IMG/VR virus record: IMGVR_UViG_3300017710_002137
Span: 17,209-81,208 of that record
Direction: 5' to 3' (one strand)
From: a virus
Length of the DNA: 64,000 nt
Shown here: one piece after another, positions 1-64,000 of the stretch
How the letters are laid out: every line of letters begins with the position of its first letter
How positions within the stretch are numbered: the stretch's first letter is position 1
Position numbers and translations under genes: made by a program
Notes under the pieces: generated by a model
Seen by the model: only the letters and a program-made list of their open reading frames with translations
The model's database searches: none
What the model was told of the DNA's origin: nothing

Positions 1-2
1 AA

Positions 3-3000
3 GTACAGGTATTTAAAGAACCCGTATCTGAACCTCCAACTAAACCTGCTCTTAAATTAGATAGAACATCTGCTCAATTAAATATATCAGACCCAAAGGC
101 AATTAGAATAGGATACAAATCAGTAGATGCAGATAAAGTAATCTATACACTTGGAAAAGTTAAAAAAACTATTCCATTAAATGGTACTATTACATTAAGT
201 GGTAAAGACTTTCCAAACGGAGCAGGTACATATACATTATATGTTCAACCTGTATCACGAAGAGGTGGTTCTGGTGATATTGAAAAATGTATAATTACTG
301 CAGAAAGTAAAGCATATTTACCTGGTCCTGATATCACACATATTAATTATCCACAAGTAATTAAAGGACCTGATTTTAAAGGCATTGATGTTGATTTCAA
401 CATATCATGGCAATCGGTAAATACAAACTATATACACATATATCTTGGTAAACCTGTAAGGGAAAACTACTTGGGTAAATTTGAACCACAAGGTGTTGCT
501 CAATTTAATATGAGAAACATTATTAAAAAGGGTAGAAGGTTTGGAGCTTTAAGAAATTCAAGAAATATAATTAATTTTCAATTACTATTAGTTCCATATA
601 ATGAAGAGGGTGATTCAAGAGCAACAGGTAAGTTTGAAACTGTTAACATAACATTTGATAAAGGTGATTTAACTCTTAGAAGAGGAAGAGTAGTTGGTGA
701 CCTTAGAACTTCATTTGTAAAACAATGGAATTCAAAAGGGTTTGATGATTTTACTTCACCATTCTTAACTCACTACTTACACCTTGGTGATGGTAATAAT
801 AAATTGATTGGTACATGGGGAATTGATGAAACAACATTTTCAGATAAGATAACAAATCCTACTACAAATCAAATAGAATATAAAAACATAGAAAAATCTA
901 TTGTTTTAAAACTATATGAACCAATACCTCGAAATGTTGGTACAAATGATAAGATATGGATATCTAAAATACAATCCATACCATTAATTGATACAATAAC
1001 AATTACAGATGATATTGTTAGTCAATGTACACCATTAACGCCAAATTTTAATTTAGATGTTAGTGATGAAATAGGATATCAAATTCTTGATGATTTAATT
1101 TCGAGTGGTTCTGCATCTTCAACTGATGTAATAAGTCAATTTGTATCTTCAAGTGATTTTTCTTTAGAAAATCTTAATATAGAATTCGTAACTCAATCTT
1201 CGGTAGTAAAAGAAGTTGGGACAGGTTTATTATTAGAAAAGGCTGGTATAGAAGATTATAATTGGAAAGAATTTATAAAATACTCATCTGCAGGTGAACG
1301 AGTTGAAAACTTTTACTATAAGATTAAATTATTAGAAAATTATGAAGATAAATATAATACAGTAAATAGTCTTACATCTTCTATAGCAACAAGAAACGAA
1401 GCTAAAAAACTTCAATTTAAAATTGGAGAAGTAAAAAGAGGATTTGATGCATTTGAAAAATTCCTATATAGTAAACCAACTTCTCTTTCATATCCTGGAG
1501 CTGGATTAAACTCAATATCTTCATCAGAAGATTCTTCAACAATTAGTTGGTTTAATGGTATTTTAAATTCTGCGAGAGATTATGATAAATATAATACAGC
1601 AAGATTATCTTTCAATTTACCAAAACATATTAGAGATGATGAAAACAATTCTGATTTTATATTATTCTCAGATATGGTTGGACAACACTTTGATGTTATC
1701 TACACACACATTAAGGCGGTTTCAAAGAGTAATAGAGTTGAAAACAAACATGAATATGGTATAGATGATACAATGTTGTATCATATGTTGGAATCTCTTG
1801 GGTGGAACGCTGATATGGGTGTTCAAGGTCAAGCGTTGTGGGAATATGCATTTGGTAAAGATATAGATGGCAATCAAACCACCACAATGAGTGGTAAGGA
1901 TAGACAACATGAGATTTGGAGAAGATTATTAAATAACTTACCATATCTCTATAAACATAAAGGTACAAAAAGAGCAATCTCTGCGGCTTTAAGTTGTTAT
2001 GGTGTACCTGCTTCCTTATTAACAATAATGGAATTTGGTGGACCAACTGACCCAGATGGAGATACTCCACAAACATTTACTTATCAAGATAGAACAGCAT
2101 CTATTCTACTAAGCGGTTCAGCTGCTATTACAGTTCCATGGAAAAAATTTACATCAGTATTTAGTGATGATTATCCTAACTCTGTTGAGATTAGAATAAA
2201 CACAGAACAAAGACAAGACCAAACAATAATGAGTACTGATGGATGGTCTTTACATATAAATAAAGATACTGGTTCACTTGCATCAATAGAACTAAAAGTA
2301 AGTGGAAGTGATACCATATATTCTTCATCTACGAATCTTGGAGCATTGTATAATGATGAATATACACAAATAGTAGTACAAAAAACAGTAACTGGTTCTA
2401 ATGATGTATTTTATCTATATGCACAAGAGCCGTTTCAAGGTAGAATACGAACAAAATTAAGTTCAAGTTTAGAAATTTCAGGAGTTAGTTCTTGGAAGAG
2501 TGGTAGTGATTTGGTTATTGGTGGTGATAACTTAACTGCATCAATTGATGAATTTAGATTATGGAGAACTCCACTATCTGATTCAAAAATAGATAACCAT
2601 ACACTTTTACCAGATGCTATAGATGGTAACCATGTATCTGCTTCTACAACTGATTTAATATTAAGACATGATTTTGAATATCCAAAAAATAGACATACAA
2701 GTGGAGATGTTAATATAAAAAGTGTATCTATTAATAGAACATATAGTACATCTTCAATTGCATCTAACTTTGAAAATGTTTCATCATATCCATATCAATA
2801 TAAATCATATGATAGAGATGTAACGGCGGTTGTACCATCAACTGGTAACACTGTTGGTAACAAAGTAAGATTTGAAACTCAAACTTTAATTTCTGATTTA
2901 AATTATAAAAGTAGAGCAACTAAAAAATCATTTGACCAATCACCTACCGATTCAAATAGATTAGGATTATTCTTTTCTCCAACAAAGGAGATTAACATGG

Positions 3001-4133
3001 ATATCGTAAAATCATTTGGAAAGTTTAATATTGATGATTATATAGGAGACCCTTCTGATGATTATAAACCTACTTACGCTAAACTAAATCAATTAAGAGG
3101 TTATTATTTCGATAGATATTCTTTAAACATCTATGAATATATTCAACTAATTAGATACATAGACCAATCATTATTTAATATTATTATTTCATTAATACCA
3201 GGAAGAGCTCAAACAAGTCAAGGTTTGTTAATAGAACCCCATATTCTTGAAAGAAGTAAAACACAATGGAAACCATCCACTGCAGTTAAAAAAGATTATA
3301 AATCGGTTATTGATATTACTGATATAGGAGTATCTTCTGATAATAAACAATACTTGACAATAGTATCCGCATCAGACAATACATCATTAAGTGGCGAATC
3401 AAGTGATTTTGTTTCTGTTATTGATACCGATACTTCAAAAGTTTTAGTAGGAACTCATTCAGATTTTTCTGCAACAATTGGTACTGAGGATAATACAACA
3501 TTAAATGGATTTATCACTGCAAACTCAGGTTCTGATATGGCAGGGATTTCATTTACAATAGATAACACAAATTTAGGAGAATCAATACAAGGTGAATTTG
3601 ATTCTGATTCTTTTACTCAAATAGGAACAGATTCGGACTCATTATCAATAGCTGGATTTGGTGTATTTGGTAAAAACGGAAACTCTATCAGAACTAAACT
3701 TGATTCTGATAATAATTATATTCAAGAAAGAATAAAGATTTTCTTACTTAAAAAATCATATCAAGTTGATATACCAGAAAACGTATCAGTAGATGCATCA
3801 CAAGGTAGACAATTTGTATCCACAACCAAATATAAAAAGATTGTAAATATTTTACCATTTACTGGTTCTGATGGAAACGAATCAACAAATCCAACTGTAA
3901 GTGGAGATATCGTGGAGGTTACACCTTTAAATGGTTATTTCCCAACACATTACAGAAATACAGGAGACTTATCTGCTGGATTGGAAAATTCGTTTTATAA
4001 TGGTTCTAAACAAACAAGTGCAACAACTTTAGATGGTGGTTCACCTGTTGTAACGTTTACTACAAATCCGAATACATTAAAAGTTTCTGATAGTGGTAGA
4101 GGAAGTGGAGAACCAATTTTAGAGGTAGATTAA
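3..4133 (+). CDS. Large tail/baseplate-type virion protein, 5' truncated
   Basis: The frame is open from base 3, so the real start lies left of the window; 1376 codons are visible. The TTG at 471 is only an internal codon. Early residues look like fibronectin/Ig-type beta repeats. Around 1650-2040 is a conserved stretch with LLNNLPYLYKHKGTKRAI and CYGVP, which resembles the P2 gpI-like tail domain found in large baseplate proteins. Bases about 2080-2610 encode a LamG/concanavalin-like fold ending in the typical DEFRLWRTPLSDS. The part from about 3000 to 3290 (YIQLIRYIDQSLFNIIISLIP) is alpha/beta and conserved-looking. It stands first in a run of virion genes. Baseplate or tail attachment is inferred; the exact T4 equivalent is not clear. 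Confidence 0.75.
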   Translation, partial: VQVFKEPVSEPPTKPALKLDRTSAQLNISDPKAIRIGYKSVDADKVIYTLGKVKKTIPLNGTITLSGKDFPNGAGTYTLYVQPVSRRGGSGDIEKCIITAESKAYLPGPDITHINYPQVIKGPDFKGIDVDFNISWQSVNTNYIHIYLGKPVRENYLGKFEPQGVAQFNMRNIIKKGRRFGALRNSRNIINFQLLLVPYNEEGDSRATGKFETVNITFDKGDLTLRRGRVVGDLRTSFVKQWNSKGFDDFTSPFLTHYLHLGDGNNKLIGTWGIDETTFSDKITNPTTNQIEYKNIEKSIVLKLYEPIPRNVGTNDKIWISKIQSIPLIDTITITDDIVSQCTPLTPNFNLDVSDEIGYQILDDLISSGSASSTDVISQFVSSSDFSLENLNIEFVTQSSVVKEVGTGLLLEKAGIEDYNWKEFIKYSSAGERVENFYYKIKLLENYEDKYNTVNSLTSSIATRNEAKKLQFKIGEVKRGFDAFEKFLYSKPTSLSYPGAGLNSISSSEDSSTISWFNGILNSARDYDKYNTARLSFNLPKHIRDDENNSDFILFSDMVGQHFDVIYTHIKAVSKSNRVENKHEYGIDDTMLYHMLESLGWNADMGVQGQALWEYAFGKDIDGNQTTTMSGKDRQHEIWRRLLNNLPYLYKHKGTKRAISAALSCYGVPASLLTIMEFGGPTDPDGDTPQTFTYQDRTASILLSGSAAITVPWKKFTSVFSDDYPNSVEIRINTEQRQDQTIMSTDGWSLHINKDTGSLASIELKVSGSDTIYSSSTNLGALYNDEYTQIVVQKTVTGSNDVFYLYAQEPFQGRIRTKLSSSLEISGVSSWKSGSDLVIGGDNLTASIDEFRLWRTPLSDSKIDNHTLLPDAIDGNHVSASTTDLILRHDFEYPKNRHTSGDVNIKSVSINRTYSTSSIASNFENVSSYPYQYKSYDRDVTAVVPSTGNTVGNKVRFETQTLISDLNYKSRATKKSFDQSPTDSNRLGLFFSPTKEINMDIVKSFGKFNIDDYIGDPSDDYKPTYAKLNQLRGYYFDRYSLNIYEYIQLIRYIDQSLFNIIISLIPGRAQTSQGLLIEPHILERSKTQWKPSTAVKKDYKSVIDITDIGVSSDNKQYLTIVSASDNTSLSGESSDFVSVIDTDTSKVLVGTHSDFSATIGTEDNTTLNGFITANSGSDMAGISFTIDNTNLGESIQGEFDSDSFTQIGTDSDSLSIAGFGVFGKNGNSIRTKLDSDNNYIQERIKIFLLKKSYQVDIPENVSVDASQGRQFVSTTKYKKIVNILPFTGSDGNESTNPTVSGDIVEVTPLNGYFPTHYRNTGDLSAGLENSFYNGSKQTSATTLDGGSPVVTFTTNPNTLKVSDSGRGSGEPILEVD

Positions 4134-4153
4134 ACGATTTTATGATTTACTTA

Positions 4154-4161
4154 TATTTATA
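4154..4161 (+). promoter_or_regulatory. Putative late-type element TATTTATA
   Basis: TATTTATA within an extended TATATTTATATAT, 35 bases before the start of the next virion gene. The same element precedes most virion operons in this window. It is a T4-late-like, -10-only candidate; T4 itself uses TATAAATA. Function is inferred from recurrence only. Confidence 0.4.
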
Positions 4162-4195
4162 TATTGAATAACATTAACAAAGGAATTTTTAAATT

Positions 4196-4849
4196 ATGGC
4201 TTATTTAAATAACACCGAAATCACAGTAGATGCGATTCTCACTAAGAAGGGTAGAGAGAAATTAGCAGCTGGAGATGGTTTAAACATCACAAAGTTCGCT
4301 TTGGGTGATGATGAAATTGATTACACCCTTTACGAACCAGCACACCCAAAGGGAAGTGCTTATTATGATGCGGCAATTAAAGCAATTCCGATTACTGAAG
4401 CTTCACCCGATGAAACTCAAGTATTAAGACATAAATTAGTTACTTTACCAAAAGGTACAACTAAGATACCTAAAGTTGAATTTGGTATCCCTTCTATAAG
4501 AGTTTCACCATCATCTGGTCAAGTAACTCTTTCACCAACTACATCACCAAGTGGTAACACACAACAAGGATATACAGTAATACTTGCTAATAAAAACGCA
4601 GGTTCTATTGTTGGTAGTGGTTTAGCAGCAGGAGCAGCAACTACTCCATCATTCTTAGGAGATGAAATTACACAAACAGCAGCAATTGAAACTGGATTAA
4701 CATTTACGTTTATTCCAAATCCAAGTCTGTTAAGAGCGTTAACAACAACTATAACGGTTTATGGAAACGAAACAGGTGGTTCACAAACTATTCCTGTTAC
4801 AATTACTGACCCAAGAAGAAGCTTAGGTACACCTATTAGACGACTCTAA
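4196..4849 (+). CDS. Virion structural protein, tail-associated
   Basis: A 217-residue protein opening with MAYLNNTEITVDAILTKKGR and then KFALGDDEIDYTLY, a pattern I associate with structural proteins of T4-like marine phages. The second half (from about residue 100) is rich in Thr, Ser and Gly with predicted beta strands, as expected for a tail or fibre component. There is no signal peptide or enzyme motif. It has its own upstream TATTTATA element and a weak AAAGG ribosome site. It sits between a baseplate-type giant and two related structural proteins, so a tail role is likely, but the specific part is unknown. Confidence 0.6.
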   Translation: MAYLNNTEITVDAILTKKGREKLAAGDGLNITKFALGDDEIDYTLYEPAHPKGSAYYDAAIKAIPITEASPDETQVLRHKLVTLPKGTTKIPKVEFGIPSIRVSPSSGQVTLSPTTSPSGNTQQGYTVILANKNAGSIVGSGLAAGAATTPSFLGDEITQTAAIETGLTFTFIPNPSLLRALTTTITVYGNETGGSQTIPVTITDPRRSLGTPIRRL

Positions 4850-4885
4850 TGGATAAAAAATTAAAGTAAAAAAGGAAAATAAAAA

Positions 4886-6115
4886 ATGGCACAAATAGCA
4901 GGACAAGCTGGAGTAAATTTAACAACTGAGTTATCAACGTATTTAGCTGATAATCAAGGTACTCTTACTTCAGAACAATTATCATCAATCATTAATCAGT
5001 ATTTAACTGGTGGTGATAAATTAGGTGCAAGTGGGGGAGCAATCGCTCAAGGCATCTATAAACGATTTGGTGAATTTGACCAAATAACAGGTAAAGTTGA
5101 AGTTGTCACGACTGGATTGTGGAGTGGAGATACTGGAAGTTTATCAACTTTCTTTACTTCATCAACACAAGTTTCTCAGGCAAGTTCAAACTACTATCTA
5201 AATGTATATAATACTGACCCAGCAAGTGATACATCAGCCGCTGTACAATACGCAGTTGCATATGGACACAGAACTGGTCAAGGTTCTATATCATTAGCAA
5301 ATTCAGATTCATCAACTTTAGCAAGTAAAGCAACTTATGCTCAATATCGTTCAATATTATTGGATAATGATGATACTCAATTCACATTTGTATCTTCATC
5401 AGCAGCTGGAACACATGACTCAGATAGTATCTATGTAATCAATGTAGCTCGTGCCCGTTACAAAGAGAAAATGGATGCTGGAAACTGGTCATTGAAAATT
5501 AGTGGTTCTAATGGAATCTCTACATTGATTGATGATAGTGGAAAGAAATTCTCAGATACAGTTGGTAAAGCTGGTAGAGTATTTGATGTTGCAAGTGGTT
5601 CATTAAATTTAGGAACTGAAAATGAAGCAACAGTTAATACAACAACCGCTTCAAATGGACAAGGATTGGGTAAATTCTATCCTGACCAAGGTTTAGTAAT
5701 TCTTAATCCAACTGCGATTCATAATTTAATCGGAACTTCAATAGATAAGGATAATGATAAAGGAGCTTCCATTTCTACATCTGTAGCTACAGAAGGTAAA
5801 AATCATTTCTTATTACACAACGCTATTGTAGGTGGGGGAGATTTTGAAGCAAGAAGAACAGAAAATGTTTCTACATCACATTACTTTGTAAGAGCAACAA
5901 ATAGAGAATTTAACTTCTCTAACAACCCAACGTTTGTAACTGGTTCAGATGGTTCATTTGCAGAATCAAGTTTTGAAACTGACCCAAGAACCTTTATCAG
6001 TACAATTGGTTTATATAATGATTCAAACGAGATACTGGCAGTTGCTAAAACATCACAACCAATTCCTAAATCATTTGATAAAGAAGTATTAATCAAAGTA
6101 AAACTTGACTTTTAA
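4886..6115 (+). CDS. Virion structural protein, paralogue A
   Basis: 409 residues, Ser/Thr/Gly rich, no enzymatic motif. The last roughly 80 residues (REFNFSNNPTF, then TFISTIGLYNDSNEILAVAK and a KxxxDF end) match the C-terminus of the next gene (EFNFSQNPSAV, PFITTIALYDDDGDMVAVAK), so the two are paralogues sharing a C-terminal domain. It is followed by a strong terminator, which ends this transcription unit. The location after tail proteins points to a tail, neck or fibre-attachment protein. Which one cannot be told from sequence alone. Confidence 0.6.
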   Translation: MAQIAGQAGVNLTTELSTYLADNQGTLTSEQLSSIINQYLTGGDKLGASGGAIAQGIYKRFGEFDQITGKVEVVTTGLWSGDTGSLSTFFTSSTQVSQASSNYYLNVYNTDPASDTSAAVQYAVAYGHRTGQGSISLANSDSSTLASKATYAQYRSILLDNDDTQFTFVSSSAAGTHDSDSIYVINVARARYKEKMDAGNWSLKISGSNGISTLIDDSGKKFSDTVGKAGRVFDVASGSLNLGTENEATVNTTTASNGQGLGKFYPDQGLVILNPTAIHNLIGTSIDKDNDKGASISTSVATEGKNHFLLHNAIVGGGDFEARRTENVSTSHYFVRATNREFNFSNNPTFVTGSDGSFAESSFETDPRTFISTIGLYNDSNEILAVAKTSQPIPKSFDKEVLIKVKLDF

Positions 6116-6167
6116 TAAATAACACAGAACACTTAAGGTTGCAAACTTAAAGGTTCACGAAAAACTT

Positions 6168-6187
6168 AAAGAATGATATCGTTCTTT
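6168..6187 (+). other. Near-palindromic hairpin before terminator
   Basis: AAAGAATG - ATAT - CGTTCTTT forms an 8-pair stem (one U-G wobble) with a 4-base loop, ending three bases before the terminator stem. It may protect the 3' end of the upstream mRNA or simply extend the terminator. Confidence 0.5.
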
Positions 6188-6190
6188 ATA

Positions 6191-6213
6191 CCCCACCGAA
6201 AGTGGGGTTTTTT
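6191..6213 (+). terminator. Rho-independent terminator
   Basis: CCCCAC, loop CGAAA, GTGGGG, then six T. A GC-rich stem in very AT-rich surroundings followed at once by a T run is a textbook intrinsic terminator. It separates the two paralogous structural genes. Confidence 0.93.
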
Positions 6214-6222
6214 GTTTCACTA

Positions 6223-6230
6223 TATTTATA
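6223..6230 (+). promoter_or_regulatory. Putative late-type element TATTTATA
   Basis: TATTTATA directly after the terminator and 18 bases before the next start. The ribosome site AAAGGAG begins only one base after it. If this is a -10 box, transcription would have to begin inside or just before the ribosome site, which is awkward for a standard promoter reading. Confidence 0.4.
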
Positions 6231-6248
6231 TAAAGGAGTATTGAATCT

Positions 6249-7382
6249 ATGATAAAAAATATACCAAAAACGGCAGTTTGGAAAAAGAGTTTTCCTGTTT
6301 ATAAACAATTTACTGTTTCTAATTCGGACTATGAAGTAATATCTGGTTCTTTAGAAACAGGAAGTTTTGAAACAGGTTCTTTCAACAAGCAGGGTAATGT
6401 ATATACTCATCCATTAATTAAATCGATTATACATAAGTACTATGGTGACCATAGTAATCCATTTACAATGTATGGGGTTGTAAGTGATATTGGTAATTTT
6501 AGAAACGAAAGACAAACTGGTTCTAACGCATATGTTATATCAATTGACCAAGAAAAATATGGTGAAGGTATAAAAAAGAACTCATTACTACTAACTGACC
6601 ATGGAAATACGATTGTATATTCAGATGATGGTAGTGGTAATATAGTTTCACAATATCCAAACTACACAATTAATAGTATAGATTTTCAAACAGGTGACAT
6701 TACTATAACAGATACCGATAATGAAATATTTACAGGAAGTATTGCAAACTTTGATGTTGAGAGTGGTGTAGCTATTTTAACATTTGGTATTGATACTGAT
6801 TCTGTTGATGTAATGGTATTGGATTTTTCAGAAAATAGACTACAAACTTCTGTAGCTTTAGATTTTGATGAATTAGAGATTGATGAAGCTAGATACGGAA
6901 ACGTATTTTATGCAGATGGTACAGTAATATTGTGGGATAATCCAATTACAAATTATACTGCACAATATAGAAGTACTAAAACTATTCACGAAACAGAAGT
7001 TCTTGTACAAGTTAAAGCGGGTGAATTTAATTTTTCACAAAACCCTTCTGCTGTAGATGTTACTTTATTTAAAACTCCATATGAATTTGATATATCACAA
7101 CCATCAATACATAGAAGAGCACACAAACGAAAAATAAAAGAAATTTTAGATATATCAAGAAAAGAAGAATATTATGGAACTGTTGGAACATCGACAGGAA
7201 GTTGGGATGATTATGATAAATACAGACAAACAGACCCAACAGGTTCATATTTAGCACCATTTATTACAACCATTGCATTATACGATGATGATGGAGATAT
7301 GGTTGCAGTTGCAAAATTACCAACACCAATTAAAAATTTACCAGATATGGATATGAACTTTATTGTTCGTTTCGATACTTAA
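6249..7382 (+). CDS. Virion structural protein, paralogue B
   Basis: 377 residues with a beta-rich composition and repeated SGSLETGSFETGSF-type segments near the N-terminus. The C-terminal 60-80 residues share a domain with the preceding structural protein (EFNFSQNP and TTIALYDDDGDMVAVAKLPTPI). The start is supported by AAAGGAG ten bases upstream. It lies after the terminator with its own TATTTATA element, so it can be expressed separately from its paralogue. A tail or neck component is the best guess. The shared C-terminus may be the docking part and the divergent N-terminus the specific part. Confidence 0.6.
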   Translation: MIKNIPKTAVWKKSFPVYKQFTVSNSDYEVISGSLETGSFETGSFNKQGNVYTHPLIKSIIHKYYGDHSNPFTMYGVVSDIGNFRNERQTGSNAYVISIDQEKYGEGIKKNSLLLTDHGNTIVYSDDGSGNIVSQYPNYTINSIDFQTGDITITDTDNEIFTGSIANFDVESGVAILTFGIDTDSVDVMVLDFSENRLQTSVALDFDELEIDEARYGNVFYADGTVILWDNPITNYTAQYRSTKTIHETEVLVQVKAGEFNFSQNPSAVDVTLFKTPYEFDISQPSIHRRAHKRKIKEILDISRKEEYYGTVGTSTGSWDDYDKYRQTDPTGSYLAPFITTIALYDDDGDMVAVAKLPTPIKNLPDMDMNFIVRFDT

Positions 7383-7386
7383 TTAA

Positions 7387-7394
7387 TATTTATA
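7387..7394 (+). promoter_or_regulatory. Putative late-type element TATTTATA
   Basis: TATTTATA 22 bases before the start of a 60-codon gene, with AAAGGAG lying between them (7401-7407). Same element as upstream of other virion genes. Confidence 0.4.
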
Positions 7395-7416
7395 TAATAC
7401 AAAGGAGATACTTATT

Positions 7417-7599
7417 ATGGCATCAATTGAAGAACTTTACAACAAATCTGAATTCGCAAAATTTCCACAAGGAAAAGATAAAGATAAAACACCTATCGAA
7501 TTAGATGGTGGAAAAGATTTAAGAAACGAAGAGAATCTAGCAAAAGCTAGAGGTGGAAAACTGAACTTGAAAAAGTATTCAGAATCAGTTACACGCTAA
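7417..7599 (+). CDS. Small basic/acidic protein, unknown
   Basis: 60 residues, highly charged (Lys, Asp, Glu), with no membrane segment and no recognisable domain. A strong AAAGGAG ribosome site nine bases upstream and an upstream TATTTATA element make it a likely real, well expressed late gene. It ends the first virion block; the next gene belongs to a different functional group. It may be a minor virion or assembly protein. I do not recognise the family. Confidence 0.6.
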   Translation: MASIEELYNKSEFAKFPQGKDKDKTPIELDGGKDLRNEENLAKARGGKLNLKKYSESVTR

Positions 7600-7609
7600 A
7601 TCTATAATT

Positions 7610-8182
7610 TTGGGTTTACTTATTAATACCCATCATAAATGGGCTTTTGTTCATATTCCAAAAACAGGAGGCACAAGTTTGTCAAAAGTTTTGGCAAACA
7701 TTCCAAATACTGCAAATCCTGCTGGTCACGATTCTCTAAGAATATTAGAGACTAACTTATCGGAATATTTTAAATTTACTCTTGTAAGAAATCCTTTTAC
7801 AAGAATAGCATCAGCATACTTTCATGAAATTAGAAAAACAGGATATATGACTTTTGAATCTTTTTTAAAAAATTCGAATGAATATGATTTATGGTTTTTA
7901 AATCAAACTTATTATACACATGAAGGATGTACAAACGATAAACACATGAATTATATTGGTAGATATGAAAACTACTCAAATGATGTTGAATACTTATTTA
8001 ATAAAATAGGTATAGATTCAAATATTCCTCATTTAAATCGTAATCCAATTTACGATAAACATCCAAACTTAGACCAACACAAATATTACAAGCATTTATA
8101 TTCTGAGAAGTGGATGAAGGATTGGGTACGAGAGAGGTATTATAATGATTTCAAAATTTTTAACTATGGGATGGACATATAA
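7610..8182 (+). CDS. Sulfotransferase family protein
   Basis: 190 residues. HIPKTGGTS at residues 15-23 is the 5'-phosphosulfate loop of PAPS-dependent sulfotransferases, and LVRNPFTRIASAY at 59-70 is the 3'-phosphate site. The length fits short Sulfotransfer_2-type proteins. It would move sulfate from PAPS to a hydroxyl, probably on a sugar, given the glycosyltransferase and SGNH genes that follow. The start is a TTG, chosen because the phosphosulfate loop normally lies 10-20 residues from the N-terminus and no ATG is available. A TAATTTTG resembling a Bacteroidota -7 box overlaps this start, but no -33 box is in place. The next gene overlaps its 3' end. Confidence 0.8.
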   Translation: MGLLINTHHKWAFVHIPKTGGTSLSKVLANIPNTANPAGHDSLRILETNLSEYFKFTLVRNPFTRIASAYFHEIRKTGYMTFESFLKNSNEYDLWFLNQTYYTHEGCTNDKHMNYIGRYENYSNDVEYLFNKIGIDSNIPHLNRNPIYDKHPNLDQHKYYKHLYSEKWMKDWVRERYYNDFKIFNYGMDI

Positions 8183-8612
8183 CGGAAAATGTATAACAGA
8201 AATATCAGATATGCCAGAAGGTACTATCGGATTCATATACAAAATTACAAATGGACAAACAGGTCAATATTATATAGGAAAAAAATCTCTATATTCACAT
8301 AGAACTTTACCACCACTAAAGGGTTACAAAAGAAAAAGAAAAGTAGTGAAAGAATCTAAGTGGCAAGATTATCGTTCATCTAATGCAAATGTACAACTTT
8401 GGTTTAGTGAAAATGATAAAGCTTTGAATGAAGATAGAAGAAAAGATATTAATGATAGATTAGAATTAAGGATTCTTAGATTCTGTAAAGGTAAAAAATC
8501 CTTAACCTATTATGAACTACAAGAACAATTCTCACATAATGTACTTGCAGACGAGTTATCTCTAAATGATAACTTATTAGGAAAGTTTTTTAGAAAAGAC
8601 TTGGAAAATTAA
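8145..8612 (+). CDS. GIY-YIG nuclease domain protein
   Basis: 155 residues. GFIYKI at 29-34 and YYIG at 42-45 form the GIY-YIG signature, followed by a basic stretch (GYKRKRKVVKESKW) and WQDYRSSN, as in phage GIY-YIG proteins. This family cuts DNA; phage members include homing endonucleases and repair nucleases. AGAGAGG seven bases before ATG 8145 supports this start, giving a 38-base overlap with the sulfotransferase; an in-frame ATG at 8166 is the alternative. It sits inside a block of carbohydrate genes, which is where a mobile endonuclease would help the block spread. Whether it homes is not shown. Confidence 0.72.
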   Translation: MISKFLTMGWTYNGKCITEISDMPEGTIGFIYKITNGQTGQYYIGKKSLYSHRTLPPLKGYKRKRKVVKESKWQDYRSSNANVQLWFSENDKALNEDRRKDINDRLELRILRFCKGKKSLTYYELQEQFSHNVLADELSLNDNLLGKFFRKDLEN

Positions 8613-8631
8613 AATATTTTTTGTATATTTG
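8600..8631 (+). promoter_or_regulatory. Bacteroidota-type promoter (-33 CTTG, -7 TATATTTG)
   Basis: CTTG at 8600-8603, 20-base gap, TATATTTG at 8624-8631. This fits the Bacteroidota primary sigma consensus (TTTG, 19-21 bases, TAnnTTTG). From the second base it matches the 11178-11209 site at 26 of 31 positions. The -7 box ends four bases before the next ATG, so a transcript from it may be leaderless. Confidence 0.7.
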
Positions 8632-8635
8632 ATAT

Positions 8636-9391
8636 ATGGGTAAGAATACTTTAGTTGTAATGGGATGCTCTATGACAGAAGGTCAAGGATGTTGGGGTGA
8701 TTTTAATAAACACATCACAAAAGTTGATGATATCTTAAAACTAAGGAAAAAATATATTAATAGATTTTACGAATTTGGTTGGCCAAATATTGTAGCTAAA
8801 GAACTTGGATTTGATAAAGTAATAAATTTAGGTAAAATAGGAAGTTCAACATCAGGTCAACTAAAGTTTTTTAAAGAACAGAATTTTGGTAATGATAATG
8901 TATATATTATATGGATGTTAACTGAGCCAATTCGGTTTTCTTTTTATAAAAAAGGAAAAATAAAAAACATTCATCCAGCTAAAGGAACACCTATTGGAAA
9001 TTCCTATATAGATTTTGTAGATGATATAACATTAGATTCGTGTCTTGAACAATTATTTTACATTAAGTGTATGAGAGATATTTCTAAATTGAATAACTAT
9101 AATTTATTAATTACACATTGGAACTCTGCATCTAAACACACTCAATCATTAGATGATGTTACTGATAACTATTTACACAAAGTTCCAACAACTATATTAC
9201 CATCTAATAGAAAATTTATTTCAAATGTATGTGGTCATCCTAATGAATTGGGATATGATTGGATGGCAAAAACTATATTAAAAGAAATTAAAAATAATAA
9301 TAAAAATTTTATCATATCTGATAAAAAAGATAAATTAGAATATATTGCACCTGAACACAAATCATATACTATAAATAAAGAATTACTATAA
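8636..9391 (+). CDS. SGNH/GDSL-like hydrolase
   Basis: 251 residues. GCSMTEGQG near residue 10 is a GDSL-type block I with Ser12 as the likely nucleophile. NLGKIGSS resembles block II. GHPNELGYDW (His201) resembles the block V HPN-GY motif. The Asp normally three residues before that His is not there. SGNH enzymes remove or transfer acyl groups on sugars and lipids. It lies directly behind a host-type promoter whose -7 box almost touches the ATG, and no ribosome site is visible. Neighbours are a sulfotransferase and a 2OG oxygenase, which suggests glycan decoration. The substrate is unknown. Confidence 0.65.
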   Translation: MGKNTLVVMGCSMTEGQGCWGDFNKHITKVDDILKLRKKYINRFYEFGWPNIVAKELGFDKVINLGKIGSSTSGQLKFFKEQNFGNDNVYIIWMLTEPIRFSFYKKGKIKNIHPAKGTPIGNSYIDFVDDITLDSCLEQLFYIKCMRDISKLNNYNLLITHWNSASKHTQSLDDVTDNYLHKVPTTILPSNRKFISNVCGHPNELGYDWMAKTILKEIKNNNKNFIISDKKDKLEYIAPEHKSYTINKELL

Positions 9392-9921
9392 TGAGTGTTA
9401 AACAGATAAAAAATATATTAAATTTAGATACGTTATCTATTATCAAAAAGAATAATAGGGATGTTTTTATTAAACAAATTAATAATCTTCAAAAAAGTAA
9501 AGAATTTTGGAATTATAAAATAGTTCAATTTAGTAACGATGTATCAATATATAACTTACCAACAGATAGTTTAGAATTTGATTTAATAAAAAAAGATATA
9601 GATAAATTAAATTTAGAGGTTAATATACAAGGAATAATGTATTACTATTGGCAACCTGGTTCATATATTCCATGGCATAACGATGGTATCTACTCTAATT
9701 CTATTACTATATACTTAAATAATAAATGGGATTATAGTGAAGGTGGTTTATTTTTATACAAAGATGGAAACGATATTAAAACTATAATACCAAGTGATAA
9801 CTTAGGAGTTATTCAAACGGGTGGTGTTGAACACTCTACAACAATAACAAACACAGAATCCCCAATTAGAAAAACTATTCAAATATTTTTAAACGATAAA
9901 AAACATAATACACTATTGTGA
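9391..9921 (+). CDS. 2OG-Fe(II) oxygenase
   Basis: 176 residues with the double-stranded beta-helix signature: His96-x-Asp98 in IPWHNDG, distal His148 in GGVEHSTT and Arg160 (SPIRKT) for 2-oxoglutarate. EGGLFLY between them is typical of the prolyl-hydroxylase-like group. It would hydroxylate a protein or sugar substrate using O2, Fe(II) and 2-oxoglutarate. The start overlaps the end of the SGNH gene and its end overlaps the next gene, so the block is translationally coupled. Phage members of this family are common but their targets are rarely known. Confidence 0.82.
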   Translation: MSVKQIKNILNLDTLSIIKKNNRDVFIKQINNLQKSKEFWNYKIVQFSNDVSIYNLPTDSLEFDLIKKDIDKLNLEVNIQGIMYYYWQPGSYIPWHNDGIYSNSITIYLNNKWDYSEGGLFLYKDGNDIKTIIPSDNLGVIQTGGVEHSTTITNTESPIRKTIQIFLNDKKHNTLL

Positions 9922-10643
9922 AAACATTTATAATCAGAATAAGTAGTAATGAAGATTCAGTTAGGTCTGTAAAACAAACAATCCAAAGTGCAAAAGATGT
10001 AGGATATAAAGAATCAATTGAAATATTTGAAGCAATTAAACCAACTGAGTGGAAAGAGATTCTACCATATGAAAATACGTTTCATAATTACGAAAGACCA
10101 GATAATGTTGGTGCTTGTTTTGCTTCTCATTATTTGTTGTGGAAAGAGTGTATAAAGTTAAATGAACCTATATTAATATTAGAACATGATGCAATATTCA
10201 AAAGTAATATACCTGATATAGATTTCAATATGTGTGTTAACTTTGGTAGACCGAGTTACATTAGACCTCATCATATGATTTATGAAGAACCAAAAGATGG
10301 ATTAAATTGGCCAAATCAAGTTAACTTCTTAGGTCATCATGCATATGCAATTAAACCAAATGCAGCTAAAATATTCTGTGAAGATGTAAAGAAAAGAACT
10401 TTATCTGCAAATGATGTATGGATTGAAAGAGTAACATATCCATGGTTAGAAGAATATAGACCATTCCCCATTTGGGCAGATACTGATTTCTCTACTATAC
10501 AAACGATGTTACCAGATGAAAACCCACTAAAACAAAAATATGATGAAATTACTGATGTTAATAGTCCTTATTACGATTATTTAATGAAACATTTTTCTCA
10601 TGTTCTAAAAGGACCACAATCAGAAAGACATATAGATATATGA
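9918..10643 (+). CDS. Glycosyltransferase family 25-like
   Basis: 241 residues starting with GTG that overlaps the upstream stop as GTGA. The N-terminal RISSNEDSVRSVKQTI, then GACFASHYLLWKECI and EPILILEHDAIF, are the hallmarks of the GT25 LPS glycosyltransferase family; EHDAIF supplies the ExD metal motif. It would transfer a sugar from a nucleotide donor to a glycan, probably in the host cytoplasm. Tightly packed between two 2OG oxygenases. Length is close to the family norm. Confidence 0.78.
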   Translation: MKTFIIRISSNEDSVRSVKQTIQSAKDVGYKESIEIFEAIKPTEWKEILPYENTFHNYERPDNVGACFASHYLLWKECIKLNEPILILEHDAIFKSNIPDIDFNMCVNFGRPSYIRPHHMIYEEPKDGLNWPNQVNFLGHHAYAIKPNAAKIFCEDVKKRTLSANDVWIERVTYPWLEEYRPFPIWADTDFSTIQTMLPDENPLKQKYDEITDVNSPYYDYLMKHFSHVLKGPQSERHIDI

Positions 10644-11176
10644 TATTAGAAAAAAATATATTATCTAAGAGTGAATGTGATTTGTTTATAGAAAGAGCAA
10701 CACTAAAAGGATTTAAAAATAGTTTAATTGGTGATGGAAACGAAAATTCTAATATAAGAACTTCCTATGAGGTAAATTTAGATATAGATGATGTAGTTGG
10801 TAATCTATTATTAAATAAATTAAATGAGTTTAATATTACATCACTACCAAAGTATCTAAAAGTAATAAAATACACTAAAGGTTCTTTTTTTAAAAAACAT
10901 AAAGATACCTACGATGATGTAAAAAATCGTAAAAGGTATAAAACAATGGTTTTACAACTATCTAATACTGCGGATTATCAAGGAGGTGATTTGAAGGTTT
11001 ATACTGACTTGAGTAAAGATATATATTTCCCTATATCAAGACAACAGGGTTCGGTTTCTATATTTCCAAGTGATTTTACACATGAGGTTTTGGAAATTAT
11101 TGACGGAATTAGGTACACTATTGTTATGTGGTTAGAATCAGATAATTTTGATAGTAATAAAAAAATATTAATATAA
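10640..11176 (+). CDS. Prolyl-4-hydroxylase-like 2OG-Fe(II) oxygenase
   Basis: 178 residues. YTKGSFFKKHKDTYDD gives His87-x-Asp89; FPSDFTHEVLEI gives distal His148; GIRYTIVMWL gives Arg158. DYQGGDLKVY is the usual conserved strand. It shares the fold but little sequence with the oxygenase two genes upstream, so the two probably modify different targets. It overlaps the GT25 gene by an ATGA junction and ends the block. A host-type promoter for DNA metabolism genes begins just behind it. Confidence 0.82.
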   Translation: MILEKNILSKSECDLFIERATLKGFKNSLIGDGNENSNIRTSYEVNLDIDDVVGNLLLNKLNEFNITSLPKYLKVIKYTKGSFFKKHKDTYDDVKNRKRYKTMVLQLSNTADYQGGDLKVYTDLSKDIYFPISRQQGSVSIFPSDFTHEVLEIIDGIRYTIVMWLESDNFDSNKKILI

Positions 11177-11177
11177 A

Positions 11178-11209
11178 TTTGGAATTTACAAATATTTTTC
11201 GTATATTTG
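11178..11209 (+). promoter_or_regulatory. Bacteroidota-type promoter (-33 TTTG, -7 TATATTTG)
   Basis: TTTG at 11178-11181, 20-base gap, TATATTTG at 11202-11209, 19 bases before the primase ATG. Exact fit to the Bacteroidota consensus. No ribosome site is visible in the short leader, which also fits Bacteroidota practice. Confidence 0.8.
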
Positions 11210-11228
11210 TAGTGTTAAAAGTATAAAT

Positions 11229-12173
11229 ATGCTTTCACATCACGAGAAACAAGAGGTTATAAACATATTAAATGATGTTTTGGGTGTTGGTACATCGATG
11301 AAAAACGATGAACAAGCACACCATTGTCCATTCTGCCATCATCACAAGAAAAAGTTACAAGTTAATTTAAAAACACAATATTGGCATTGTTGGGTTTGTG
11401 ATGCAAAAGGAAGAAAGATACAGAGGTTACTTAAAAGACTGCATGTAGATTCTCGTAAATTAAAGAAAATATATGAAATCTATGGAGATGATTATGTTGT
11501 ATATTCAAAAGAAACTGAAGAAGAGAAGGTTGAGTTACGATTACCAAGTGAATTTAAATCACTTTTAAAAGTACCAACAGGTAAAGTAAAACCTGTGTAC
11601 AGAAAAGCTCTTAGGTATGCTGAAGATAGAGGTATTACTAAAGAAGATATTACAAGATATAATATCGGTTATTGTGATACTGGTATGTATTCCAATCGTA
11701 TTATTATTCCATCTTATGATTCTGATAACAGACTCAATTACTTCATCGCACGTTCTATACACTCTGAAGAAAAGTTTAAGTATAAGAATCCGCCAGTTTC
11801 GAAAAATGTTATTATGTTTGAAAACCAAATAAATTGGAACGAACCAATAACATTAGTTGAGGGTGTATTTGATGCAATGGCGGTAAAAAGAAATGCTATT
11901 CCTATACTTGGTAAATTTATTCCAAAAACTTTAAATGATACTATATATAAAAAGGGTGTTGAAAGTATCAATATATTATTGGATGGGGATGCTCAAGACC
12001 AGGCTTTATACTACACTATGCAATTCCAAAATCAAGGAATCACTACAAAAAATATTAAACCCACAGATAAAGATGCATCTGAAATGGGGTTCACAGAAGT
12101 AAATAATAAATTAAAAGAATCTAAGAAAACAGGATTCGGTGATATTATATCACAAAAACTAAAAGGTTTATGA
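11229..12173 (+). CDS. DNA primase (CHC2 zinc finger plus TOPRIM)
   Basis: 314 residues. Cys33, Cys36, Cys54 and Cys57 (HCPFCHHH, WHCWVCDAKG) form the CHC2-type zinc finger. A TOPRIM domain follows, with Glu211 in LVEGVFDAMAV and Asp252/Asp254 in LLDGDAQD. The order and small size match phage T4 gp61-type primases, which make short RNA primers at the fork with the gp41 helicase. It leads a transcription unit from a host-type promoter and overlaps the recombination gene by ATGA, as expected for early replication genes. Confidence 0.88.
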   Translation: MLSHHEKQEVINILNDVLGVGTSMKNDEQAHHCPFCHHHKKKLQVNLKTQYWHCWVCDAKGRKIQRLLKRLHVDSRKLKKIYEIYGDDYVVYSKETEEEKVELRLPSEFKSLLKVPTGKVKPVYRKALRYAEDRGITKEDITRYNIGYCDTGMYSNRIIIPSYDSDNRLNYFIARSIHSEEKFKYKNPPVSKNVIMFENQINWNEPITLVEGVFDAMAVKRNAIPILGKFIPKTLNDTIYKKGVESINILLDGDAQDQALYYTMQFQNQGITTKNIKPTDKDASEMGFTEVNNKLKESKKTGFGDIISQKLKGL

Positions 12174-15100
12174 TAATAAATAAGGTTTACCACCTTGCAG
12201 ATTTACACATTAGAAATCTACAAAGGCACAAAGAATACAAACAAGTATTTAAAAAATTCCTAAAACAAGTTAAAGAAGATAAAATTGAGGATTCCCTCAT
12301 TTATATTGCTGGTGATATTGCTCATGCTAAAACTGAGATGTCACCTGAACTCGTACACGAAATAAGTTGGTTTCTCACCGAGTGTGCGAAGTTAAGAGAA
12401 ACTGTGTTAATCACAGGTAATCATGATTGTAATTTAAATAATTCCCACAGACTAGATGTACTCACACCTATTATCGAAAATCTTGGAAATAATCGAATTC
12501 ATTATCTTCGTGATACTGGTGTCTATAATATCCATAATCTTACTTTTGTTGTTTATTCTATATTGGATGACAAAGAAAATTGGCCTAAAGGAGATACCAT
12601 TGATGGAGAAAATAAAATCGTTTTATTCCATGGACCAGTAAACAAAGCTCAAACAGATATCGGCTATACCGTTTCTTCAAACTCATTCCAAGTGGATATG
12701 TTTGATGGATTCGATATGGCCATGTTGGGTGATATCCACAAAAGACAAACATTCGGACCTGGTTATGAACACATTGCTTATGCTGGTTCTATGATTCAAC
12801 AAAATCATGGTGAGTTATTAGAGAATCATGGATATCTACTTTGGGATATTCCAACAAGAACTTTTACAGAACATCATCTACATAATGATTATGGATTCTT
12901 AACAGTTGATGTAGTTGATGGTAAGATACCTCAATGGGTGTATGATGAGGTTGGTACTAAACTTCCAAAGTATCCAAGATTAAGATTACGATTTACAAGA
13001 ACAGAAGCTTCTGATATGAAAAGAAGAATAACTGAACTAAAGAAGTTATTCAAAGTTGCTGAAGTTACTGTAACGAGAACTGATACAATAGGACAACTAA
13101 AAACAAATCAAAAGGTAAACAAAAACATCGTTGGTAATGTTAAAGATGAAACATTCCAAAACTCCTTAATACGAGATTACTTAGAAAGACAATATTTGTT
13201 AGAAGATGAGGAGTTAGATAAGATAGCAGAAATTAACTCAGAGTTAAATGGACAGATAGATGATTCAGATTCAATAGGTAACATCTTATGGACACCGAAA
13301 GAGTTTCAGTTTTCTAATATGTTTTCATATGGTGAGGATAACAAAGTAAGGTTTAATAAAGCTCAAGGTATCGTTGGTATCTTCGCTCCAAATGCCTCTG
13401 GTAAATCCTCTCTCTTCGATGCATTATCATTTTGTATCTATGATAAGACTTCTCGTACAAACATCTCTAAGAACATCTTAAATAATCGTAAAACAAACTT
13501 CTATTGTAAGTTTAACTTCGAGATAGATGGAATTGATTATTATATCGAAAGAAGAGCTAAATATGTTAGGAGACAAACATCGGTAAAGGTGGATGTAGAT
13601 TTTTGGAGAGATAACAATGGAGTTATAGAATCACTTAATGGAGAACAACGAAAAGATACTAATAAGGAAATAGAAAAGTACTTAGGTAAGTTCGAGGACT
13701 TTGTTTTAACTGCTCTTTCTCTACAAGGAAATAACGCACTCTTTATAGATAAATCACAATCGGAAAGAAAAGAAATACTTTCTCAATTCATTGGTGTAAA
13801 CATCTTTGATAAATTATATCAAAAGGCTGCTGATGAGAATAGGGATAATGCAACACTTATCAGAAAATTTAAGAGTGATGATTTTACGACAAAATTAGCG
13901 GAAATCGACACTGATTTAAAAACAAACAAAAATGATTATAAACTTTTAGAGATAAATCAAAAAGCTTTAAAAGACGAAGAAGATGTGTTGAACAAAAGGA
14001 TTATATCCCTAAACGAGAAAATCGTTAAGTTGAATGCTGATAGTGGGGTTTCGATTGAAGAGTTAGAAAAAAGATTGAAAAACCTCGAAACCAAAAAGGA
14101 TGGGGTTTCAACCACAAAAAGTTCGGTTCAAGAAAGAATCACCTTTAGGGAAGAACTACAAATTACTTTAGAAGAAATCTTAGATAAGTTTGATGAAGAA
14201 GATTTAGAAGAAGGAATTACAAAATTAAAAAGATTAAGAAAGAATTTATCTAATATTGATTCTGAAATAGAAAAAATTAATATTAAGTTAGAATCTTTAT
14301 ACGAAAGAAAACAGCACTTAGATTCACACAAATATAATGAGGATTGTGATATTTGTATGGAAAATTCTAAATCTATTTTAGATACAAAATCTGAAGTAGA
14401 ATCAAAGATAAAGGAGTTGGAAGAATCTTTACAACACAATGAAAAAGAAAAGTTAGATTTAAACATTGAGATTGATTCTTTGAAAGGATATGAGGATGAG
14501 TGGGATAAGTATAAAGATGCTAAAGATAAAGAGGATAAATTAGATAGAGAAATATCCCAACTTATCAACAAGTTATCAACAACCGAAACTGAAGAAATCC
14601 GTTTAGATACACAAATTACTCAACAGCAACAACTTATCAAAGAATATTATAAGAATGAGAAACAAATTCAGAAGAATAAAGAAATCAGAGATGAGATTAG
14701 TGGAGTAAGAGAAAAACTTACAATTGTTAAAGATGAACTTAAAGGATACAATACAGATATCCTTAAATTAAATGGTAAAGTATCAGCATTACAGAATCAG
14801 AAAGAAACTATTGAAGATAGAATCAATGAGGTTAAGGATATGGAATCTCAAAGTAGATTATTTGATTTTTACTTAAATGCTCTTTCTAAAGATGGTGTAT
14901 CTTATGAATTGATTGAAAAAGCATTACCAATGATTGAGGGTGAGGTAAACAATATTCTTGCACAAATCGTAGAGTTTGGAATGCAATTAGAAATTGATGG
15001 TAAAAACATTAATGCTTATTTAGTGTATGGAGACCAGAGATGGAGTTTGGAAATGTGTAGTGGAATGGAAAGGTTTATTAGTGGTTTAGCAATTAGAGTT

Positions 15101-15328
15101 GCTCTAATCAATGTATGTAACCTACCAAGACCTAATTTCCTTGTGATAGATGAAGGATTCGGTACATTAGATAGTGAGAACCTACAATCCCTATTTATGT
15201 TGTTTACATACCTTAAAACTCAGTTTGATTTCGTTATGATTATTTCACACATTGATTCAATGAGAGATGTTGTAGATGGTCTTATAGAGATTAAGAAAGA
15301 AAAAGGATTTTCTAATGTAAAATTTTAA
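12170..15328 (+). CDS. Fused SbcD-SbcC (Mre11-Rad50; T4 gp47-gp46) protein
   Basis: 1052 residues. Residues 1-350 are a calcineurin-like nuclease: DLHI at 11-14, GDIAHA, GNHD at 83-86, FHGPV and GDIHKRQ supply the metal ligands. Residues about 370-1052 are an SMC-type ATPase: Walker A PNASGKSS (Lys412), long coiled coils, a zinc hook Cys726-Asp-Ile-Cys729, the CSGMERFISGLAI signature and Walker B FLVIDEGFGTLD (Asp994, Glu995). T4 encodes these as two genes, 47 and 46, whose products resect DNA ends for recombination-dependent replication. Here both are in one chain with no frameshift or stop between them. A fusion fixes 1:1 stoichiometry. Confidence 0.93.
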   Translation: MIINKVYHLADLHIRNLQRHKEYKQVFKKFLKQVKEDKIEDSLIYIAGDIAHAKTEMSPELVHEISWFLTECAKLRETVLITGNHDCNLNNSHRLDVLTPIIENLGNNRIHYLRDTGVYNIHNLTFVVYSILDDKENWPKGDTIDGENKIVLFHGPVNKAQTDIGYTVSSNSFQVDMFDGFDMAMLGDIHKRQTFGPGYEHIAYAGSMIQQNHGELLENHGYLLWDIPTRTFTEHHLHNDYGFLTVDVVDGKIPQWVYDEVGTKLPKYPRLRLRFTRTEASDMKRRITELKKLFKVAEVTVTRTDTIGQLKTNQKVNKNIVGNVKDETFQNSLIRDYLERQYLLEDEELDKIAEINSELNGQIDDSDSIGNILWTPKEFQFSNMFSYGEDNKVRFNKAQGIVGIFAPNASGKSSLFDALSFCIYDKTSRTNISKNILNNRKTNFYCKFNFEIDGIDYYIERRAKYVRRQTSVKVDVDFWRDNNGVIESLNGEQRKDTNKEIEKYLGKFEDFVLTALSLQGNNALFIDKSQSERKEILSQFIGVNIFDKLYQKAADENRDNATLIRKFKSDDFTTKLAEIDTDLKTNKNDYKLLEINQKALKDEEDVLNKRIISLNEKIVKLNADSGVSIEELEKRLKNLETKKDGVSTTKSSVQERITFREELQITLEEILDKFDEEDLEEGITKLKRLRKNLSNIDSEIEKINIKLESLYERKQHLDSHKYNEDCDICMENSKSILDTKSEVESKIKELEESLQHNEKEKLDLNIEIDSLKGYEDEWDKYKDAKDKEDKLDREISQLINKLSTTETEEIRLDTQITQQQQLIKEYYKNEKQIQKNKEIRDEISGVREKLTIVKDELKGYNTDILKLNGKVSALQNQKETIEDRINEVKDMESQSRLFDFYLNALSKDGVSYELIEKALPMIEGEVNNILAQIVEFGMQLEIDGKNINAYLVYGDQRWSLEMCSGMERFISGLAIRVALINVCNLPRPNFLVIDEGFGTLDSENLQSLFMLFTYLKTQFDFVMIISHIDSMRDVVDGLIEIKKEKGFSNVKF

Positions 15329-15963
15329 TGAAAGCGTATCACTTAGAAAAATCATTATTGGGTGGTGAAAAATTTCCTATCTATTATACACCAGAACTAA
15401 ATGGTGGTGGTCTTTTTTGGTGTAATCAATTAAAAGAAATAAAGTATTCTTTACCAAAAGTAAATTCTGTTATGGAAATGGGATGTGGGCCTGGATTTAT
15501 TGGGTTCTACATAAAACATCAACAAAACTTAAAAAAGTTAGTATTGATTGATATCTATGAACCAGTTAGAGAAGTAATTAATAAAACTATTAAAGAGTGT
15601 GGTTGGGAAGATGATGTGGAGTTATACATTAGTAATGGATTAGATGATTATACTGGTAGTAAAGTAGATATGGTTGTTTGTAATCCACCTCATTTAACAT
15701 CTCTTAGTGATTTTGAAAAGCATAAACATTTACAGACGGGTATTACTAAAAGAATGTTACTTGATGATGAGTTAAGGTTACATAAAAATTTTTTAGAAAA
15801 CCTTGATGCTGTACTTCATCCAAATGGTTATGTTTTTTTATTAGAAAATAAAACGTCCGTTTTACCTGAAACGATATTAAAAATAAACCCCAAGCTTAAA
15901 ATTATAGATTACATAGACCATCCTTCTTCTATGTGTTATTCTGCACTTTACCAACTTACTTAG
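15328..15963 (+). CDS. Class I SAM-dependent methyltransferase (NPPH motif)
   Basis: 211 residues. MEMGCGPGFIG at about 50-60 is the SAM-binding motif I, and VVCNPPHL near 115 is an NPP[Y/H/F] motif, typical of N-methyltransferases acting on glutamine side chains or adenine (HemK/PrmC-like group). The start overlaps the upstream stop (TAATG). It ends the primase-SbcDC unit and meets a minus-strand gene tail to tail with an 8-base overlap. A protein or nucleic-acid target is likely, but none is identified. Confidence 0.7.
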   Translation: MKAYHLEKSLLGGEKFPIYYTPELNGGGLFWCNQLKEIKYSLPKVNSVMEMGCGPGFIGFYIKHQQNLKKLVLIDIYEPVREVINKTIKECGWEDDVELYISNGLDDYTGSKVDMVVCNPPHLTSLSDFEKHKHLQTGITKRMLLDDELRLHKNFLENLDAVLHPNGYVFLLENKTSVLPETILKINPKLKIIDYIDHPSSMCYSALYQLT

Positions 15964-16126
15964 AAACTCGTAATACATTGTTTGGTTTATCTTTATCAGA
16001 TATACCTAATTTTATTTTTATCAATCTTTCAACTAATCCACTTTTAGAATAACCATTCTCACAGCAGTAATCGTGTAATTCTTTATATAATTCCCTTTTA
16101 ACTTGTATTGTAGTATATTTTCCCAT
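15956..16126 (-). CDS. Ribbon-helix-helix (Arc/MetJ/CopG-like) DNA-binding protein
   Basis: 56 residues from the ATG at 16126. An in-frame ATG at 16171 would add 15 hydrophobic residues that do not fit the fold. TTIQVKRELYKELHDYC forms the strand and first helix, and GYSKSGLVERLIKIKL the second, as in small RHH repressors that bind operators as dimers. It is the only convincing minus-strand gene in the window and lies between early-type genes and the giant fibre gene. The start region is close to the TATTTATA element of the fibre gene, so it could repress its own or the fibre promoter. Targets are inferred. Confidence 0.68.
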   Translation of the reverse strand: MGKYTTIQVKRELYKELHDYCCENGYSKSGLVERLIKIKLGISDKDKPNNVLRVSK

Positions 16127-16174
16127 AATATATAGATTTCTATTGAATATATATTCATAAATATAAATCAAATA

Positions 16175-16182
16175 TATTTATA
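16175..16182 (+). promoter_or_regulatory. Putative late-type element TATTTATA
   Basis: TATTTATA 23 bases before the fibre gene start. On the other strand the adjacent bases read TATATTTG, a possible -7 box for the small minus-strand regulator, so divergent signals may overlap here. Confidence 0.42.
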
Positions 16183-16205
16183 GTAAGATTAATAGGAAAT
16201 ATTTT

Positions 16206-19200
16206 ATGGCAATTATCAAGAAATTTTCACCATTTCAAAATCTTAGTAACTTTTCAACATTTGTTGATGATGATAATCCAAATTCAGAATACTTTAAGAT
16301 TACTGAATTTAAGGAAACATTTACAGGTGGTAAAAACGGGTTTCTTATAGAAGGGTGTCCGGAATTAAAAGAAAGTTCTGAGGTTAAGATAGAACTACTT
16401 GATGTGGAGGGAAATCCCATATACTTCGAGCCTGGAGATGGTATACCAGAATATTATGAAGGTACATCTAAATTAATATCAGTTCATGTTTATGAGGATA
16501 CTCCAATTGGATTGGGAAAGATAACTATACTTGGTGAACTAAAACAATATAAAGATTCTTTTGGAGCTCTTGTAGATATACCCAATGAATGGAGGGGTGT
16601 TTACAATGTTAAGTGGGAAAGAACATTTCAGGTAAATAAAAATTTATCCAATGAAACAACTGTTAGGTTTTATAAAAGACCTTCAGTAACAATTACAGAA
16701 TTAATAAAACCCATATTTTCTAAATCTATTCCAACTGTAACTGATACTGGTCATGTACATGGGTTTTCTATAACACCATCTGTTGGTGAAAATATTACAA
16801 CATGGAGAGCTGGTACATCATATGGATTACGATTAACAAGTGGTTCTTGGGATGTTGATGTAGATGAAAATATTATTACAATTTCAAATCCTTCATATCA
16901 AGCTAGAATAATTGAAGTATTGGATTCGAAACAGGTACTTGTTGATATACCTTATACTGAAAATAATATTGTAACAGATTTTGAATCTGGTTCTTATTCT
17001 GTTACTTATACTGATTTTCAAAATCAAGTTGTTGGAGAAACTTCTTTAACAGGTTCATTTGCTAAAGTAGATATATCACAACTTAAAACTTTTGTTGGTG
17101 ATGTTGCTAGAGTAAAGGTATTTAGAAAATCAAGAAACGCTGTTGGTGATTTTCAATTTGTACAAGAATCAAAATTAGAATCATCAGAATTACTTAGAGA
17201 TATTACAACAACATCGGATACGGAATTGTCGTATGGTAGATTCGATGAAAACAACTTAACTAACTATTGGGTAACCTCATCTGATTCACATCCTACTTCA
17301 ATCAACTCAGATGTTTTATCTCAAGCAGTAAAGATTGATTATGATGAGAATGTAGGTGGTGTACAGAGATTAATAACATCAGAATCAATATCAGTATCAA
17401 GTGATGTTGAATATACACTAAACTTTAGAACATTACTAAGTGGTTCACTTGATGATAGTGGTAAAACAATAAGGGCGTTTTTTAGTTCATCAAACTTTAC
17501 ACAAGATTTTACAACAATAAGTGGTTCTGCTATTTATAGAGCAAGACAAAATATATCTGAAAATATTATATCTCAAAATACTGGTGATGCAAAATTAGTA
17601 TTCGAGGTTCAAGGTTCTGATTGGTACATTTCAAATGTATCTTTAAGAAATGCACAAGAATCATCATTTTCACCAGATGAATTTACTTTAATTCAAGATA
17701 TTCCAAGAAAAACTGCATCTGAAACATTTGATTTTAGATTTGAGTTTTATGATATCAATAACAATTATATACCTGTTGATGTTTCTGCTGTTGGTGTATT
17801 TAATGGTGGTAATGATTTTCCTACAAGTGCAAAATTATTAACATTTGAATCCGATAGAAATGCATTTAGATTTTCAAGTGGTTCGGTACAAAATCCAAAG
17901 AATCAACAAATACAACTTAAGATAACCCAAAATAACTTAACGGGTTCAATATTGTTTGAATCATCTGCATTTGATGTTGATGGTAATTATTTAAATCCAA
18001 ATGATTATACACAATATCCTGGTTTACTAACAGGTGTAAATCCAGCTGGAGGGTTAATTACTATAAATAATTTTACTGGTTCAAGAACTGATAATTCACC
18101 AACTCCTTTTGTTGGTTCTGTTATTTATACCGCTTCATTAGAAAACTTACAAGAGTTTGAAACTGTTTATAGATTAGAAGATGGTGATAATGCACCTCAA
18201 CTTATTGTAACTTCAAACGCAAATCAATTTACATATGAACCAACTGCATTAGAACCAAAGCCATCTGGTCAATCGATTACAGTTAGAGCTCAGAGAAAAA
18301 ACTTAGCATCTTTAATTACACCAATAGAAATAAATAGTGGTAGTAATAAACCTAAATTAAATTATGTAGATACTGTTAATGGTATAGATACATATACTTT
18401 AACCGCAACTACATTCTCAGCTTCTTTTTCCGATAACTCATTTGATGAAGTAACTTATTCATTTACTGGTTCGGATGTATTTGGTAATAAACAATCAGAT
18501 GAAATTACGATTTCAAAAGTAGTTAACTTTGATGGTGTATCTATAACTCTTACAAACGATTCAACTACATTTAGAGCAAATGGACAAGGAGCGGTTCTTG
18601 ATAATTTTGCAAGTGGTGATGGTGAGGTAGAAGTTAGAATTGCAAATAAAGAGATACAACATAGTGATGGACTAACTTCACCAAACAGATTTGATATTGT
18701 ATCCGCAACAGCAACAAATGTGACTGAGGCATATTCATCCTATACTACCAATGAATATGGTATTTCCTCATTATCTGCAGATAGTGGTTCTTTGATACTG
18801 AGTGTAAAATATCTTGCTGGTGATAATAGTACTTCACAATCTTTTCAGAAAAAAGTAAACTATACTAAAAACAGAATAGCATCCCCTTCTATTGTATTTG
18901 ATACTACAAATAAAACACAGAATGTAGATGCTAAATCAACGGGTGCACAATTAAGTTCATTTGATTCATCTACAATGGCTATTCGAGAATTCTATACAGG
19001 TTCTCTTACATCATTTTCTTCAGCTAATATCGATTTAACAATAACATCTGGTTCTAACGATGTAAGTGGAAATCCTTTAGTAACAAGGAGTGGATTAAGT
19101 TTATCTTATGGTGAATTACCAAATAATACAAACTCAACTCAAGTAGGATTAACTGCTACAGTAACAGATAGTGAAGGAACAAGTAGAGAGGTTAGTGATA

Positions 19201-22200
19201 CCGTTTCACTTTCTAAAACAAATGCTTCTGCACCAAATGTTGAGATACAAGTATATCCTTCATCTCAAACTATAACTGCAAACTCTGTTGGTAGTGGTTC
19301 AGCAACCCCATCTAATTTATCAATTGTGGTATCTGAAGGAGGAACAACAAGAACAATATCCTCAATTGGAACAATAACAACAACTGGTGGATTAAGTGTA
19401 AATACACCAACTTCTCCATTTACAACAATATCGTTTACTTCAGATGCATCTGATATGACATCTGATACTGGTACAATTACGATACCAGTTACAACAACAA
19501 ATAGTGAAGGAAGTTCTGTAACAAAAACTATAACTGCAATTGTTACAAGAGCACGAGAAGGTGAAACTCCCGTATTAGTTACTCTTACTCCACAGGCTCA
19601 AACTATAACTGCAAATTCTTTGGGTAGTGGAAGTGAATCACCACAAACTATTAGTGTAAGTGCAAAACAAGGAAGTACTGATGTTTTTGATTCTATGACA
19701 GTTTCATATAGTGGAGGTATAGGTGGAACGATTTCAAGTAATAACTTAACATTTACAGATACGGCATCTGATATGACTTCTGATACAGAAACTATAACAT
19801 TTGCTGTAACATATACAGATTCTGCAGGGGATACATCTACTGAAAACATTACTGCAAATATTTCGAGAACAAGAGCTGCAAGACCAAATGTTGAGGTTTC
19901 GGTTTCTCCAACAGGACAAACAATAGAAGCAAATTCGCGTGGTAGTGGTTCGGCAACTCCACAAACTTTAACAGTAAGGGCACTTGAGGGTGGTACGAGT
20001 AGATTTGAAGAAATCACTAATGTTTCATTTTCAAATGGATTGGATGGTGATGATTCTCCATTATCAAACACAGTAGCATTTACATCAACTGCAACTGATA
20101 TGACATCTGATACCGGTACTGCAACTGTAACTGTTTCATACCAAGATAGTGAAGGAACACTTGGTACTAAAGATGTGATAGCAACAGTATCAAGAGTTAG
20201 AGTGGCTCAACCAGGTATAAATTTCTCAGTTACTCCTGCCGCTCAAACAATTGCTGCTAATTCAAATGGTACTTTAACTGGTACAATACAAGATGTAAGA
20301 GTTGATGGGTTTGAAGGTAATAGTGCTTTAACATATAATCAAGGAACTCTTAGTGCTGGTCAATATAAAATTACTAATGTAACTGGTGTAAGTGTTTCAG
20401 ATACAACACCATCGGATGAGAATATTGATATTACAGGTTTTAGTGGAGATAGTGCAACTGGTACTGCTTTTATTGGATTTAAAGATAACGAAGGAACTAC
20501 TGGTACAACAACTATTAAATTTACACTTTCTAAATCTAAAAAAGCAACACCAGTTGTTGCGATATCTGCAAATCCACAATCACAAACAGTTGATTCAAAT
20601 TCAGCATTTTCATCAGTTGGAACACCATCTGCTGTAACAATAATTGTTAACGAAGGTGGTAGTAATTATACACATACGACAGGTACGGTCACTGCAAATA
20701 AATTTAAAATTACTGGTGTAACAAATGGTACAAATAATAATGATGGAACTATTACACCAACCACACCAAGTGATGCCAATGGAACAACTTCTGTTGTAAC
20801 TTTAAGTTACACAAACTCAGAAGGTAGAGAATTTACATCGAAAACAATTACGGTTAATGTTGGTGTTGCAGTTCAAGGAGATGATGGAGCGGCTGGTCCT
20901 GGTATTACATTCGTTGGAGATTGTTCTGATTTAGCAAGTACATTTACTTGGACAAGTGATGAGAACACAAGACAAGTTACTAAGGTTGGTAGTTCGTATT
21001 ATATTACAAAAGATGCGGCCGATGGTGTAGCAAAATCAACAACAGGATGTCCTGGTGATACTGGTTGGGGAACTTACTTTGAAACAATGACATCTTTTGC
21101 ATCGGTTGCTACCGATGTACTTTTTGCTCAAGATGTTTACGCTAACAAAACAGTTAATATTGGTACATCTCCAAATGGAACTGAACCTGTAATCGCATTA
21201 AATGCAGATGCAAGTAATGATTATGCAAATCCATACATTGGAATCGGTACATCTGCTTATAATGGCACTGGTATATTCTTAGGATATAATAGTGATGTTG
21301 CTAAACTATCCTTAAAATCATCAACAAATTCGTTATTGTGGGATGGTACAAACCTTACAGTAAATGGTGGTGGTACATTCTCAGGTGATTTATCTGCAGC
21401 TGGTGGTACTTTTGAAGGTAGTTTATCAGTAGGTTCTGGTGATGATATATTAAAAGTTGATTCGAGTGGTAACTTACATATCGGAGATGCTAATTATGCG
21501 GATGCACCATTTAAGGTATCCAATGATGGTACACTTACAGCAACTGGAGCAACAATTAGTGGTGCAATTACTATAACTTCTGGTGATACCGCGGATGCAA
21601 TTGCTCAAGCAAAATCAGTTGCAGATGCGGCAACAGGAAGTGCCGCCACTGCTCTATCGGCCGCTCAAGGTGCTCAACAAGATGTTGATAACTTGAACAT
21701 ACCAACAGTACCAACTACATTTAATCCAAATAACTTGTCAAATGTTGGTACACCATCTGTTAGTGGATTACATTTAGGTGAGGATAAAATGGGATTCTAT
21801 AATGCAACTGCACCAGCTGGATGGAAATCTTATTTAGATAGTAGTGGTAACTTTTTTCTTGCAGGTACAAATAGTGGAGCTGCCGCTCCATTGAGTTTTA
21901 CAGGTACAACCGGTATCTTATCAGTTACAACAGGTGCAACAATTGGTGGTTGGACAATTGATTCAAATTCGATACACACTGGTACAAAAGGAAGTAGTGG
22001 AAACTTTACATCAGCAGGTGCTATAACAATTGGAAGTAGTGGTTTTATATCAGCAAATGGATTTTATATTGATACTGATGGTAACTTTGTACAAGAAACC
22101 ACAAAAACTAAACTAAAGAAAGATGGTGTTGCAACACCAAGAGCTTTATCTAATTTATTTGATATTGATTCATCTGAAATATTTATTAAAACTGCTGCAA

Positions 22201-23411
22201 AAATTGGTAGTGGAACTCAAAAGGGTAGTTTCTCAACTGCGTTTGCATTTGATACCGATGGTACGTTTTCTTTAAATAATGATTTTAGAATAAAAGGCTC
22301 ATCATCTGGAATCGGGACTCGATTTAATACTATATCTACCAACTTCTCAGCGATTGATACTCGAGACGGTTTCTGTGTATTACCTGGTACTAAAATAATT
22401 TCTAAAAGAGGTGAGATAAATGTAGAAGATACAAAAGAAGATGATGTAATCAAAATATTTAACTTTGAAACCAAAGAATGGGGATGGTCATCTATTGATG
22501 AAATTATTACTAATAAAGTACAAGGATGGAGTAAGATAGAAACAGAATTAGGTAAAAAGTTAAAATGTTCTAATTCACATTTACTATATCATCCTGATTA
22601 TCCTAATTGTGAAATTTCTGTTGATAAACTCGGAGTTGGTGGTGAGTTGTATGTTTATGCTGATGGAAGATTAGTTATTGATAAAATAAAAAGTATAGAA
22701 ACTTTTGATGAAGAAGTTGAGGTTTGGAATTATGAATTAGATGTAGTGCATAATTATATTTCAGATGGAATACTTTCACATAATATGTCTGCAAAATTAG
22801 ACGCAGTTGTAACATTAGGACACGCATATAAAAAGAGAATATCGGAAAATATTTCAAGAGGTGATTTAGTAAAAGTAGATTCAAATAATGAACTTATAAA
22901 AGTATCATCAGCAAAAGATACATCGGTGGTTGGTATTCTTTGGGAAAAATATGAATTAAAAATAACAAACCTAATAACTGGTTCCGTAGAGGATGGATAC
23001 ACTCCTTTTACAGCATCAGAAGAAATGGTATCCGCTTCATATTTGGATTCATTTGGTAATTATTTAACAAATAATGAAACTGGTTCAAAAGAAATGTGGA
23101 GAGTAGCATCTCTTGGGGATAGTATTGAATGGAATATATCCGGTTCTTACTTTAGTTTAACAGGATTTAAAATGTGTAATCAAGGTGGTGATGTTGTACC
23201 TGGTGATTTACTTTGTTCTTCAGATACTCCTGGTTATTTAATGAAACAACCATCAGAGTGGGTAGTAACAGGATTTAATGGAGATTCTACTCCAATTTAC
23301 GAAGAAAGACAATCACAATGTTCTTATACAGTAGCAAAATCTATGGAATCATCTTCGTGGGATTCTAATGGTAAAATGGAAGGCGTGTACGGATATCTAT
23401 ATTGTGGATAA
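16206..23411 (+). CDS. Giant tail fibre with Ig-like repeats and Hint domain
   Basis: 2401 residues. About 1-775: beta-rich modules. About 776-1558: seven degenerate Ig-like repeats, most beginning with a QTI-ANS-GSGS-P pattern and ending in SEG plus a V-R-linker. Near 1560: a short GDDGAAGPG collagen-like stretch and trimer-fibre-type beta segments. 2057-2193: a Hint (intein-like) domain starting at Cys2057 and ending in His-Asn. 2194-2401: a C-terminal domain with GDLVKVDSNNELIKV, VVGIL, PGDLLCSSDTPG and YLYCG, a pattern seen at fibre tips. It would serve as a host-binding fibre or tail-side protein. It follows its own TATTTATA element. Low-complexity Ser/Thr/Gly content is typical of phage adhesins. 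Confidence 0.85.
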   Translation: MAIIKKFSPFQNLSNFSTFVDDDNPNSEYFKITEFKETFTGGKNGFLIEGCPELKESSEVKIELLDVEGNPIYFEPGDGIPEYYEGTSKLISVHVYEDTPIGLGKITILGELKQYKDSFGALVDIPNEWRGVYNVKWERTFQVNKNLSNETTVRFYKRPSVTITELIKPIFSKSIPTVTDTGHVHGFSITPSVGENITTWRAGTSYGLRLTSGSWDVDVDENIITISNPSYQARIIEVLDSKQVLVDIPYTENNIVTDFESGSYSVTYTDFQNQVVGETSLTGSFAKVDISQLKTFVGDVARVKVFRKSRNAVGDFQFVQESKLESSELLRDITTTSDTELSYGRFDENNLTNYWVTSSDSHPTSINSDVLSQAVKIDYDENVGGVQRLITSESISVSSDVEYTLNFRTLLSGSLDDSGKTIRAFFSSSNFTQDFTTISGSAIYRARQNISENIISQNTGDAKLVFEVQGSDWYISNVSLRNAQESSFSPDEFTLIQDIPRKTASETFDFRFEFYDINNNYIPVDVSAVGVFNGGNDFPTSAKLLTFESDRNAFRFSSGSVQNPKNQQIQLKITQNNLTGSILFESSAFDVDGNYLNPNDYTQYPGLLTGVNPAGGLITINNFTGSRTDNSPTPFVGSVIYTASLENLQEFETVYRLEDGDNAPQLIVTSNANQFTYEPTALEPKPSGQSITVRAQRKNLASLITPIEINSGSNKPKLNYVDTVNGIDTYTLTATTFSASFSDNSFDEVTYSFTGSDVFGNKQSDEITISKVVNFDGVSITLTNDSTTFRANGQGAVLDNFASGDGEVEVRIANKEIQHSDGLTSPNRFDIVSATATNVTEAYSSYTTNEYGISSLSADSGSLILSVKYLAGDNSTSQSFQKKVNYTKNRIASPSIVFDTTNKTQNVDAKSTGAQLSSFDSSTMAIREFYTGSLTSFSSANIDLTITSGSNDVSGNPLVTRSGLSLSYGELPNNTNSTQVGLTATVTDSEGTSREVSDTVSLSKTNASAPNVEIQVYPSSQTITANSVGSGSATPSNLSIVVSEGGTTRTISSIGTITTTGGLSVNTPTSPFTTISFTSDASDMTSDTGTITIPVTTTNSEGSSVTKTITAIVTRAREGETPVLVTLTPQAQTITANSLGSGSESPQTISVSAKQGSTDVFDSMTVSYSGGIGGTISSNNLTFTDTASDMTSDTETITFAVTYTDSAGDTSTENITANISRTRAARPNVEVSVSPTGQTIEANSRGSGSATPQTLTVRALEGGTSRFEEITNVSFSNGLDGDDSPLSNTVAFTSTATDMTSDTGTATVTVSYQDSEGTLGTKDVIATVSRVRVAQPGINFSVTPAAQTIAANSNGTLTGTIQDVRVDGFEGNSALTYNQGTLSAGQYKITNVTGVSVSDTTPSDENIDITGFSGDSATGTAFIGFKDNEGTTGTTTIKFTLSKSKKATPVVAISANPQSQTVDSNSAFSSVGTPSAVTIIVNEGGSNYTHTTGTVTANKFKITGVTNGTNNNDGTITPTTPSDANGTTSVVTLSYTNSEGREFTSKTITVNVGVAVQGDDGAAGPGITFVGDCSDLASTFTWTSDENTRQVTKVGSSYYITKDAADGVAKSTTGCPGDTGWGTYFETMTSFASVATDVLFAQDVYANKTVNIGTSPNGTEPVIALNADASNDYANPYIGIGTSAYNGTGIFLGYNSDVAKLSLKSSTNSLLWDGTNLTVNGGGTFSGDLSAAGGTFEGSLSVGSGDDILKVDSSGNLHIGDANYADAPFKVSNDGTLTATGATISGAITITSGDTADAIAQAKSVADAATGSAATALSAAQGAQQDVDNLNIPTVPTTFNPNNLSNVGTPSVSGLHLGEDKMGFYNATAPAGWKSYLDSSGNFFLAGTNSGAAAPLSFTGTTGILSVTTGATIGGWTIDSNSIHTGTKGSSGNFTSAGAITIGSSGFISANGFYIDTDGNFVQETTKTKLKKDGVATPRALSNLFDIDSSEIFIKTAAKIGSGTQKGSFSTAFAFDTDGTFSLNNDFRIKGSSSGIGTRFNTISTNFSAIDTRDGFCVLPGTKIISKRGEINVEDTKEDDVIKIFNFETKEWGWSSIDEIITNKVQGWSKIETELGKKLKCSNSHLLYHPDYPNCEISVDKLGVGGELYVYADGRLVIDKIKSIETFDEEVEVWNYELDVVHNYISDGILSHNMSAKLDAVVTLGHAYKKRISENISRGDLVKVDSNNELIKVSSAKDTSVVGILWEKYELKITNLITGSVEDGYTPFTASEEMVSASYLDSFGNYLTNNETGSKEMWRVASLGDSIEWNISGSYFSLTGFKMCNQGGDVVPGDLLCSSDTPGYLMKQPSEWVVTGFNGDSTPIYEERQSQCSYTVAKSMESSSWDSNGKMEGVYGYLYCG
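18535..20880 (+). repeat. Seven degenerate Ig-like protein repeats
   Basis: Repeat units of about 105-120 codons begin near 18535, 18886, 19231, 19567, 19882, 20209 and 20551. The middle ones share TITANS-GSGS-P-TL near the start, DMTSDTGT in the middle and a DSEGT-TK-I strand near the end. The DNA has diverged, so this is an old protein repeat rather than recent duplication. Confidence 0.75.
22374..22784 (+). other. Hint / bacterial intein-like domain inside the fibre
   Basis: 137 codons. First residue Cys2057 (CVLPGTKI, block A). KCSNSHLLYHPDY is a block-B-type motif with its His. VVHNYISDGILSHN is the block F/G end, with Asn2193 last. There is no homing-endonuclease insert. The residue after Asn is Met, not Cys, Ser or Thr, so standard splicing chemistry lacks its second nucleophile, as in type-A bacterial intein-like domains. 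Confidence 0.82.
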
Positions 23412-23421
23412 AAAATAATTA

Positions 23422-24414
23422 ATGAAGGTTTTTGTAACAACAGGTTGTGGTAACATCATTCAAGGTGGTGCTGATATGTGGACTAATAATTTTATAGAAT
23501 TAGTTTTACCTCATCTTTCTGAATACTATATTTTGGTAGATTCTAAAAAACCAATTGGATGGAAAGATACATATCATCTTGAGAAAAGTGGTAAATTACA
23601 CTTTCACTTAGAAAACGAAGAAAAAACAGATTTTATTTTAAGAGTTTGTAAGGAAATTCATTTCTTACATGCAAACTACCATAAAAGAGAACATCTTTGG
23701 AAACATAAAGATAAGTGGGGAACTATTTTTGTACAAGCATATTTACCAGATATGTTAGATTATGGAGATTCACTAAGACAGTTTAATACAAGTGTAGTAG
23801 AAGAAGATGTAGATTATTTACTTACTCATTGTAAGAAAAGAATTTGGATTGGAAATAATCCTTCTCGTATCTTTGGTAAGTTTAAAACTGATACCATACC
23901 AAACTTTTATGAATTTAAACAAAATAAACCATTAAATAAAATTAATAATAAACTTGGATTTACTTCTCGAATTGAATCAAGAAAAAATGTGCATTATTTA
24001 GATGGATTACCATCTTATGTTTTGAGTGGTTACTATGATTGGAAAAACATATCTGAAACGAACAGGTTTGATTTCTCTAAGGTTAAATACTTTAAATGGA
24101 ACATTGATATACTTGAATCGTTTATGAACCTTAAATGGAGTATTTCACATTCATGTCATACTAACGAACCATTTGGTTACTCCATCTTTCAGGCAGTAGA
24201 TTGGGGTAAGTTGCCTATCTTAGATGAGAATTGGGGAGAAGTTGATTACAAATATAGAGCATCTACCAAACAAGAATTTAAAGAAGTGTATGAAACTATA
24301 TTATCAGATAATCATGAAACACACTTAAAACAATTTAATAATTTAAAACAATATTTAAAATCCTTTGATGATAAAAATAGGTGGTCATCGGAGGTTGTTA
24401 GTATTTTTAATTAA
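23422..24414 (+). CDS. Glycosyltransferase, GT4-like (GT-B fold)
   Basis: 330 residues. The C-terminal half has LGFTSRIESRKNVHYLDGL and then HTNEPFGYSIFQAVDWGKLPIL, the nucleotide-sugar-binding part of GT4-type enzymes (E-PFG-S--EA pattern, with Gln in place of the second Glu). The N-terminal half is a plausible acceptor-binding Rossmann domain with an early GG. It begins 10 bases after the fibre gene, so it is probably co-transcribed with it and could act on the fibre itself. It opens the 25-kb cassette of sugar genes. The donor sugar is unknown. Confidence 0.72.
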   Translation: MKVFVTTGCGNIIQGGADMWTNNFIELVLPHLSEYYILVDSKKPIGWKDTYHLEKSGKLHFHLENEEKTDFILRVCKEIHFLHANYHKREHLWKHKDKWGTIFVQAYLPDMLDYGDSLRQFNTSVVEEDVDYLLTHCKKRIWIGNNPSRIFGKFKTDTIPNFYEFKQNKPLNKINNKLGFTSRIESRKNVHYLDGLPSYVLSGYYDWKNISETNRFDFSKVKYFKWNIDILESFMNLKWSISHSCHTNEPFGYSIFQAVDWGKLPILDENWGEVDYKYRASTKQEFKEVYETILSDNHETHLKQFNNLKQYLKSFDDKNRWSSEVVSIFN

Positions 24415-24426
24415 TATATTTTTATA

Positions 24427-24434
24427 TATTTATA
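24427..24434 (+). promoter_or_regulatory. Putative late-type element in a 141-base intergenic gap
   Basis: TATTTATA preceded by the variant TATTTTTATA. The gap 24415-24555 also holds two G runs (GGGGGTTTGGGGG near 24469) and two copies of TAAGACACTAA-like sequence. It is the largest gap before the main part of the cassette and the likely place where its expression is set. No terminator stem was found here. Confidence 0.4.
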
Positions 24435-24555
24435 TACGTTTACTGATTTTGACCATACTTATAAACATGGGGGTTTGGGGGTAGTGCAAGACACTAAGAC
24501 AACTGACAAATAAAAAGACAAATTAAATACCTATAACTAAGACACTAAAGTAGTT

Positions 24556-25338
24556 ATGACACTATTCAATCTCGATTTTTTGCGTGAACATTTAACGAAT
24601 AATCAAATACCTCAAACTGATGTAAATGGTAATGAGTTTCATGTTCACAAACCTGTTCCTTATAGATGGACTCATGGAGCAACTGACTTAACTCTTGGTG
24701 ATGGGTTGTTAATTTATTCTATAATTCATTACATGAGAGCAAAAGTTTGTGTTTGTTTGGGTAGTGGTGGTGGATTCATTCCAAGAATCATGACACAAGC
24801 AAGGGTTGATTTATATGATTCACAAATATTTGAAGGAAATAGAGATTATAATTGGGGAGATATAGGTTGTACTTATCTTGTTGATGCTGATAATGGTGTG
24901 GGTGGGAATGTTGATTGGAAAGATGAAAACTCTTTTTTAAGAAAAAACTTTTTTCCAAGAATTATATTAGATACAACTGAAAACGCATATTATAACTTTT
25001 TTGTTAAAGAAGATATCAAGATAGATTATCTACATATAGATGCTGGACATTCATACGAGGATGTTCATAATGATTTCACACTTTATTCAAAGATATTATC
25101 TCCACATGGAATTATATCAATACATGATACTGATGTATCTTTTGAAAAAGATTTAATTGTAACCGAAGATGTTAAATCTAAAGATGACCAAGACAATATT
25201 ACAAATGGCCCCTCAAAATTAATTGAAGAATTGAAATCAAATAAAGATTGGGAAATTTTCAACTTTTTTAATAACGGTATATTTAAGACTAAACCGAGTT
25301 CTACTGGTTTGACAATTCTTCAAAGATGCAGAAAATAA
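24556..25338 (+). CDS. Class I SAM-dependent methyltransferase (Methyltransf_24-like)
   Basis: 260 residues. VCLGSGGGFIP is the SAM-binding loop. IDYLHIDAGHSYEDVHNDF, followed by a LSPHGIISIHDT strand, is characteristic of the Methyltransf_24/CmcI-like group, which often O-methylates sugars or polyketides. It is the first gene after the 141-base gap and overlaps the next gene by 13 bases. In this setting, methylation of a hexose hydroxyl is plausible, perhaps to cap a chain. The substrate is not shown by the sequence. No ribosome site is apparent, which is common in this window. Confidence 0.75.
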   Translation: MTLFNLDFLREHLTNNQIPQTDVNGNEFHVHKPVPYRWTHGATDLTLGDGLLIYSIIHYMRAKVCVCLGSGGGFIPRIMTQARVDLYDSQIFEGNRDYNWGDIGCTYLVDADNGVGGNVDWKDENSFLRKNFFPRIILDTTENAYYNFFVKEDIKIDYLHIDAGHSYEDVHNDFTLYSKILSPHGIISIHDTDVSFEKDLIVTEDVKSKDDQDNITNGPSKLIEELKSNKDWEIFNFFNNGIFKTKPSSTGLTILQRCRK

Positions 25339-26168
25339 ATTTGGTTACAGTTGTTGGGCACAACACTACACTTCTTTCACATATGATAAACCACTACAAA
25401 GATATCGTTGATGATATTTATGTTGTTGTTTATAGACAACACTCACTTGATGGAATATTAGAAGAGGTACTTAATCTTGGTATCAAACCATATAAAGTAG
25501 TAACAGAAAAAAAATTTAATTGGGAAAGAGTAACTCAATTATACAACGAAGTAAAGCAAACCAAACCCGATGAGTGGTGGGTGGTTTCGGACGATGATGA
25601 ACTTCATGTTTACCCAAAACCCTTAAGAGAACTTATTACAGAATGTGATGAGAATGGGTGGGAGTTTATCACAGGAGGATTCCTCGATAGGATAGGAGAG
25701 GATGGTGAGTTTCCTTTGGTAACAAAAGAAACTAATATTTGGGAATCGTTTCCATTTGCTGGATTTTTTAGATATCCAATGAGTGGAGCGATGCCAAATA
25801 AATGTTGTGTAATGAAAGGTTCTGTGGATGTAACACCTGGTCAACACTTTGCTGTGATTGGTGATACTGATACTTGGAGAGAACGAGGATGGAATCATCC
25901 TAAAAGATATCCTATTGAAAAAGGATTAATCCAAGTACATCATTTTAAATGGGATTCAACTGTTTTAAAAAGATTAAAAGAAGTTTCAGAAACAAAAAAA
26001 GATTATTCCTTTTGGAAAGAGTACAAAAAAATGTACAGAGCCATTCAAGTATTTGATTGGAAAATAGATGTGAATAATCCTGAGTTTATGTTTGAAAGAA
26101 TGGGAGATAGTGGATACTTTGATTATATGAAGTGGAAAGAACTCTCAGATGTTATAGTAAAAATCTAA
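25326..26168 (+). CDS. Glycosyltransferase, GT-A (GT2/GT92-like)
   Basis: 280 residues. The N-terminal half has a GT-A nucleotide-binding start (LVTVVGHNTTLLSHMINHY) and an acidic metal motif DEWWVVSDDDELHVYP. The C-terminal half has GLIQVHHFKWDS, similar to GT92/DUF23-type enzymes where the HH-KW segment closes the active site. It should transfer a sugar from a nucleotide donor with a divalent metal. It overlaps the methyltransferase and ends directly before the first GT7 fusion, so the three are coupled. Confidence 0.7.
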   Translation: MQKINLVTVVGHNTTLLSHMINHYKDIVDDIYVVVYRQHSLDGILEEVLNLGIKPYKVVTEKKFNWERVTQLYNEVKQTKPDEWWVVSDDDELHVYPKPLRELITECDENGWEFITGGFLDRIGEDGEFPLVTKETNIWESFPFAGFFRYPMSGAMPNKCCVMKGSVDVTPGQHFAVIGDTDTWRERGWNHPKRYPIEKGLIQVHHFKWDSTVLKRLKEVSETKKDYSFWKEYKKMYRAIQVFDWKIDVNNPEFMFERMGDSGYFDYMKWKELSDVIVKI

Positions 26169-27629
26169 ATGAAAGATAAGTTAGCGATAATAGTTCCGTA
26201 TAGAGATAGACAAGACCACTTAGATGTCTTTGTTCCTCATATGCACGAGTTCCTCAAAGATAAAGGAATCGAATACACTATTTTTATTGCCGAACAAACA
26301 GATGATAGACCATTCAACTATGGAAAACTGTGTAACATAGCATCAAAAGAAGTTGGAGAAGAATACACTTACTTTGCTTTTCACGATATCGATATGTTAC
26401 CAATGAATGATGAGTGTGATTATGGTTATCCTGAATCACCAACTCATTTAGCAAGTAATGTTGAGGCACATGGTGGTGAATTACCTTACCCACAATACTT
26501 TGGTGGTGTTATTCTAATGAGTAGAGAAGATTTCGAAACAGCAAACGGATATTCAAATGAATATTGGGGTTATGGTTTTGAAGATTTAGATTTACTTTAC
26601 AGATTAGAAAGAAGTGGTGCTTACTTAGAAAAAAAATATGATTTAAATAATGTATATTCTAACTATGATGAGTTAGATGTTCTACCATATAGGATTGAAA
26701 ATGTAAATGTTTGTAATGAGAAACGAATTCAACAAATGGAATACAATACATTTTCTGAAAGTGATTACATATATGGATTACTAAATCCACTTACTAAAAA
26801 AATGGTTAAAGATTCGTTTAGTATTTCATTTTGGTTCAATGATGATTTTGAGCGTAAAATGAAAAAAAACTTATTTGTATTTGAAGGATGTGATAGTGGA
26901 TTGTTTTTGAGTAGGGGAAATGAAATAATAGCACAAATTTGGGATAATAAAGATAATCACGAAGAAATTATATTATCTTACTCAAGAAACAGATGGAATC
27001 ATTGTGTATATTCATATGATAGTAAAGAAAATATTTTAAAGTTATCTATAAACGATAAAACAAAAGAGATAAAATTAAAAGATAGTTTTGAGATATATGA
27101 TTACTCTAAAAATAATATAAAAATATCAGATGATTCCACATCTATAATGATATCAAATATTTTAGCGTTTGATTCTTACTTAAGTAATGAAATTATAAAC
27201 ATATTATATAATAGAGGTAATTCATCTTTAGATGATATACATAATAAATTTGGGTTATCACCTGTAATAAACTTAAAATATAATTCTTTATATAAACAAT
27301 CAATTTTATTAGATAGTGGTTCTTACAAAAATCACTTAAAGTTTTATGGAAGTTTACAATCAGATAAATTAACATATACACCAAATGAATTATATCTGCC
27401 AATAAGATTAGATTCTGAATATAAATCTTTAGTTCACAAAAACGATACAGATATAATAAAAAGATATTACGAATACGACCCGGATATTACAGAAAATTCT
27501 GATATATTTTTTCACGATGTGATTCCAAATAAATTAGATTATAAATCCATAGGATTGAGTACATTAAATTACAGTATATTAGATATACAAAATAAAAAAA
27601 ATTATGAACTTATTAGAATTGTTACATAA
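26169..27629 (+). CDS. GT7 galactosyltransferase-like / LamG fusion, copy 1
   Basis: 486 residues. Residues 1-160 match the beta-1,4-galactosyltransferase family GT7: IIVPYRDRQDHL, FNYGKLCN, FHDIDMLP (DxD), YFGGVILMSREDF and NGYSNEYWGYGFEDLDL (the W-G-ED motif). Then comes a LamG/concanavalin-like insert (SISFWFNDDF ... WNHCVYSYD) at about 210-350. The last about 90 residues (YLPIRLDSEY, SIGLSTLNY) resemble a GT7 C-terminal segment. Two more copies of this architecture lie 2.2 and 4.0 kb downstream. Transfer of galactose or N-acetylgalactosamine to a sugar acceptor is inferred from the family. The LamG part may hold the glycan. Confidence 0.82.
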   Translation: MKDKLAIIVPYRDRQDHLDVFVPHMHEFLKDKGIEYTIFIAEQTDDRPFNYGKLCNIASKEVGEEYTYFAFHDIDMLPMNDECDYGYPESPTHLASNVEAHGGELPYPQYFGGVILMSREDFETANGYSNEYWGYGFEDLDLLYRLERSGAYLEKKYDLNNVYSNYDELDVLPYRIENVNVCNEKRIQQMEYNTFSESDYIYGLLNPLTKKMVKDSFSISFWFNDDFERKMKKNLFVFEGCDSGLFLSRGNEIIAQIWDNKDNHEEIILSYSRNRWNHCVYSYDSKENILKLSINDKTKEIKLKDSFEIYDYSKNNIKISDDSTSIMISNILAFDSYLSNEIINILYNRGNSSLDDIHNKFGLSPVINLKYNSLYKQSILLDSGSYKNHLKFYGSLQSDKLTYTPNELYLPIRLDSEYKSLVHKNDTDIIKRYYEYDPDITENSDIFFHDVIPNKLDYKSIGLSTLNYSILDIQNKKNYELIRIVT

Positions 27630-28161
27630 CGAAAAAGTTGTTAAAACTCTTGAAAAGATTGATAATGACTTGAAAGATTTAACAGAACCAAGTTCTGATG
27701 ATAAATCTATATTTTTAAAAGTTATATTAATAGTTGAAACATTGTTCTTACAAAATAAAAACTCAAGAACAGCAAATATTGGTAGATTCTTTTCAAGATA
27801 CTATGATAAACAAACAGATATTGATGATATCAATGAAGATATTAAAATGAAAACTGTAAAACGAGATGATATAAAATTTCGTTTAGATGATTTATCGGTA
27901 GAGAAAGAAAAGTTAGAATATAGATTACAAGAAATAAATGCAGAAATAGATACTAAACAATGGGAGCCTCAAAAAATAGAAGATGAGTTGGAGAACTTAA
28001 AATGGGAGCCTAAAAGATTACAAGATTGGATTGATGAGGCATCCTTTCCAATCGATAACGAAGGTCTTGAAGGTTTCATATTTGAAAAACTAAAAGAAGA
28101 ATTAATTTATAACAAAAAACTAAATTACAATTATGGCAAAGAACGAGACAACGAAGGTTAA
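27604..28161 (+). CDS. Coiled-coil protein, unknown
   Basis: 185 residues, strongly charged. Residues about 75-150 are heptad-like (IKFRLDDLSVEKEKLEYRL) and predict a long coiled coil. Two WEP repeats (KQWEPQKI, LKWEPKRL) lie 16 residues apart. No enzyme motif and no membrane segment. It overlaps the upstream GT7 gene by 26 bases and the next gene by 29, so expression is tied to the GT7 copies. It could be a scaffold or tether for the glycosyltransferases. I do not recognise the family. Confidence 0.6.
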   Translation: MNLLELLHNEKVVKTLEKIDNDLKDLTEPSSDDKSIFLKVILIVETLFLQNKNSRTANIGRFFSRYYDKQTDIDDINEDIKMKTVKRDDIKFRLDDLSVEKEKLEYRLQEINAEIDTKQWEPQKIEDELENLKWEPKRLQDWIDEASFPIDNEGLEGFIFEKLKEELIYNKKLNYNYGKERDNEG

Positions 28162-28399
28162 ATCTCTTGAAGAAAGAGGTGTAAAGGCCCTTGAATCTAT
28201 TGCGGGTTCAATTGGAGACATCAACGATTGGTTGTATGAATTAGATGCTGATATGTGGCAAGAAAGATTGGAGTGGTACTTGAATGAGTTCTACCAAATC
28301 GCTAAAACAAAAACAGTAGGAACAACAAATAGACCAGAAAGAGGTAGTGAAAGAATCCAAGAGAATACAGAAACTCAAGGAGAAGAAAGTAAATCATAA
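28133..28399 (+). CDS. Small acidic protein, unknown
   Basis: 88 residues. The middle (SIAGSIGDINDWLYELDADMW) is helical and amphipathic; the tail from about residue 62 is polar and probably disordered (TNRPERGSERIQEN). It overlaps both neighbours, the coiled-coil gene by 29 bases and the second GT7 fusion by up to 53. It lies with the coiled-coil gene between two GT7 fusions, so it may partner either. No known family recognised. Confidence 0.55.
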   Translation: MAKNETTKVKSLEERGVKALESIAGSIGDINDWLYELDADMWQERLEWYLNEFYQIAKTKTVGTTNRPERGSERIQENTETQGEESKS

Positions 28400-29798
28400 A
28401 CTTGGTATAATAGTTCCATATAGAGATAGAGAACAACAACTGAAAAGGTTCTTATCTCATATGAAAGATTATATTAAGGATATTGATTACGAAATCTTCA
28501 TCATTGAACAGGCAGATGATAACCCTTTTAATAGAGGTAAACTTCTGAATGCAGGATATAAGTATGCCTTAGATAAAGGGTGCGATTATTTTGTATTTCA
28601 CGATGTTGATATGTTGCCTGAAGATGTAGATTATTCGTATTCAGATAAACCTCTACATTTAGCAACACACTTACAAGAACACGATTACGAAACCACATTT
28701 TTTGATTACTTTGGTGGAGTAACAATGTTTACAAAAGAAGATTTCAAAACTATCAATGGATTCTCAAACGAATATTGGGGATGGGGATTTGAAGATGATG
28801 ATTTACTTATCAGATGTTTAGATTCAAATCTACAATTAGATATGGATTCAAATGGTAGCGATACTATTCAAGAAATAGAATCATTTAAATTTGATGGAAA
28901 TGAATCCTTTATAAAATTAAGTACAGATAAAAAGTTACACTTATTGGAAGATGAGTTTACAATATCTGTAATGGTTAAACCTGAAAACATAAAATTGAGT
29001 GTTAATAAGGATTATGATGAATTTCCCATATTATCAATTCCTGGTTATAACATAGGATTGTTTTATAACTCATTTAGAAGATTCTTCTGTCAAGCATATG
29101 ATGTTGATAAAAAATCACATTCAATATCAACTGATATTGTTGGTGATAGGTGGGTTCATTTAACAATGGTTTATGAAAATTCAGATACCTTAAAGTTTTA
29201 TATGAATGGTGAATTGGTTAGTGTTGAAAAAATGAACAATGAGATACTACAATTACCTTCTAATGAAATATATGTTGGGATTGGAAATGGTAAACCAACA
29301 AATAAAGACTTCTTTTATGGATTAATATCGGGTATCGAGATATACGATATTGCACTTACTGATGATGAAATAGTTGAGATATATGAAAACCCAACAAAAC
29401 CAAAACTTAGAAACTTTGGTAATTTTAAATCAAGTGAGTTTTTATATACACAAATATTACCACAATTATCATCATCCACTACTTGTATAGACTTGGGTGG
29501 CAAATATGATGTTTATTTGAATAATATATATTTATATAAGAGTAGAGAATCATTTAAAACATTTTTGCCAAAACCACATAGAAGAAATTCTCGATTTGTA
29601 TCACTTAAACATAAAAGCAACTCTTCGGTTGGTAATAAATGGATTCATAAAGAAACAAGAAAAAATCAATTAAAATACTATAACGATGTTAGAGAAGGAA
29701 TTGATGATTTTAGAATAGATGGATTAAACACTCTCAGATATAAAGAAATTAAAAAAGAAGAAACTAACTTAGTTACTAAAGTACTAATAGAACTATGA
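28347..29798 (+). CDS. GT7 galactosyltransferase-like / LamG fusion, copy 2
   Basis: 483 residues if the GTG at 28347 is used. The conserved domain starts only near residue 19 (LGIIVPYRDREQQL), and no ATG lies between, so the start is uncertain. GT7 motifs: FNRGKLLN, FHDVDMLP, DYFGGVTMFTKEDF, NGFSNEYWGWGFEDDDL. A clear LamG insert at about 190-345 has FTISVMVKP, GDRWVHLTMVYENSD, FYMNGELV and ISGIEIYDIALTDDEI. A GT7-type C-terminus follows (VSLKHKSN, DGLNTLRYKE). It ends in ATGA with the nucleotidylyltransferase gene. Confidence 0.83.
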   Translation: MKESKRIQKLKEKKVNHKLGIIVPYRDREQQLKRFLSHMKDYIKDIDYEIFIIEQADDNPFNRGKLLNAGYKYALDKGCDYFVFHDVDMLPEDVDYSYSDKPLHLATHLQEHDYETTFFDYFGGVTMFTKEDFKTINGFSNEYWGWGFEDDDLLIRCLDSNLQLDMDSNGSDTIQEIESFKFDGNESFIKLSTDKKLHLLEDEFTISVMVKPENIKLSVNKDYDEFPILSIPGYNIGLFYNSFRRFFCQAYDVDKKSHSISTDIVGDRWVHLTMVYENSDTLKFYMNGELVSVEKMNNEILQLPSNEIYVGIGNGKPTNKDFFYGLISGIEIYDIALTDDEIVEIYENPTKPKLRNFGNFKSSEFLYTQILPQLSSSTTCIDLGGKYDVYLNNIYLYKSRESFKTFLPKPHRRNSRFVSLKHKSNSSVGNKWIHKETRKNQLKYYNDVREGIDDFRIDGLNTLRYKEIKKEETNLVTKVLIEL

Positions 29799-30205
29799 TG
29801 AGTATGTATAACAGAGGTATAATTGCAGGAAATTTTGATGTAATCCATCCTGGTTATATAAAGATGTTTAAAGAATGCAAATCATATTGTAAACAATTCA
29901 TAATTCTTCTTCATACAGACCCATCAATCGAAAGACCAGAAAAATTAAAACCAATTCTTACTAAAGAAGAAAGAACAGAGGTTTTAAGTTCAATAAAATT
30001 TATAGATTCAATAGCATACTACACATATGAAGATGAGTTGGTTAAATTAATAAAAGATTTAGAGCCAGATATCAGATTTTTAGGGGATGATTATAGAGGC
30101 AAAACATATACTGGTTTTGAATTAGATATACCCGTTCATTATCTAAACAGAGACCATGGTTGGTCAACAACCAAGTTTAAAAAACTAATTGCAGATACAC
30201 TATGA
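29795..30205 (+). CDS. Cytidylyltransferase-like protein (TagD/RfaE2 family)
   Basis: 136 residues, the full length of a single-domain enzyme. GIIAGNFDVIHPGYIKMF contains the HxGY (HIGH-type) nucleotide-binding motif, and RDHGWSTTKFKKL is the STT-K motif near the C-terminus. The family makes CDP-glycerol, ADP-heptose or similar from a phosphorylated sugar or polyol and CTP or ATP. A PfkB kinase of heptose type lies at 44247; together they would cover the two halves of an HldE-like enzyme. Several start ATGs are close together (29795, 29798, 29804). Confidence 0.78.
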   Translation: MMSMYNRGIIAGNFDVIHPGYIKMFKECKSYCKQFIILLHTDPSIERPEKLKPILTKEERTEVLSSIKFIDSIAYYTYEDELVKLIKDLEPDIRFLGDDYRGKTYTGFELDIPVHYLNRDHGWSTTKFKKLIADTL

Positions 30206-31650
30206 AGTTAGGAGTTTGTGTACCATATAGAAACAGAGAAGCACACCTTAAAGAATTTATACCAAGAATTGGTAAGTACCTTGAGGATAGGGGAATTGAT
30301 TATCAAATTTATTTTGGTCATCAGGTAGATGATAAGTTGTTCAATAGAGGAGCAACAAAAAATATCGCTGCTGAGTGGGCATTTAAGGAAGGGTGTGATT
30401 ATGTTGTGTGGCATGATATAGATATGATACCTGAACAAGGTGGGGGAGCTGATTATAGTTTTCCAAAAGAAAACCCAAGACATATCGCTACACAAATTTC
30501 ACAAATGAACTATGATTTAAAGTACGAAGAATATTTTGGAGGAGCTATTTTATTTTCCAAAGAACAAGTAGAGAGAACAAATGGTTATAGTAATGATTAT
30601 TGGGATTGGGGCATGGAGGATGATGACCTCTTTTGGAGGTGTGTCCTCGAAGGTTACACAAAAACAGATGTTATGGATTATACAACGAAACCCCAATCTT
30701 TTCTCTCGTTTAATGGTAAAGGTTCACATATAGAAATACCATGTACAAGACAATTAAGAAACTTGACTTCTCGTTCACATACAATCTCAGTATTAGTTAG
30801 AGCACATCAACAAGAAGAAAAAGTTCCTATTTGGTTAGTTGGTGATATGGAAAGAAGATTTTGTGAGTATCCAATACTTCGTAGACCAGGTTATGATTAT
30901 GGGTTAAGTTACAACAATTCAAGAACTTACACAGCACAACTTTGGAATAATCAAAGAAATCACATCTATCAATGGATGAAGAATTATGAAAACAGATGGG
31001 CGTGGATAACTCTTGTTGTAGATGAAAACAAAATTCATTTTTATATGAATGGAAAAGAATCTGATGCAAGATGGGGAACAGGAACACATTCACCACAAGA
31101 ATTTGAAGGTATGTTAAAACGATATGGTAATAAAAGTTATTACTTAGGAACAACAACATCAGTACCCGATGATGAACCTTCAAAGTGGTTTAGTGGAGAT
31201 ATTGCAGATGTTAGAATGTGGAATAGAGCCTTAACATCTGAAGAAGTATCAAATATACATAATGAAGTTGAAAATGATGGTTTAATCCTTCATTATGATT
31301 TTGAAAATGGTTTAGTGATGGATAAATCAGATAATGATAATGATGGTATCAGTCATGATTGTGAATTTAAAACAGAAGAAATACAAATACCACACACAAC
31401 AGTACCACATAGAGTACCTGGTAGAATGTTTTGTTTAGAACATAAAGATGAAGGTTTGGTAAAGAACGAACATGGAAAAGATGTGTGGGCAAAAGGTGAA
31501 ACAACTGCAAGAAATGAAAAAAGATTTGTACATCAAATGCAACAAGGAAAGTGGGATTATAAATCAGATGGTATGAATTCTTTAAAATACGAATTAGTAA
31601 GTGTAGAAGAGATTACACCCAAAGCTAAATTTATTAATATTAAACTATGA
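30202..31650 (+). CDS. GT7 galactosyltransferase-like / LamG fusion, copy 3
   Basis: 482 residues. GT7 motifs: LGVCVPYRNREAHL, LFNRGATKN, WHDIDMIP, EYFGGAILFSKEQV, NGYSNDYWDWGMEDDDLFWR. The LamG insert at about 170-395 is the best preserved of the three: HTISVLVRA, NRWAWITLVVDENK, FYMNGKESD, SGDIADVRMWNRALTSEEV, ILHYDFENG. The C-terminal GT7 part has MFCLEHKDEG and DGMNSLKYELVS. The preserved motifs suggest an active enzyme. Sequence differences from the other copies suggest different acceptors or linkages rather than recent duplication. Confidence 0.85.
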   Translation: MKLGVCVPYRNREAHLKEFIPRIGKYLEDRGIDYQIYFGHQVDDKLFNRGATKNIAAEWAFKEGCDYVVWHDIDMIPEQGGGADYSFPKENPRHIATQISQMNYDLKYEEYFGGAILFSKEQVERTNGYSNDYWDWGMEDDDLFWRCVLEGYTKTDVMDYTTKPQSFLSFNGKGSHIEIPCTRQLRNLTSRSHTISVLVRAHQQEEKVPIWLVGDMERRFCEYPILRRPGYDYGLSYNNSRTYTAQLWNNQRNHIYQWMKNYENRWAWITLVVDENKIHFYMNGKESDARWGTGTHSPQEFEGMLKRYGNKSYYLGTTTSVPDDEPSKWFSGDIADVRMWNRALTSEEVSNIHNEVENDGLILHYDFENGLVMDKSDNDNDGISHDCEFKTEEIQIPHTTVPHRVPGRMFCLEHKDEGLVKNEHGKDVWAKGETTARNEKRFVHQMQQGKWDYKSDGMNSLKYELVSVEEITPKAKFINIKL

Positions 31651-33065
31651 GTAAAGTAATAGGTAATAACTTTAAAGAAATGAAACAGAAGTTAGATTCT
31701 GTTGGGTGTGGGTTTTGTTTAGCAAAATGGACACAAGTTACTATGCATTTACACGATGGTACTACACATTCATGTCACCATCCAGCTCCACATAAGATTG
31801 GGTTACGAGAAATAAAAAGAAATCATACAGCGTTACATAATAGTTCTCATAAGAAAAGAGCTAGAAAAGAAATGTTGGAAGATAAACGACCAAAGGAATG
31901 TGGATATTGTTGGAAAGTTGAAGATAACTCAAATTCTTTTTCTGATAGAATTTTTAAATCAGAAGAATCGTGGTCAAAACCATATTTTAATGAAATAAAG
32001 AATTCTCAATGGAGAGATGATTACTTACCAAAATATGTAGAAGTATCTTTTTCTAATACTTGTAATTTTAAGTGTGGATATTGTGGGCCTTCATATTCTT
32101 CAAAATGGGTTGAGGAAATGAGAAAACATGGAGAGTTTTCCACAGGTGATAATTTTAATTCACTTACAACATTAGAAAAAGAAGATACAATACCATATAA
32201 AAAAACAGAACATAATCCATATGTAGAGGCGTTTTGGAAATGGTGGCCAGAACTTTACCAAAGTATGGATACATTTAGAATAACTGGTGGTGAACCATTA
32301 CTTTCAAAAGATACGTTTAAAGTTTTAGATGAAATAATTGAAACCGATGAACCTAATACCAACTTAAAATTATCAGTAAATAGTAATCTTTGTGTTGATG
32401 ATAAACTTATAGATAAATTTATAGAAAAGGCTAAAGTAATTATCAAAGAAAAAAGAGTAAAAGAATTTATATTATATACATCAGTTGATACCTATGGTGA
32501 ACAAGCTGAATATATTAGATTTGGATTGGATTTTAAACAATTATTTGATAACATCGATAAAGTACTAACAGAGATACCTGAAATGACTATTGTTGTTATG
32601 TCTACTTTCAATATTTTTTCACCATTTAATTATGAAAAATTATTAAGAAAAATATATGATTACAAAGTAAAACATTTTAATACAAAAAGATATTGGAATT
32701 CTCCTTTAATATTAGATACATCATACTTAAGATATCCAGATTTTTTAAGTTTTAGATTACTAAAAGGATATTTAGATATTTCTTACTTTGATAAGTTAGA
32801 AAAGTATATGAAGTTTTTTTCATCGTATAGAAGCTTGAATTCATATCAATTACAAGAGCCAACAGATAGTGGATTTTCATTAAAAGAAATAGAAAAGATA
32901 TCAAGAATAAAAGATATTTTTATTGAAGATGATAAATCAGATGTAGAATTTTCTTTAGGTAAGAAAAAGTTTAAACACTACATTGCAGATTATAAACAAA
33001 GAAGAGGATTAGATTGTGAAAAAACTTATCCTGAAATGAGTGAATTTATAAAAAATATAAAATGA
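31647..33065 (+). CDS. Radical SAM protein with extra cysteine motifs, copy 1
   Basis: 472 residues. CNFKCGYC (Cys139, Cys143, Cys146) is the CX3CX2C motif that binds the radical SAM [4Fe-4S] cluster, and RITGGEPLLS is the conserved GGEP. Upstream cysteines (GCGFCLAKW, HSCHHPAPH, ECGYCWKVED) suggest one or more auxiliary iron-sulfur clusters placed N-terminally, as in twitch/SPASM-type proteins. A second copy lies 2 kb downstream. Radical SAM enzymes of this kind oxidise, epimerise or crosslink unactivated carbons. Here the target could be a sugar or a fibre protein. It overlaps the GT7 gene by ATGA. Confidence 0.85.
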   Translation: MSKVIGNNFKEMKQKLDSVGCGFCLAKWTQVTMHLHDGTTHSCHHPAPHKIGLREIKRNHTALHNSSHKKRARKEMLEDKRPKECGYCWKVEDNSNSFSDRIFKSEESWSKPYFNEIKNSQWRDDYLPKYVEVSFSNTCNFKCGYCGPSYSSKWVEEMRKHGEFSTGDNFNSLTTLEKEDTIPYKKTEHNPYVEAFWKWWPELYQSMDTFRITGGEPLLSKDTFKVLDEIIETDEPNTNLKLSVNSNLCVDDKLIDKFIEKAKVIIKEKRVKEFILYTSVDTYGEQAEYIRFGLDFKQLFDNIDKVLTEIPEMTIVVMSTFNIFSPFNYEKLLRKIYDYKVKHFNTKRYWNSPLILDTSYLRYPDFLSFRLLKGYLDISYFDKLEKYMKFFSSYRSLNSYQLQEPTDSGFSLKEIEKISRIKDIFIEDDKSDVEFSLGKKKFKHYIADYKQRRGLDCEKTYPEMSEFIKNIK

Positions 33066-33808
33066 TAATAAATTATAAACAACCATATTGGATAAAATAT
33101 GAATGGGATTTGGGAGAACACAAAGACCATCAATATGTTACAGAATTTAACAAAAGTGAATCAGATAAAATATCTAATTTATTTCACCAACTAAATTATT
33201 CAATTAATATTGATTTTAAGTTGGATAAAGATTTGGAATCTGATAACATCTTCTGTATATTTGGAAAACCTGGTAAAAACTTTGGATTAACATACAACCA
33301 AGAAGCTGATACTTTAGCTTTAGAGTTTTGGACGGAAGCCACAACAAAAGTTGCAGGTGATGACTTTAAGTATTTACCATTTCATGGTGTGAAATACGAT
33401 GAATTATCTAAGGGTGTTGTTATAACAATTATTAGAAATAATGATGAGTTCATCATATATAAAAATTTTGAAAAAATAGGTGAAATTGATTTTGATAAAA
33501 ACTTAATCGATGATTACCGAACCGAAGGGTTATACTTGGGTACAGGCAATCCTGGTACAGAAGTACCTGAACATAGATATCATGGTTCTGTTGATATAGA
33601 TACATTATTCTTTATCGAAGATATAACAGATATTGATATTGTGAAAAAAGTATATGAAACTGATGTTAATAATTTAAATAAGTTGGATGAATATAAAAAT
33701 ATTATATTTAATTATGATTTCAATACAATTAATAATCAAGGAATCATATATGATAATTCAGAAAACGCGTTTTTTATAGAACAAGTACCAAGTGAATTTA
33801 TAAAATAG
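33062..33808 (+). CDS. Stand-alone LamG/concanavalin-like protein
   Basis: 248 residues that resemble the LamG inserts of the three GT7 fusions without the GT7 domain: NIFCIFGKPGKNFGLTYN, VVITIIRNNDEFIIYKNFEK, GLYLGTGNPG, GSVDIDTLFFIEDITD and FNYDFNT follow the same strand order. No signal peptide, so it is cytoplasmic or virion-bound. It sits between the two radical SAM genes and overlaps the first by ATGA. It may be a glycan-binding subunit that presents the substrate. No catalytic motif is visible. Confidence 0.6.
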   Translation: MIINYKQPYWIKYEWDLGEHKDHQYVTEFNKSESDKISNLFHQLNYSINIDFKLDKDLESDNIFCIFGKPGKNFGLTYNQEADTLALEFWTEATTKVAGDDFKYLPFHGVKYDELSKGVVITIIRNNDEFIIYKNFEKIGEIDFDKNLIDDYRTEGLYLGTGNPGTEVPEHRYHGSVDIDTLFFIEDITDIDIVKKVYETDVNNLNKLDEYKNIIFNYDFNTINNQGIIYDNSENAFFIEQVPSEFIK

Positions 33809-33816
33809 GAAATAAT

Positions 33817-35274
33817 ATGTCAACAGAAAGTTTAAGAAAATGGAGAGATGAAAATCTCAATAGTATATCACCAAGTTTTTGTGCAGCAAAATGGTACAAT
33901 GTATCTTTACACTTAGGACATGGTTTTAAAAACTCGTGTCATTTACCTTTACCACATCCAATTGATGTAGAAAAGTTAAAAGATAGACCGAGTGAATTAC
34001 ACAATACAGATTTCTCAAAAAGACAGAGAAAGATGATGTTAGAAGGTAAAAGACCAGCCGAATGTTCTTATTGTTGGAAGATTGAGGATATTGGTAGAGA
34101 TAATATCGCTGATAGAATTTATAAATCAAGAATCTATAAAGAAGAAGATATTGCAGCTATAAAAGATGTTCCATGGGATGCTGATATTATTCCAAAAACC
34201 ATCGAAGCTTCCTTTGATAGAGTTTGTAATTTTGCTTGTTCATATTGTAACGCAGGATACTCAACTACATGGGGTAAGGATATTGATAAGTTCGGACCTT
34301 ATCAAAAGTTTAAATCCGTATCAGCTGGAGCATATCAAAACAATGGAGAATGGGCGGATGCTAATGGTAAATACAATGAACAAAATCCATATGTAGATGC
34401 TTTCTTAAAATGGTGGCCAGAATTAATCGAAGGAGGATTGGAAGAAATAAGAATTACAGGTGGTGAACCATGTGCATCTCCAAACTTTTGGAGTTTCTTG
34501 GATACCATGAAAGATTACCCATCTGAAAAACTTAGATTGGCTGTAAATTCCAATTTAGGTGGTAACTTTAAAAGAATACAACGATTAATTGATGCATCAT
34601 ATCAGTTACCAATTAAAGAATTTGATTTATATACATCTAATGAATCATTCGGAGCTCATGCTGAATATATTAGAGATGGGTTAATTTATCCTGAATGGAG
34701 AAGTCATATGGTTGCGTTTCTTGAAGGAGTAAATAAAGATATATTTCGTTCTTTAACAGTAATGATGACAATTAACTCACTATGTTTATTCTCAATAGAT
34801 GAATTCTTAGATGATATGATTGTATTAAAAAGAAAATATGGTTCTAATAGACCTAATGTTGATTTTAATATCTTAAGATGGCCAGCATTTATGTCTCCAT
34901 TAGCATTACCAAATGATGTAAAGGAATTCTTACACAATAAATTAAAAACTTGGTTTGAAACAAGAAAACAAGATAAAGATTTTTATCAGTTATTTAGTGA
35001 TGGAGAAATTGCACAGATAGAAAGATTAGTAGATTACATTGAAGTTGTACAAACAGGTCATGTTACTACTGAAGGAGAAAATGATACTCACTTTCACGAT
35101 TTTAAATCATTCTATGAACAATATGATAAAAGAAGAGGTAAGGATTTTTGTAAAACCTTTCCAGAACTTGCAGTGTGGTATAATAAAATAGAGGTTGATA
35201 AAACAATACCAGATGTACCTATTAAACCAGGAGATATAACTCACTACGAAGATGGTGAATATAAACCAAACTAA
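33817..35274 (+). CDS. Radical SAM protein with extra cysteine motifs, copy 2
   Basis: 485 residues, paralogue of the radical SAM protein 2 kb upstream. CNFACSYC (Cys137, Cys141, Cys144) binds the cluster, and IRITGGEPCASP is the GGEP motif. The N-terminal cysteines repeat in the same positions (FCAAKW, SCHLPLPHP, ECSYCWKIED), and both end in a KRRG-D/C-TFPE segment. The strong conservation of both cysteine sets in both copies argues that each has auxiliary clusters and is active. An AGGAAAT stretch precedes the ATG. Confidence 0.85.
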   Translation: MSTESLRKWRDENLNSISPSFCAAKWYNVSLHLGHGFKNSCHLPLPHPIDVEKLKDRPSELHNTDFSKRQRKMMLEGKRPAECSYCWKIEDIGRDNIADRIYKSRIYKEEDIAAIKDVPWDADIIPKTIEASFDRVCNFACSYCNAGYSTTWGKDIDKFGPYQKFKSVSAGAYQNNGEWADANGKYNEQNPYVDAFLKWWPELIEGGLEEIRITGGEPCASPNFWSFLDTMKDYPSEKLRLAVNSNLGGNFKRIQRLIDASYQLPIKEFDLYTSNESFGAHAEYIRDGLIYPEWRSHMVAFLEGVNKDIFRSLTVMMTINSLCLFSIDEFLDDMIVLKRKYGSNRPNVDFNILRWPAFMSPLALPNDVKEFLHNKLKTWFETRKQDKDFYQLFSDGEIAQIERLVDYIEVVQTGHVTTEGENDTHFHDFKSFYEQYDKRRGKDFCKTFPELAVWYNKIEVDKTIPDVPIKPGDITHYEDGEYKPN

Positions 35275-36573
35275 ATGAATTTTGTTATAAGTGATACAGA
35301 AAACCACATTGTAAATGATGGTGGGGTTTTCAAAAATAAAGTAGGTAGTAATAGATTTACTCTTGCACCTATATTTAATGCTATGAGAATTTCAAGTGGA
35401 AATATAAACCACAATTTGTTTAAAGTAGATACGTTTACAAAAGATTCTAAACCAGAAAAATATATAATTCCACTTGGTGTTCATAATGACCCTCACAATT
35501 GGGGTGGTGGAAAAACATCCAAGTATGAAGATTACGAATCATTATTTGATTTATTAGATTCTGATTATTTGGAAGATTTAAAAAACGAAAAGGCTTTTTT
35601 ACTTATAGATAGTTCTTTTGAAGGATATCATGATGATTGGATATTTGAATTTTTTCATATTGAATGTAAAGAGAGAAACATAAATCCAAACTACATAATA
35701 TTCGTTACAGGAAATTCAATAGTGGAAGATTGTTATTCAGATTGGTTAAAAAATAACCCACAACAAAAAAATATTAAGGTTGTACCATATTCTCATTTTG
35801 AGTTTGATACTTATTTATTATCAAATGATTTACCACCTGGAAATGATAACTTCCCTCCTACTTTTGAAGAACATATTGAATATAAATCAAAAAACAAAAT
35901 TGTATCGTTTTGTAATCTAAATAAAAAACCAAGAAGGCATAGAATAAACTTTTATTCTTTATTACATAAAAATGATTTATTAAAAGATGGACTTGTTAGT
36001 ATGAATTATTTTCATGAATCAGTTGAGTTTTGTAATTATAAACTTACTGAAGATGAAACTAATGAAATAAAAAAAACACTACCAAGTTTAATTTATAATA
36101 CATCTAATGAAACATATGACCCAAATTATTATGTTACTCGATTTAATGATAAGGTTTGCTTAGATAGTTACTTTTCAGTTATTAGTGAAGCACAATATGA
36201 AGATACTCAGAGAACAATATTCTTAAGTGAAAAGATTTTTAAAGTAATGATGTGTTCACACCCATTCATGGTGTTAGGAAATAAACACTCATTAAAAGAA
36301 TTAAAAAAACTTGGATATAAAACATTTGATAAATGGATAGATGAATCTTATGATGAAATGGATGATTGTAGAAGGTTTGAAAAAATAGTAGATAATCTAA
36401 AAAAAATTGTTTCAATTGAAGATAAGATAAGTTGGTTTAAGGAAATGGAAGATGTAATAAAACATAACAGAAATCAAATTAAAATAAATACAACAGAAAA
36501 CATATCATATGCATTTAATTCAGTACATACTTATTTTAATGAATTTAACAAAAAAGATAGTAAATTAATATGA
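35275..36573 (+). CDS. Putative GT-B glycosyltransferase, SEK family member 1
   Basis: 432 residues. The C-terminal third has FLSEKIFKVMMCSHPFMVLGN, HSLKELKKLGYKTFDKWIDESYDE, which follows the pattern of three other cassette proteins (ITEKS-PFYYYQ-P, H-L-GFD-FDD-IDHSYD). A conserved Glu-Lys before a helix and a P-hydrophobic strand is how GT10-like and related GT-B enzymes bind the nucleotide sugar. That relation is an inference and weaker than for the GT7 or GT25 genes. KPRRHRINFYSLL in the middle is shared in outline with the paralogues. It is the most divergent of the four. Confidence 0.55.
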   Translation: MNFVISDTENHIVNDGGVFKNKVGSNRFTLAPIFNAMRISSGNINHNLFKVDTFTKDSKPEKYIIPLGVHNDPHNWGGGKTSKYEDYESLFDLLDSDYLEDLKNEKAFLLIDSSFEGYHDDWIFEFFHIECKERNINPNYIIFVTGNSIVEDCYSDWLKNNPQQKNIKVVPYSHFEFDTYLLSNDLPPGNDNFPPTFEEHIEYKSKNKIVSFCNLNKKPRRHRINFYSLLHKNDLLKDGLVSMNYFHESVEFCNYKLTEDETNEIKKTLPSLIYNTSNETYDPNYYVTRFNDKVCLDSYFSVISEAQYEDTQRTIFLSEKIFKVMMCSHPFMVLGNKHSLKELKKLGYKTFDKWIDESYDEMDDCRRFEKIVDNLKKIVSIEDKISWFKEMEDVIKHNRNQIKINTTENISYAFNSVHTYFNEFNKKDSKLI

Positions 36574-37931
36574 ATGTAAATTTCGTATATAGTGATTTTT
36601 CTGATAATGGTAGGGCATTACCAAATTGTTCTGCCCAACATCCAAACTTTCATTGGTTTGATTCTACAAACTTTTTTTCATCTTACTTAAATGATGATGA
36701 GAATAATTTTACATATTGGGAAGATACTGAAAAGTTTAATATAGTAAAACATAAACTAAATAGTGTAATAAGTAATCCAACTGAGCCTTTCTTTTTTATG
36801 GTATCCCATCCGGGTCTTTGTTATAATGAAATGGATAGTCTACATAATTTAGGAATAAAACCACAAATAATAAAAAGGTTAAAAACAAATCAAAACTTTT
36901 ATTTAGTTTACTTGTTAGAACATGAATCAGATTCTATAAGTGGATTAAATGTTTTGGTAGACAAATTAAATAAACTTGGAATCAGTCACAAAACTATTAT
37001 TTGTAATAATAATTCTCGTATAAAAGAAAACTTTGAAAAGGTAAAAAAGATTCATAACTACGATAGTACAGCAAGGGTACACAAGTTAAACTTTTTAACA
37101 TGGTCAACACTACAAGTTCTAACATTCGAAAATTCAGATTTTAAAGCTTATCCATTTGAGTGGAAAGAGAATAAAGATGGAAAGTTTTTTATGTGTAGAA
37201 ATAAAGGTGGAAAGCCACATAGAATGGCAATGTTAGCTTTTATTAGAGCTTTTAAGGAATTTGAAAATAATGTAAACTACTCTTTTATTGGTAATCCCTT
37301 ATATGGTGATTTGGTAAGAAAAATGAAAGATTTTTTTTCCTTTCAATTTATTATAGATAACTCAAGAGATATTTTTGAACTTATGAATTTTTATAAGGAA
37401 GATGATTATGAAAGTGGGTTAAATTGGGTAGATGAAAAAACAGGAGAATTTAAACATAAGAATTTAGCTCCGATATATTTAGTACCAGAGTTACATGAAG
37501 CTTTTGGTAATTCGTATATGAATATAGTAACAGAATCTGCATATTTTTCTGAAGAAGAAGTGGTTCACATTACAGAAAAAAGTTTTAGACCATTTTTTTA
37601 CTACCAGTTTCCAATATTTTTAGCATCACCATATCATGTTAAACAACTTAAAGATTGGGGATTTGATTTATTTGATGATTTGATAGACCACTCATATGAT
37701 TTAGAAGAGGATGATATGATTCGTTTTCAAATGCTTACAAAAGAATTATTAAGAATCAATTCTGATAAACAAAAGTTTATAGATTTATATCCAAAACTAA
37801 AAGATAGGTTCTTTAAAAATAAAGAAGTATTTTTAAATTTAGCACATGATGTAAAAAAACAAGATATAGAGTTTTTTAAAAACTTTATAATTGAATATAA
37901 AGAAGATATTTCAAATAAACCAATAATATGA
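36570..37931 (+). CDS. Putative GT-B glycosyltransferase, SEK family member 2
   Basis: 453 residues. MNIVTESAYFSEEEVVHITEK, RPFFYYQFPIFLASPYH and WGFDLFDDLIDHSYDLEEDD form the family's C-terminal core. The middle has FFMCRNKGGKPHRMAMLAF, corresponding to FLFMCHNNKMWNHRLS in member 4. It overlaps the preceding member by ATGA. The fold looks like two Rossmann-type halves. A sugar transferase role is inferred from context and from the Glu-Lys motif before the P-x-F strand. Confidence 0.55.
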   Translation: MNVNFVYSDFSDNGRALPNCSAQHPNFHWFDSTNFFSSYLNDDENNFTYWEDTEKFNIVKHKLNSVISNPTEPFFFMVSHPGLCYNEMDSLHNLGIKPQIIKRLKTNQNFYLVYLLEHESDSISGLNVLVDKLNKLGISHKTIICNNNSRIKENFEKVKKIHNYDSTARVHKLNFLTWSTLQVLTFENSDFKAYPFEWKENKDGKFFMCRNKGGKPHRMAMLAFIRAFKEFENNVNYSFIGNPLYGDLVRKMKDFFSFQFIIDNSRDIFELMNFYKEDDYESGLNWVDEKTGEFKHKNLAPIYLVPELHEAFGNSYMNIVTESAYFSEEEVVHITEKSFRPFFYYQFPIFLASPYHVKQLKDWGFDLFDDLIDHSYDLEEDDMIRFQMLTKELLRINSDKQKFIDLYPKLKDRFFKNKEVFLNLAHDVKKQDIEFFKNFIIEYKEDISNKPII

Positions 37932-38539
37932 GATTAATTGCATTTGGAGACAGTTGGACTGCAGGACATGGTGTAGAAACTGATTCTACATATAAAGAAA
38001 TTGTAAATCCTCCAACATTTATTGAAAAACTTAGAGAACAAAATTCATGGCCAAGGTGGTTATCTGAAAAATTGGGGATTCCCTATGTTAATATGGGATA
38101 TTGTGGATTTGGAAATGAATATATCTTAAATGAGGTTGAAAAGGCTAAAAAGTTTATACAAAAAGATGATATTGTTGTAGTAGTTTTTACATATCCCTTT
38201 AGATATAAAAAATATAGTAAACTTACACCCTTTCAAATATTCCAAATGTTTGAAAATCAATTAATTGGACATAAAAGATTTTATTTTAATGGATTTTATC
38301 CACTTTTGGAAGATGAGTATCACAATAAACTACCTAAAAACTATATTAATCCAAAAGGAACACTTTCTTATATACTGCAGGTAGAAGAAGTTGAGAAAGG
38401 AACTAATGTTTGGGAGTATGGAAGTAAATCTGTTTGGAATGATGAAAAAAACTACTATGAGGGAGATTATCATCCAAACTTAAATGGATATAAAATCATA
38501 TCAGACTTTATGTTTAACGAAATACAAAAAATTTTATAA
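37928..38539 (+). CDS. SGNH/GDSL-like hydrolase
   Basis: 203 residues. AFGDSWTAGHGV at 5-16 is block I with the nucleophilic Ser; NMGYCGFGNEY is block II with Gly; GDYHPNLNGYKIISD is block V with the catalytic His and an Asp two residues before it. The second SGNH protein of the window, better preserved than the first. It would add or remove acyl (for example O-acetyl) groups on sugars. It overlaps the transferase gene before it (ATGA) and the next gene (TAATG). Confidence 0.78.
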   Translation: MRLIAFGDSWTAGHGVETDSTYKEIVNPPTFIEKLREQNSWPRWLSEKLGIPYVNMGYCGFGNEYILNEVEKAKKFIQKDDIVVVVFTYPFRYKKYSKLTPFQIFQMFENQLIGHKRFYFNGFYPLLEDEYHNKLPKNYINPKGTLSYILQVEEVEKGTNVWEYGSKSVWNDEKNYYEGDYHPNLNGYKIISDFMFNEIQKIL

Positions 38540-39282
38540 TGGGAGTACAAACAAATGAACATAAAAACATATGGAACACTCATATAGAATTATTTAGAGA
38601 TAAGTTAAGTGATTATAAAATAAAATCATATAATGATAACTATTCTGCTGTTATAATGGAAACTCGTGAACACCCACATTTAGAAACTGTTATAAAAAAT
38701 ACAATGTATTATTTGAATGAATCAGATTCTAATAACAAATGGAAGTTAGAAATATTTCATGGTAATCTAAACAAAGAATTCTGTGAAAAAATAGTAGAAG
38801 GTATTGATAATGTTGAATTACATCACATTGATTATGATTCTATGGGATTGTATGATTATGATTCAGTATTTAGAACAACAGAGTTTTGGAAAACAATAAC
38901 ATCTGATACTATTTTAATATTTCAAGCAGATACTGTATTGTTAAAACATGGAATTGATGAGTTTTTAAAATATTCGTATGTTGGAGCTCCATGGTTAAAA
39001 CCAAAAGAGGGTAAATATGTTGGAAATGGTGGATTGGCATTACGAAATAAACAAAAAATGATAGAAGTTATAGAAAACTATCCAAACGATAACTATTTTA
39101 AAGAAGATATTTACTTTATAAAATATTTAAATGATGAAGATATAGCACCAATTGAGGTTGCACAAAGATTTGCGGTTGAAGATTTATATTATAATGACCC
39201 ATTTGGGTTACATCAACCAAAAATTCAATACAAATATTTAAAAATATTGATGAAACGAGGTATAAACAACATAAATTATTAA
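38539..39282 (+). CDS. DUF5672-like glycosyltransferase
   Basis: 247 residues. DTILIFQADTVLL carries an AD-T metal-type motif; YVGAPWLKP and then YVGNGGLALRNKQKM and KEDIYF are the conserved core I associate with DUF5672, a GT-A-like family in glycan clusters. The order is right and the length matches. The start overlaps the SGNH stop. It probably transfers a sugar, but donor and acceptor are unknown. Confidence 0.68.
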   Translation: MGVQTNEHKNIWNTHIELFRDKLSDYKIKSYNDNYSAVIMETREHPHLETVIKNTMYYLNESDSNNKWKLEIFHGNLNKEFCEKIVEGIDNVELHHIDYDSMGLYDYDSVFRTTEFWKTITSDTILIFQADTVLLKHGIDEFLKYSYVGAPWLKPKEGKYVGNGGLALRNKQKMIEVIENYPNDNYFKEDIYFIKYLNDEDIAPIEVAQRFAVEDLYYNDPFGLHQPKIQYKYLKILMKRGINNINY

Positions 39283-39283
39283 T

Positions 39284-40240
39284 ATGAGTTACTTTAACAA
39301 CAAAGAAGTGGTAATTACTGGTGGAGCAGGATTCCTTGCAACACACTTTATAACAGAATTAAATAAATTGGGTGCCAACATTACTACACATACACATAAT
39401 TCTCCTTTACAAGTAAGTAAAGAGATACAAAAAGATATTACTATACTTGAAAATATAGATTTAAACAACCTTGATGATGCAATCAAACTCACAAGTGGTG
39501 TAGATTTGGTAATTCATTGTGCAGGTCATGTTTTACATCCTGGTTCAGTACGAACTGATATACAAGGTTCACTTGGAAACATCACCTTACTTGGAAATGT
39601 ACTTGATGCGTGTGCTAGGAATGAAGTAGATTCGTTTTTTGACCTAAATTCATCAACTGGTTATCCCGATAGAAGATATCCTGTGAAGGAAGATGAGTTT
39701 TGGGATGAAGAACCTTACATTGCGTACTTTGGTTATGGTTGGATGAGAAGATATAGAGAAAAATTGATGGAACATACTTCAAACTTCTCTAAATTAAAGA
39801 TATTCTTAGGTAGAGGTTCAGCAATCTTCGGGCCTAATGATAATTTTAACGTAAAAACTTGTCATGTGATACCTGCAATCATTAATCGTATGTTAGGTGG
39901 TGAAAATCCATTCACTGCTTGGGGTTCACCTGATGTTGTAAGGGATTTCTTGTATGTTAAGGATGTGATTAAGGGTGCATTAACAATAATCGAACATGGT
40001 AATCCAATGGAGCCTTATAATGTTGGGTATGGAGCACCAATTACGATTGGAGATATAGTAAACACGATTCAAAAAGTATCTGGTCTTACACCAGAAATAG
40101 TTTGGGATAATTCGAAACCAACTACGATACCTTTTAGGATGGTTAGTACCGAAAAAATAAATAATCTTGGATTTAAGCCAAGTTATACTTTTGAAGAAGG
40201 TATTAGAGAAACAATTGAATGGTTTAAACAAAACAAATGA
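39284..40240 (+). CDS. NAD-dependent epimerase/dehydratase, GDP-fucose synthase-like
   Basis: 318 residues. VVITGGAGFLATHF is the Rossmann GxxGxxG motif, VIHCAGHV the central strand, DLNSSTGYP the active-site Ser/Thr, and VRDFLYVKDV, YNVGYGAPI complete an extended SDR of the sugar-nucleotide type. The usual Tyr-x3-Lys reads Tyr-Gly-Trp-Met-Arg (FGYGWMRRYREK), so Lys is replaced by Arg or the register is shifted. Adjacent to a GDP-mannose dehydratase-like gene with ATGA overlap, the pairing expected for GDP-fucose-type synthesis. Confidence 0.75.
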   Translation: MSYFNNKEVVITGGAGFLATHFITELNKLGANITTHTHNSPLQVSKEIQKDITILENIDLNNLDDAIKLTSGVDLVIHCAGHVLHPGSVRTDIQGSLGNITLLGNVLDACARNEVDSFFDLNSSTGYPDRRYPVKEDEFWDEEPYIAYFGYGWMRRYREKLMEHTSNFSKLKIFLGRGSAIFGPNDNFNVKTCHVIPAIINRMLGGENPFTAWGSPDVVRDFLYVKDVIKGALTIIEHGNPMEPYNVGYGAPITIGDIVNTIQKVSGLTPEIVWDNSKPTTIPFRMVSTEKINNLGFKPSYTFEEGIRETIEWFKQNK

Positions 40241-41244
40241 ATGTATTAATAACAGGAATAACAGGAATGGTTGGTTCTCATTTGGTAGATTACCTAATTG
40301 AGAATACTGATTGGGATATCTATGGATTTATTAGATGGAACGATAGATTAGATAACTTAGAACACCACTTTGATAGAATTAACAAGAAAGATAGATTGTT
40401 TTTAATCAATGGAGATTTAAATGATTTACCATCAGTAATTCAAGCAGTAGAACAATCTGAAGCAAATTATGTATTTCATTTAGCTGCTCAATCTTATCCA
40501 AAAACATCTTTCAGAGCTCCACTTGAAACTTTACAAACAAATATTATAGGTACTGCAAATTTATTAGAAGCTTTAAGAGATTATGGAGAAGATGATGTTG
40601 TAGTTCATGTTTGTGCTTCATCTGAAATATTTGGTAGAGTATCAAAAGATAAACTACCAATTGATGAAGAATGTTCTATTCACCCAGCTTCACCTTACGC
40701 GATATCAAAAGTTGGTACAGATTTACTTGGTAGATATTATGCAGAAGCATTTGGAATGGTAATAATGACAACAAGAATGTTCACTCATACAGGACCAAGG
40801 AGAGGGGATGTGTTTTCTGAATCCACATTCGCAAAACAGATTGCAATGATTGAGGCAGGATTACAAGAACCAACAATCTATGTAGGAAACCTACAATCAC
40901 TTAGAACTTATGCTGATGTTAGAGATGCTGTAAAGGCGTATTATATGTTAGTAACTAAAAATCCAATCGGAGGTGAGTATTATAACATCGGTGGTGAATA
41001 TACTTGTGAGATTGGTGAGATGTTAGATTATTTAATATCACAATCAACAGTTAAAGATATTAAAGTAGAAGTTGATGAAGATAGGTTAAGACCAATCGAT
41101 GCAGATTTACAAGTACCAGATACTACAAAGTTTAGAGAACATACAGGTTGGAAACCAGAATACACTTTTAAACAAACCATGAATGACCTTTTAGATTATT
41201 GGAGAAATGAAATAAAAAAAGGTAGAAAATTTTTGAATAGATAA
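40237..41244 (+). CDS. GDP-mannose 4,6-dehydratase-like SDR
   Basis: 335 residues. NVLITGITGMVGSHL is the NAD(P) motif; HLAAQSYPKTSF, CASSEIFGRV, HPASPYAISKVGTDLLGRYY (Tyr-x3-Lys) and FTHTGPRRGDVF are strong matches to the GDP-mannose 4,6-dehydratase / RMD group. It would make GDP-4-keto-6-deoxymannose or reduce it to GDP-rhamnose. The gene before it is a fucose-synthase-like SDR, so the pair could yield a 6-deoxyhexose donor. Full length and all catalytic residues present, so probably active. Confidence 0.82.
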   Translation: MNVLITGITGMVGSHLVDYLIENTDWDIYGFIRWNDRLDNLEHHFDRINKKDRLFLINGDLNDLPSVIQAVEQSEANYVFHLAAQSYPKTSFRAPLETLQTNIIGTANLLEALRDYGEDDVVVHVCASSEIFGRVSKDKLPIDEECSIHPASPYAISKVGTDLLGRYYAEAFGMVIMTTRMFTHTGPRRGDVFSESTFAKQIAMIEAGLQEPTIYVGNLQSLRTYADVRDAVKAYYMLVTKNPIGGEYYNIGGEYTCEIGEMLDYLISQSTVKDIKVEVDEDRLRPIDADLQVPDTTKFREHTGWKPEYTFKQTMNDLLDYWRNEIKKGRKFLNR

Positions 41245-42431
41245 TGAGAAAATTAATTTACATAAGAAAAGATGAAGATTTTTTTGATAGACTTCTCGAT
41301 TTTAAGTTTACTTATGATGTAGATTACACAACTCTCGTATCAATAAATAAACTAAATAAAAAAGATAAATATGTTTACATAAAATACTTTCGAGGACATC
41401 CCTTCTTAGAAGCTAAACGATTTAAATCAGAACATGATTTATTGTTGTGGGAAAAAATGAAAGAATTTGATATAAAACTAATTTATATATCTGATAACGA
41501 ATCGGGTAGTACAGATTCCATAACATGGTTTGAATCCTGGTTAACCGATAAAGGAGTAGAACTTTCTAAAGTAATTTTAATTAACAACAATAGATGGATT
41601 GATAAAATTCCTTCTAATGAAAATAAAATTCAAATAACTTCTTTTGAAAGAATTGTTTGGGAGGGTGTAAAGTGTTTAGTTAATAATAATGACCCAAACT
41701 TCGATAATGATTCTAAGAAAAAAATATTTCAATGCTATAACCGAGCGGTTAATTCGTATAGAACTTGTGTAATTTGTGATTTAATAAAAAATGATTTAAT
41801 AGATGAAGTAGATTGGTCTCATCTAAGAAGGCCTGATTGGTTAGATGCAGTACCAGGAGATGTGGGTCTTACTAAATACCAAATTATAACAGGTAATACA
41901 TTTAAAAGTATAGAGGATACTTATAATAATTTGGTAGATACTTGTCCTAAAAAAAGTGAGTTTGAATCACATTATGAGTTTGAAGATGAGAATGGAGCTA
42001 TTGATTATAATATTTACTACAATGAAAATCCATATAAATTTTCATACATAAACATAGTAAACGAATCAAAATTTGATGAGTATGATAACTATCATATGCA
42101 CGTTACAGAAAAAACACTTTTACCATTTTATTATTTTCAATTTCCATTATTTTTTGCAAATTGGAATCATGTAAAATTTGTAGAAGATAATTATGGATTG
42201 GATATGTTTAGAGATTTTATAAACCATGATTATGATTCAGAAAAAGATTTTCAAAAAAGATATAAAATGTTATTTATTGAAATAAACAGATTATATAAAA
42301 TGAAAAATGAAATTAGTAAGTTTTATGTAAAAAACAGAGAAAGATTTGAAAACAATCATGAAAAGATTAGAGAACTTGTAAAATTGAAAAATAATGATGT
42401 TGAAAAGGTAAGAGGTATATTTGAACTATGA
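41244..42431 (+). CDS. Putative GT-B glycosyltransferase, SEK family member 3
   Basis: 395 residues. The C-terminal core is INIVNESKF, HMHVTEKTLLPFYYFQFPLFFA, YGLDMFRDFINHDYDSEKDF, matching members 2 and 4. KKKIFQCYNRAVNSYRTCVICDLI occupies the position of the central R-rich segment. It starts at a TAATG junction with the SDR and ends at ATGA with a 2OG oxygenase. Same inferred role as its paralogues; donor unknown. Confidence 0.55.
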   Translation: MRKLIYIRKDEDFFDRLLDFKFTYDVDYTTLVSINKLNKKDKYVYIKYFRGHPFLEAKRFKSEHDLLLWEKMKEFDIKLIYISDNESGSTDSITWFESWLTDKGVELSKVILINNNRWIDKIPSNENKIQITSFERIVWEGVKCLVNNNDPNFDNDSKKKIFQCYNRAVNSYRTCVICDLIKNDLIDEVDWSHLRRPDWLDAVPGDVGLTKYQIITGNTFKSIEDTYNNLVDTCPKKSEFESHYEFEDENGAIDYNIYYNENPYKFSYINIVNESKFDEYDNYHMHVTEKTLLPFYYFQFPLFFANWNHVKFVEDNYGLDMFRDFINHDYDSEKDFQKRYKMLFIEINRLYKMKNEISKFYVKNRERFENNHEKIRELVKLKNNDVEKVRGIFEL

Positions 42432-43207
42432 TAAATAAAAAACAAGAGTGGAATCAAAGTAAATCTAAATGGGGTTTTGGTAGAACCAAAATTGATAACT
42501 TTTTAGATGAAGAAACTGCACACGAATTATATAAAGAGTGTATGGATGCACCAAAGGGTGGGTGGACTGTATTTACTCGTGCTGGTTCAAGAATGGAAGA
42601 GTTCAATGATTTGATTTCACTTCCAACCGCACATAGGGTAACTTATGATATTATGCATAGTGGTGAGTTCTTATATGAATTAGAACAAATGACAGGAATT
42701 GTTGGATTATTACCAGACCCACATTTGGTTGGAGCAGGATACTCAATAATTAGAAATAGTAAAGATTTGGGTTGTCATTATGATTTCAATTGGAATGATA
42801 GAATCAGATTACATAGAAAACTAACTTCACTTTTATATATCACACCAGATTGGGAAGATGAATGGGGAGGACATATTCAGTATTGGGATGATAACATTGA
42901 TATCAATCCAAAATCACCTCTAATAGAATCAATTCCACCAAAATTTAATCGATTAGTAATTAATGAAAATGTTAAACATGGTCCGTATCACAGAGTTAGT
43001 GAAGTAAAATCACCTGAAGATAAACCAAGATGTGCAATAAGATTCTTTTACTATATTTCTAAATCAGAATATGATAAGGATAATCCACCACATCGAAGTA
43101 CATATAAATCTAATGAATACTCACATCACAAATTACATGAAGAAGAAAATTGGGATGGTCACTTTGTTGGACAGGGTGGAGAAGATTATGGATATAAACC
43201 AAAATAA
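42428..43207 (+). CDS. 2OG-Fe(II) oxygenase
   Basis: 259 residues. LGCHYDFNWND gives His117-x-Asp119; HGPYHRVSEV gives the distal His (184 or 188); PRCAIRFFYY gives Arg201. WGGHIQYWDD is the usual strand between. The third such enzyme in the window and the only one inside the main cassette. Hydroxylation of a sugar, lipid or fibre residue is possible. It is directly followed (TAAATG) by a short aminotransferase-like gene. Confidence 0.82.
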   Translation: MINKKQEWNQSKSKWGFGRTKIDNFLDEETAHELYKECMDAPKGGWTVFTRAGSRMEEFNDLISLPTAHRVTYDIMHSGEFLYELEQMTGIVGLLPDPHLVGAGYSIIRNSKDLGCHYDFNWNDRIRLHRKLTSLLYITPDWEDEWGGHIQYWDDNIDINPKSPLIESIPPKFNRLVINENVKHGPYHRVSEVKSPEDKPRCAIRFFYYISKSEYDKDNPPHRSTYKSNEYSHHKLHEEENWDGHFVGQGGEDYGYKPK

Positions 43208-43849
43208 ATGAAAGAATATAAAATAAATGACCCATGGGATTGGGTAACTCATTTTGAAAACGAGGTTGCAGAATATACAGGTTACAGATATGGTATTGCA
43301 TGTGATTCAAATTCTAACGCAATAAGATTGTGTTTACACTACTTAAACATTACAGATACAGATATTGAAATACCAGCAAATACTTATGTATCAGTTCCAA
43401 ATCAAATTATTTTGAGTGGTAACAGACCTCAATTTAGAGATATAAAATGGAAAGGATTGTATCCACTTGGAGACACAGGTATTATTGATGCGGCAACTGC
43501 ATTTTATGAAAGTATGGGAAGAGGATATGAAGATAAATTTATGATTCTATCATTTCATCTTAAAAAAATACTAAACATAGGACAGGGTGGGATGATTCTT
43601 ACAAACAGACCTGACTTCAACGAATGGGCAAGACCGATGATTTATGATGGTAGACATAAAGATAGAGTGTATAAAGAAGATGAGTTTGAATGTGTGGGTT
43701 GGCATATGTATATGAGTCCAGAATCAGCATATAAGGGTTTGGAGATATTCAATTCGGATAGAATAAAAAATTATAATGAACCATGTGGTTCATCAGAACT
43801 TTATGGAGATTTAAGAAAACAGAATATTTATAAAAAATATGTTATATGA
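43208..43849 (+). CDS. Short DegT/DnrJ/EryC1-type aminotransferase-like protein
   Basis: 213 residues, against roughly 370 for the family. EYTGYRYGIACDSNSNAI, EIPANTYVSVPNQIILSGN, DAATAF and SFHLKKILNIGQGGMILTN follow the PLP-enzyme core, with Lys119 or Lys120 as the Schiff-base lysine. The large C-terminal small domain is mostly absent; the chain ends soon after WHMYMSPESAYKGLEI. No frameshift was found and codon use looks like the neighbours, so it is compact rather than freshly broken. Family members aminate keto-sugars; this one may be a minimal form or have lost activity. Confidence 0.68.
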   Translation: MKEYKINDPWDWVTHFENEVAEYTGYRYGIACDSNSNAIRLCLHYLNITDTDIEIPANTYVSVPNQIILSGNRPQFRDIKWKGLYPLGDTGIIDAATAFYESMGRGYEDKFMILSFHLKKILNIGQGGMILTNRPDFNEWARPMIYDGRHKDRVYKEDEFECVGWHMYMSPESAYKGLEIFNSDRIKNYNEPCGSSELYGDLRKQNIYKKYVI

Positions 43850-44247
43850 GAAAATACCTACCTACACTTGGTGAATTAATTGATAGATTAACAATAGTTC
43901 AATTAAAAGAAGTCAAAATACCAAAACACAAAGAAGAATACCAAAAAGAGATTGAAGAAATCGTACACGATATTACAGAAATATTAACAACTGTAAAACA
44001 ACTGAAAGTAGATGGAGATTTTATCAGAGCAGTAATTGTACTATCTCAAATGAATACTCATATTTGGTACAATGAAGATAATGCTAGAAATGGTGAAGAT
44101 GTGGGAAATAACTTATTGTTAACACATGGATTGAATGGAATCAGAAATACTGCCAAAAATAAGATACAAGAATTAGATGGTGGTAGAAAAGATTATAAAG
44201 TAGATTGTATAGCATCAGATTTTAAAGATTGGGAAATTAGTTGGTAA
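43846..44247 (+). CDS. Conserved small protein of glycan clusters, unknown
   Basis: 133 residues, helical. LPTLGELIDRLTIVQLKEVKI at the N-terminus resembles small proteins found in LPS clusters (a DUF6165-like pattern, G-E-[LV]-[IV]-D-[KR]-[LI]-[ST]-I), though I cannot confirm the family. Later segments (IVLSQMNTHIWYNEDNARNGED) are charged and helical. No catalytic motif. It overlaps both neighbours by a few bases. A role in assembling the sugar pathway is inferred from location only. Confidence 0.5.
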   Translation: MRKYLPTLGELIDRLTIVQLKEVKIPKHKEEYQKEIEEIVHDITEILTTVKQLKVDGDFIRAVIVLSQMNTHIWYNEDNARNGEDVGNNLLLTHGLNGIRNTAKNKIQELDGGRKDYKVDCIASDFKDWEISW

Positions 44248-44996
44248 TGAAAGTATTAGTTATAGGAGAAAGTTGTGATGATGTTTTTATTTATGGTGAT
44301 GTTTTAAGATTATCACCAGAAGCACCCGTCCCTGTCATAAAACCTTTAAGAGAAGTTTACTCAAAGGGAATGGCGGAAAATGAAGAATTAAATTTAAAAT
44401 CTCTCGATGTAGATACACAACTAATATGTAATTCAGAAGAAATTGTAAAAATAAGGTACGTTGATAACTCTTATAATTACATTTTATTACGAATAGATGA
44501 AAATGATGAAGTTTCTAATCTTAATTTAGCAGAATTACCAAATCTTGATGACTTTGATTTAGTTGTATTTGCAGATTATAATAAAGGATTTTTATCAAAA
44601 GAGGATATAGAAGAAATTTCATCAAAATGTAATTGTCCAACTTTCTTAGATACAAAAAAGAAACTTGGTAATTGGTGTAAACATATTTCTTTTATAAAAA
44701 TAAACTATCATGAATATTTGAGAAGTAAAGATAAGATTGATAATAATGATTGGCTGAAAGGTAAAACAATTATTACAAGAGGACCGAATGGTTGTGATTT
44801 TAATGGAAAAAACTATCCAACAAAAGAAGTTAGTGTAAAGGATGTAGCTGGTGCCGGCGATAGTTTTTTGGCAGGTTTAATATTTAAATATATACATACA
44901 TATAATATTGAAGAATCAATTGAATTTGCTAACAAGTGTTCAACACAAGTTGTTCAGAAACGAGGGGTTTCGATAATTAACAAAAATGAATTATAA
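44247..44996 (+). CDS. PfkB-family sugar kinase, HldE/RfaE N-domain-like
   Basis: 249 residues from the ATG at 44247, which overlaps the upstream stop as TAATG; the TTG at 44241 is less likely. VLVIGESCDDVFIYGDVLRLSPEAPVPV is the start of heptose-7-phosphate kinases (RLSPEAPVPV is diagnostic). FADYNKGFLS and DVAGAGDSFLAGL (anion hole and catalytic Asp) confirm the PfkB fold. It is shorter than the usual about 315 residues. It would phosphorylate a heptose-like sugar phosphate. The cytidylyltransferase-like protein at 29795 could supply the next step. Confidence 0.78.
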   Translation: MKVLVIGESCDDVFIYGDVLRLSPEAPVPVIKPLREVYSKGMAENEELNLKSLDVDTQLICNSEEIVKIRYVDNSYNYILLRIDENDEVSNLNLAELPNLDDFDLVVFADYNKGFLSKEDIEEISSKCNCPTFLDTKKKLGNWCKHISFIKINYHEYLRSKDKIDNNDWLKGKTIITRGPNGCDFNGKNYPTKEVSVKDVAGAGDSFLAGLIFKYIHTYNIEESIEFANKCSTQVVQKRGVSIINKNEL

Positions 44997-45593
44997 ATGG
45001 CATCAATTAATAGAAGTATTTACTATAAGGAAAGAGCATGGAACGATATTCACATATATAGTTCAAAGGTTTTAACAGGTGGAGTTAAGATTATCCAACC
45101 CGCTGTTTATCACGAACTTAGGGGAGAGATTTCTACATTATATCATTCTGATTATTATGATAGAATGTTACCTGTTAAAGAAAGAGAAAAGGGAGTTCAA
45201 TGGAAACACGATAGATATTCAAAATCTCAAGAGGGTGTATTAAGAGGAATGCACTATGATGATAAAACTTGGAAACTTATCAGTTGTATTCATGGAAAAA
45301 TGTATTTGGTAGTTTTGGATGTTAGGGGTGGTAACAAAGTAACTAATCCACAATATGGAAGTTGGGAAACTTATATAATATCACCACAGACACAGACACA
45401 AGTTTTAATTCCACCTGGATTCGCGAATGGCCATTATGTGATGGAAGATAATTCTGTTTTTTATTATAAGTTAGCATATCCTGGTGAATATAATGATGTA
45501 GAGAATCAAGGAACTGTTTTTTGGAATGACCCGAAGTTCAATATAGATTGGCCTTGTACACAACCACTACTATCAAAAAGAGATACACCATGA
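44997..45593 (+). CDS. RmlC-like dTDP-4-dehydrorhamnose 3,5-epimerase
   Basis: 198 residues, near the usual length. GVLRGMHYDDKTWKLISCIHGKMYLVVLDVR is the cupin core with the catalytic His in MHYD; VLIPPGFANGHYVMED corresponds to the usual GFAHGF; VFWNDPKFNIDWP and LSKRDTP form the C-terminal motif. The enzyme epimerises 4-keto-6-deoxy-hexose nucleotides. No RmlA, RmlB or RmlD gene is seen here, so it may act on a GDP- or host-supplied keto sugar. Confidence 0.82.
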   Translation: MASINRSIYYKERAWNDIHIYSSKVLTGGVKIIQPAVYHELRGEISTLYHSDYYDRMLPVKEREKGVQWKHDRYSKSQEGVLRGMHYDDKTWKLISCIHGKMYLVVLDVRGGNKVTNPQYGSWETYIISPQTQTQVLIPPGFANGHYVMEDNSVFYYKLAYPGEYNDVENQGTVFWNDPKFNIDWPCTQPLLSKRDTP

Positions 45594-46759
45594 AATTAAA
45601 GGTATTAGATAATATACTATCAAATTTTTTACCTGAACAATATTTTTTTAGAGAAAATAATTTAGAAAAAAGAAACTCAATTACTTCTGTAATATTTGAA
45701 CAACTTAATTTTGAATTAGAATTTGTAAAAGAAAATGAAGTTTCTGATTTCAATGATATTTTTTACCCAATAGTAAATTTAAATAATCTAAATACAAATA
45801 ACCAAGATGTATTTTCAGATGATTTAAAAAAATATATCAAAAAGGGCTTAAAGGTTATAATATTTCATTTAAACGAATGTTTTCGTGAAGATGATATTTT
45901 TTCTTTTAATCAATATTGCTTAAACAATTATATTGATACGAGTAAAATTTATTTATATGTAAACAACAAAAGAATAGAAAATTATTTGAGTGATATGAAA
46001 AGTAATATTAATTTTTATTTTCCATTTTACCAATCTATTGAACATTCTAAAATTTTACAAAAAAACAAAGTTGAATACTCAGATAAAGATAAACCATTTT
46101 TGTTTATGTGTCATAATAATAAAATGTGGAATCATAGATTATCAACTATTGTTTTATTAAAAGAAAATAATTTATTGGAGAAGGTAGATTATTCTTGCAT
46201 AGATTTTAGTGTAAGTGATGATAGTGATTCATTTATTAAGGCTCTAAAATCGGATTCAAAAACTTTTATAGATTCTTATGATTCAATAATAAAAGAAGGT
46301 TCAAAGTTAAGTTTTTATGAAAAAGACAAATTTGAAAAAAATGAAATAGATTCTGGTATTATAGATGTTAATACTTTTAAAAATAGTTATGTAAATATTG
46401 TAACAGAAACAGATTTTACTGAAAATGTTATTCACATAACTGAAAAATCTCTAAAACCATTTTACTATTATCAAATACCTTTAATTGTAGCTCCATACAA
46501 TCATTTAAAGGCCTTAAGAGAAATTTATGATTTTGATTTCTTTGATGATTTGATTGACCATTCATATGATTATGAAAAGAATCCAGTTAAAAGAATCAAA
46601 CTAATATTTAATGAGATAAACAAAATAAAAAATAATCCAGATGTAATCAAAGATTTTTACAACTGGCACAAAGATAGATTTATAAACAATAACAAAATAG
46701 TTTGTGAAATTGTAAACAAAACAGATGATACAGATTATACAAAAAATATTTTTATATGA
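45590..46759 (+). CDS. Putative GT-B glycosyltransferase, SEK family member 4
   Basis: 389 residues from the ATG at 45590 (ATGA overlap with the epimerase stop); an in-frame upstream ATG at 45548 is inside the previous gene and unlikely. Family core: YVNIVTETDFTENVIHITEK, SLKPFYYYQIPLIVAPYNH, YDFDFFDDLIDHSYDYEKN. FLFMCHNNKMWNHRLSTIVLL lies in the middle as in member 2. It ends at ATGA with the TPP-enzyme alpha-like gene. Confidence 0.55.
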   Translation: MKLKVLDNILSNFLPEQYFFRENNLEKRNSITSVIFEQLNFELEFVKENEVSDFNDIFYPIVNLNNLNTNNQDVFSDDLKKYIKKGLKVIIFHLNECFREDDIFSFNQYCLNNYIDTSKIYLYVNNKRIENYLSDMKSNINFYFPFYQSIEHSKILQKNKVEYSDKDKPFLFMCHNNKMWNHRLSTIVLLKENNLLEKVDYSCIDFSVSDDSDSFIKALKSDSKTFIDSYDSIIKEGSKLSFYEKDKFEKNEIDSGIIDVNTFKNSYVNIVTETDFTENVIHITEKSLKPFYYYQIPLIVAPYNHLKALREIYDFDFFDDLIDHSYDYEKNPVKRIKLIFNEINKIKNNPDVIKDFYNWHKDRFINNNKIVCEIVNKTDDTDYTKNIFI

Positions 46760-47394
46760 AAATTAAAAATTTAGATTATCATGAAGATAGGTGGGAATCG
46801 GGTAATTACTCAAAAGAAGAATTAATTGCATTTGAAGATGATATTATTTCACATTGGGAAAATGGTGAAATTAGAGGCCCAATTCACTTATCAAACGGAA
46901 ACGAAGAACAGCTTATAGAAGTGTTCAAAAAAATATCTCCAACAGATTGGGTATTCTCAACTTGGAGGTCTCATTATCATGCACTTTTACATGGTGTAGA
47001 GGAATCAAAACTAAAACAAAAAATATTGGATGGTAAATCAATTACTATTGTAGATAAAGATTCTAAGTTTTACTCATCCGCAATTGTAACAGGTACTCTA
47101 CCTATTTCATTAGGAGTTGCTAAATCAATCAAGTACAATGGTGGTGATGATAAAGTTTGGGTTTTTGTTGGAGATATGGCATTTGAAAGTGGAATCTTTT
47201 ATGAAGTTCACAAATATGCAAGAAACTATGATTTACCACTTTATTTTGTTGTAGAAGATAATGGTGTGAGTACCAACACACCAACTTTAGATACATGGAA
47301 TGGTATTCAAAGAGAACTACCAGAAGATGTAGTATATTATAATTACGAATCAAAATATCCACACTATGGTACTGGTAAGTGGGTAGTATTTTAA
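46756..47394 (+). CDS. Thiamine-diphosphate enzyme, alpha-like (PP-domain) subunit
   Basis: 212 residues. STWRSHYHALLHG, GTLPISLGVAKSIK, VFVGDMAFESGIFYEVHKYA and DNGVST follow the E1-alpha/transketolase pyrophosphate-binding domain; GDM and DNG are the Mg-diphosphate motif. It is shorter than E1-alpha (about 320-400). The matching Pyr-domain half is two genes downstream. Together they could make a small ThDP enzyme that moves a two-carbon unit onto a keto-sugar, or makes a branched or chain-extended sugar. This reaction is inferred. Confidence 0.75.
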   Translation: MKIKNLDYHEDRWESGNYSKEELIAFEDDIISHWENGEIRGPIHLSNGNEEQLIEVFKKISPTDWVFSTWRSHYHALLHGVEESKLKQKILDGKSITIVDKDSKFYSSAIVTGTLPISLGVAKSIKYNGGDDKVWVFVGDMAFESGIFYEVHKYARNYDLPLYFVVEDNGVSTNTPTLDTWNGIQRELPEDVVYYNYESKYPHYGTGKWVVF

Positions 47395-47399
47395 AAACT

Positions 47400-48371
47400 A
47401 TGAAAAAAGAATATACACATACAACTCTTGTTACAGGATGTAGTGGGTTAGTTGGATATCATGTTGTAAAAAAATTAGCAGAATCTATACCAGATGATTA
47501 TGTTGTTGTTGGTATTGATATTAAAGAACCTAAATATGACTACAAACAATTTGGTGATAAATTTGTATTTCATAATATTGATTTAACAGATTATCATAAG
47601 GTTAGTGCAATATTTGAATTATACAATATAAACGATGTAATGAATTGTTTTGGAATCAAAGGTACACCTGCAACAGCTAAATCATATCCTGTTAATTTTC
47701 TTGTACCATCAATACAAGCAAATATTAACCTTATAAAAAATTGTCAACATCATAGTGCTTATATGTGCTTTCTATCATCAGTTGGTGTATATGCATCTGC
47801 AGAAGAATTTGAAGAAGATACTGTTTGGGAAACTCTTCCATCACAACATGATTGGTTTCCTGCTTGGAGTAAAAGAGTACCTGAATTAATTATAGATGCG
47901 TATAGGCAACAATTTGGGTGGATAAATTGGACAATACTAAGACCTTCAAATATATTTGGAGAATATGATAATTACGGAGAAAATGCCATGGCTATACCAG
48001 CAACCATCAAAAAGGTTTATGAATCAGATGGAGAAATTGAAGCGTGGGGAGATGGAACACCAATAAGAGATTATGTATATGCTGGTGATGTTGCTGAAGC
48101 GTGTTTAATATCCGCTAAAAAAAGATTACATACTGAAATTATAAATGTTGGTAGTGGTGTAGAAACAACTATAAAAGAAATGATTGAAACCACAATAAAA
48201 ATTAGTGGTAAAGATATAAAAATAAATTGGGATACTTCAAAACCAAATGGAGAACCAAAGAGAAAAATGAATACCGAAAAACAAGAAGATTATGGGTTGT
48301 TACCTAAGTATGGATTTGAAGAAGGTATTAGAAAAACATATGAACATTATAAAAACAATATAAATGAGTAG
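47400..48371 (+). CDS. NAD-dependent epimerase/dehydratase
   Basis: 323 residues from the ATG at 47400; a GTG at 47379 overlaps the upstream gene and is less likely. LVTGCSGLVGYHVV is the Rossmann motif; NCFGIKG, CFLSSVGVYA, LRPSNIFGEYDNYG, IRDYVYAGDVAEA and INVGSGVETTI complete an extended SDR of the GDP-fucose-synthase-like type. At the Tyr-x3-Lys site the sequence is Pro-Ala-Trp-Ser-Lys (FPAWSKR), so the Tyr is not in its normal place. It sits between the two halves of the ThDP enzyme and overlaps the second by 8 bases. Confidence 0.76.
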   Translation: MKKEYTHTTLVTGCSGLVGYHVVKKLAESIPDDYVVVGIDIKEPKYDYKQFGDKFVFHNIDLTDYHKVSAIFELYNINDVMNCFGIKGTPATAKSYPVNFLVPSIQANINLIKNCQHHSAYMCFLSSVGVYASAEEFEEDTVWETLPSQHDWFPAWSKRVPELIIDAYRQQFGWINWTILRPSNIFGEYDNYGENAMAIPATIKKVYESDGEIEAWGDGTPIRDYVYAGDVAEACLISAKKRLHTEIINVGSGVETTIKEMIETTIKISGKDIKINWDTSKPNGEPKRKMNTEKQEDYGLLPKYGFEEGIRKTYEHYKNNINE

Positions 48372-48912
48372 TCCAGAATACACACCTTATTTAGATGCTT
48401 TAACAGAAGCAATGAAACTTACAATGGAAGATGATAAAACAATATTCATCGGACAACAGATAGTTTATTATGGTAACCCAATGAGTAAAACCATTGAGGG
48501 ATTACCAAAAGAAAGAATGATAGAAACACCAGTGATGGAAGAAACCCAAATGGGAATGACAATGGGATTGGCAATGACCGGTCATCAAGTTGTTACATTT
48601 TATCCAAGGTGGGATTTCTTAATTCTTGCAGTAAATCAATTAGTAAACCATTTAGATAAGTTAGAAGCAATGTCTGATGGTGAATGGAAACCAAATGTGA
48701 TTGTAAGAGTTGGTAAGGGAAGTGATACACCATTAGACCCAGGCCATCAACATAAAGCAGATTATACAAATGCGTTTAGAGATATTGTTACGAATTGTAC
48801 TATTGAAAAATTAGATACATCGGAAAAGATTTTACCAGCATATAAGAAAGCTTTATCTGAAGGTGGAATACATATATTAGTAGAGTATCCTGAACTATAT
48901 TATAAAAATTAA
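48364..48912 (+). CDS. Thiamine-diphosphate enzyme, beta-like (Pyr-domain) subunit
   Basis: 182 residues. TIFIGQQIVYYG, RMIETPVMEETQMGMTMGLAMTGHQVVTFYPRWDFL follow the E1-beta/transketolase Pyr domain, with a Glu (VMEET) where the cofactor-activating Glu belongs. The usual C-terminal transketolase domain of E1-beta (about 140 residues) is missing. With the alpha-like half at 46756 it would give a minimal two-subunit ThDP enzyme. It is the last gene of the glycan cassette. Confidence 0.75.
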   Translation: MSSPEYTPYLDALTEAMKLTMEDDKTIFIGQQIVYYGNPMSKTIEGLPKERMIETPVMEETQMGMTMGLAMTGHQVVTFYPRWDFLILAVNQLVNHLDKLEAMSDGEWKPNVIVRVGKGSDTPLDPGHQHKADYTNAFRDIVTNCTIEKLDTSEKILPAYKKALSEGGIHILVEYPELYYKN

Positions 48913-48915
48913 ATT

Positions 48916-49056
48916 ATGAGTGTTTTAAAAAAAATATTTTTATTTCCATATGTGTACGTTAAAAGTTGGTATATCAAGAGAAAATTAAAAAAACAATATA
49001 AAAAGAAATTAGAAGAACTTCGTAAAAGAGACCCATTTATTTACAAGAATCATTAA
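48916..49056 (+). CDS. Small basic protein, 46 residues, unknown
   Basis: ATG at 48916 to TAA at 49056. MSVLKKIFLFPYVYVKSWYI is a short amphipathic/hydrophobic start, followed by a very basic helix (RKLKKQYKKKLEELRKRDP) and a DPFIYK end that I associate with small proteins in other marine phages. It could sit at a membrane surface. It lies between the cassette and the RNA-repair polyprotein with only three bases from the previous stop. Coding potential is supported by this pattern, not by a search. Confidence 0.55.
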   Translation: MSVLKKIFLFPYVYVKSWYIKRKLKKQYKKKLEELRKRDPFIYKNH

Positions 49057-49071
49057 TTCTTTTTTCTTCCA

Positions 49072-49079
49072 TATTTATA
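49072..49079 (+). promoter_or_regulatory. Putative late-type element TATTTATA
   Basis: TATTTATA 21 bases before the start of the 1646-residue polyprotein. Finding the same element used by virion genes here suggests the polyprotein is made late. Confidence 0.45.
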
Positions 49080-49100
49080 TACTGACAAGGTGTACCAAAT

Positions 49101-52100
49101 ATGAATGAACTTTCCAAATTTCTCGTAGAGAGTATAATGGAGGATGCGAATCCTATTAAAAAAACAGTAGTTATCTATGTGGGTAGGTTTCAACCTATGC
49201 ACAAAGGACACTATGGTACTTACCAACACCTTGTCAAAAAGTTCGGTAAGGATAATGTTTATGTTGGTACATCTGATAAGGTTGAAAAACCTAAATCACC
49301 TTTTAACTTCAAAGAGAAGGTGAAAATTATGACTACTATGTTTGGAATACCAAAATCCAAAATACATAAAGTCAGAAATCCATACAAACCCACAGAAATT
49401 CTTAAAAAGTTTGATGAGAAAACAACTGCATTCGTAACTGTTGTTGGTGAGAAAGATAAAAGTAGATTAAAGCCAGATAGTGGTAAATACTTTCAATCAT
49501 ACAAAGGAGAACCATCTGTGGGATATAGGGATGGTGGTTATGTTTATGTTGCACCTCAAAGTGGTGGTGGAATAAGTGGTACAGAAACTCGTAATGGTTT
49601 ATCGGTTGGTTCTGATGAACAGAAAAAGGATTTCTTTAAGAAACGAGCGTATGGAAAGTTCAACGCAACTATCTTTAAGATGATTACTGATAAACTCGAT
49701 GAGGGAATTGAAATTTCTAAAGAGATGATTGAGGAGTGGTTAATCAATGAGAGTTCTAAGATGGGAAGTGGTCAAGCAGATGATGGGCCAAACTTCTTTT
49801 TTCCCAATTACGATGTATTTTCCAAGATAAATGTAGATAGAGCAACACGAATTGGTTATGAGGTAGTTAATATGATTTCTAACAAAGAGTTAGAAGATAT
49901 TTACGACCATCCAATTTATCCCAATGGGCCTGTTGGAGCGGTAACACCTTTTCCTGCTGGTATCTTGGGTACAACAACTGCAAATAACCAAGTAGATATC
50001 TATTCAACTGATGCTTATTCTAAGTGGTTTAAGCATGTAACTCGTAGTGCATCAATGGTTGGTTATGAGTTAGTAAAAGGATTGGGAATCAATAAGGATG
50101 TAAAAGATGCATCGTTAGATTCTCAAAAAGGTGATAAGAAAGCACAACAAGAGTATGAAGCATCTTTAAATGAAAATATAGTACTACCAATTAAAGTTGG
50201 GGATACTATTATGACTGGTAGATTTAAAAACAAGAAAACAATTGTTAAATCAATCGGTAAAGATGAACATGGGATGCCTACTATTAATGGTAGAAAAGTA
50301 GTTAACTTCAGAATGGTTAAGGAAGGGTTTATATCAGAACTTGCAGGAACAGCTGTAAAGTGTAAAAAGTGTAATCACTCTTGGGAAATTGAATCTGAAG
50401 ATACCGAAAAGTACTTATGTCATTCATGTGGATGGGATTCTCAGAAACAAGAGTATGATTTTGATGCATTTGATTCTTGGAAAGAGAAAATGGGTTTGAA
50501 TGAAGAACTCGATGAACGAGGGAAAATGAGACCTTCTGATAAATTGAGAAGAAAAGCGGCAATGGCTGGTAAGAGAGCTCAAATAGCAAGAAGAAGAGCA
50601 AGAACGATGAAAAGAAGAAAACCTCTTGCTAAACTTAAGAAGATTGCTTACAAAATGGCATACAGACAAGTTTATGATGAGTTTGCAAAAGATTTATTTC
50701 CTGATATCAAAAAATCTGATTTAAGTATAAAACAATCACAAGTAGTTCACAAAAACGTAGTTAGAAAAAAAGGTAGAATAATGAAAAGAGCTAAGTTTAG
50801 ATTTCTACCAGCTCTTAGACAAAAAGAATTTGATAAGTTTCAAGGTAAAAACGAAAACATGATTGGGTATGCAGGACCTGAAGATATGAAACGTTTTGAT
50901 AAACAAAATAAGGAATATAGAAAAACAGCAGATTCCGATAAAGAGTATCAATACGAACCAATCAAAGAAGTAAATGAATTCTTTTACATGGATTTTAAAA
51001 AGTATGTTTATAAAAACAGAAAACAAATCAACCAAAAGATAAAAGGATTATCAGATAAAGAAAAAAAGAAGTTTTTAGAGTTACTTTGGAAAAAACAAAT
51101 TGGTAAAGGATTTGGTAAAGATGTAGATGGTAGTGAATTACACCAAATGTTAAAAAAAGACAAAGTAGTTAAAGAAGGATTAAAAGAATTAGGAATAAAA
51201 GATTTTAAATCGTTATTTAAGAAAATGCCTTCTGATTTACAAAAGAGAGTTTACAATCTAAAGAACTTTGGACAGAGAGTAGATAAACATCCTGAAGGAA
51301 ATGTTCTTAAACACACAATCACAGTTGTAAATCGTTCAATCAAAGAAGATGATATTGATATTGCAATTGCAGCAATGTTCCATGATATAGGAAAAGATGA
51401 AACTGCTGGTATCCATCCAAAGAAAGGACATATTACTCACTTCGGTCATGAGAAAGTATCTGCGAACTTGGTAAACAAATACAAAAAATGGATTCAATCA
51501 GTTGGTGGAGATGTGGATTCGGTTCATTATATCGTAAAAAATCATATGAGATACAAACAACTATCTGATATGAGACCAAAGAAACAGGCAGATTTAAAAT
51601 CACATCCTTTATTTAGTAAACTAAGTAAATTTTCTAAACACGATAGAGGTGGATTGGATGAATCTACTTTAAAATTAAGAGTTCCATCAGATATTCTAAA
51701 AATTCAAAAAGGATTTAAAAAGAATGGTAAGAAACTTTATGTAGTTGGTGGAGCTGTAAGGGATGCTATACTTGGAAAATCACCAAAGGACTTTGATTTG
51801 GCAACAGATGCAAAACCAGATGAGGTTTTAAAGATTGCCAAGGATTTAGGAATGAAAACTGTTGAGGTTGGTAAATCATTCGGAGTTGTAATGGTTGGTG
51901 GACATGAAATAGCAACATTTAGAAAAGATATTGGTAAAGGTAGGAGACCTTCATCTGTTGATTATACAGATATCGAGGGTGATGTACGAAGAAGAGATTT
52001 AACTATTAATGCTTTATTCTATGATATCGATAGAAAAGAGATAGTTGATTTAGTTGGTGGTATAAAAGATTTACAAAAGAAGAAAATCAGAACAGTTGGT

Positions 52101-54041
52101 AAGGCAGAAGAAAGATTTGATGAGGACCCGTTAAGAAAACTAAGAGCTTTAAGATTCCAAGCAAGGTTGGGTGGTAACTTAGATAAAGAATTACTTGATG
52201 CTTTACAAAAAGACCCATCACTTAAAGGAGTATCATTTGAAAGAGTTAGAGATGAGGTTATAAAATCAATCAAATCAGCTAAAGATACTAAAAAGTATAT
52301 GGAGTTGAATGATAAGATTGGATTCACTTCACTAATATTCCCAAATCTTAAAATATCTAAACCTTACATCAAGGATAATGATTATATCTTGTTCCTTGCA
52401 TCACTATTCAAAAAGAATTCACCTTCGGTATTAGGAAAACAATTAAACAAATTAACTTATTCTAATGACGAAAAAAATAATATTGTATTTTTAGTATCAT
52501 TACAACACTTTAGACCAGAAGAAATTGTAGTATTCAAGAAACTACAAGAAAAAACATCTTTATCAGATGACCAAATCCTTAAATTTGGTAAGTTGATTGG
52601 GAAGGATATGAAAAAGTTCGTAAACTTTAACTTATCTATTGGTGGAAAGGATGTTCCATCTGATATCAAAGGACCTGAAATAGGATTGTGGATTAAAAAT
52701 AAAGAAAAGGAAAAATTTATGAATGAAATAGAACAACTAATAAGTGATATTGATGATAAGTTGGTTGAAATGTTTTTACCAAACACTAAAACACCACAAC
52801 AACTAATAAAAGAAAACATAAACGAATCTAAATTACTCCAAGAAGGTGGTGCGTATGGACATATGTCTCACCCATTTGATACTGATATCAATTTAACCTT
52901 TGGACAACTTAAAGATATCGTAAATAGAGCACTTGAAGGTACACTTGAGTACACCAGAGAGAAAACCGATGGTCAAGCTCTTGCTATTTCATGGAGAGAT
53001 GGGAGATTAGTAGCAGCAAGAAACAAAGGACACTTAAAAAACAAAGGTGAGAACGCTTTAGATATCAAAGGTGTATCAGATAAGTTCCAAGGTAGAGGAG
53101 GTTTATCAGATGCATACAATTATGCTATGAAAGACCTTTCAAATGCAATAAAATCCCTTTCAGATAAACAAAGAGATAAGGTATTCAAACAAGGAGCGTG
53201 TTTTATGAACCTTGAAGTGATATATCCAACATCAGTTAATGTGATTCCTTATGGCCAAGCGTTACTTGTATTTCATGGAACTATGGAATATAACGATGAG
53301 GGTGTTGCTATAGGTGAAAATGGTGAAGCAGCAAGAATATTAGCTGGTATGATTAAACAAGTGAACAAAGATGTACAAGATAACTACACTATTCAAGGCC
53401 CACCTGTTGTAAAATTACCAAAATCACAAGATTTATCTAAAAAACGTAGTAAATATTCATCACAGATATCTAAATTACAGAAAGAATTTAGTTTAAAGGA
53501 TACTGATGGTGTTGCAAACTATCACCAAGCATGGTGGGAACAATGGGTTGATAAAAATTCACCATCAACACTCGATAACAAAACCAAAATGGGGTTAGTT
53601 AAGAGATGGGCATTCATGGATAAGAAGTTTAGATTAGATAAAAAGAATATTACTGATGAAAAAACATTAGAGTGGGCTAAGAAAACAGATAAAGATGACC
53701 AAAAAAAGATTTCTAAACAGAATCTAATGAAGTTTGAACAGATTTTCTTAGGATTAGGTGCAGAAGTATTAGAATTTACTTCATCTGCTTTAACTGTTAA
53801 TCCTGATTCCGCAGTTCGTGATATGAAAAAACGAATTGATAAAACAATCAAAGATGTTAAGAAATCAGGTGACCCAAAGAAGATAGAAAAACTTAAATTA
53901 GAACTTGGTAGATTAAATTCTATTGGTGGTTCTAATAAAATTGTACCAAATGAAGGTATTGTATTCTTATATAATGGTAATACTTTCAAACTCACAGGAA
54001 CATTTGCATCAGTAAATCAAATACTCGGTATTTTCTTCTAA
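49101..54041 (+). CDS. RNA-repair-type multidomain polyprotein (NMNAT-like, HD, CCA, ligase)
   Basis: 1646 residues. 18-214: nucleotidyltransferase with HKGH (34-37) and ISGTETR (158-164), NMN-adenylyltransferase-like. 218-355: unknown. 359-413: small beta module. 421-443: zinc ribbon, two CxxC pairs. 473-625: very basic segment. 627-852: HD domain (His738, His761-Asp762). 880-1240: class II CCA-adding/poly(A)-polymerase-type domain (GGAVRD at 883, DFD 897-899, RRDLTINAL). 1249-1646: RNA-ligase-like domain with KTDG (Lys1288), Glu1372, EGIVF (1618) and KLT (1630). (L/I)-x-E tripeptides fall at most borders: 8-10, 215-217, 356-358, 411-413, 466-468, 852-854, 1240-1242, 1246-1248. Such sites fit T4 prohead-protease cleavage, so packaging and cutting into separate enzymes is inferred. 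Whether the enzymes act on tRNA is unproven. Confidence 0.85.
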   Translation: MNELSKFLVESIMEDANPIKKTVVIYVGRFQPMHKGHYGTYQHLVKKFGKDNVYVGTSDKVEKPKSPFNFKEKVKIMTTMFGIPKSKIHKVRNPYKPTEILKKFDEKTTAFVTVVGEKDKSRLKPDSGKYFQSYKGEPSVGYRDGGYVYVAPQSGGGISGTETRNGLSVGSDEQKKDFFKKRAYGKFNATIFKMITDKLDEGIEISKEMIEEWLINESSKMGSGQADDGPNFFFPNYDVFSKINVDRATRIGYEVVNMISNKELEDIYDHPIYPNGPVGAVTPFPAGILGTTTANNQVDIYSTDAYSKWFKHVTRSASMVGYELVKGLGINKDVKDASLDSQKGDKKAQQEYEASLNENIVLPIKVGDTIMTGRFKNKKTIVKSIGKDEHGMPTINGRKVVNFRMVKEGFISELAGTAVKCKKCNHSWEIESEDTEKYLCHSCGWDSQKQEYDFDAFDSWKEKMGLNEELDERGKMRPSDKLRRKAAMAGKRAQIARRRARTMKRRKPLAKLKKIAYKMAYRQVYDEFAKDLFPDIKKSDLSIKQSQVVHKNVVRKKGRIMKRAKFRFLPALRQKEFDKFQGKNENMIGYAGPEDMKRFDKQNKEYRKTADSDKEYQYEPIKEVNEFFYMDFKKYVYKNRKQINQKIKGLSDKEKKKFLELLWKKQIGKGFGKDVDGSELHQMLKKDKVVKEGLKELGIKDFKSLFKKMPSDLQKRVYNLKNFGQRVDKHPEGNVLKHTITVVNRSIKEDDIDIAIAAMFHDIGKDETAGIHPKKGHITHFGHEKVSANLVNKYKKWIQSVGGDVDSVHYIVKNHMRYKQLSDMRPKKQADLKSHPLFSKLSKFSKHDRGGLDESTLKLRVPSDILKIQKGFKKNGKKLYVVGGAVRDAILGKSPKDFDLATDAKPDEVLKIAKDLGMKTVEVGKSFGVVMVGGHEIATFRKDIGKGRRPSSVDYTDIEGDVRRRDLTINALFYDIDRKEIVDLVGGIKDLQKKKIRTVGKAEERFDEDPLRKLRALRFQARLGGNLDKELLDALQKDPSLKGVSFERVRDEVIKSIKSAKDTKKYMELNDKIGFTSLIFPNLKISKPYIKDNDYILFLASLFKKNSPSVLGKQLNKLTYSNDEKNNIVFLVSLQHFRPEEIVVFKKLQEKTSLSDDQILKFGKLIGKDMKKFVNFNLSIGGKDVPSDIKGPEIGLWIKNKEKEKFMNEIEQLISDIDDKLVEMFLPNTKTPQQLIKENINESKLLQEGGAYGHMSHPFDTDINLTFGQLKDIVNRALEGTLEYTREKTDGQALAISWRDGRLVAARNKGHLKNKGENALDIKGVSDKFQGRGGLSDAYNYAMKDLSNAIKSLSDKQRDKVFKQGACFMNLEVIYPTSVNVIPYGQALLVFHGTMEYNDEGVAIGENGEAARILAGMIKQVNKDVQDNYTIQGPPVVKLPKSQDLSKKRSKYSSQISKLQKEFSLKDTDGVANYHQAWWEQWVDKNSPSTLDNKTKMGLVKRWAFMDKKFRLDKKNITDEKTLEWAKKTDKDDQKKISKQNLMKFEQIFLGLGAEVLEFTSSALTVNPDSAVRDMKKRIDKTIKDVKKSGDPKKIEKLKLELGRLNSIGGSNKIVPNEGIVFLYNGNTFKLTGTFASVNQILGIFF

Positions 54042-54065
54042 AATTTCGGTTTCTCTATTTTTATA

Positions 54066-54073
54066 TATTTATA
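54066..54073 (+). promoter_or_regulatory. Putative late-type element TATTTATA
   Basis: TATTTATA 26 bases before the first gene of the packaging block, embedded in TTTATATATTTATATAC. Confidence 0.42.
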
Positions 54074-54099
54074 TACACAACATAACCTAATGTATAATA

Positions 54100-54756
54100 A
54101 TGGGAAAAGAATTTAAAAAGAAATATATGCATCCAACTCGTAGAAAGTTGGTAGATATGGTTCAGACAGGAAAGTATGATAAAAATACAACTGTTGGTTG
54201 GACTAAAAAGAAAGAATCTCATAAAGTAGGTGATGTTTGGGAAGATGAACATAGTAAATATGAACAAAAAGAAGGCTATGTTTTAAAAACGGGTAAAAAT
54301 TCTGAAGCATTACAAGAAATCAGAAAATATCTCGAAGAAAAATCAAAATGTAAAAACTCTGAGTGTAAAACTATTAAAAAATCTGCAAAAGATTTGAAGT
54401 TTATACAAAATGGTGGGTTTTGCATGAATTGTACATCAATAAGAGAAACCGAATTAAGAGCGGTTGGATTATTTCAAGAATATCAAGATTATAAGATATT
54501 TACTCGTATGATTGTGTTTGGTAAAACAAAATTAGAAGAATTAAAACAATCACTAAAAGATATCAAACCATTTTATGAATATGTAAATGAAGATGGAACG
54601 GTTGAAAAGTGGGAATTACCAAATTCGATTGAAGATACAAAAAAAGATATTCAAGAAATGATAGATAATGGGACAAAAGAAATCGAAGAGTTAGAAAACA
54701 AAAGAATTAAGGCCTTCGATATATTAAAGGAAAAAAATTATGAGCATTTTATTTAG
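54100..54756 (+). CDS. Zinc-finger protein upstream of terminase, unknown
   Basis: 218 residues. Cys pairs KCKNSECKT and FCMNCTS could form a zinc ribbon around residues 87-110. MHPTRRKLVDMVQTGKYDKN at the start and the charged C-terminal helix (DIQEMIDNGTKEIEELENKR) look conserved in T4-like marine phages. In T4 the small terminase gp16 lies upstream of gp17; here this gene is two genes upstream of the large terminase, so it is a candidate DNA-binding packaging factor, but the resemblance is positional only. Confidence 0.55.
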   Translation: MGKEFKKKYMHPTRRKLVDMVQTGKYDKNTTVGWTKKKESHKVGDVWEDEHSKYEQKEGYVLKTGKNSEALQEIRKYLEEKSKCKNSECKTIKKSAKDLKFIQNGGFCMNCTSIRETELRAVGLFQEYQDYKIFTRMIVFGKTKLEELKQSLKDIKPFYEYVNEDGTVEKWELPNSIEDTKKDIQEMIDNGTKEIEELENKRIKAFDILKEKNYEHFI

Positions 54757-55429
54757 TTTACTATCAAAAAGGTGGAAAGAATTATTTATCCTACTATTAA
54801 TAGGAGTTATCTTTTTAATGAGAGGATGTGGAACGGATTTCGAAGATAAAGAAATCATTAATGTAGATGGTAAAGATTTTGAATTAATAAAAAAAGAAAT
54901 AGATACTGTATTTGTAGAAAAAGAAGTTAAAGTAACAAAGTATGTACCAAAGTACATTACAAAAGAAGTAATTAAAGAAGTTGAAATACCAATAGATGTA
55001 GATTCACTTGCAATTATTAAAGATTATTTTTCTAAAATAACAGTAAAAGATACATTGAACTTAACTTATGAGTTCCCAACAGAAGTAACTGATTCATTAG
55101 GAGCAAAACCAGATAGTAGTTTAGGATTTGGTATTCTTACTGATGTTATTTCACAAAATAGAATCGAATCAAGAGAAATTGATTGGTTCTTCAAGATTCC
55201 AACTGTTTACAATACTACCATTGTAAAAGAGTTACCTAAAAACGAATTTTATTATGGTTTCGGATTAGGAGTTGACCAAACAAATGGGTTTGGTAACTTA
55301 AGTGTTAATGGATTGTTAAAAACTAAGAAGATGAATATCTATGGATTGAATGTAGGTTTATCTAATCAAGGTGGAGAATACAAACCATTCGTTGGAACAT
55401 CTCTCTATTGGAAAATAGGAAAAAAATAA
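54740..55429 (+). CDS. Membrane-anchored protein, unknown
   Basis: 229 residues. Residues about 11-28 (WKELFILLLIGVIFLM) form one N-terminal membrane segment followed by RGCG, which could be a lipobox-like Cys but lacks the usual small residues. The rest is soluble: a charged VEKEVKVTKYVP stretch, then a Gly-rich C-terminus (GFGLGVDQTNGFGNLSVN, FVGTSLYWKIG) of beta type. Phage spanin-like or anchor proteins can look like this, but no lysis partner is nearby. It overlaps the previous gene and ends three bases before terminase. Confidence 0.55.
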   Translation: MSILFSLLSKRWKELFILLLIGVIFLMRGCGTDFEDKEIINVDGKDFELIKKEIDTVFVEKEVKVTKYVPKYITKEVIKEVEIPIDVDSLAIIKDYFSKITVKDTLNLTYEFPTEVTDSLGAKPDSSLGFGILTDVISQNRIESREIDWFFKIPTVYNTTIVKELPKNEFYYGFGLGVDQTNGFGNLSVNGLLKTKKMNIYGLNVGLSNQGGEYKPFVGTSLYWKIGKK

Positions 55430-55432
55430 AAA

Positions 55433-57025
55433 ATGGCTAAACAGAGTTTAAAGGAAATAATTAAACTTGAGTATCAAAAATGTGCACAAGACCCAATCTA
55501 CTTTATGAAAAAGTATTGTATGATTCAGCATCCTGTGCGAGGTAAGATTCCTTTTCACTTATATCAGTTTCAAGAAAGAACTTTAGACCAATTCGCAGAA
55601 CATCGTTATAACATTATCCTTAAATCTCGACAAACAGGTATCTCAACCTTAACTGCGGGATTTTCACTTTGGAAAATGTTATTCAATCAAGATTTTAATG
55701 TATTAGTAATTGCAACTAAACAAGAAGTTGCCAAGAACCTTGTAACGAAGGTTCGTGTAATGAATCAGTACTTACCATCATGGTTAAAACAAACAACAGT
55801 AGAAGATAACAAACTATCCTTAAGATACTCGAATGGTTCTCAGATAAAAGCAACTTCAGCCGCTGGTGATGCTGGTCGTTCTGAAGCATTATCCTTATTG
55901 GTATTTGATGAAGCTGCATTTATTGATAAGATTGAAGATATTTGGATATCAGCACAATCTACCTTATCAACGGGTGGTAATGCAATTATTCTTTCTACAC
56001 CAAATGGTGTCGGAAATTTCTTTCATAAAACTTGGGTAGGTGCTGAAGAAGAAGAAAACGGATTCAATCCAATCAGATTACATTGGAGTGTTCATCCTGA
56101 AAGAAATCAAGATTGGAGAGATGAACAAGAAGTACTATTAGGAGTAAAGGGAGCCGCACAAGAATGTGATTGTGATTTCGTTTCTTCTGGTGATACTGTG
56201 ATTGACCCTCAACTTCTTATGTTCTATAAAGAATCCTTTTGTCAAGAACCAATAGAGAAAACAGGATTCGATGGAAACCTTTGGAAGTGGGAATATCCCA
56301 ACTATAATAAAACATATATGGTAGTTGCGGATGTTGCTCGTGGAGATTCAACTGATTATTCAGCATGTCATGTTATAGATGTTGAAGAAGCTTCACAAGT
56401 TGCAGAATACAGAGGTAAATTGGATACTAAAGATTTTGGAAACTTTTTAGTTTCATTGGCAACTGATTACAATCAAGCACTATTAGTAATTGAAAACGCA
56501 AATATTGGTTGGGCAGTTATACAACAAGTAATTGATAGAGGATATGGAAATCTTTTCTACATGAGTAAAGATTTAAAGTATGTAGATGTTGAACATCAAC
56601 TATCAAATAGATACCGTGCCGAGGAACGAGGGATGGTTGCAGGATTTTCGACAACTTCTAAAACTCGACCTTTGATTATATCAAAGTTGGATGATTATTT
56701 TAGAGATAAATCTGTAACAGTTCGTTCAACACGATTAATTGATGAATTGTTTACATTTATATGGAGAGGAAATAGAGCCGAAGCCATGAGTGGATACAAT
56801 GATGATTTAACAATGGCATTCGCAATCGGATTGTGGGTTAGAGATACTGCACTTAGATTAAGACAAGAAGGAATTGATTTAACAAAACAAGCATTAGGTG
56901 GTATTGGAGCACATTCATTGGATGTAGTTGGTATGGGATTTGGTGGTAACTCTTCAATGGAAGATAATCCTTGGAAACAAAGGGTTGGTGATAGAGATGA
57001 GGATTTAACTTGGTTAATTAAATAA
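55433..57025 (+). CDS. Terminase large subunit (T4 gp17-like)
   Basis: 530 residues. ATPase: ILKSRQTGISTLTAG is the Walker-A-like loop, LLVFDEAAFID the Walker B with catalytic Glu, ILSTPNG the coupling motif. Nuclease: VADVARGDSTDYSACHVID carries the RNase H-fold acidic cluster, with later Asp residues around DDLTMAFAIG. Packages DNA into the prohead through the portal, cutting headful concatemers. Length and order match T4 gp17. It precedes portal with one small gene between. Confidence 0.93.
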   Translation: MAKQSLKEIIKLEYQKCAQDPIYFMKKYCMIQHPVRGKIPFHLYQFQERTLDQFAEHRYNIILKSRQTGISTLTAGFSLWKMLFNQDFNVLVIATKQEVAKNLVTKVRVMNQYLPSWLKQTTVEDNKLSLRYSNGSQIKATSAAGDAGRSEALSLLVFDEAAFIDKIEDIWISAQSTLSTGGNAIILSTPNGVGNFFHKTWVGAEEEENGFNPIRLHWSVHPERNQDWRDEQEVLLGVKGAAQECDCDFVSSGDTVIDPQLLMFYKESFCQEPIEKTGFDGNLWKWEYPNYNKTYMVVADVARGDSTDYSACHVIDVEEASQVAEYRGKLDTKDFGNFLVSLATDYNQALLVIENANIGWAVIQQVIDRGYGNLFYMSKDLKYVDVEHQLSNRYRAEERGMVAGFSTTSKTRPLIISKLDDYFRDKSVTVRSTRLIDELFTFIWRGNRAEAMSGYNDDLTMAFAIGLWVRDTALRLRQEGIDLTKQALGGIGAHSLDVVGMGFGGNSSMEDNPWKQRVGDRDEDLTWLIK

Positions 57026-57030
57026 ATCTA

Positions 57031-57038
57031 TATTTATA
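57031..57038 (+). promoter_or_regulatory. Putative late-type element TATTTATA
   Basis: TATTTATA 19 bases before the next start; ribosome site AAGGAG begins only four bases after it (57043-57048). Confidence 0.4.
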
Positions 57039-57057
57039 TAGTAAGGAGAAAAATATT

Positions 57058-57444
57058 ATGATTTCAATGAAAAAATTAATTAGTGAAAACGAAAACGAAT
57101 CTTATTGTAATGAGTATTTCGTAGAAAATTACAATGATATTAAAGAATTCTGTGAATTCATGGAATCGTATAAATCTGATATTAACGAAGCAGAATACCA
57201 AGGAAGAAAAGTAAAACTTGGTAAACCAATGCAAGGTGATGTTAAAAAATTCAAAGTATATGTTAAAAATCCTCAAGGTAATGTAGTAAAAGTAAACTTT
57301 GGTCACAAAGGTAAGGGAAATGAAAAGACGATGAAAATTCGTAAGAACAATCCAGATGCAAGAAAAGCATTTAGAGCAAGACACAATTGTGATTCACCAG
57401 GTCCAAGACATAAAGCTAGATACTGGTCATGTAGAAAGTGGTAA
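57058..57444 (+). CDS. Small head/core protein with KARYWSCR end
   Basis: 128 residues. The N-terminus MISMKKLISENENE has Ile-Ser-Glu at 8-10, as in a capsid-targeting peptide. DINEAEYQ has Ile-Asn-Glu at 42-44, a likely prohead-protease site that would leave an 84-residue basic product. The C-terminal NPDARKAFRARHNCDSPGP and KARYWSCRKW is a conserved pattern I have seen in many T4-like marine phages. AAGGAG nine bases upstream sets the start. A capsid or core protein located between terminase and portal. Confidence 0.72.
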   Translation: MISMKKLISENENESYCNEYFVENYNDIKEFCEFMESYKSDINEAEYQGRKVKLGKPMQGDVKKFKVYVKNPQGNVVKVNFGHKGKGNEKTMKIRKNNPDARKAFRARHNCDSPGPRHKARYWSCRKW

Positions 57445-57483
57445 AATAAAATTAAAAGGTTATAAAATTAAATTAGGAACAAG

Positions 57484-59211
57484 ATGGCAGATACTTCATT
57501 TTTTGGTAGATTAACGAAACTCTTCAGAGCTCAAGCAGTTGTTACTGTCGATAAAGATGGTAAGAGAAAAGTTGTTGATACCGATGAAAGACAACAAACA
57601 AATTTATCTTCTCTAAGAGATAGATATACGAAACTACAAAAAAGTTTCTTTGAACAAGCAGGTGGTGCTCAATCAATGGCATACCAACAAGTTCGTAGAG
57701 AAGTTTTTAGAGATTACGATGCGATGGATAACGACCCAATATTAGCATCAGCTCTCGATATATACGCAGATGAATCAACACTAAAGAACGAATTTGGTGA
57801 TACTCTTATGATTCACTCAGATAATCAAAAAGTACAAGATTTATTAAACAACTTATTCTATGATATTCTTAATGTTGAATTCAACTTATGGCCATGGGTA
57901 AGAAATATGTGTAAGTATGGGGATTTCTTCTTAGGTTTAGAAATTGCTGAAGGTAAAGGTATTGTTAACGTAACACCTCATTCAGTTTACAACACAGAAA
58001 GATTAGAAAGAACAGACCCTTCAAATCCAAATTCAGTAAAATTTAAAATTACTGAGGACCCGAATGGAAAAGAACAATATGAAAACTTTGAAGTTGCTCA
58101 TTTTAGATTATTAGCAGATACTAACTGGTTACCATATGGTAAATCTATGATTGAGAATGGTAGAAGATTGTGGAAACAATTATCTTTAATGGAAGATGCT
58201 ATGTTAATCCATAGAATTATGAGAGCACCTGAAAAAAGAGTTTTCAAAATTGATATCGGTAATATCCCACCAACAGAAGTAGATAACTATATGCAAAGAA
58301 TTATGAACAAAATGAAGAAAGTTCCTTTTGTTGATAGAAATACTGGTGATTACAACTTAAAGTACAATATGCAAAACCTAACAGAAGATTTCTATCTTCC
58401 TGTTCGTGGTGGTGATAGTGGAACATCTATTGATAATCTTGCAGGATTAGAGTATGCAACCATCGATGATATTGATTACCTAAAAAATAAATTATTCGCA
58501 GCATTAAAGATTCCAAGAGCTTATTTAGGATATGAGGAAAATGTAAATGGTAAAGCAACTCTTGCCGCTGAAGATGTAAGATTTGCAAGAACAATAGAAA
58601 GAATCCAAAGAACAGTAATTTCAGAATTATCTAAGATTGCAATTGTTCACTTATACTCACAAGGAATTACTGATTCAGAAATGACTAACTTTGAATTAGG
58701 ATTAGTAAATCCATCTACAATTTACGAACAAGAAAAAGTAAACTTGTGGAGTGAAAAAATTAGATTGGCTCAAGATATTCAAGGTCTTAATATGTTATCC
58801 AAAGATTGGGTATATGAAAACATCTTTAAACTAAGTGGTGGTGAACAAGATGAACAGAGAGTTAGGATGTTGGATGACTTAAAAGATAGATTTAGATTCC
58901 GTTCTATTGAAGATGAAGGTTCAGACCCTGCACAAGAAGATGAAGAACCAGATGATATAGAAGAACAAATTGAAAATATCAAAAAAGAAATTAAAGATAA
59001 AGGTGGTAGACCAAGAGAGGGTGGAACTTATAAAAAAGATAAACATCCACTTGGTAGAGACCCACTCGGTGATGATGAAAGAACGAAAAAACGTTCAAGA
59101 ACTTCTGAAGATAAGGCAATTAAATATATTAATGGTATAGCGGCTAAAAGGAAGTATTTACACGAAATGAAAGGTATGTTAGATGAAAATAATATACTTG
59201 ACCAAGAATAA
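57484..59211 (+). CDS. Portal protein (T4 gp20-like)
   Basis: 575 residues. YDAMDNDPILASALDIYADEST, LWPWVRNMCKYGDFFLGLE, VTPHSVYNTERLERTDP, RIMRAPEKRVFKIDIGNIPP and YLPVRGGDSGTSIDNLAGL are hallmarks of gp20-type portals. The C-terminus is acidic then basic and probably flexible. The dodecameric portal is the vertex through which DNA enters and leaves and from which the T4 head assembles. Located after terminase, as in T4. Confidence 0.92.
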   Translation: MADTSFFGRLTKLFRAQAVVTVDKDGKRKVVDTDERQQTNLSSLRDRYTKLQKSFFEQAGGAQSMAYQQVRREVFRDYDAMDNDPILASALDIYADESTLKNEFGDTLMIHSDNQKVQDLLNNLFYDILNVEFNLWPWVRNMCKYGDFFLGLEIAEGKGIVNVTPHSVYNTERLERTDPSNPNSVKFKITEDPNGKEQYENFEVAHFRLLADTNWLPYGKSMIENGRRLWKQLSLMEDAMLIHRIMRAPEKRVFKIDIGNIPPTEVDNYMQRIMNKMKKVPFVDRNTGDYNLKYNMQNLTEDFYLPVRGGDSGTSIDNLAGLEYATIDDIDYLKNKLFAALKIPRAYLGYEENVNGKATLAAEDVRFARTIERIQRTVISELSKIAIVHLYSQGITDSEMTNFELGLVNPSTIYEQEKVNLWSEKIRLAQDIQGLNMLSKDWVYENIFKLSGGEQDEQRVRMLDDLKDRFRFRSIEDEGSDPAQEDEEPDDIEEQIENIKKEIKDKGGRPREGGTYKKDKHPLGRDPLGDDERTKKRSRTSEDKAIKYINGIAAKRKYLHEMKGMLDENNILDQE

Positions 59212-59235
59212 TTTAGTTTAACTTTTATAATTTTA

Positions 59236-59243
59236 TATTTATA
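59236..59243 (+). promoter_or_regulatory. Putative late-type element TATTTATA
   Basis: TATTTATA 40 bases before the next gene; the intergenic region 59212-59283 has no terminator-like stem. Confidence 0.38.
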
Positions 59244-59283
59244 TTAGGGAATTTTTACTATATCATAATAGGAAACAAATAAG

Positions 59284-60156
59284 ATGAGAAAAATAAAACA
59301 TTCAAAATTTAAGAATACTGGATTCCTTTTTGAGCTTTTAACTCGACAAATTACCGTTGAAATACTTAATGGTAGCGAGGAAAAGTCAAAAGGAATCATC
59401 AAAGAATTCTATGGAAGAGGAACTGAGCTATCAAAAGAACTCAGATTATTCAACCTACTTATAAACGAAAAATACAATACAGATTCAAAGGCTGAAAAGT
59501 TTATTGATGCTATTTTAGAAGCACATACTAAAATAAATTATACAAAACTTCAACGAGAAAAGTACAATCTTGTTAAATCCATCAAGGAGAACTTCGAAAT
59601 TAATAATTTCTTATCTTCCCCGGTAACAAACTACAAAATTTTAGCTTCAATTCATAAACTTTTTGAAGGTAAAAAGAATGATATTCTTGATGTTAAGGAC
59701 GTATTCGATTCTAAAATCACTCTTGTAGAACACATCTCATCTAATTCCCAAAATTCAAAAGGTGTTACGCAAGATAAATTAGTAGAGGAATATAGAAAAC
59801 AAGAGAAGGACCTAAGGTTGTTGACATATAAAATACTTGTTGAAACTTTTAACAAAAAATATACTACTCTAAATGAATCACAGAAGGGTTTATTAAGAGA
59901 ATATATTAATAACGTAACTAATACATCAAAGTTTAACGAGTATTATGATTCTCAATTAGTCGAAACTATTACTACTTTACATGGTATGTACAAGAGTATG
60001 AAGGATAAGATTACAAAAATCAAGTTGAGAGAAACAATTAATGTTCTTAAAAAACAAAAAATTGGTAAAAAGATTACCGATGAACAAGTTTCAGCTTTGA
60101 TGATGTCTTATGAATTGATTAAGGAGATAAAAAATGTCAATGAACGAAAATCTTAA
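59284..60156 (+). CDS. Conserved head-block protein, unknown
   Basis: 290 residues, highly helical and basic. KHSKFKNTGFLFELLTRQITVEILNG at the start and the KITDEQVSALMMSYELIKE end have the look of a conserved phage core protein, but no known domain is recognised. It contains the tripeptide LNESQ near residue 196. It lies between portal and the core genes, where T4 has gp67 and gp68, and may be a prohead scaffold/core component. It overlaps the next gene by 23 bases. Confidence 0.55.
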   Translation: MRKIKHSKFKNTGFLFELLTRQITVEILNGSEEKSKGIIKEFYGRGTELSKELRLFNLLINEKYNTDSKAEKFIDAILEAHTKINYTKLQREKYNLVKSIKENFEINNFLSSPVTNYKILASIHKLFEGKKNDILDVKDVFDSKITLVEHISSNSQNSKGVTQDKLVEEYRKQEKDLRLLTYKILVETFNKKYTTLNESQKGLLREYINNVTNTSKFNEYYDSQLVETITTLHGMYKSMKDKITKIKLRETINVLKKQKIGKKITDEQVSALMMSYELIKEIKNVNERKS

Positions 60157-61426
60157 AGAGTATTTAGATGAATTAATTCAAGAAATTGAAAAAGAACTTG
60201 AAGAGGCTACTACAACAGGTAACGTAGCTGGTTACCAAACCCCTAAAGCATTTTCTGATAAAGGTAAATCTGATAAAAAAAGAAAGAAAAAAATCGCAAC
60301 TGCACTTGGTTATAGTGTAGTGGGTGATGATGTTGATAACATCTCTGAGGCAATCAAAGGTAGAAACAACAAAACAGGTGAATCCTTTGGAATGGTTATC
60401 GGTTCTGATAAACAAGGTAACAATGGATACGAACTTACCGTAAGAAAAACTTACAATTCAAGAATAAGTGCATATGGATTTATTTTTGATAAAGATTCCA
60501 ACCTAACTGATATTCGTGATTATGGATATTCACTCGATGGTAAGTTTCCTGATATGAAAGGTCATGCAAGTTCAACATCAGTAAGACCTAACAAAAGAGA
60601 AACTATTACTCAAATAGCTAAAATTACTTCCCCAGCATTTGCAAAAAAGATTTATCAGCACGTTCAAAAGAATAACAAAATGGATGAATCAGTAAACGAA
60701 GCTTCTAAATTAGCTATGGGTATTGCTGGATTCACTGGTACTCGTGGTGTTGCTGTTGATGATTTTATCAATACACATAACATCGATGCAAAAAAACTTT
60801 TTAACTTTGTAAAAAAAGGAAATTTAAAAGATAGAATGGCATTCGTATCAGCAATTGCTGGTAGACCTAATAACAAAATGTTTAAAATGATTACCAAACA
60901 ATTTGGTGAATCAGTAAACGAAGCAATGAAACCATCACAAGTTCGTTCAGCAATCTCAAAGGTTAAAAAACAACTAATGAGAAAGTGGAAACAAAAAGGT
61001 GGATATGAAAACTTCGGTCAAAAAGAATTAGATAAAATGAAATCTAAGTTTGATTACAATCCTTATGGTTCACCAGATGAAAGACAAATTTCTAAGATGT
61101 TAGATGGGTTTGATAATTGGGCAATGAACTATGATGGTAATATGAGGGAAGATATATCTGAAGCCAAAGTAAAAAGACCCGTTAATCGTTGGTTAGAATT
61201 AAAAAACGATGAAACAATGCATCCTCATAAGAAGATGGCAATGGGTTTAAAAGAATTAAAGTATCAGTTAAGAGAAACTGAAAAGTTCTTTAATTGGTAT
61301 AATAAAATAAAAACTATGAATGAGTTAGATTCCAATCAGTATTGGAAAAGAACAAATAAACATATTTATAGTATAAAAGAGAAACTAATTAATATCGCTA
61401 AAACGATACAGGAGATTGAAAAATGA
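60134..61426 (+). CDS. Prohead core-type protein with repeated ESVNEA motif
   Basis: 430 residues with AAGGAG upstream of the ATG. The N-terminus is helical and acidic (LKEYLDELIQEIEKELEEA) with Leu-Glu-Glu before a Thr/Gly linker. MDESVNEASKL and GESVNEAMKP repeat the same hexapeptide ESVNEA about 80 residues apart, and DISEAKV adds Ile-Ser-Glu. The pieces between are basic domains. This looks like a multi-part internal protein that prohead protease would cut. Same motif class as in its neighbours. Confidence 0.62.
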   Translation: MSMNENLKEYLDELIQEIEKELEEATTTGNVAGYQTPKAFSDKGKSDKKRKKKIATALGYSVVGDDVDNISEAIKGRNNKTGESFGMVIGSDKQGNNGYELTVRKTYNSRISAYGFIFDKDSNLTDIRDYGYSLDGKFPDMKGHASSTSVRPNKRETITQIAKITSPAFAKKIYQHVQKNNKMDESVNEASKLAMGIAGFTGTRGVAVDDFINTHNIDAKKLFNFVKKGNLKDRMAFVSAIAGRPNNKMFKMITKQFGESVNEAMKPSQVRSAISKVKKQLMRKWKQKGGYENFGQKELDKMKSKFDYNPYGSPDERQISKMLDGFDNWAMNYDGNMREDISEAKVKRPVNRWLELKNDETMHPHKKMAMGLKELKYQLRETEKFFNWYNKIKTMNELDSNQYWKRTNKHIYSIKEKLINIAKTIQEIEK

Positions 61427-61896
61427 AAATAACAAGAGAACACTTAAAAAATATTGTAAGAGAAACCTTACAAGAAGAATCTGAATATCAAGAATTTTTC
61501 AAGAAGGCTTTAGAAAAGGCTGGTAAGTCAATTCCTGCAATGTCTGATGAAGAAAAAAAGAAATTCTTTAACAACATAGAAAAAACTTGGAGTGGTAGAG
61601 GAAAAAAGAATGAAAGATTTGGTAGAGGAGATGAAACTGAATTAGATGAGTTAACAAAGGCTCAAGAAAAATTACCACCAGCACTTAAAAAGGCAATAGA
61701 GAAAAAAGAAGGTAAAAAAGAATCAGTTGATGAATCAATCAACGAAGGACCTTCTACTGAAGAAAAAAGAATTGCAATGTTGGCTGTTAGAAAACAAGCT
61801 AAATACAGAAATGTAAGTTTGGAACAGGCAATACAAGACCAAATCAATGCTCTTGAAGAATTAAAGAGAGATGCAAAGAGAGGTAAATTAAAATAA
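61423..61896 (+). CDS. Small core/internal head protein
   Basis: 157 residues. MKITREHLKNIVRETLQEE at the N-terminus is an amphipathic helix ending in Leu-Gln-Glu; DESINEGPSTEEKR contains Ile-Asn-Glu before a short C-terminal helix. It is rich in Lys and Glu, as core and internal proteins often are. It overlaps the preceding gene by ATGA. Probably cut by prohead protease near both ends; inferred. Confidence 0.6.
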   Translation: MKITREHLKNIVRETLQEESEYQEFFKKALEKAGKSIPAMSDEEKKKFFNNIEKTWSGRGKKNERFGRGDETELDELTKAQEKLPPALKKAIEKKEGKKESVDESINEGPSTEEKRIAMLAVRKQAKYRNVSLEQAIQDQINALEELKRDAKRGKLK

Positions 61897-61897
61897 A

Positions 61898-62074
61898 ATG
61901 ACTAAGAGAGAGTTGTATGATATAATCAATGAGGAAATTGTTAACTTTAAAAAAGGAAAGATTAACGAAGAACTCAATGAATCTGATAAGGATTTAATAA
62001 GAAAAATCATCAGACAGGAAGTATCTGCAATCTTTTTCGATTTATTTAAACGAAGAAAAACTTGGGGAGCATAA
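61898..62074 (+). CDS. Very small core-type protein, 58 residues
   Basis: ATG at 61898, TAA at 62072-62074 overlapping the protease ATG as TAATG. MTKRELYDIINEEIVNF and KINEELNESDKD contain three (I/L)-Asn-Glu tripeptides in 28 residues, the highest density in the window; the C-terminus is a basic helix (FDLFKRRKTWGA). Position directly before the prohead protease matches T4 genes 67 and 68, small core proteins destroyed by gp21. No search was possible. Confidence 0.6.
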   Translation: MTKRELYDIINEEIVNFKKGKINEELNESDKDLIRKIIRQEVSAIFFDLFKRRKTWGA

Positions 62075-62667
62075 TGGGACAATTATTAATAGAAACAAAC
62101 CTATTCGAAGGTAAAGTAAATGAAGATGATAGTGGAAGAACTATTGTTAAGGGTATTTTACAAAGAGCAGGTGCTGAAAATCAAAATGGAAGGATATATC
62201 CTAAAGAAATTTTGATGAGAGAAGCTAAAAAATACGAAACACTTATTAAAGAAAGAAGAGCACTTGGTGAATTAGACCATCCAGATTCTTCTGTAATCAA
62301 TCTAAAGAACGTATCTCATAACGTAAGAGAGATACATTGGGATAATGATGATTTAGTAGGAACAGTTGAGATTCTACCAACTCCAAGTGGTAATATCTTA
62401 AAAGAACTACTTAAAGCAGGTATCCTTTTAGGTATATCATCAAGAGGTATGGGTTCAGTAGAACCTCTATCAGGTGGTAAAGTACAAGTAGGTGAAGATT
62501 TTGAATTGATTGGTTGGGATTTTGTTTCTAATCCATCAACTCATGGAGCATTTATGACTCCAATGAACGAATCTGTTAATAAAGAACTTATTAAACAAGG
62601 TGAAGTTTGTAACGAGTGGTGTAAATCACAAGATTTGATGAGAGAAATTATAACAGAAATAGGTTAA
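62074..62667 (+). CDS. Prohead core protease (T4 gp21-like, peptidase S80/U9)
   Basis: 197 residues from the ATG at 62074 with GGGGAG upstream; a TTG at 62062 lies inside the previous gene. NGRIYPKEIL, LGELDHPD (catalytic His region), HNVREIHWDNDDLVGTVEIL, GISSRGMGSV (catalytic Ser region) and WDFVSNPSTHGAFM are diagnostic. In T4, gp21 cleaves core and capsid-targeted proteins after (L/I)-x-E and then itself. Its own start MGQLLIETNLFEG has Leu-Ile-Glu and Leu-Phe-Glu, suitable for self-processing. Confidence 0.92.
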   Translation: MGQLLIETNLFEGKVNEDDSGRTIVKGILQRAGAENQNGRIYPKEILMREAKKYETLIKERRALGELDHPDSSVINLKNVSHNVREIHWDNDDLVGTVEILPTPSGNILKELLKAGILLGISSRGMGSVEPLSGGKVQVGEDFELIGWDFVSNPSTHGAFMTPMNESVNKELIKQGEVCNEWCKSQDLMREIITEIG

Positions 62668-62671
62668 GACC

Positions 62672-62860
62672 ATGGGATTTAATGTACAGGACTTTATGTC
62701 CAAAAATAAATTTAAGTTAGGTAAAGTTACCAGAGAAGTAGGAGAAACTCCATTCAAAGGTGGGCATAACGATATAAGAAAAACAAACTATGAAGTTAAG
62801 TTAACTGAAGATGGTAAACTTGATTTATATACACATAAAACGGAGACAAAAGAATTATGA
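62672..62860 (+). CDS. Small protein, unknown
   Basis: 62 residues: MGFNVQDFMSKNKF, then a compact charged region (KVTREVGETPFKGGHNDIRK) and a C-terminal beta-like stretch (NYEVKLTEDGKLDLYTHK). Too short for domain recognition. It starts five bases after the protease stop and overlaps the next gene by ATGA, so it is part of the head operon. Possibly a minor core protein. Confidence 0.5.
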   Translation: MGFNVQDFMSKNKFKLGKVTREVGETPFKGGHNDIRKTNYEVKLTEDGKLDLYTHKTETKEL

Positions 62861-63735
62861 TTAAATTGACTGAACTTTTAAAAGAAGAAGAAACCTTCAC
62901 AGCAATCAATAAAGATAGTGGTGAAGTTTCTGTATTTAAATCCAAAGATGCAAGAGATTCAGCTGTAAAGGCAGGTACTCACACTAAAGCTAAAGATTCG
63001 GAAAATGGTGATGATAAAAAAGATACTCCTAAAGTGAACATCTTTGATAAACCTAAAAAGGATGAACCTAAGAAAGATGAACCTGTAAGGGATGACCAAA
63101 CCGATGCACAGATAGAAGATGTTCAAAATAATATTGATGATATGCCCGGTGATGAAATACAAGATTATGCAGAATCAGATATATTCCCATATCTTAAAGG
63201 AAAAGATTTGGAACTTGCAAAAATGTATGTAGATGATATTGATGCGGCAGGGGATGATTTTGATAGAAGTGCTGATTTAAGAAAAGATTTAAAAGATTTA
63301 TTTGATAAGAAAATGAGTTTAGAGAACACCTCTACAAGATTAAAAGATTTATTACCAGAAGGATTAATCAACGAAGGAACTCGTTCTCAAGTTGGTATCA
63401 TTGATAGAAGTGGTAAGATTGCATCAGCGTATGTTCACTACGATGGATATCCATCTAATATGAAACCAGGTCTTAAAAAACACATGAAGAACGAAAAAGA
63501 TGTTCTTACTTTAATTAAAAAGGGTGGAGCAAGTGGAATCTTTGATGATAAAGAAATTGAATATTATAATGAAAAATCACAACCATTAAAAGGAACTGAA
63601 AAAGATATACAAGGATATATTAAAAATGCTGGAAACAAAGGTGGTGCAGAATTTGTATATTTATATAATATGAAAGATAGAAAATGGTATTTCGCCGATG
63701 TTTATAAAGATAAAGATTTAAAAAAATTATTTTAA
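62857..63735 (+). CDS. Capsid-targeted internal protein, two-part
   Basis: 292 residues. MIKLTELLKEEETF is a short amphipathic start with Leu-Lys-Glu. A long acidic/Lys-rich middle (residues 45-165; PKKDEPKKDEP) is likely disordered. Then LLPEGLINEGTRSQVGII gives Leu-Pro-Glu and Ile-Asn-Glu, followed by a conserved C-terminal domain (GKIASAYVHYDGYP, LIKKGGASGIFDD, EFVYLYNMKDRKWYFAD). By analogy with T4 internal proteins, protease cutting would release the C-terminal domain inside the head. The domain function is unknown. Confidence 0.62.
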   Translation: MIKLTELLKEEETFTAINKDSGEVSVFKSKDARDSAVKAGTHTKAKDSENGDDKKDTPKVNIFDKPKKDEPKKDEPVRDDQTDAQIEDVQNNIDDMPGDEIQDYAESDIFPYLKGKDLELAKMYVDDIDAAGDDFDRSADLRKDLKDLFDKKMSLENTSTRLKDLLPEGLINEGTRSQVGIIDRSGKIASAYVHYDGYPSNMKPGLKKHMKNEKDVLTLIKKGGASGIFDDKEIEYYNEKSQPLKGTEKDIQGYIKNAGNKGGAEFVYLYNMKDRKWYFADVYKDKDLKKLF

Positions 63736-63745
63736 GGAGAGTACA

Positions 63746-63985
63746 ATGATTAAATTAACAGATATATTGAACGAAGGAAGAATGGGTAAAGACGAAATCA
63801 ATCAAGAATTGATTAATGTTAAAAATCCAAAAGAACTTGATATGCTTTTTAGAAATATGGAAAATGCAGGTGAAGAAAAACTTTTCGCTAGATTATATCA
63901 TAACTCAACAAATCCGAAATTACAAAAGGCATTTTTTGATGCTATAAAAAAAGAATTAAAAAGATATCCAGAAGGACTTGTATAA
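63746..63985 (+). CDS. Small capsid-targeted-type protein
   Basis: 79 residues. MIKLTDILNEGRMG starts almost like its upstream neighbour (MIKLTELLKEE) and has Leu-Asn-Glu at 8-10. The rest is a helical domain (ELDMLFRNMENAGEEKLFARL). AAGGAG lies ten bases upstream. Another AAAGGAG follows the stop at 63991, probably for the next gene outside the window. Confidence 0.6.
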   Translation: MIKLTDILNEGRMGKDEINQELINVKNPKELDMLFRNMENAGEEKLFARLYHNSTNPKLQKAFFDAIKKELKRYPEGLV

Positions 63986-64000
63986 AATTAAAGGAGAGTA

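What the first reader, a model, noticed from the sequence alone, without database searches (positions are those of the whole stretch)
49101..54041. One protein carries a set of RNA-repair-type enzymes, with prohead-protease-type sites between them
The chain joins an HxGH nucleotidyltransferase, zinc ribbon, very basic segment, HD domain, class II CCA-adding-type domain and KxDG ligase-like domain. (L/I)-x-E tripeptides lie near the N-terminus (8-10) and at most borders (215-217, 356-358, 411-413, 466-468, 852-854, 1240-1242, 1246-1248). T4 gp21 cuts after (L/I)-x-E, and T4 Alt and internal proteins carry a peptide of this kind to be packaged. A gp21-like protease is encoded 8 kb away. I infer an injectable, self-partitioning RNA-repair kit that could rescue tRNAs cut by host anticodon-nuclease defences. 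The combination of packaging logic with end-healing and ligation enzymes is, to my knowledge, not described.
Basis: partly seen in the sequence, partly recalled or inferred. Interest (0 to 1): 0.92.

Follow-up and report, generated by a model that had tools for sequence, protein, structure and literature searches.

The report
Protease-site-bordered enzyme polyprotein in phage
A marine virus of bacteria makes one long protein from interchangeable enzyme parts whose joints look like the cutting sites of its capsid protease, which suggests that it packs a bundle of enzymes into its head and injects them, probably to repair damage that the host inflicts.

Summary
In detail: one 1646-aa ORF joins an NMNAT-like nucleotidyltransferase, zinc ribbon, basic segment, HD, CCA-type head and RNA-ligase-type domain, with all eight named [LI]xE tripeptides. 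Their number is about ordinary; their placement is not. In 40 homologs with 16 module orders, 98 of 289 module breakpoints lie within 3 residues of an [LI]xE Glu (18.3 expected); no other third residue and no excess in control ORFs. Of 120 ligase domains, 110 begin right after [LI]xE; seven of ten exceptions have a ribosome-binding-site-like sequence and ATG at that point. The N-terminus resembles a T4 capsid-targeting peptide, and a gp21-family protease is encoded 8 kb away. Best reading: a capsid-packaged cassette polyprotein, cut by the prohead protease into separate enzymes. RNA repair is partly supported: ligase fold, CCA and HD fit, but the first enzyme is NMNAT-like and middle enzymes come and go. 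Packaging, cutting and activity are inferred. Closest known: T4 internal proteins and 'polyvalent proteins'. New variant of a known kind.

The parts
49101..54041 (+). Modular polyprotein ORF, 1646 aa
49101..49142 (+). N-terminal tag, residues 1-14, with [LI]xE at 8-10 and 12-14; capsid-targeting-like
   Evidence: [LI]xE ending at residues 8-16 in 40 of 40 homologs vs 84 of 503 control ORFs; sister group keeps a like tag and swaps the first cargo; T4 CTS rules
49152..49700 (+). HxGH / ISGTxxR nucleotidyltransferase, NMNAT-like (residues 18-200)
   Evidence: Pfam CTP_transf_like; best PDB match 1f9a (MJ0541, recalled as an NMNAT), then named NMNATs, E 0.001-0.005
49743..49751 (+). candidate cleavage site, residues 215-217
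   Evidence: sequence; in a pLDDT<50 stretch
49752..50165 (+). conserved module of unknown function (residues 218-355, 'DDGP' module)
   Evidence: 38 of 40 homologs
50166..50174 (+). candidate cleavage site, residues 356-358
50175..50330 (+). small beta module, residues 359-410; a like module follows the tag directly in relatives L180, L182, L186
   Evidence: 37 of 40 homologs
50331..50339 (+). candidate cleavage site, residues 411-413; module breakpoint at 409 here, 412-414 in homologs
50340..50495 (+). zinc ribbon, residues 414-465
   Evidence: two CxxC; weak HypA; 30 of 40 homologs
50496..50516 (+). candidate cleavage sites, residues 466-468 and 470-472; breakpoint at 467
50517..50960 (+). 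very basic helical module, residues 473-620
   Evidence: 46 K+R vs 17 D+E; 34 of 40 homologs
50961..50969 (+). candidate cleavage site, residues 621-623; breakpoint at 623
51189..51653 (+). HD domain, residues 697-851
   Evidence: Pfam HD; only PDB sequence matches are the 'Poly A polymerase' entries 3wfo-3wfs, E 7e-4
51654..51662 (+). candidate cleavage site, residues 852-854; breakpoint at 856
51663..52805 (+). class II CCA-adding-type head and neck, residues 855-1235
   Evidence: PolyA_pol E 3e-30; CCA-adding enzyme 6ibp E 2e-33
52806..52844 (+). cluster of candidate cleavage sites, residues 1236-1238, 1240-1242, 1246-1248, directly before the ligase
   Evidence: breakpoint with 15 partners at 1238; [LI]xE directly before the domain in 110 of 120 sequences
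52845..54038 (+). RNA-ligase-type nucleotidyltransferase, residues 1249-1646
   Evidence: invariant EKxDG, RN, E, EG, KxTG; AF2 pLDDT 87.3; RNA ligases lead both PDB structure lists, with modest scores
62062..62667 (+). gp21-family prohead protease, the proposed cutter in trans; own N-terminus carries LIE and LFE
   Evidence: phrog_207 E 5e-49; homolog in 10 of 10 related records searched
55433..57025 (+). large terminase (context)
   Evidence: phrog_2 E 1.5e-46
57484..59211 (+). portal protein (context)
   Evidence: phrog_213 E 1e-63
62857..63735 (+). second tagged modular ORF; its first module is also a cassette inside the polyprotein of relative L087
   Evidence: 57% identity, ORF residues 4-57, E 5e-11

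Best explanation
The ORF is a cargo polyprotein of a T4-like (gp23-type) marine phage. Its first about 14 residues act as a capsid-targeting peptide that brings the whole chain into the prohead core; the phage's gp21-family protease then cuts after the Glu of [LI]xE in the linkers, removing the tag and freeing the modules inside the capsid; they are injected with the DNA and act as separate enzymes from the start of infection: an NMNAT-like enzyme (NAD supply) and an RNA ligase, with CCA/HD tRNA-end enzymes and others as optional cassettes. The likely purpose is counter-defence, including repair of RNA (probably tRNA) cut or trimmed by the host. Shown: the modules, their shuffling, the coincidence of module borders with [LI]xE, the protease gene, the ligase-like fold prediction. 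Inferred: packaging, cleavage, injection, substrates. I put the cut-and-packaged architecture at about 0.72 and tRNA/RNA repair as a main purpose at about 0.5.
For: Breakpoints: 289 (at least 3 partners each) among 38 of 40 homologs; 98 within 3 aa of an [LI]xE Glu vs 18.3 by circular shift (z 18.0), 42 exactly on the Glu; next best third residue z 2.3; [LI]E z -0.4, [LI]xxE 4.3, [VMF]xE 11.0. After removing similar junctions 28 of 134 vs 8.1 (none of 400 random trials reaches it). Control: 503 other ORFs of the same loci, 97 breakpoints in 76 of them, 3 near [LI]xE vs 7.7 expected. Ligase border: [LI]xE directly before the domain in 110 of 120; among 87 distinct upstream 12-mers E at -1 in 79, L/I at -3 in 86, -2 free; 56 different 9-base codings, so the constraint is on the protein. 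Seven exceptions end in Met with an AAGGAG- or GGGAG-type sequence nine bases before that ATG; in the 40 homologs 7 of 1239 internal in-frame ATGs have AGGAG/GGAGG before them. Ligase as its own short ORF in L119-L121, L156/L163, L162, L166 and L167, each with an N-terminal stretch ending [LI]xE before the domain. Tag. Protease in 10 of 10 related records; capsid proteins have [LIV]xE-Ala at about residue 60 in 6 of 7. Stretches of pLDDT under 50 hold 10 of the 13 sites in residues 1-872. Fold.
Against: No virion proteomics or cleavage data. [LI]xE density is ordinary, and four sites (696, 749, 1150, 1406) lie inside modules as I drew them. Borders are Glu-rich linkers: plain E is enriched at breakpoints (z 11.1), and after deduplication [KRDENQ]xE is mildly enriched (31 of 134 vs 20.3, P 0.01, at 3 aa; 45 vs 29.9 at 5 aa), as is [LI]xQ (8 vs 3.7, P 0.035). 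Homologs are related; the deduplicated effect is 3.5-fold. 191 of 289 breakpoints have no [LI]xE within 3 aa. The 872-aa model has pTM 0.30. Fold matches are modest: no PDB Foldseek match under E 0.001; best VIA Z 8.3 over 184 residues at 4.2 A, close to the level (Z 7 to 8) that the tool's note calls common without a true match. Three ligase borders have neither [LI]xE nor Met (L113, L165, L155). The capsid proteins carry several other [LI]xE near the N-terminus, and I matched the gp23 site by position only. No kinase is in this window's chain.
Confidence: 0.68

Rival explanations
1. It is one large multifunctional enzyme that stays intact and works in the cytoplasm; [LI]xE at borders only reflects Glu-rich linkers.
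For: Fused repair enzymes exist in general (recalled); overall motif density is ordinary; plain E and, mildly, [KRDENQ]xE are enriched at breakpoints.
Against: [LI]xE and [VMF]xE are the strongly enriched motifs; [LI]E, [LI]xD, [LI]xK and [LI]xS are not; control ORFs show no excess; module order is not kept (16 orders in 40); the ligase start is kept by either a site or an internal start.
Confidence: 0.15
2. It is a polyvalent protein in the sense of Iyer et al. 2017: packaged and injected, but processed by an embedded metallopeptidase or not at all.
For: Multidomain, upstream of terminase and portal; HExxH in 6 of 40 homologs; ParB- and GNAT-type domains in a few relatives.
Against: No HExxH in the window protein nor in 34 of 40 homologs; borders carry the prohead-protease motif.
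Confidence: 0.12
3. The chain is packaged through its tag and only the tag is removed; internal sites are fossils of tags from fused genes and are not used.
For: Mid-chain stretches that resemble N-terminal tags, e.g. in L250 and L251 (read by eye); folded or crowded capsid contents may hide sites (inference).
Against: Site kept directly before the ligase with variable surroundings; apparent replacement of the site by an internal start.
Confidence: 0.15
4. The enzymes serve metabolism or DNA work (NAD supply, DNA nick sealing) rather than RNA repair.
For: NMNAT-like first enzyme; DNA ligases also appear lower in the fold list; CCA and HD are optional.
Against: 23 of the first 25 rows of the VIA list are titled RNA or tRNA ligases (the other two are 'Pmar-Lig', recalled as a DNA ligase), though rows within 1 Z are tied; CCA and HD cassettes match CCA-adding and 'Poly A polymerase' entries.
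Confidence: 0.3

Closest known systems
T4 internal head proteins with capsid-targeting sequences (IPI-IPIII, Alt) and gp21
   Same: About 10-residue N-terminal peptide; cutting after L/I-x-E; gp21-family protease; Alt is an enzyme and is cut at both ends (PMC9026906, passages)
   Different: In the passages read, T4 cargo proteins are single proteins with their own tags; here nine modules (more in some relatives) are strung in one chain with sites between them, and modules also occur in other tagged ORFs
Polyvalent proteins of phages and conjugative elements (Iyer et al. 2017, PMC5512222; abstract, sections 6, 8, 34 and passages seen)
   Same: Many unlike domains in one chain, predicted to be packaged and injected, domain accretion from solo modules
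   Different: Processing there is ascribed to embedded metallopeptidases (or assemblin-like domains within the chain), not to borders that match a separate prohead protease; a fused RNA ligase is not reported in the parts I read
phiKZ/SPN3US inner-body and head proteins
   Same: Large packaged protein load cut by a gp21 relative after Glu; long propeptides cut several times (PMC9026906 and PMC10052503, passages)
   Different: Cuts remove propeptides; no enzyme cassettes separated by sites in the passages read
Phage RNA repair sets (T4-type RNA ligase; jumbo-phage sets, PMC7824862, passages)
   Same: ATP-dependent RNA ligase fold with tRNA-end nucleotidyltransferases
   Different: Described there mostly as separate enzymes; here they sit in one tagged chain, and no kinase is in this window's chain

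Membership tests
T4-type capsid-targeted internal protein | N-terminal peptide of about 10 residues ending L/I-x-E | tested here: met
   LVE at 8-10; position 10 is the commonest end of the first site, 29 of 40 homologs
T4-type capsid-targeted internal protein | gp21-family protease in the same genome | tested here: met
   62062-62667; 10 of 10 related records
T4-type capsid-targeted internal protein | protease specificity [LI]xE in this phage group | tested here: inconclusive
   only by position: capsid proteins have [LIV]xE-Ala near residue 60 in 6 of 7; no alignment to gp23 and no cleavage data
T4-type capsid-targeted internal protein | found inside the virion and cut | not testable with these tools
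   needs virion proteomics
Polyvalent protein | two or more domains of unlike activity in one chain | tested here: met
Polyvalent protein | encoded in a portal/terminase phage, near those genes | tested here: met
   also in Mel-JY01
Polyvalent protein | embedded metallopeptidase (in about 36% of them per PMC5512222, so common rather than defining) | tested here: not met
   no HExxH in the window protein; 6 of 40 homologs have one
ATP-dependent RNA ligase (covalent nucleotidyltransferase) | motifs I (KxDG), III (E), IV (EG), V (K); motif names recalled | tested here: met
   invariant in 31 aligned sequences
ATP-dependent RNA ligase (covalent nucleotidyltransferase) | fold | tested here: met
   T4 Rnl1 first in Foldseek, E 0.004, prob 0.92; Naegleria RNA ligase Z 8.3, T4 Rnl1 Z 8.2; viral RNA ligases from E 4e-4 in BFVD. 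Modest scores
ATP-dependent RNA ligase (covalent nucleotidyltransferase) | membership in Rnl1, Rnl2 or Trl1 type | tested here: inconclusive
   many tie within about 1 Z; no convincing PDB sequence match
ATP-dependent RNA ligase (covalent nucleotidyltransferase) | ligation activity on RNA | not testable with these tools
   -
Class II CCA-adding / poly(A) polymerase | PolyA_pol head with GG and DxD motifs | tested here: met
NMN adenylyltransferase (HxGH) | HxGH and ISGTxxR motifs | tested here: met
   HKGH 34-37, ISGTETR 158-164
NMN adenylyltransferase (HxGH) | closest family is NMNAT rather than another HxGH enzyme | tested here: inconclusive
   NMNATs lead at E 0.001-0.008, phosphopantetheine adenylyltransferases follow at 0.03-0.05
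RNA end-healing and sealing set | 5' kinase partner | tested here: not met
   no kinase in the window protein; an AAA_33/Zeta-type P-loop domain in relatives: above Pfam cut-off in L186 (both models) and L221 (Zeta), just below in L164; substrate unproven, no PDB match

The most novel reading that the evidence does not exclude
A true polyprotein strategy in tailed phages: a cassette chain in which the capsid protease's cleavage site travels with each cargo module, so that any enzyme gained by recombination is packaged by one tag and freed by one protease, with internal translation starts as an alternative route to the same free ligase. This would be a general, evolvable injection platform of uncultured marine T4-like phages.
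Probability: 0.6. Interest if true: 0.9.

Novelty: new variant of a known kind. Interest (0 to 1): 0.82.

Why it matters
If true, tailed phages use the same trick as RNA viruses (a polyprotein cut by a viral protease), but to load enzymes into the capsid. It would give a sequence rule to find injected effectors in uncultured phages (follow the sites), a list of candidate counter-defence modules, and a design for delivering several proteins per capsid. Five of my nine paper searches bear directly on this (terms: prohead protease with polyprotein; capsid targeting sequence; internal head protein with modular and cleavage site; tRNA repair with internal or injected protein; maturation protease with multidomain, which returned no paper). 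Their listings (25 of 126 papers shown, 15 of 21) and the passages I read did not describe it. The held library lacks preprints and most subscription papers, so this does not show that it is unpublished.

Tried and rejected
Enrichment of [LI]xE over the whole chain: rejected as evidence (slight excess over shuffles). Depletion inside modules: 4 seen, 10.4 expected, but I drew the module borders with the sites in view, so I give it little weight. Naming the ligase by sequence: no Pfam or PHROG hit over that region that passes its cut-off or E 0.001, and no convincing PDB sequence match (best rows are eS6 at E 0.007 and DarA at 0.04-0.24). Foldseek against the PDB: none under E 0.001. A weak BFVD row (E 1e-4) pointed to a 591-aa cytidyltransferase-like protein of cultured phage S-PM2; I did not find out which gene that is. 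Of the neighbouring genes that I read, the 586-aa one gave no match to the ligase profile (E 0.064) and the 391-aa cytidyltransferase was read by eye only; I did not fetch the whole genome. Unresolved. Mel-JY01: no listed paper held that name (5 of 9 shown), so no proteome was found. A DNA-level recombination motif at the border: unlikely, 56 different 9-mers among 87 ligase borders. First pass of the breakpoint test, with looser rules, gave 171 of 576 vs 92.1, z 10.1, with [LI]xQ z 3.3 and [VMF]xE z 3.2. Dropped before counting: ORFs cut by contig ends; ORFs lacking the first or last module (for example the L119-L121 polyproteins, whose ligase is a separate ORF); 4 near-identical of 44; 2 of 40 had no breakpoint. 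The Pfam and PHROG tally used 30 proteins: 28 of the 40 plus L088 and L119. The model of residues 1-872 was too uncertain for a fold search. The P-loop domain of L164 had no PDB sequence match.
Full report
What is there. The ORF at 49101-54041 codes for 1646 aa. Pfam finds an HxGH nucleotidyltransferase (25-116), an HD domain (745-822) and a CCA/poly(A)-polymerase head (879-997). The gene lies upstream of large terminase, portal and a gp21-family protease. The window is part of an 81,208-base virus record which ends with the window, so the major capsid gene is not in it.

Homologs show a cassette protein. From viral contigs and two phage records I took 44 distinct full-length homologs that carry both the first and last module, 40 after dropping near-identical ones. 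They are 639-2106 aa long and show 16 module orders among nine modules of the window protein: first enzyme and ligase in 40 and 40 (by selection), the DDGP module in 38, small beta module 37, basic 34, zinc ribbon 30, the 624-693 segment 18, HD 18, CCA 14. CCA stands before the basic module and HD in two homologs and after HD in others. Foreign cassettes occur: among 30 proteins scanned, DUF5661 in 3 and GNAT, ROS/MUCR, IF2_N and ParB_N in one each; HExxH is in 6 of 40 homologs. In a sister group the ligase is joined to an AAA_33/Zeta-type P-loop domain and the HxGH enzyme in other orders, in L164 also to CCA and HD.

Module borders coincide with [LI]xE. Ends of local alignments between homologs mark breakpoints. 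With at least three partners per breakpoint there are 289 among 38 proteins; 98 lie within three residues of the Glu of an [LI]xE, 18.3 expected by circular shift (z 18.0), and 42 fall exactly on the Glu. Replacing E by any of the other 19 residues gives z of 2.3 or less; [LI]E gives -0.4, [LI]xxE 4.3, [VMF]xE 11.0, plain E 11.1. After removing similar junctions, 28 of 134 remain against 8.1 expected, and none of 400 random trials reaches 28; there [VMF]xE gives 16 vs 6.3 (P 0.003), [KRDENQ]xE 31 vs 20.3 (P 0.01), [LI]xQ 8 vs 3.7 (P 0.035), and [LI]E, [LI]xxE, [LI]xD, [LI]xK, [LI]xS nothing. So linkers are somewhat rich in Glu, and [LI]xE stands out beyond that. The same procedure on 503 other ORFs of the same loci gives 97 breakpoints in 76 ORFs, 3 near [LI]xE against 7.7 expected. 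Against it: 191 of the 289 breakpoints have no [LI]xE so close, and related proteins are not independent.

The ligase border is the clearest case. In 120 distinct sequences (of 228 matching ORFs), 110 have [LI]xE directly before the domain, one of them with an unread middle residue. Among 87 different upstream 12-mers, Glu is at -1 in 79, Leu/Ile at -3 in 86, position -4 is mostly Leu or Ile, and -2 and the positions from -5 on vary. The nine bases are coded in 56 ways, with nine Leu/Ile codons at -3 (and one Ser codon), so the constraint is on amino acids. The domain also exists as a short ORF of its own in L119-L121, L156/L163, L162, L166 and L167, each with an N-terminal stretch ending [LI]xE before the same GG. 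Of the ten exceptions, seven have Met before the domain, and the DNA reads AAGGAG (GGGAG in one), nine bases, ATG. SD-like sequence by one pattern is found in 6 of those 7 against 14 of 107 Glu-type borders, and in 7 of 1239 internal in-frame ATGs of the 40 homologs by a stricter pattern. Where the site is lost, an internal start appears to take its place. That points to the free domain as the functional product. The last three exceptions (L113, L165, L155) have neither.

Packaging logic. The N-terminus reads M-N-E-L-S-K-F-L-V-E. In T4, ten residues of IPIII suffice for packaging, residues 4 and 7 matter for targeting and 8 and 10 for cutting, and gp21 cuts after L/I-x-E (PMC9026906, passages). 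[LI]xE ends at residues 8-16 in 40 of 40 homologs and 84 of 503 control ORFs (the 40 share ancestry). Relatives keep a like tag and place different cargo after it: HxGH enzyme, P-loop domain, small beta module or others. A homolog of the window's protease is found in 10 of 10 related records searched. Six of seven related major capsid proteins have [LIV]xE-Ala near residue 60; T4 gp23 loses 65 residues. I matched these by position only, and the capsid proteins carry other [LI]xE nearby. The cultured relative Mel-JY01 has terminase, putative prohead protease, a T4-like capsid protein and tail tube downstream of its homolog. Ten of the thirteen sites in residues 1-872 lie in stretches of pLDDT under 50; 244 of 872 residues are that low. 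The model is poor (pTM 0.30), so this is soft support.

Cargo exchange. Ten other ORFs with complete starts share a module with the polyproteins; of the eight listed as distinct, six have it directly behind an N-terminal [LI]xE, among them the window's own 62857-63735. ORFs in the same place in relatives are 604 (L248), 379 (L249), 933 (L250) and 325 aa (L251); L248 and L249 share the window ORF's first and last parts by eye, for L250 and L251 only the place was matched. L250 and L251 hold tag-like stretches in mid-chain (by eye). This suggests how such chains grow: tagged genes fuse and their tags stay as internal sites (inference).

What the enzymes are. The last domain: 31 aligned sequences keep EKxDG, RN, E, EG and KxTG; the model is good (pLDDT 87.3, pTM 0.83, first six residues loose); T4 RNA ligase 1 leads Foldseek (E 0.004, prob 0.92), and 23 of the first 25 VIA-align rows are RNA or tRNA ligases (Z 8.3-6.8), with DNA ligases lower. 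The scores are modest, and the type (Rnl1, Rnl2, Trl1) is open. The CCA module matches CCA-adding enzymes (6ibp, E 2e-33), and the HD module matches part of the 'Poly A polymerase' entries 3wfo-3wfs (E 7e-4). The HxGH enzyme matches NMN adenylyltransferases (E 0.001-0.008), which phages are proposed to use to rebuild NAD after host depletion (PMC9503650, passages). So the chain looks like a mixed counter-defence load with a nucleic-acid, probably RNA, sealing enzyme in it, not a pure RNA-repair kit.

How it compares. Polyvalent proteins (PMC5512222; abstract, three sections and passages) are the closest idea: many domains in one packaged chain, thought to be cut by peptidases within the chain. 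T4 internal proteins are the closest mechanism, with one cargo per tag. Here the two are combined. In 50,697 phage records the ligase is found in three at E 0.01, one of them a named isolate, against 206 and 304 matching stretches in two scans of viral contigs, which may overlap. Five paper searches that bear on it listed nothing that describes it; the library is incomplete.

Verdict. Cutting and packaging are well supported by sequence but unproven; RNA repair is plausible for part of the load.

Noticed in passing
62857-63735; L248:4391, L249:1144; same place in L250 (minus strand, 1700) and L251:4225: A second tagged modular ORF right after the prohead protease (292 aa here, 604 and 379 aa in L248 and L249); it shares a module with the polyprotein of L087. 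ORFs at the same place in L250 (933 aa) and L251 (325 aa) have tag-like stretches in mid-chain.
   Followed up: partly
L134, L159, L160, L190, L217, L221, L247 at the ligase start: Shine-Dalgarno-like sequence and in-frame ATG replace the [LI]xE site directly before the ligase.
   Followed up: yes
L158-L162 (genome contigs): Ligase homologs in contigs binned to Pelagibacteraceae, Euryarchaeota, Rhodospirillales, Neomarinimicrobiota and Firmicutes genomes; perhaps phage contigs or proviruses, hosts unproven.
   Followed up: no
26169-48371: A long run of ORFs, three of which (26169, 28347, 30202) begin with a VPYR[DN]R-type motif that recalls glycosyltransferases, perhaps a surface-glycan island beside the head genes; read only from N-termini.
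   Followed up: no
57058-57444, 60134-61426, 61423-61896: Other ORFs among the head genes whose first 20 residues carry [LI]xE; possible further packaged proteins.
   Followed up: no
L164:2833-10221: A 2463-aa relative with tag, small beta module, P-loop domain, CCA, HD, HxGH enzyme, a hydrophobic stretch and ligase in one chain.
   Followed up: partly

Follow-up and report, generated by a model that had tools for sequence, protein, structure and literature searches.

Candidate capsid-targeting tags and prohead-protease sites in modular, putative head proteins of an uncultured T4-like phage

Within the window (the whole 64-kb stretch of viral DNA that was analysed), several proteins with otherwise unrelated bodies begin with similar short N-terminal sequences, which raises the question of what this shared start does. 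An earlier note, covering positions 57058-63985, had proposed a portable targeting tag used as in T4, the phage from which the chemistry of both the tag and the protease is known. The observation holds in that range, but its most informative member, a 1646-aa polyprotein (49101-54041), lies outside it; all the features described here, from 49101 to 63985, are on the + strand. A larger structure is also present beyond what the note had described, comprising putative cargo modules shuffled at internal sites, this upstream polyprotein and a joint conserved at the DNA level.

N-terminal tags of the head-block proteins

The starts quoted in the note (MISMKKLISE at 57058, MKITREHLKNIVRETLQE at 61423, MIKLTELLKEE at 62857 and MIKLTDILNEG at 63746) and its internal motifs (DINEA in the 57058 protein, two copies of ESVNEA in the 60134 protein, and INEG in the 61423 and 62857 proteins) were all located. 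The pattern hxxhhxE (h, hydrophobic), which was chosen with these N-termini and the register of T4 already in view, was found within the first 15 residues in 6 out of 10 head-block genes and in 2 out of 69 others (Fisher p = 2e-5), the latter including the gene of the 1646-aa polyprotein, without which the figure is 1 out of 68. Shuffled N-termini, the control that the note had named, averaged 0.34 matches, and other residues at P1 gave 0-1 head-block matches; the pattern is more frequent than chance would give. As a correction to the note, the products of the portal gene (57484), 59284 and 62672 are untagged, and the bare [ILV]-x-E tripeptide, in contrast to the fuller pattern, is weak evidence because it is present inside the portal and 59284 proteins too. 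The amphipathic helix ascribed to these starts was not upheld by a hydrophobic-moment test (p = 0.14, not significant), and a regular expression for amphipathicity, ad hoc and ill-designed, matched 0 out of 10.

The tag of T4 IPII and IPIII (MKTYQEFIAE) has hydrophobic residues at positions 4, 7 and 8 and Glu at position 10, and this pattern recurs in exact register in the proteins starting at 49101, 57058, 62857 and 63746 and in a shifted register in those starting at 60134, 61423 and 61898, which is consistent with the T4-like use that had been suggested. In the T4 tag, positions 4 and 7 matter for targeting and positions 8 and 10 for processing (PMC9026906). Among the unique N-termini of relatives, the exact register was present in 66 of 449 from the head zone, 14 of 73 from giant proteins and 0 of 289 others. 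One kind of tag sits on unrelated bodies and also on solo copies of modules. Because of the T4 register, the modules found behind either a tag or an internal site and the site in the major capsid protein (MCP), the sequences lend good support to a portable targeting and cleavage tag.

The MCP site, [LIV]xE↓A/S (the arrow marks the putative cut), was compared across 53 MCP sequences, taken from relatives and from two isolates, on which the comparison rests because the window record ends ahead of gp22/gp23; P2 is variable and P1 is invariably Glu. The relatives have LLDE↓A, LVSE↓A, LVKE↓A, LIDE↓A, LISE↓A and others, and T4 gp23 has FLTE↓A. Matching sites, KINE↓S and VIAE↓S, are carried by gp22 relatives.

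Along the head block, the first tagged protein, MISMKKLISE... (57058-57444, phrog_7595), has a second site, DINE↓A, at 57181-57189, and is followed by the portal protein gp20 (57484-59211; PF07230, 8e-71), which served as an in-block negative control. The tagged protein MKITREHLKNIVRETLQE (61423-61896) bears behind INE↓G (61738-61746) a C-terminal module, GPSTEEKRIAML..., that stands solo in the related contig L080 as MIKLKNILNEEPLNE↓GPSTEEKRIAML. A 58-aa protein (61898-62074) combines the tag MTKRELYDIINE with the sites INE↓E, INE↓E and LNE↓S, and precedes the gp21 prohead serine protease of the S77 type (62074-62667; PF03420, 1e-26, match 62062-62664), whose N-terminus QLLIET is common to T4 gp21 and whose best start is 62074, not 62062. 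The untagged 62-aa protein (62672-62860) has a tag-like start without Glu (VQDFMSK). The next protein (62857-63735) consists of the tag MIKLTELLKE, a 160-aa middle that is missing in L004 (MIKLTELLKEDVINEGTRSQ), INE↓G (63367-63375) and a C-terminal domain (63376-63735; phrog_1987, 9e-16) that would be released if cleaved. This domain is predicted to adopt a compact fold starting directly after the site (pLDDT 81.6, pTM 0.79), and Foldseek gave no confident PDB match for it and matched only uncharacterised viral proteins. The block ends in a 79-aa protein with the tag MIKLTDILNE↓G (63746-63985). PADLOC returned no matches for nine cargo proteins.

Internal sites and module boundaries

The polyprotein encoded at 60134-61426 consists of an N-terminal block, three modules and a conserved C-terminal block, separated by ISE↓A (60341-60349), which opens the module array, two ESVNE↓A joints and a second ISE↓A (61154-61162), which closes it. 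In the L043 homologue, the matching N- and C-blocks meet at a single INE↓A and all three modules are missing, and in L030 the 74-aa module 2 plus its joint (60701-60922) is missing precisely. Isolate phages searched with the 60134 protein gave no match.

Internal [ILV][NST]E[AGS] sites have a density of 4.4 per 1000 aa within the head block versus 0.5 elsewhere, and versions with D, with K or scrambled are unenriched. Among about 160 related contigs, whole modules of 30-475 aa have been gained, lost or reordered, and more than 60 modules, mostly without Pfam or PHROG relatives, recur in widespread uncultured phages. In the family of the 1646-aa polyprotein, 82% of the breakpoints are no more than 3 aa away from a hydrophobic-x-Glu site (11% under the null), in the 60134 family 60% are at such sites (null, 22%), and 59% of inserts have both ends at sites versus 1.4%; these junction counts are not independent events, single-linkage collapse being too coarse for event counting. 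Site versions with Asp, Lys, Gly, Ser or Asn showed no breakpoint enrichment in the 1646-aa family, and a control with a non-hydrophobic P3 reached just 1.6-fold. No indels of at least 30 aa were found in the terminase, portal, 59284, gp21, 54157, 54740 and 62672 families. In the 61423 and 62857 families the majority of internal breakpoints fall off the strict site, the 62857 family shuffling at a K/E/P/D-rich linker instead, and 29 of the 252 junction instances in the 1646-aa family lie at other sequences such as KFxxKNE. Sixteen modules were found in two settings, alone behind an N-terminal tag and within a polyprotein, the clearest pairs starting directly after Glu in both (e.g. LNE↓GPSTEEKR and INE↓GPSTEEKR), and an exact swap series, KMD-ESVNE-{ASKLAMG, GRAKNDL, AMKPSQV}, was also observed. 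In these alignments the modules meet at the internal (I/L/V)-x-E sites, which are also putative cleavage sites; no account of shuffling in register with cleavage sites was found in the literature.

The 1646-aa polyprotein (PF01743, 3e-30; PF01966, 1e-6; PF01467, 1e-5; phrog_2244, 1e-60), encoded upstream of the head block and of the terminase gene, has 30 homologues of 1030-2104 aa. Its tag, MNELSKFLVE (49101-49130), is followed by a cytidylyltransferase-like module (aa 25-116) with INE↓S behind it (49743-49751), a Zn-ribbon-like part, a basic segment with LNE↓E ahead of it (50496-50504), an HD domain (745-822), a CCA tRNA nucleotidyltransferase (879-997) and a C-terminal KTDG ligase-like domain. 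Modules of 176-357 aa are inserted at ISE↓L (50331-50339) in L099, L102, L118 and L126, and modules are inserted at LNE↓E in L098, L113, L127 and L134. The tRNA nucleotidyltransferase module of about 390 aa, which is missing in L105 and L158, has LDE↓S (51654-51662) at its left edge, and INE↓S and LQE↓GG (52818-52844) form its right edge and the start of the KTDG domain, the equivalent of LQE↓GG in Microcystis phage Mel-JY01 being IIAE↓GG. Breakpoints in this family fall between recognised domains, not within them. The KxDG/E/EGIVF/KLTG motif-like residues of the KTDG domain are invariant in the A1/A2 alignment, from which the isolate sequence was left out; the domain gave no PDB match, its AlphaFold model is poor (pLDDT 49.5), and no relatives of the Mel-JY01 domain turned up in a scan. 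Judged from the domains, the cargo is likely to act at an early stage of infection, in tRNA repair or CCA addition and in nucleotide or NAD metabolism. No tRNA genes were found in the window.

The ESVNE joint at the DNA level

The commonest joint is ESVNE, whose DNA sequence, GAATCAGTAAACGAA, is preserved to a degree that codon usage does not explain, with otherwise unrelated modules on either side. The 60134 gene contains two identical copies, at 60686-60700 and, 222 bp further downstream, at 60908-60922. Among 31 joints with unrelated flanks, 21 are identical 15-mers, and the joint favours particular codons (AAC 0.82 versus 0.37, TCA 0.85 versus 0.39, GTA 0.97 versus 0.54). A scan with the 16-mer found in-frame joints in 164 of 169 matches and head genes at 82 of 116 loci, with gp21 identities as low as 54%. 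The AAT variant of this joint is widespread too and does not discriminate by frame; multi-copy loci amounted to 7 of 112 for this synonymous joint versus 36 of 116. Codon bias as the source of the conservation was ruled out by in-genome controls.

Given this conservation at the DNA level, ESVNE may double as a recombination joint, a short homology that would keep swaps in frame. Whether one 15-16-bp sequence is both prohead-protease site and DNA recombination seam throughout one T4-like lineage appears to us an evenly balanced matter. A literature search on short linker sequences in phage mosaicism found nothing.

A probable head cargo, its alternatives and its meaning

From these features we infer, as a probable course of events, that modular polyproteins bearing capsid-targeting sequences (CTS) enter the prohead as cargo, are cut by gp21 and are injected in pieces with the DNA. 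The head block and the upstream 1646-aa gene would encode modular head cargo and core proteins, and a tag equivalent to the T4 CTS would recruit each polypeptide to the prohead core, where the gp21-type protease would cut after Glu at [ILV]-x-E, taking the tag off and separating the modules. The freed small folded proteins would then remain in the head and enter the host along with the DNA, and the cleavage sites would serve also as seams for gain, loss and reordering of modules between phages.

The modules might instead be scaffold or core proteins like T4 gp22, gp67 and gp68, whose gp21 peptides exit the head and are not injected. T4 core proteins are indeed degraded by gp21 (PMC9958956), and gp22 relatives share the sites mentioned above, but several modules are recognisable as enzymes, the releasable piece of the 62857 protein is predicted to be compact from the site onwards, and breakpoints spare the recognised domains, which makes this reading unlikely. 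It is also improbable that the sites are plain flexible linkers, at which module edges lie because inter-domain breakpoints are tolerated, with no cleavage. Phage proteins commonly undergo domain shuffling (PMC10684548), and the linker of the 62857 family fits that idea; against it, edges are specific for a hydrophobic P3 and Glu at P1, as the residue and P3 controls indicate, and a matching site occurs in the MCP and behind N-terminal tags, which are not inter-domain linkers.

The core of 15-16 bp conserved across unrelated flanks, and the direct repeats that exactly flank one module in the window, would also be expected if the joint were above all a DNA element, at which a mobile system recombines or inserts, and its likeness to a protease site were incidental. 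This is quite improbable, given that junctions in the 1646-aa polyprotein use LDE, INE, LNE, ISE and LKE with varied DNA, that the ESVNE frame is kept in nearly all the scan matches, and that the MCP bears the same protein motif without module insertion. That short (I/L/V)-x-E motifs arose by chance where proteins are rich in Glu, as the bare tripeptides of the portal and 59284 proteins might suggest, is scarcely credible in the face of the shuffles, the residue controls, the genome-wide comparison, the breakpoint alignment and the DNA conservation.

The internal proteins of T-even phages have been described as a varied set of defence proteins, each preceded by a conserved targeting sequence. 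The proposed cargo resembles the T4 CTS and IPI-IPIII (Mullaney and Black 1996, reviewed in PMC9026906 and PMC3012670) in its short N-terminal tag with hydrophobic 4/7/8 and Glu 10, in an S77 protease within the head block and in cargo that varies behind a conserved tag; the T4 genes, however, are single-module and cut once near the N-terminus, whereas the lineage of the window strings up to seven modules, shuffled at internal sites, with one joint conserved as DNA. The polyvalent proteins that Iyer et al. 2017 (PMC5512222) describe from phages and conjugative elements are likewise large, multidomain, probably virion-borne and encoded near packaging genes, and the authors draw a polyprotein analogy themselves; they propose release by embedded metallopeptidase or assemblin-like domains, and searching the paper by terms showed neither a CTS tag nor a tRNA nucleotidyltransferase nor a T4-type gp21 site. 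Like polyvalent proteins, the 1646-aa protein unites several domains of differing biochemistry and is encoded near packaging genes, and no peptidase family (MPTase or assemblin-like, the commonest polyvalent hub) was found in it. A HELVH-containing stretch was noticed by eye in L043 only. In SPN3US and phiKZ (PMC10052503, PMC5694885), many head and ejection proteins are also cut after Glu and long propeptides have several cut sites, but these are AxE sites (P3 = Ala) in mostly removed propeptides, with no modular cargo between them. P1 DarB (PMC9024508) is similar in that an N-terminal signal brings large cargo to the capsid, and differs in belonging to another phage, with a signal within the first 30 residues and internal joints not reported there.

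Pieces are swapped between related phages in register with the sites, and therefore the particle appears to behave as a re-loadable cargo bay, in which the T-even internal-protein idea would be scaled up to polyproteins built from the recurrent modules. A dual-coded joint would allow an entire lineage of T4-like phages to retain a set of injected proteins that can be exchanged and that separate by themselves. If this is true, the joint could be used to search for new injected proteins that act against the host or its defences, would supply the module boundaries for expressing them, and would place the in-frame shuffling of phage domains, whose basis is usually left vague, on a concrete DNA footing.

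N-terminal tags and the probable prohead protease site

As the earlier note had proposed from strings that are all present in the window sequence, starts resembling the capsid-targeting sequence (CTS) of T4 were concentrated in the head block (window 57058-63985). The T4-derived pattern (a hydrophobic residue, two residues, two hydrophobics, one residue and Glu, searched in the first 15 residues) was found in 6 of 10 head-block genes and in 2 of 69 others (Fisher 2e-5), one of the latter being gene 49101, which encodes a giant protein of 1646 aa; shuffling gave a mean of 0.34 matches against the six observed, and other residues at the cleavage position (P1) gave 0-1 head-block matches. Because the pattern was fixed only after viewing these N-termini and the T4 register, the test in relatives, collected by two queries (gp21 and the C terminus of the giant protein), carries more weight: the exact register was present in 66 of 449 head-zone, 14 of 73 giant-protein and 0 of 289 other N-termini. 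It also fits T4 IPII and IPIII, which begin MKTYQEFIAE in the T4 record, and the T4 gp24 N terminus is MAKINELLRE. Residues 4 and 7 of the T4 tag serve targeting, and residues 8 and 10 processing (PMC9026906). The amphipathic helix also claimed for these starts was not significant (p = 0.14).

The product of gene 62672-62860 has a tag-like start, MGFNVQDFMSK, with Lys at the position of the cleavage Glu and Asn in relatives (e.g. IQDYLAN). T4 IPIII with Asp at position 10 is targeted and unprocessed, and by analogy this product could be targeted without processing. The 5'-nucleotidase of Flavobacterium phage immuto (L084:185-784) begins with the tag-like MKKVMGNLADLLLEES, which suggests another packaged enzyme.

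The 81,208-bp IMG/VR virus record, of which the window covers bases 17209-81208, encodes in the head block a T4-type portal gp20 (PF07230, E 8e-71) and a prohead protease gp21 (PF03420, E 1e-26); gp22 and gp23 lie beyond the record end, and both were taken from relatives. Microcystis phage Mel-JY01 (63.5%) and immuto (53.9%) come nearest among isolates when gp21 is compared. In 53 major capsid proteins, from relatives and two isolates, [LI]-[LVI]-x-E/[AS] (slash, presumed cut) occurs at about residue 60, with P2 variable and P1 Glu invariant. T4 gp23 has FLTE/A at residue 65, gp22 of the relatives has KINE/S and VIAE/S, and the N-terminal QLLIET of gp21 is common to T4 gp21, whose LIE-9 has been discussed as an autocleavage site (PMC9026906).

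Modules gained, lost and exchanged at internal sites

Relatives had gained or lacked entire modules at internal sites. In gene 60134, DNISE/[three modules]/ISEAKVKRPVNRW corresponds to NNINE/AKVKRPVNRW in the related contig L043, and in gene 62857, MIKLTELLKEE[160 aa]GLINE/GTRSQ corresponds to MIKLTELLKEDVINE/GTRSQ in L004. Two giant-protein homologues (L105 and L158) lack the whole tRNA nucleotidyltransferase module of about 390 aa (edges LDE/S and INE/S), which in L152 precedes the HD domain instead of following it. Among 30 giant-family homologues, 82% of 183 distinct junction contexts, which are not counts of independent events, lay within 3 aa of hydrophobic-x-Glu, compared with 11% of random positions; enrichment was 0.16-0.64 fold when Glu was replaced in the pattern by D, K, G, S or N, and 1.6 fold when the hydrophobic P3 was replaced. 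The strict site was found at 60% of 60134-family breakpoints versus 22% for the null, and both ends lay at sites in 59% of 200 unique inserts versus 1.4% expected. Enrichment was absent in the 61423 and 62857 families, and no indels of at least 30 aa were found in the terminase, portal, 59284, gp21, 54157, 54740 and 62672 families (990 pairs each). A second seam type was observed at window 62857-63376: here variation in the middle of 62857-family proteins occurs at K/E/P/D-rich linkers (PKKDEPKKDEP), without a Glu site.

Judged from sequence, the tag and the internal joint are interchangeable. Sixteen modules were found both as single-module genes, a few of these copies being truncated or beginning at an internal Met, and embedded in polyproteins. 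The clearest pairs are MIKLKNILNEEPLNE/GPSTEEKRIAML (L080) versus ESVDESINE/GPSTEEKRIAML (window 61423), and MKLTDLVPLKE/GKFKKQER (L041) versus SSNINE/GKFKNLER (L036). At a single seam modules are swapped in series, KMD-ESVNE- being followed by ASKLAMG, GRAKNDL or AMKPSQV, and four distinct modules precede the AMKPSQ module.

The commonest joint, ESVNE, is conserved as DNA, being written GAATCAGTAAACGAA in 69 of 89 contexts. Of 31 joints with mutually unrelated left and right flanks, 21 were identical over 15 bases, with similarity down to background on either side. Its codons were AAC (0.82; N-E in control genes, 0.37), TCA (0.85 versus 0.39) and GTA (0.97 versus 0.54). A 16-mer scan of IMG/VR gave at least 169 matches; among the matches listed, 164 of 169 were in the ESVNE frame, with 97 left-flank and 97 right-flank classes, 47 of 50 spacings below 3 kb were multiples of three, and head genes of the window kind stood at 82 of 116 loci, with gp21 identity as low as 54%. 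A 715-aa open frame in L221 consists of seven modules and six ESVNE joints, and two exact copies 222 bp apart in the window bracket a 74-aa module that L030 lacks.

Domains of the proposed cargo

In addition to cytidylyltransferase-like, HD and CCA tRNA nucleotidyltransferase domains, the giant protein has a C-terminal domain in which the KTDG, EGIVF and KLTG residues are invariant; these motifs are suggestive of the ligase/nucleotidyltransferase superfamily, an assignment that failed a structural test. Mel-JY01 has a minimal form, two domains joined at IIAE/GG, and a huge phage (LR756500, L163:8989-10254) has a stand-alone KTDG domain behind the T4-like tag MKFLKSYEEFLNE; the genes adjoining the latter start MEFVKTYLEFINE and MEYVKLFEEFVND. 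By eye, the homologue in LR756508 (L164:5632-8379) has a ParB-nuclease-like N-terminal segment (DGHHRWKAGENL) ahead of the cytidylyltransferase-like domain, and that at L043:28-2943 has a HELVH metallopeptidase-like stretch that the window protein lacks. When the polyproteins were cut in silico at the sites, the pieces formed 66 module clusters of three or more members; known domains were few in an hmmscan of 20 polyproteins. DUF3008 (PF11450) is the first cargo module in L077:11700-14396 and L221:9172-11316, and has relatives in cyanophage proteins, labeled virion protein in two of those records. The 62857 C-terminal domain is predicted to form a compact fold beginning directly after INE/G (pLDDT 81.6), and its model had no confident match among solved structures. 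The stretch of about 25 kb that separates the tail genes from the giant-protein gene (window 23476-48912) carries metabolic genes, assigned mostly by eye to sugar/nucleotide and polysaccharide-type metabolism; the sequence of some is transketolase-like or epimerase-like.

Proposed route of cargo processing

The chemistry of tag and protease is already known, and the CTS has been proposed as the means by which T4-like phages package varied proteins (PMC9026906). The nearest concept to the large protein is the polyvalent-protein class (PMC5512222), although its proposed release route is different; in the open-access literature searched, no account was found of cargo polyproteins being shuffled at the sites of a prohead protease. 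The tags, the sites, the site-registered shuffling and the DNA conservation of the joint can be read from the sequences themselves. Because of T4 biology and the matching capsid protein site, gp21 would be expected to cut after the Glu of tags and internal sites; the modules would then be retained in the head and may be injected, and the joint may be used in recombination.
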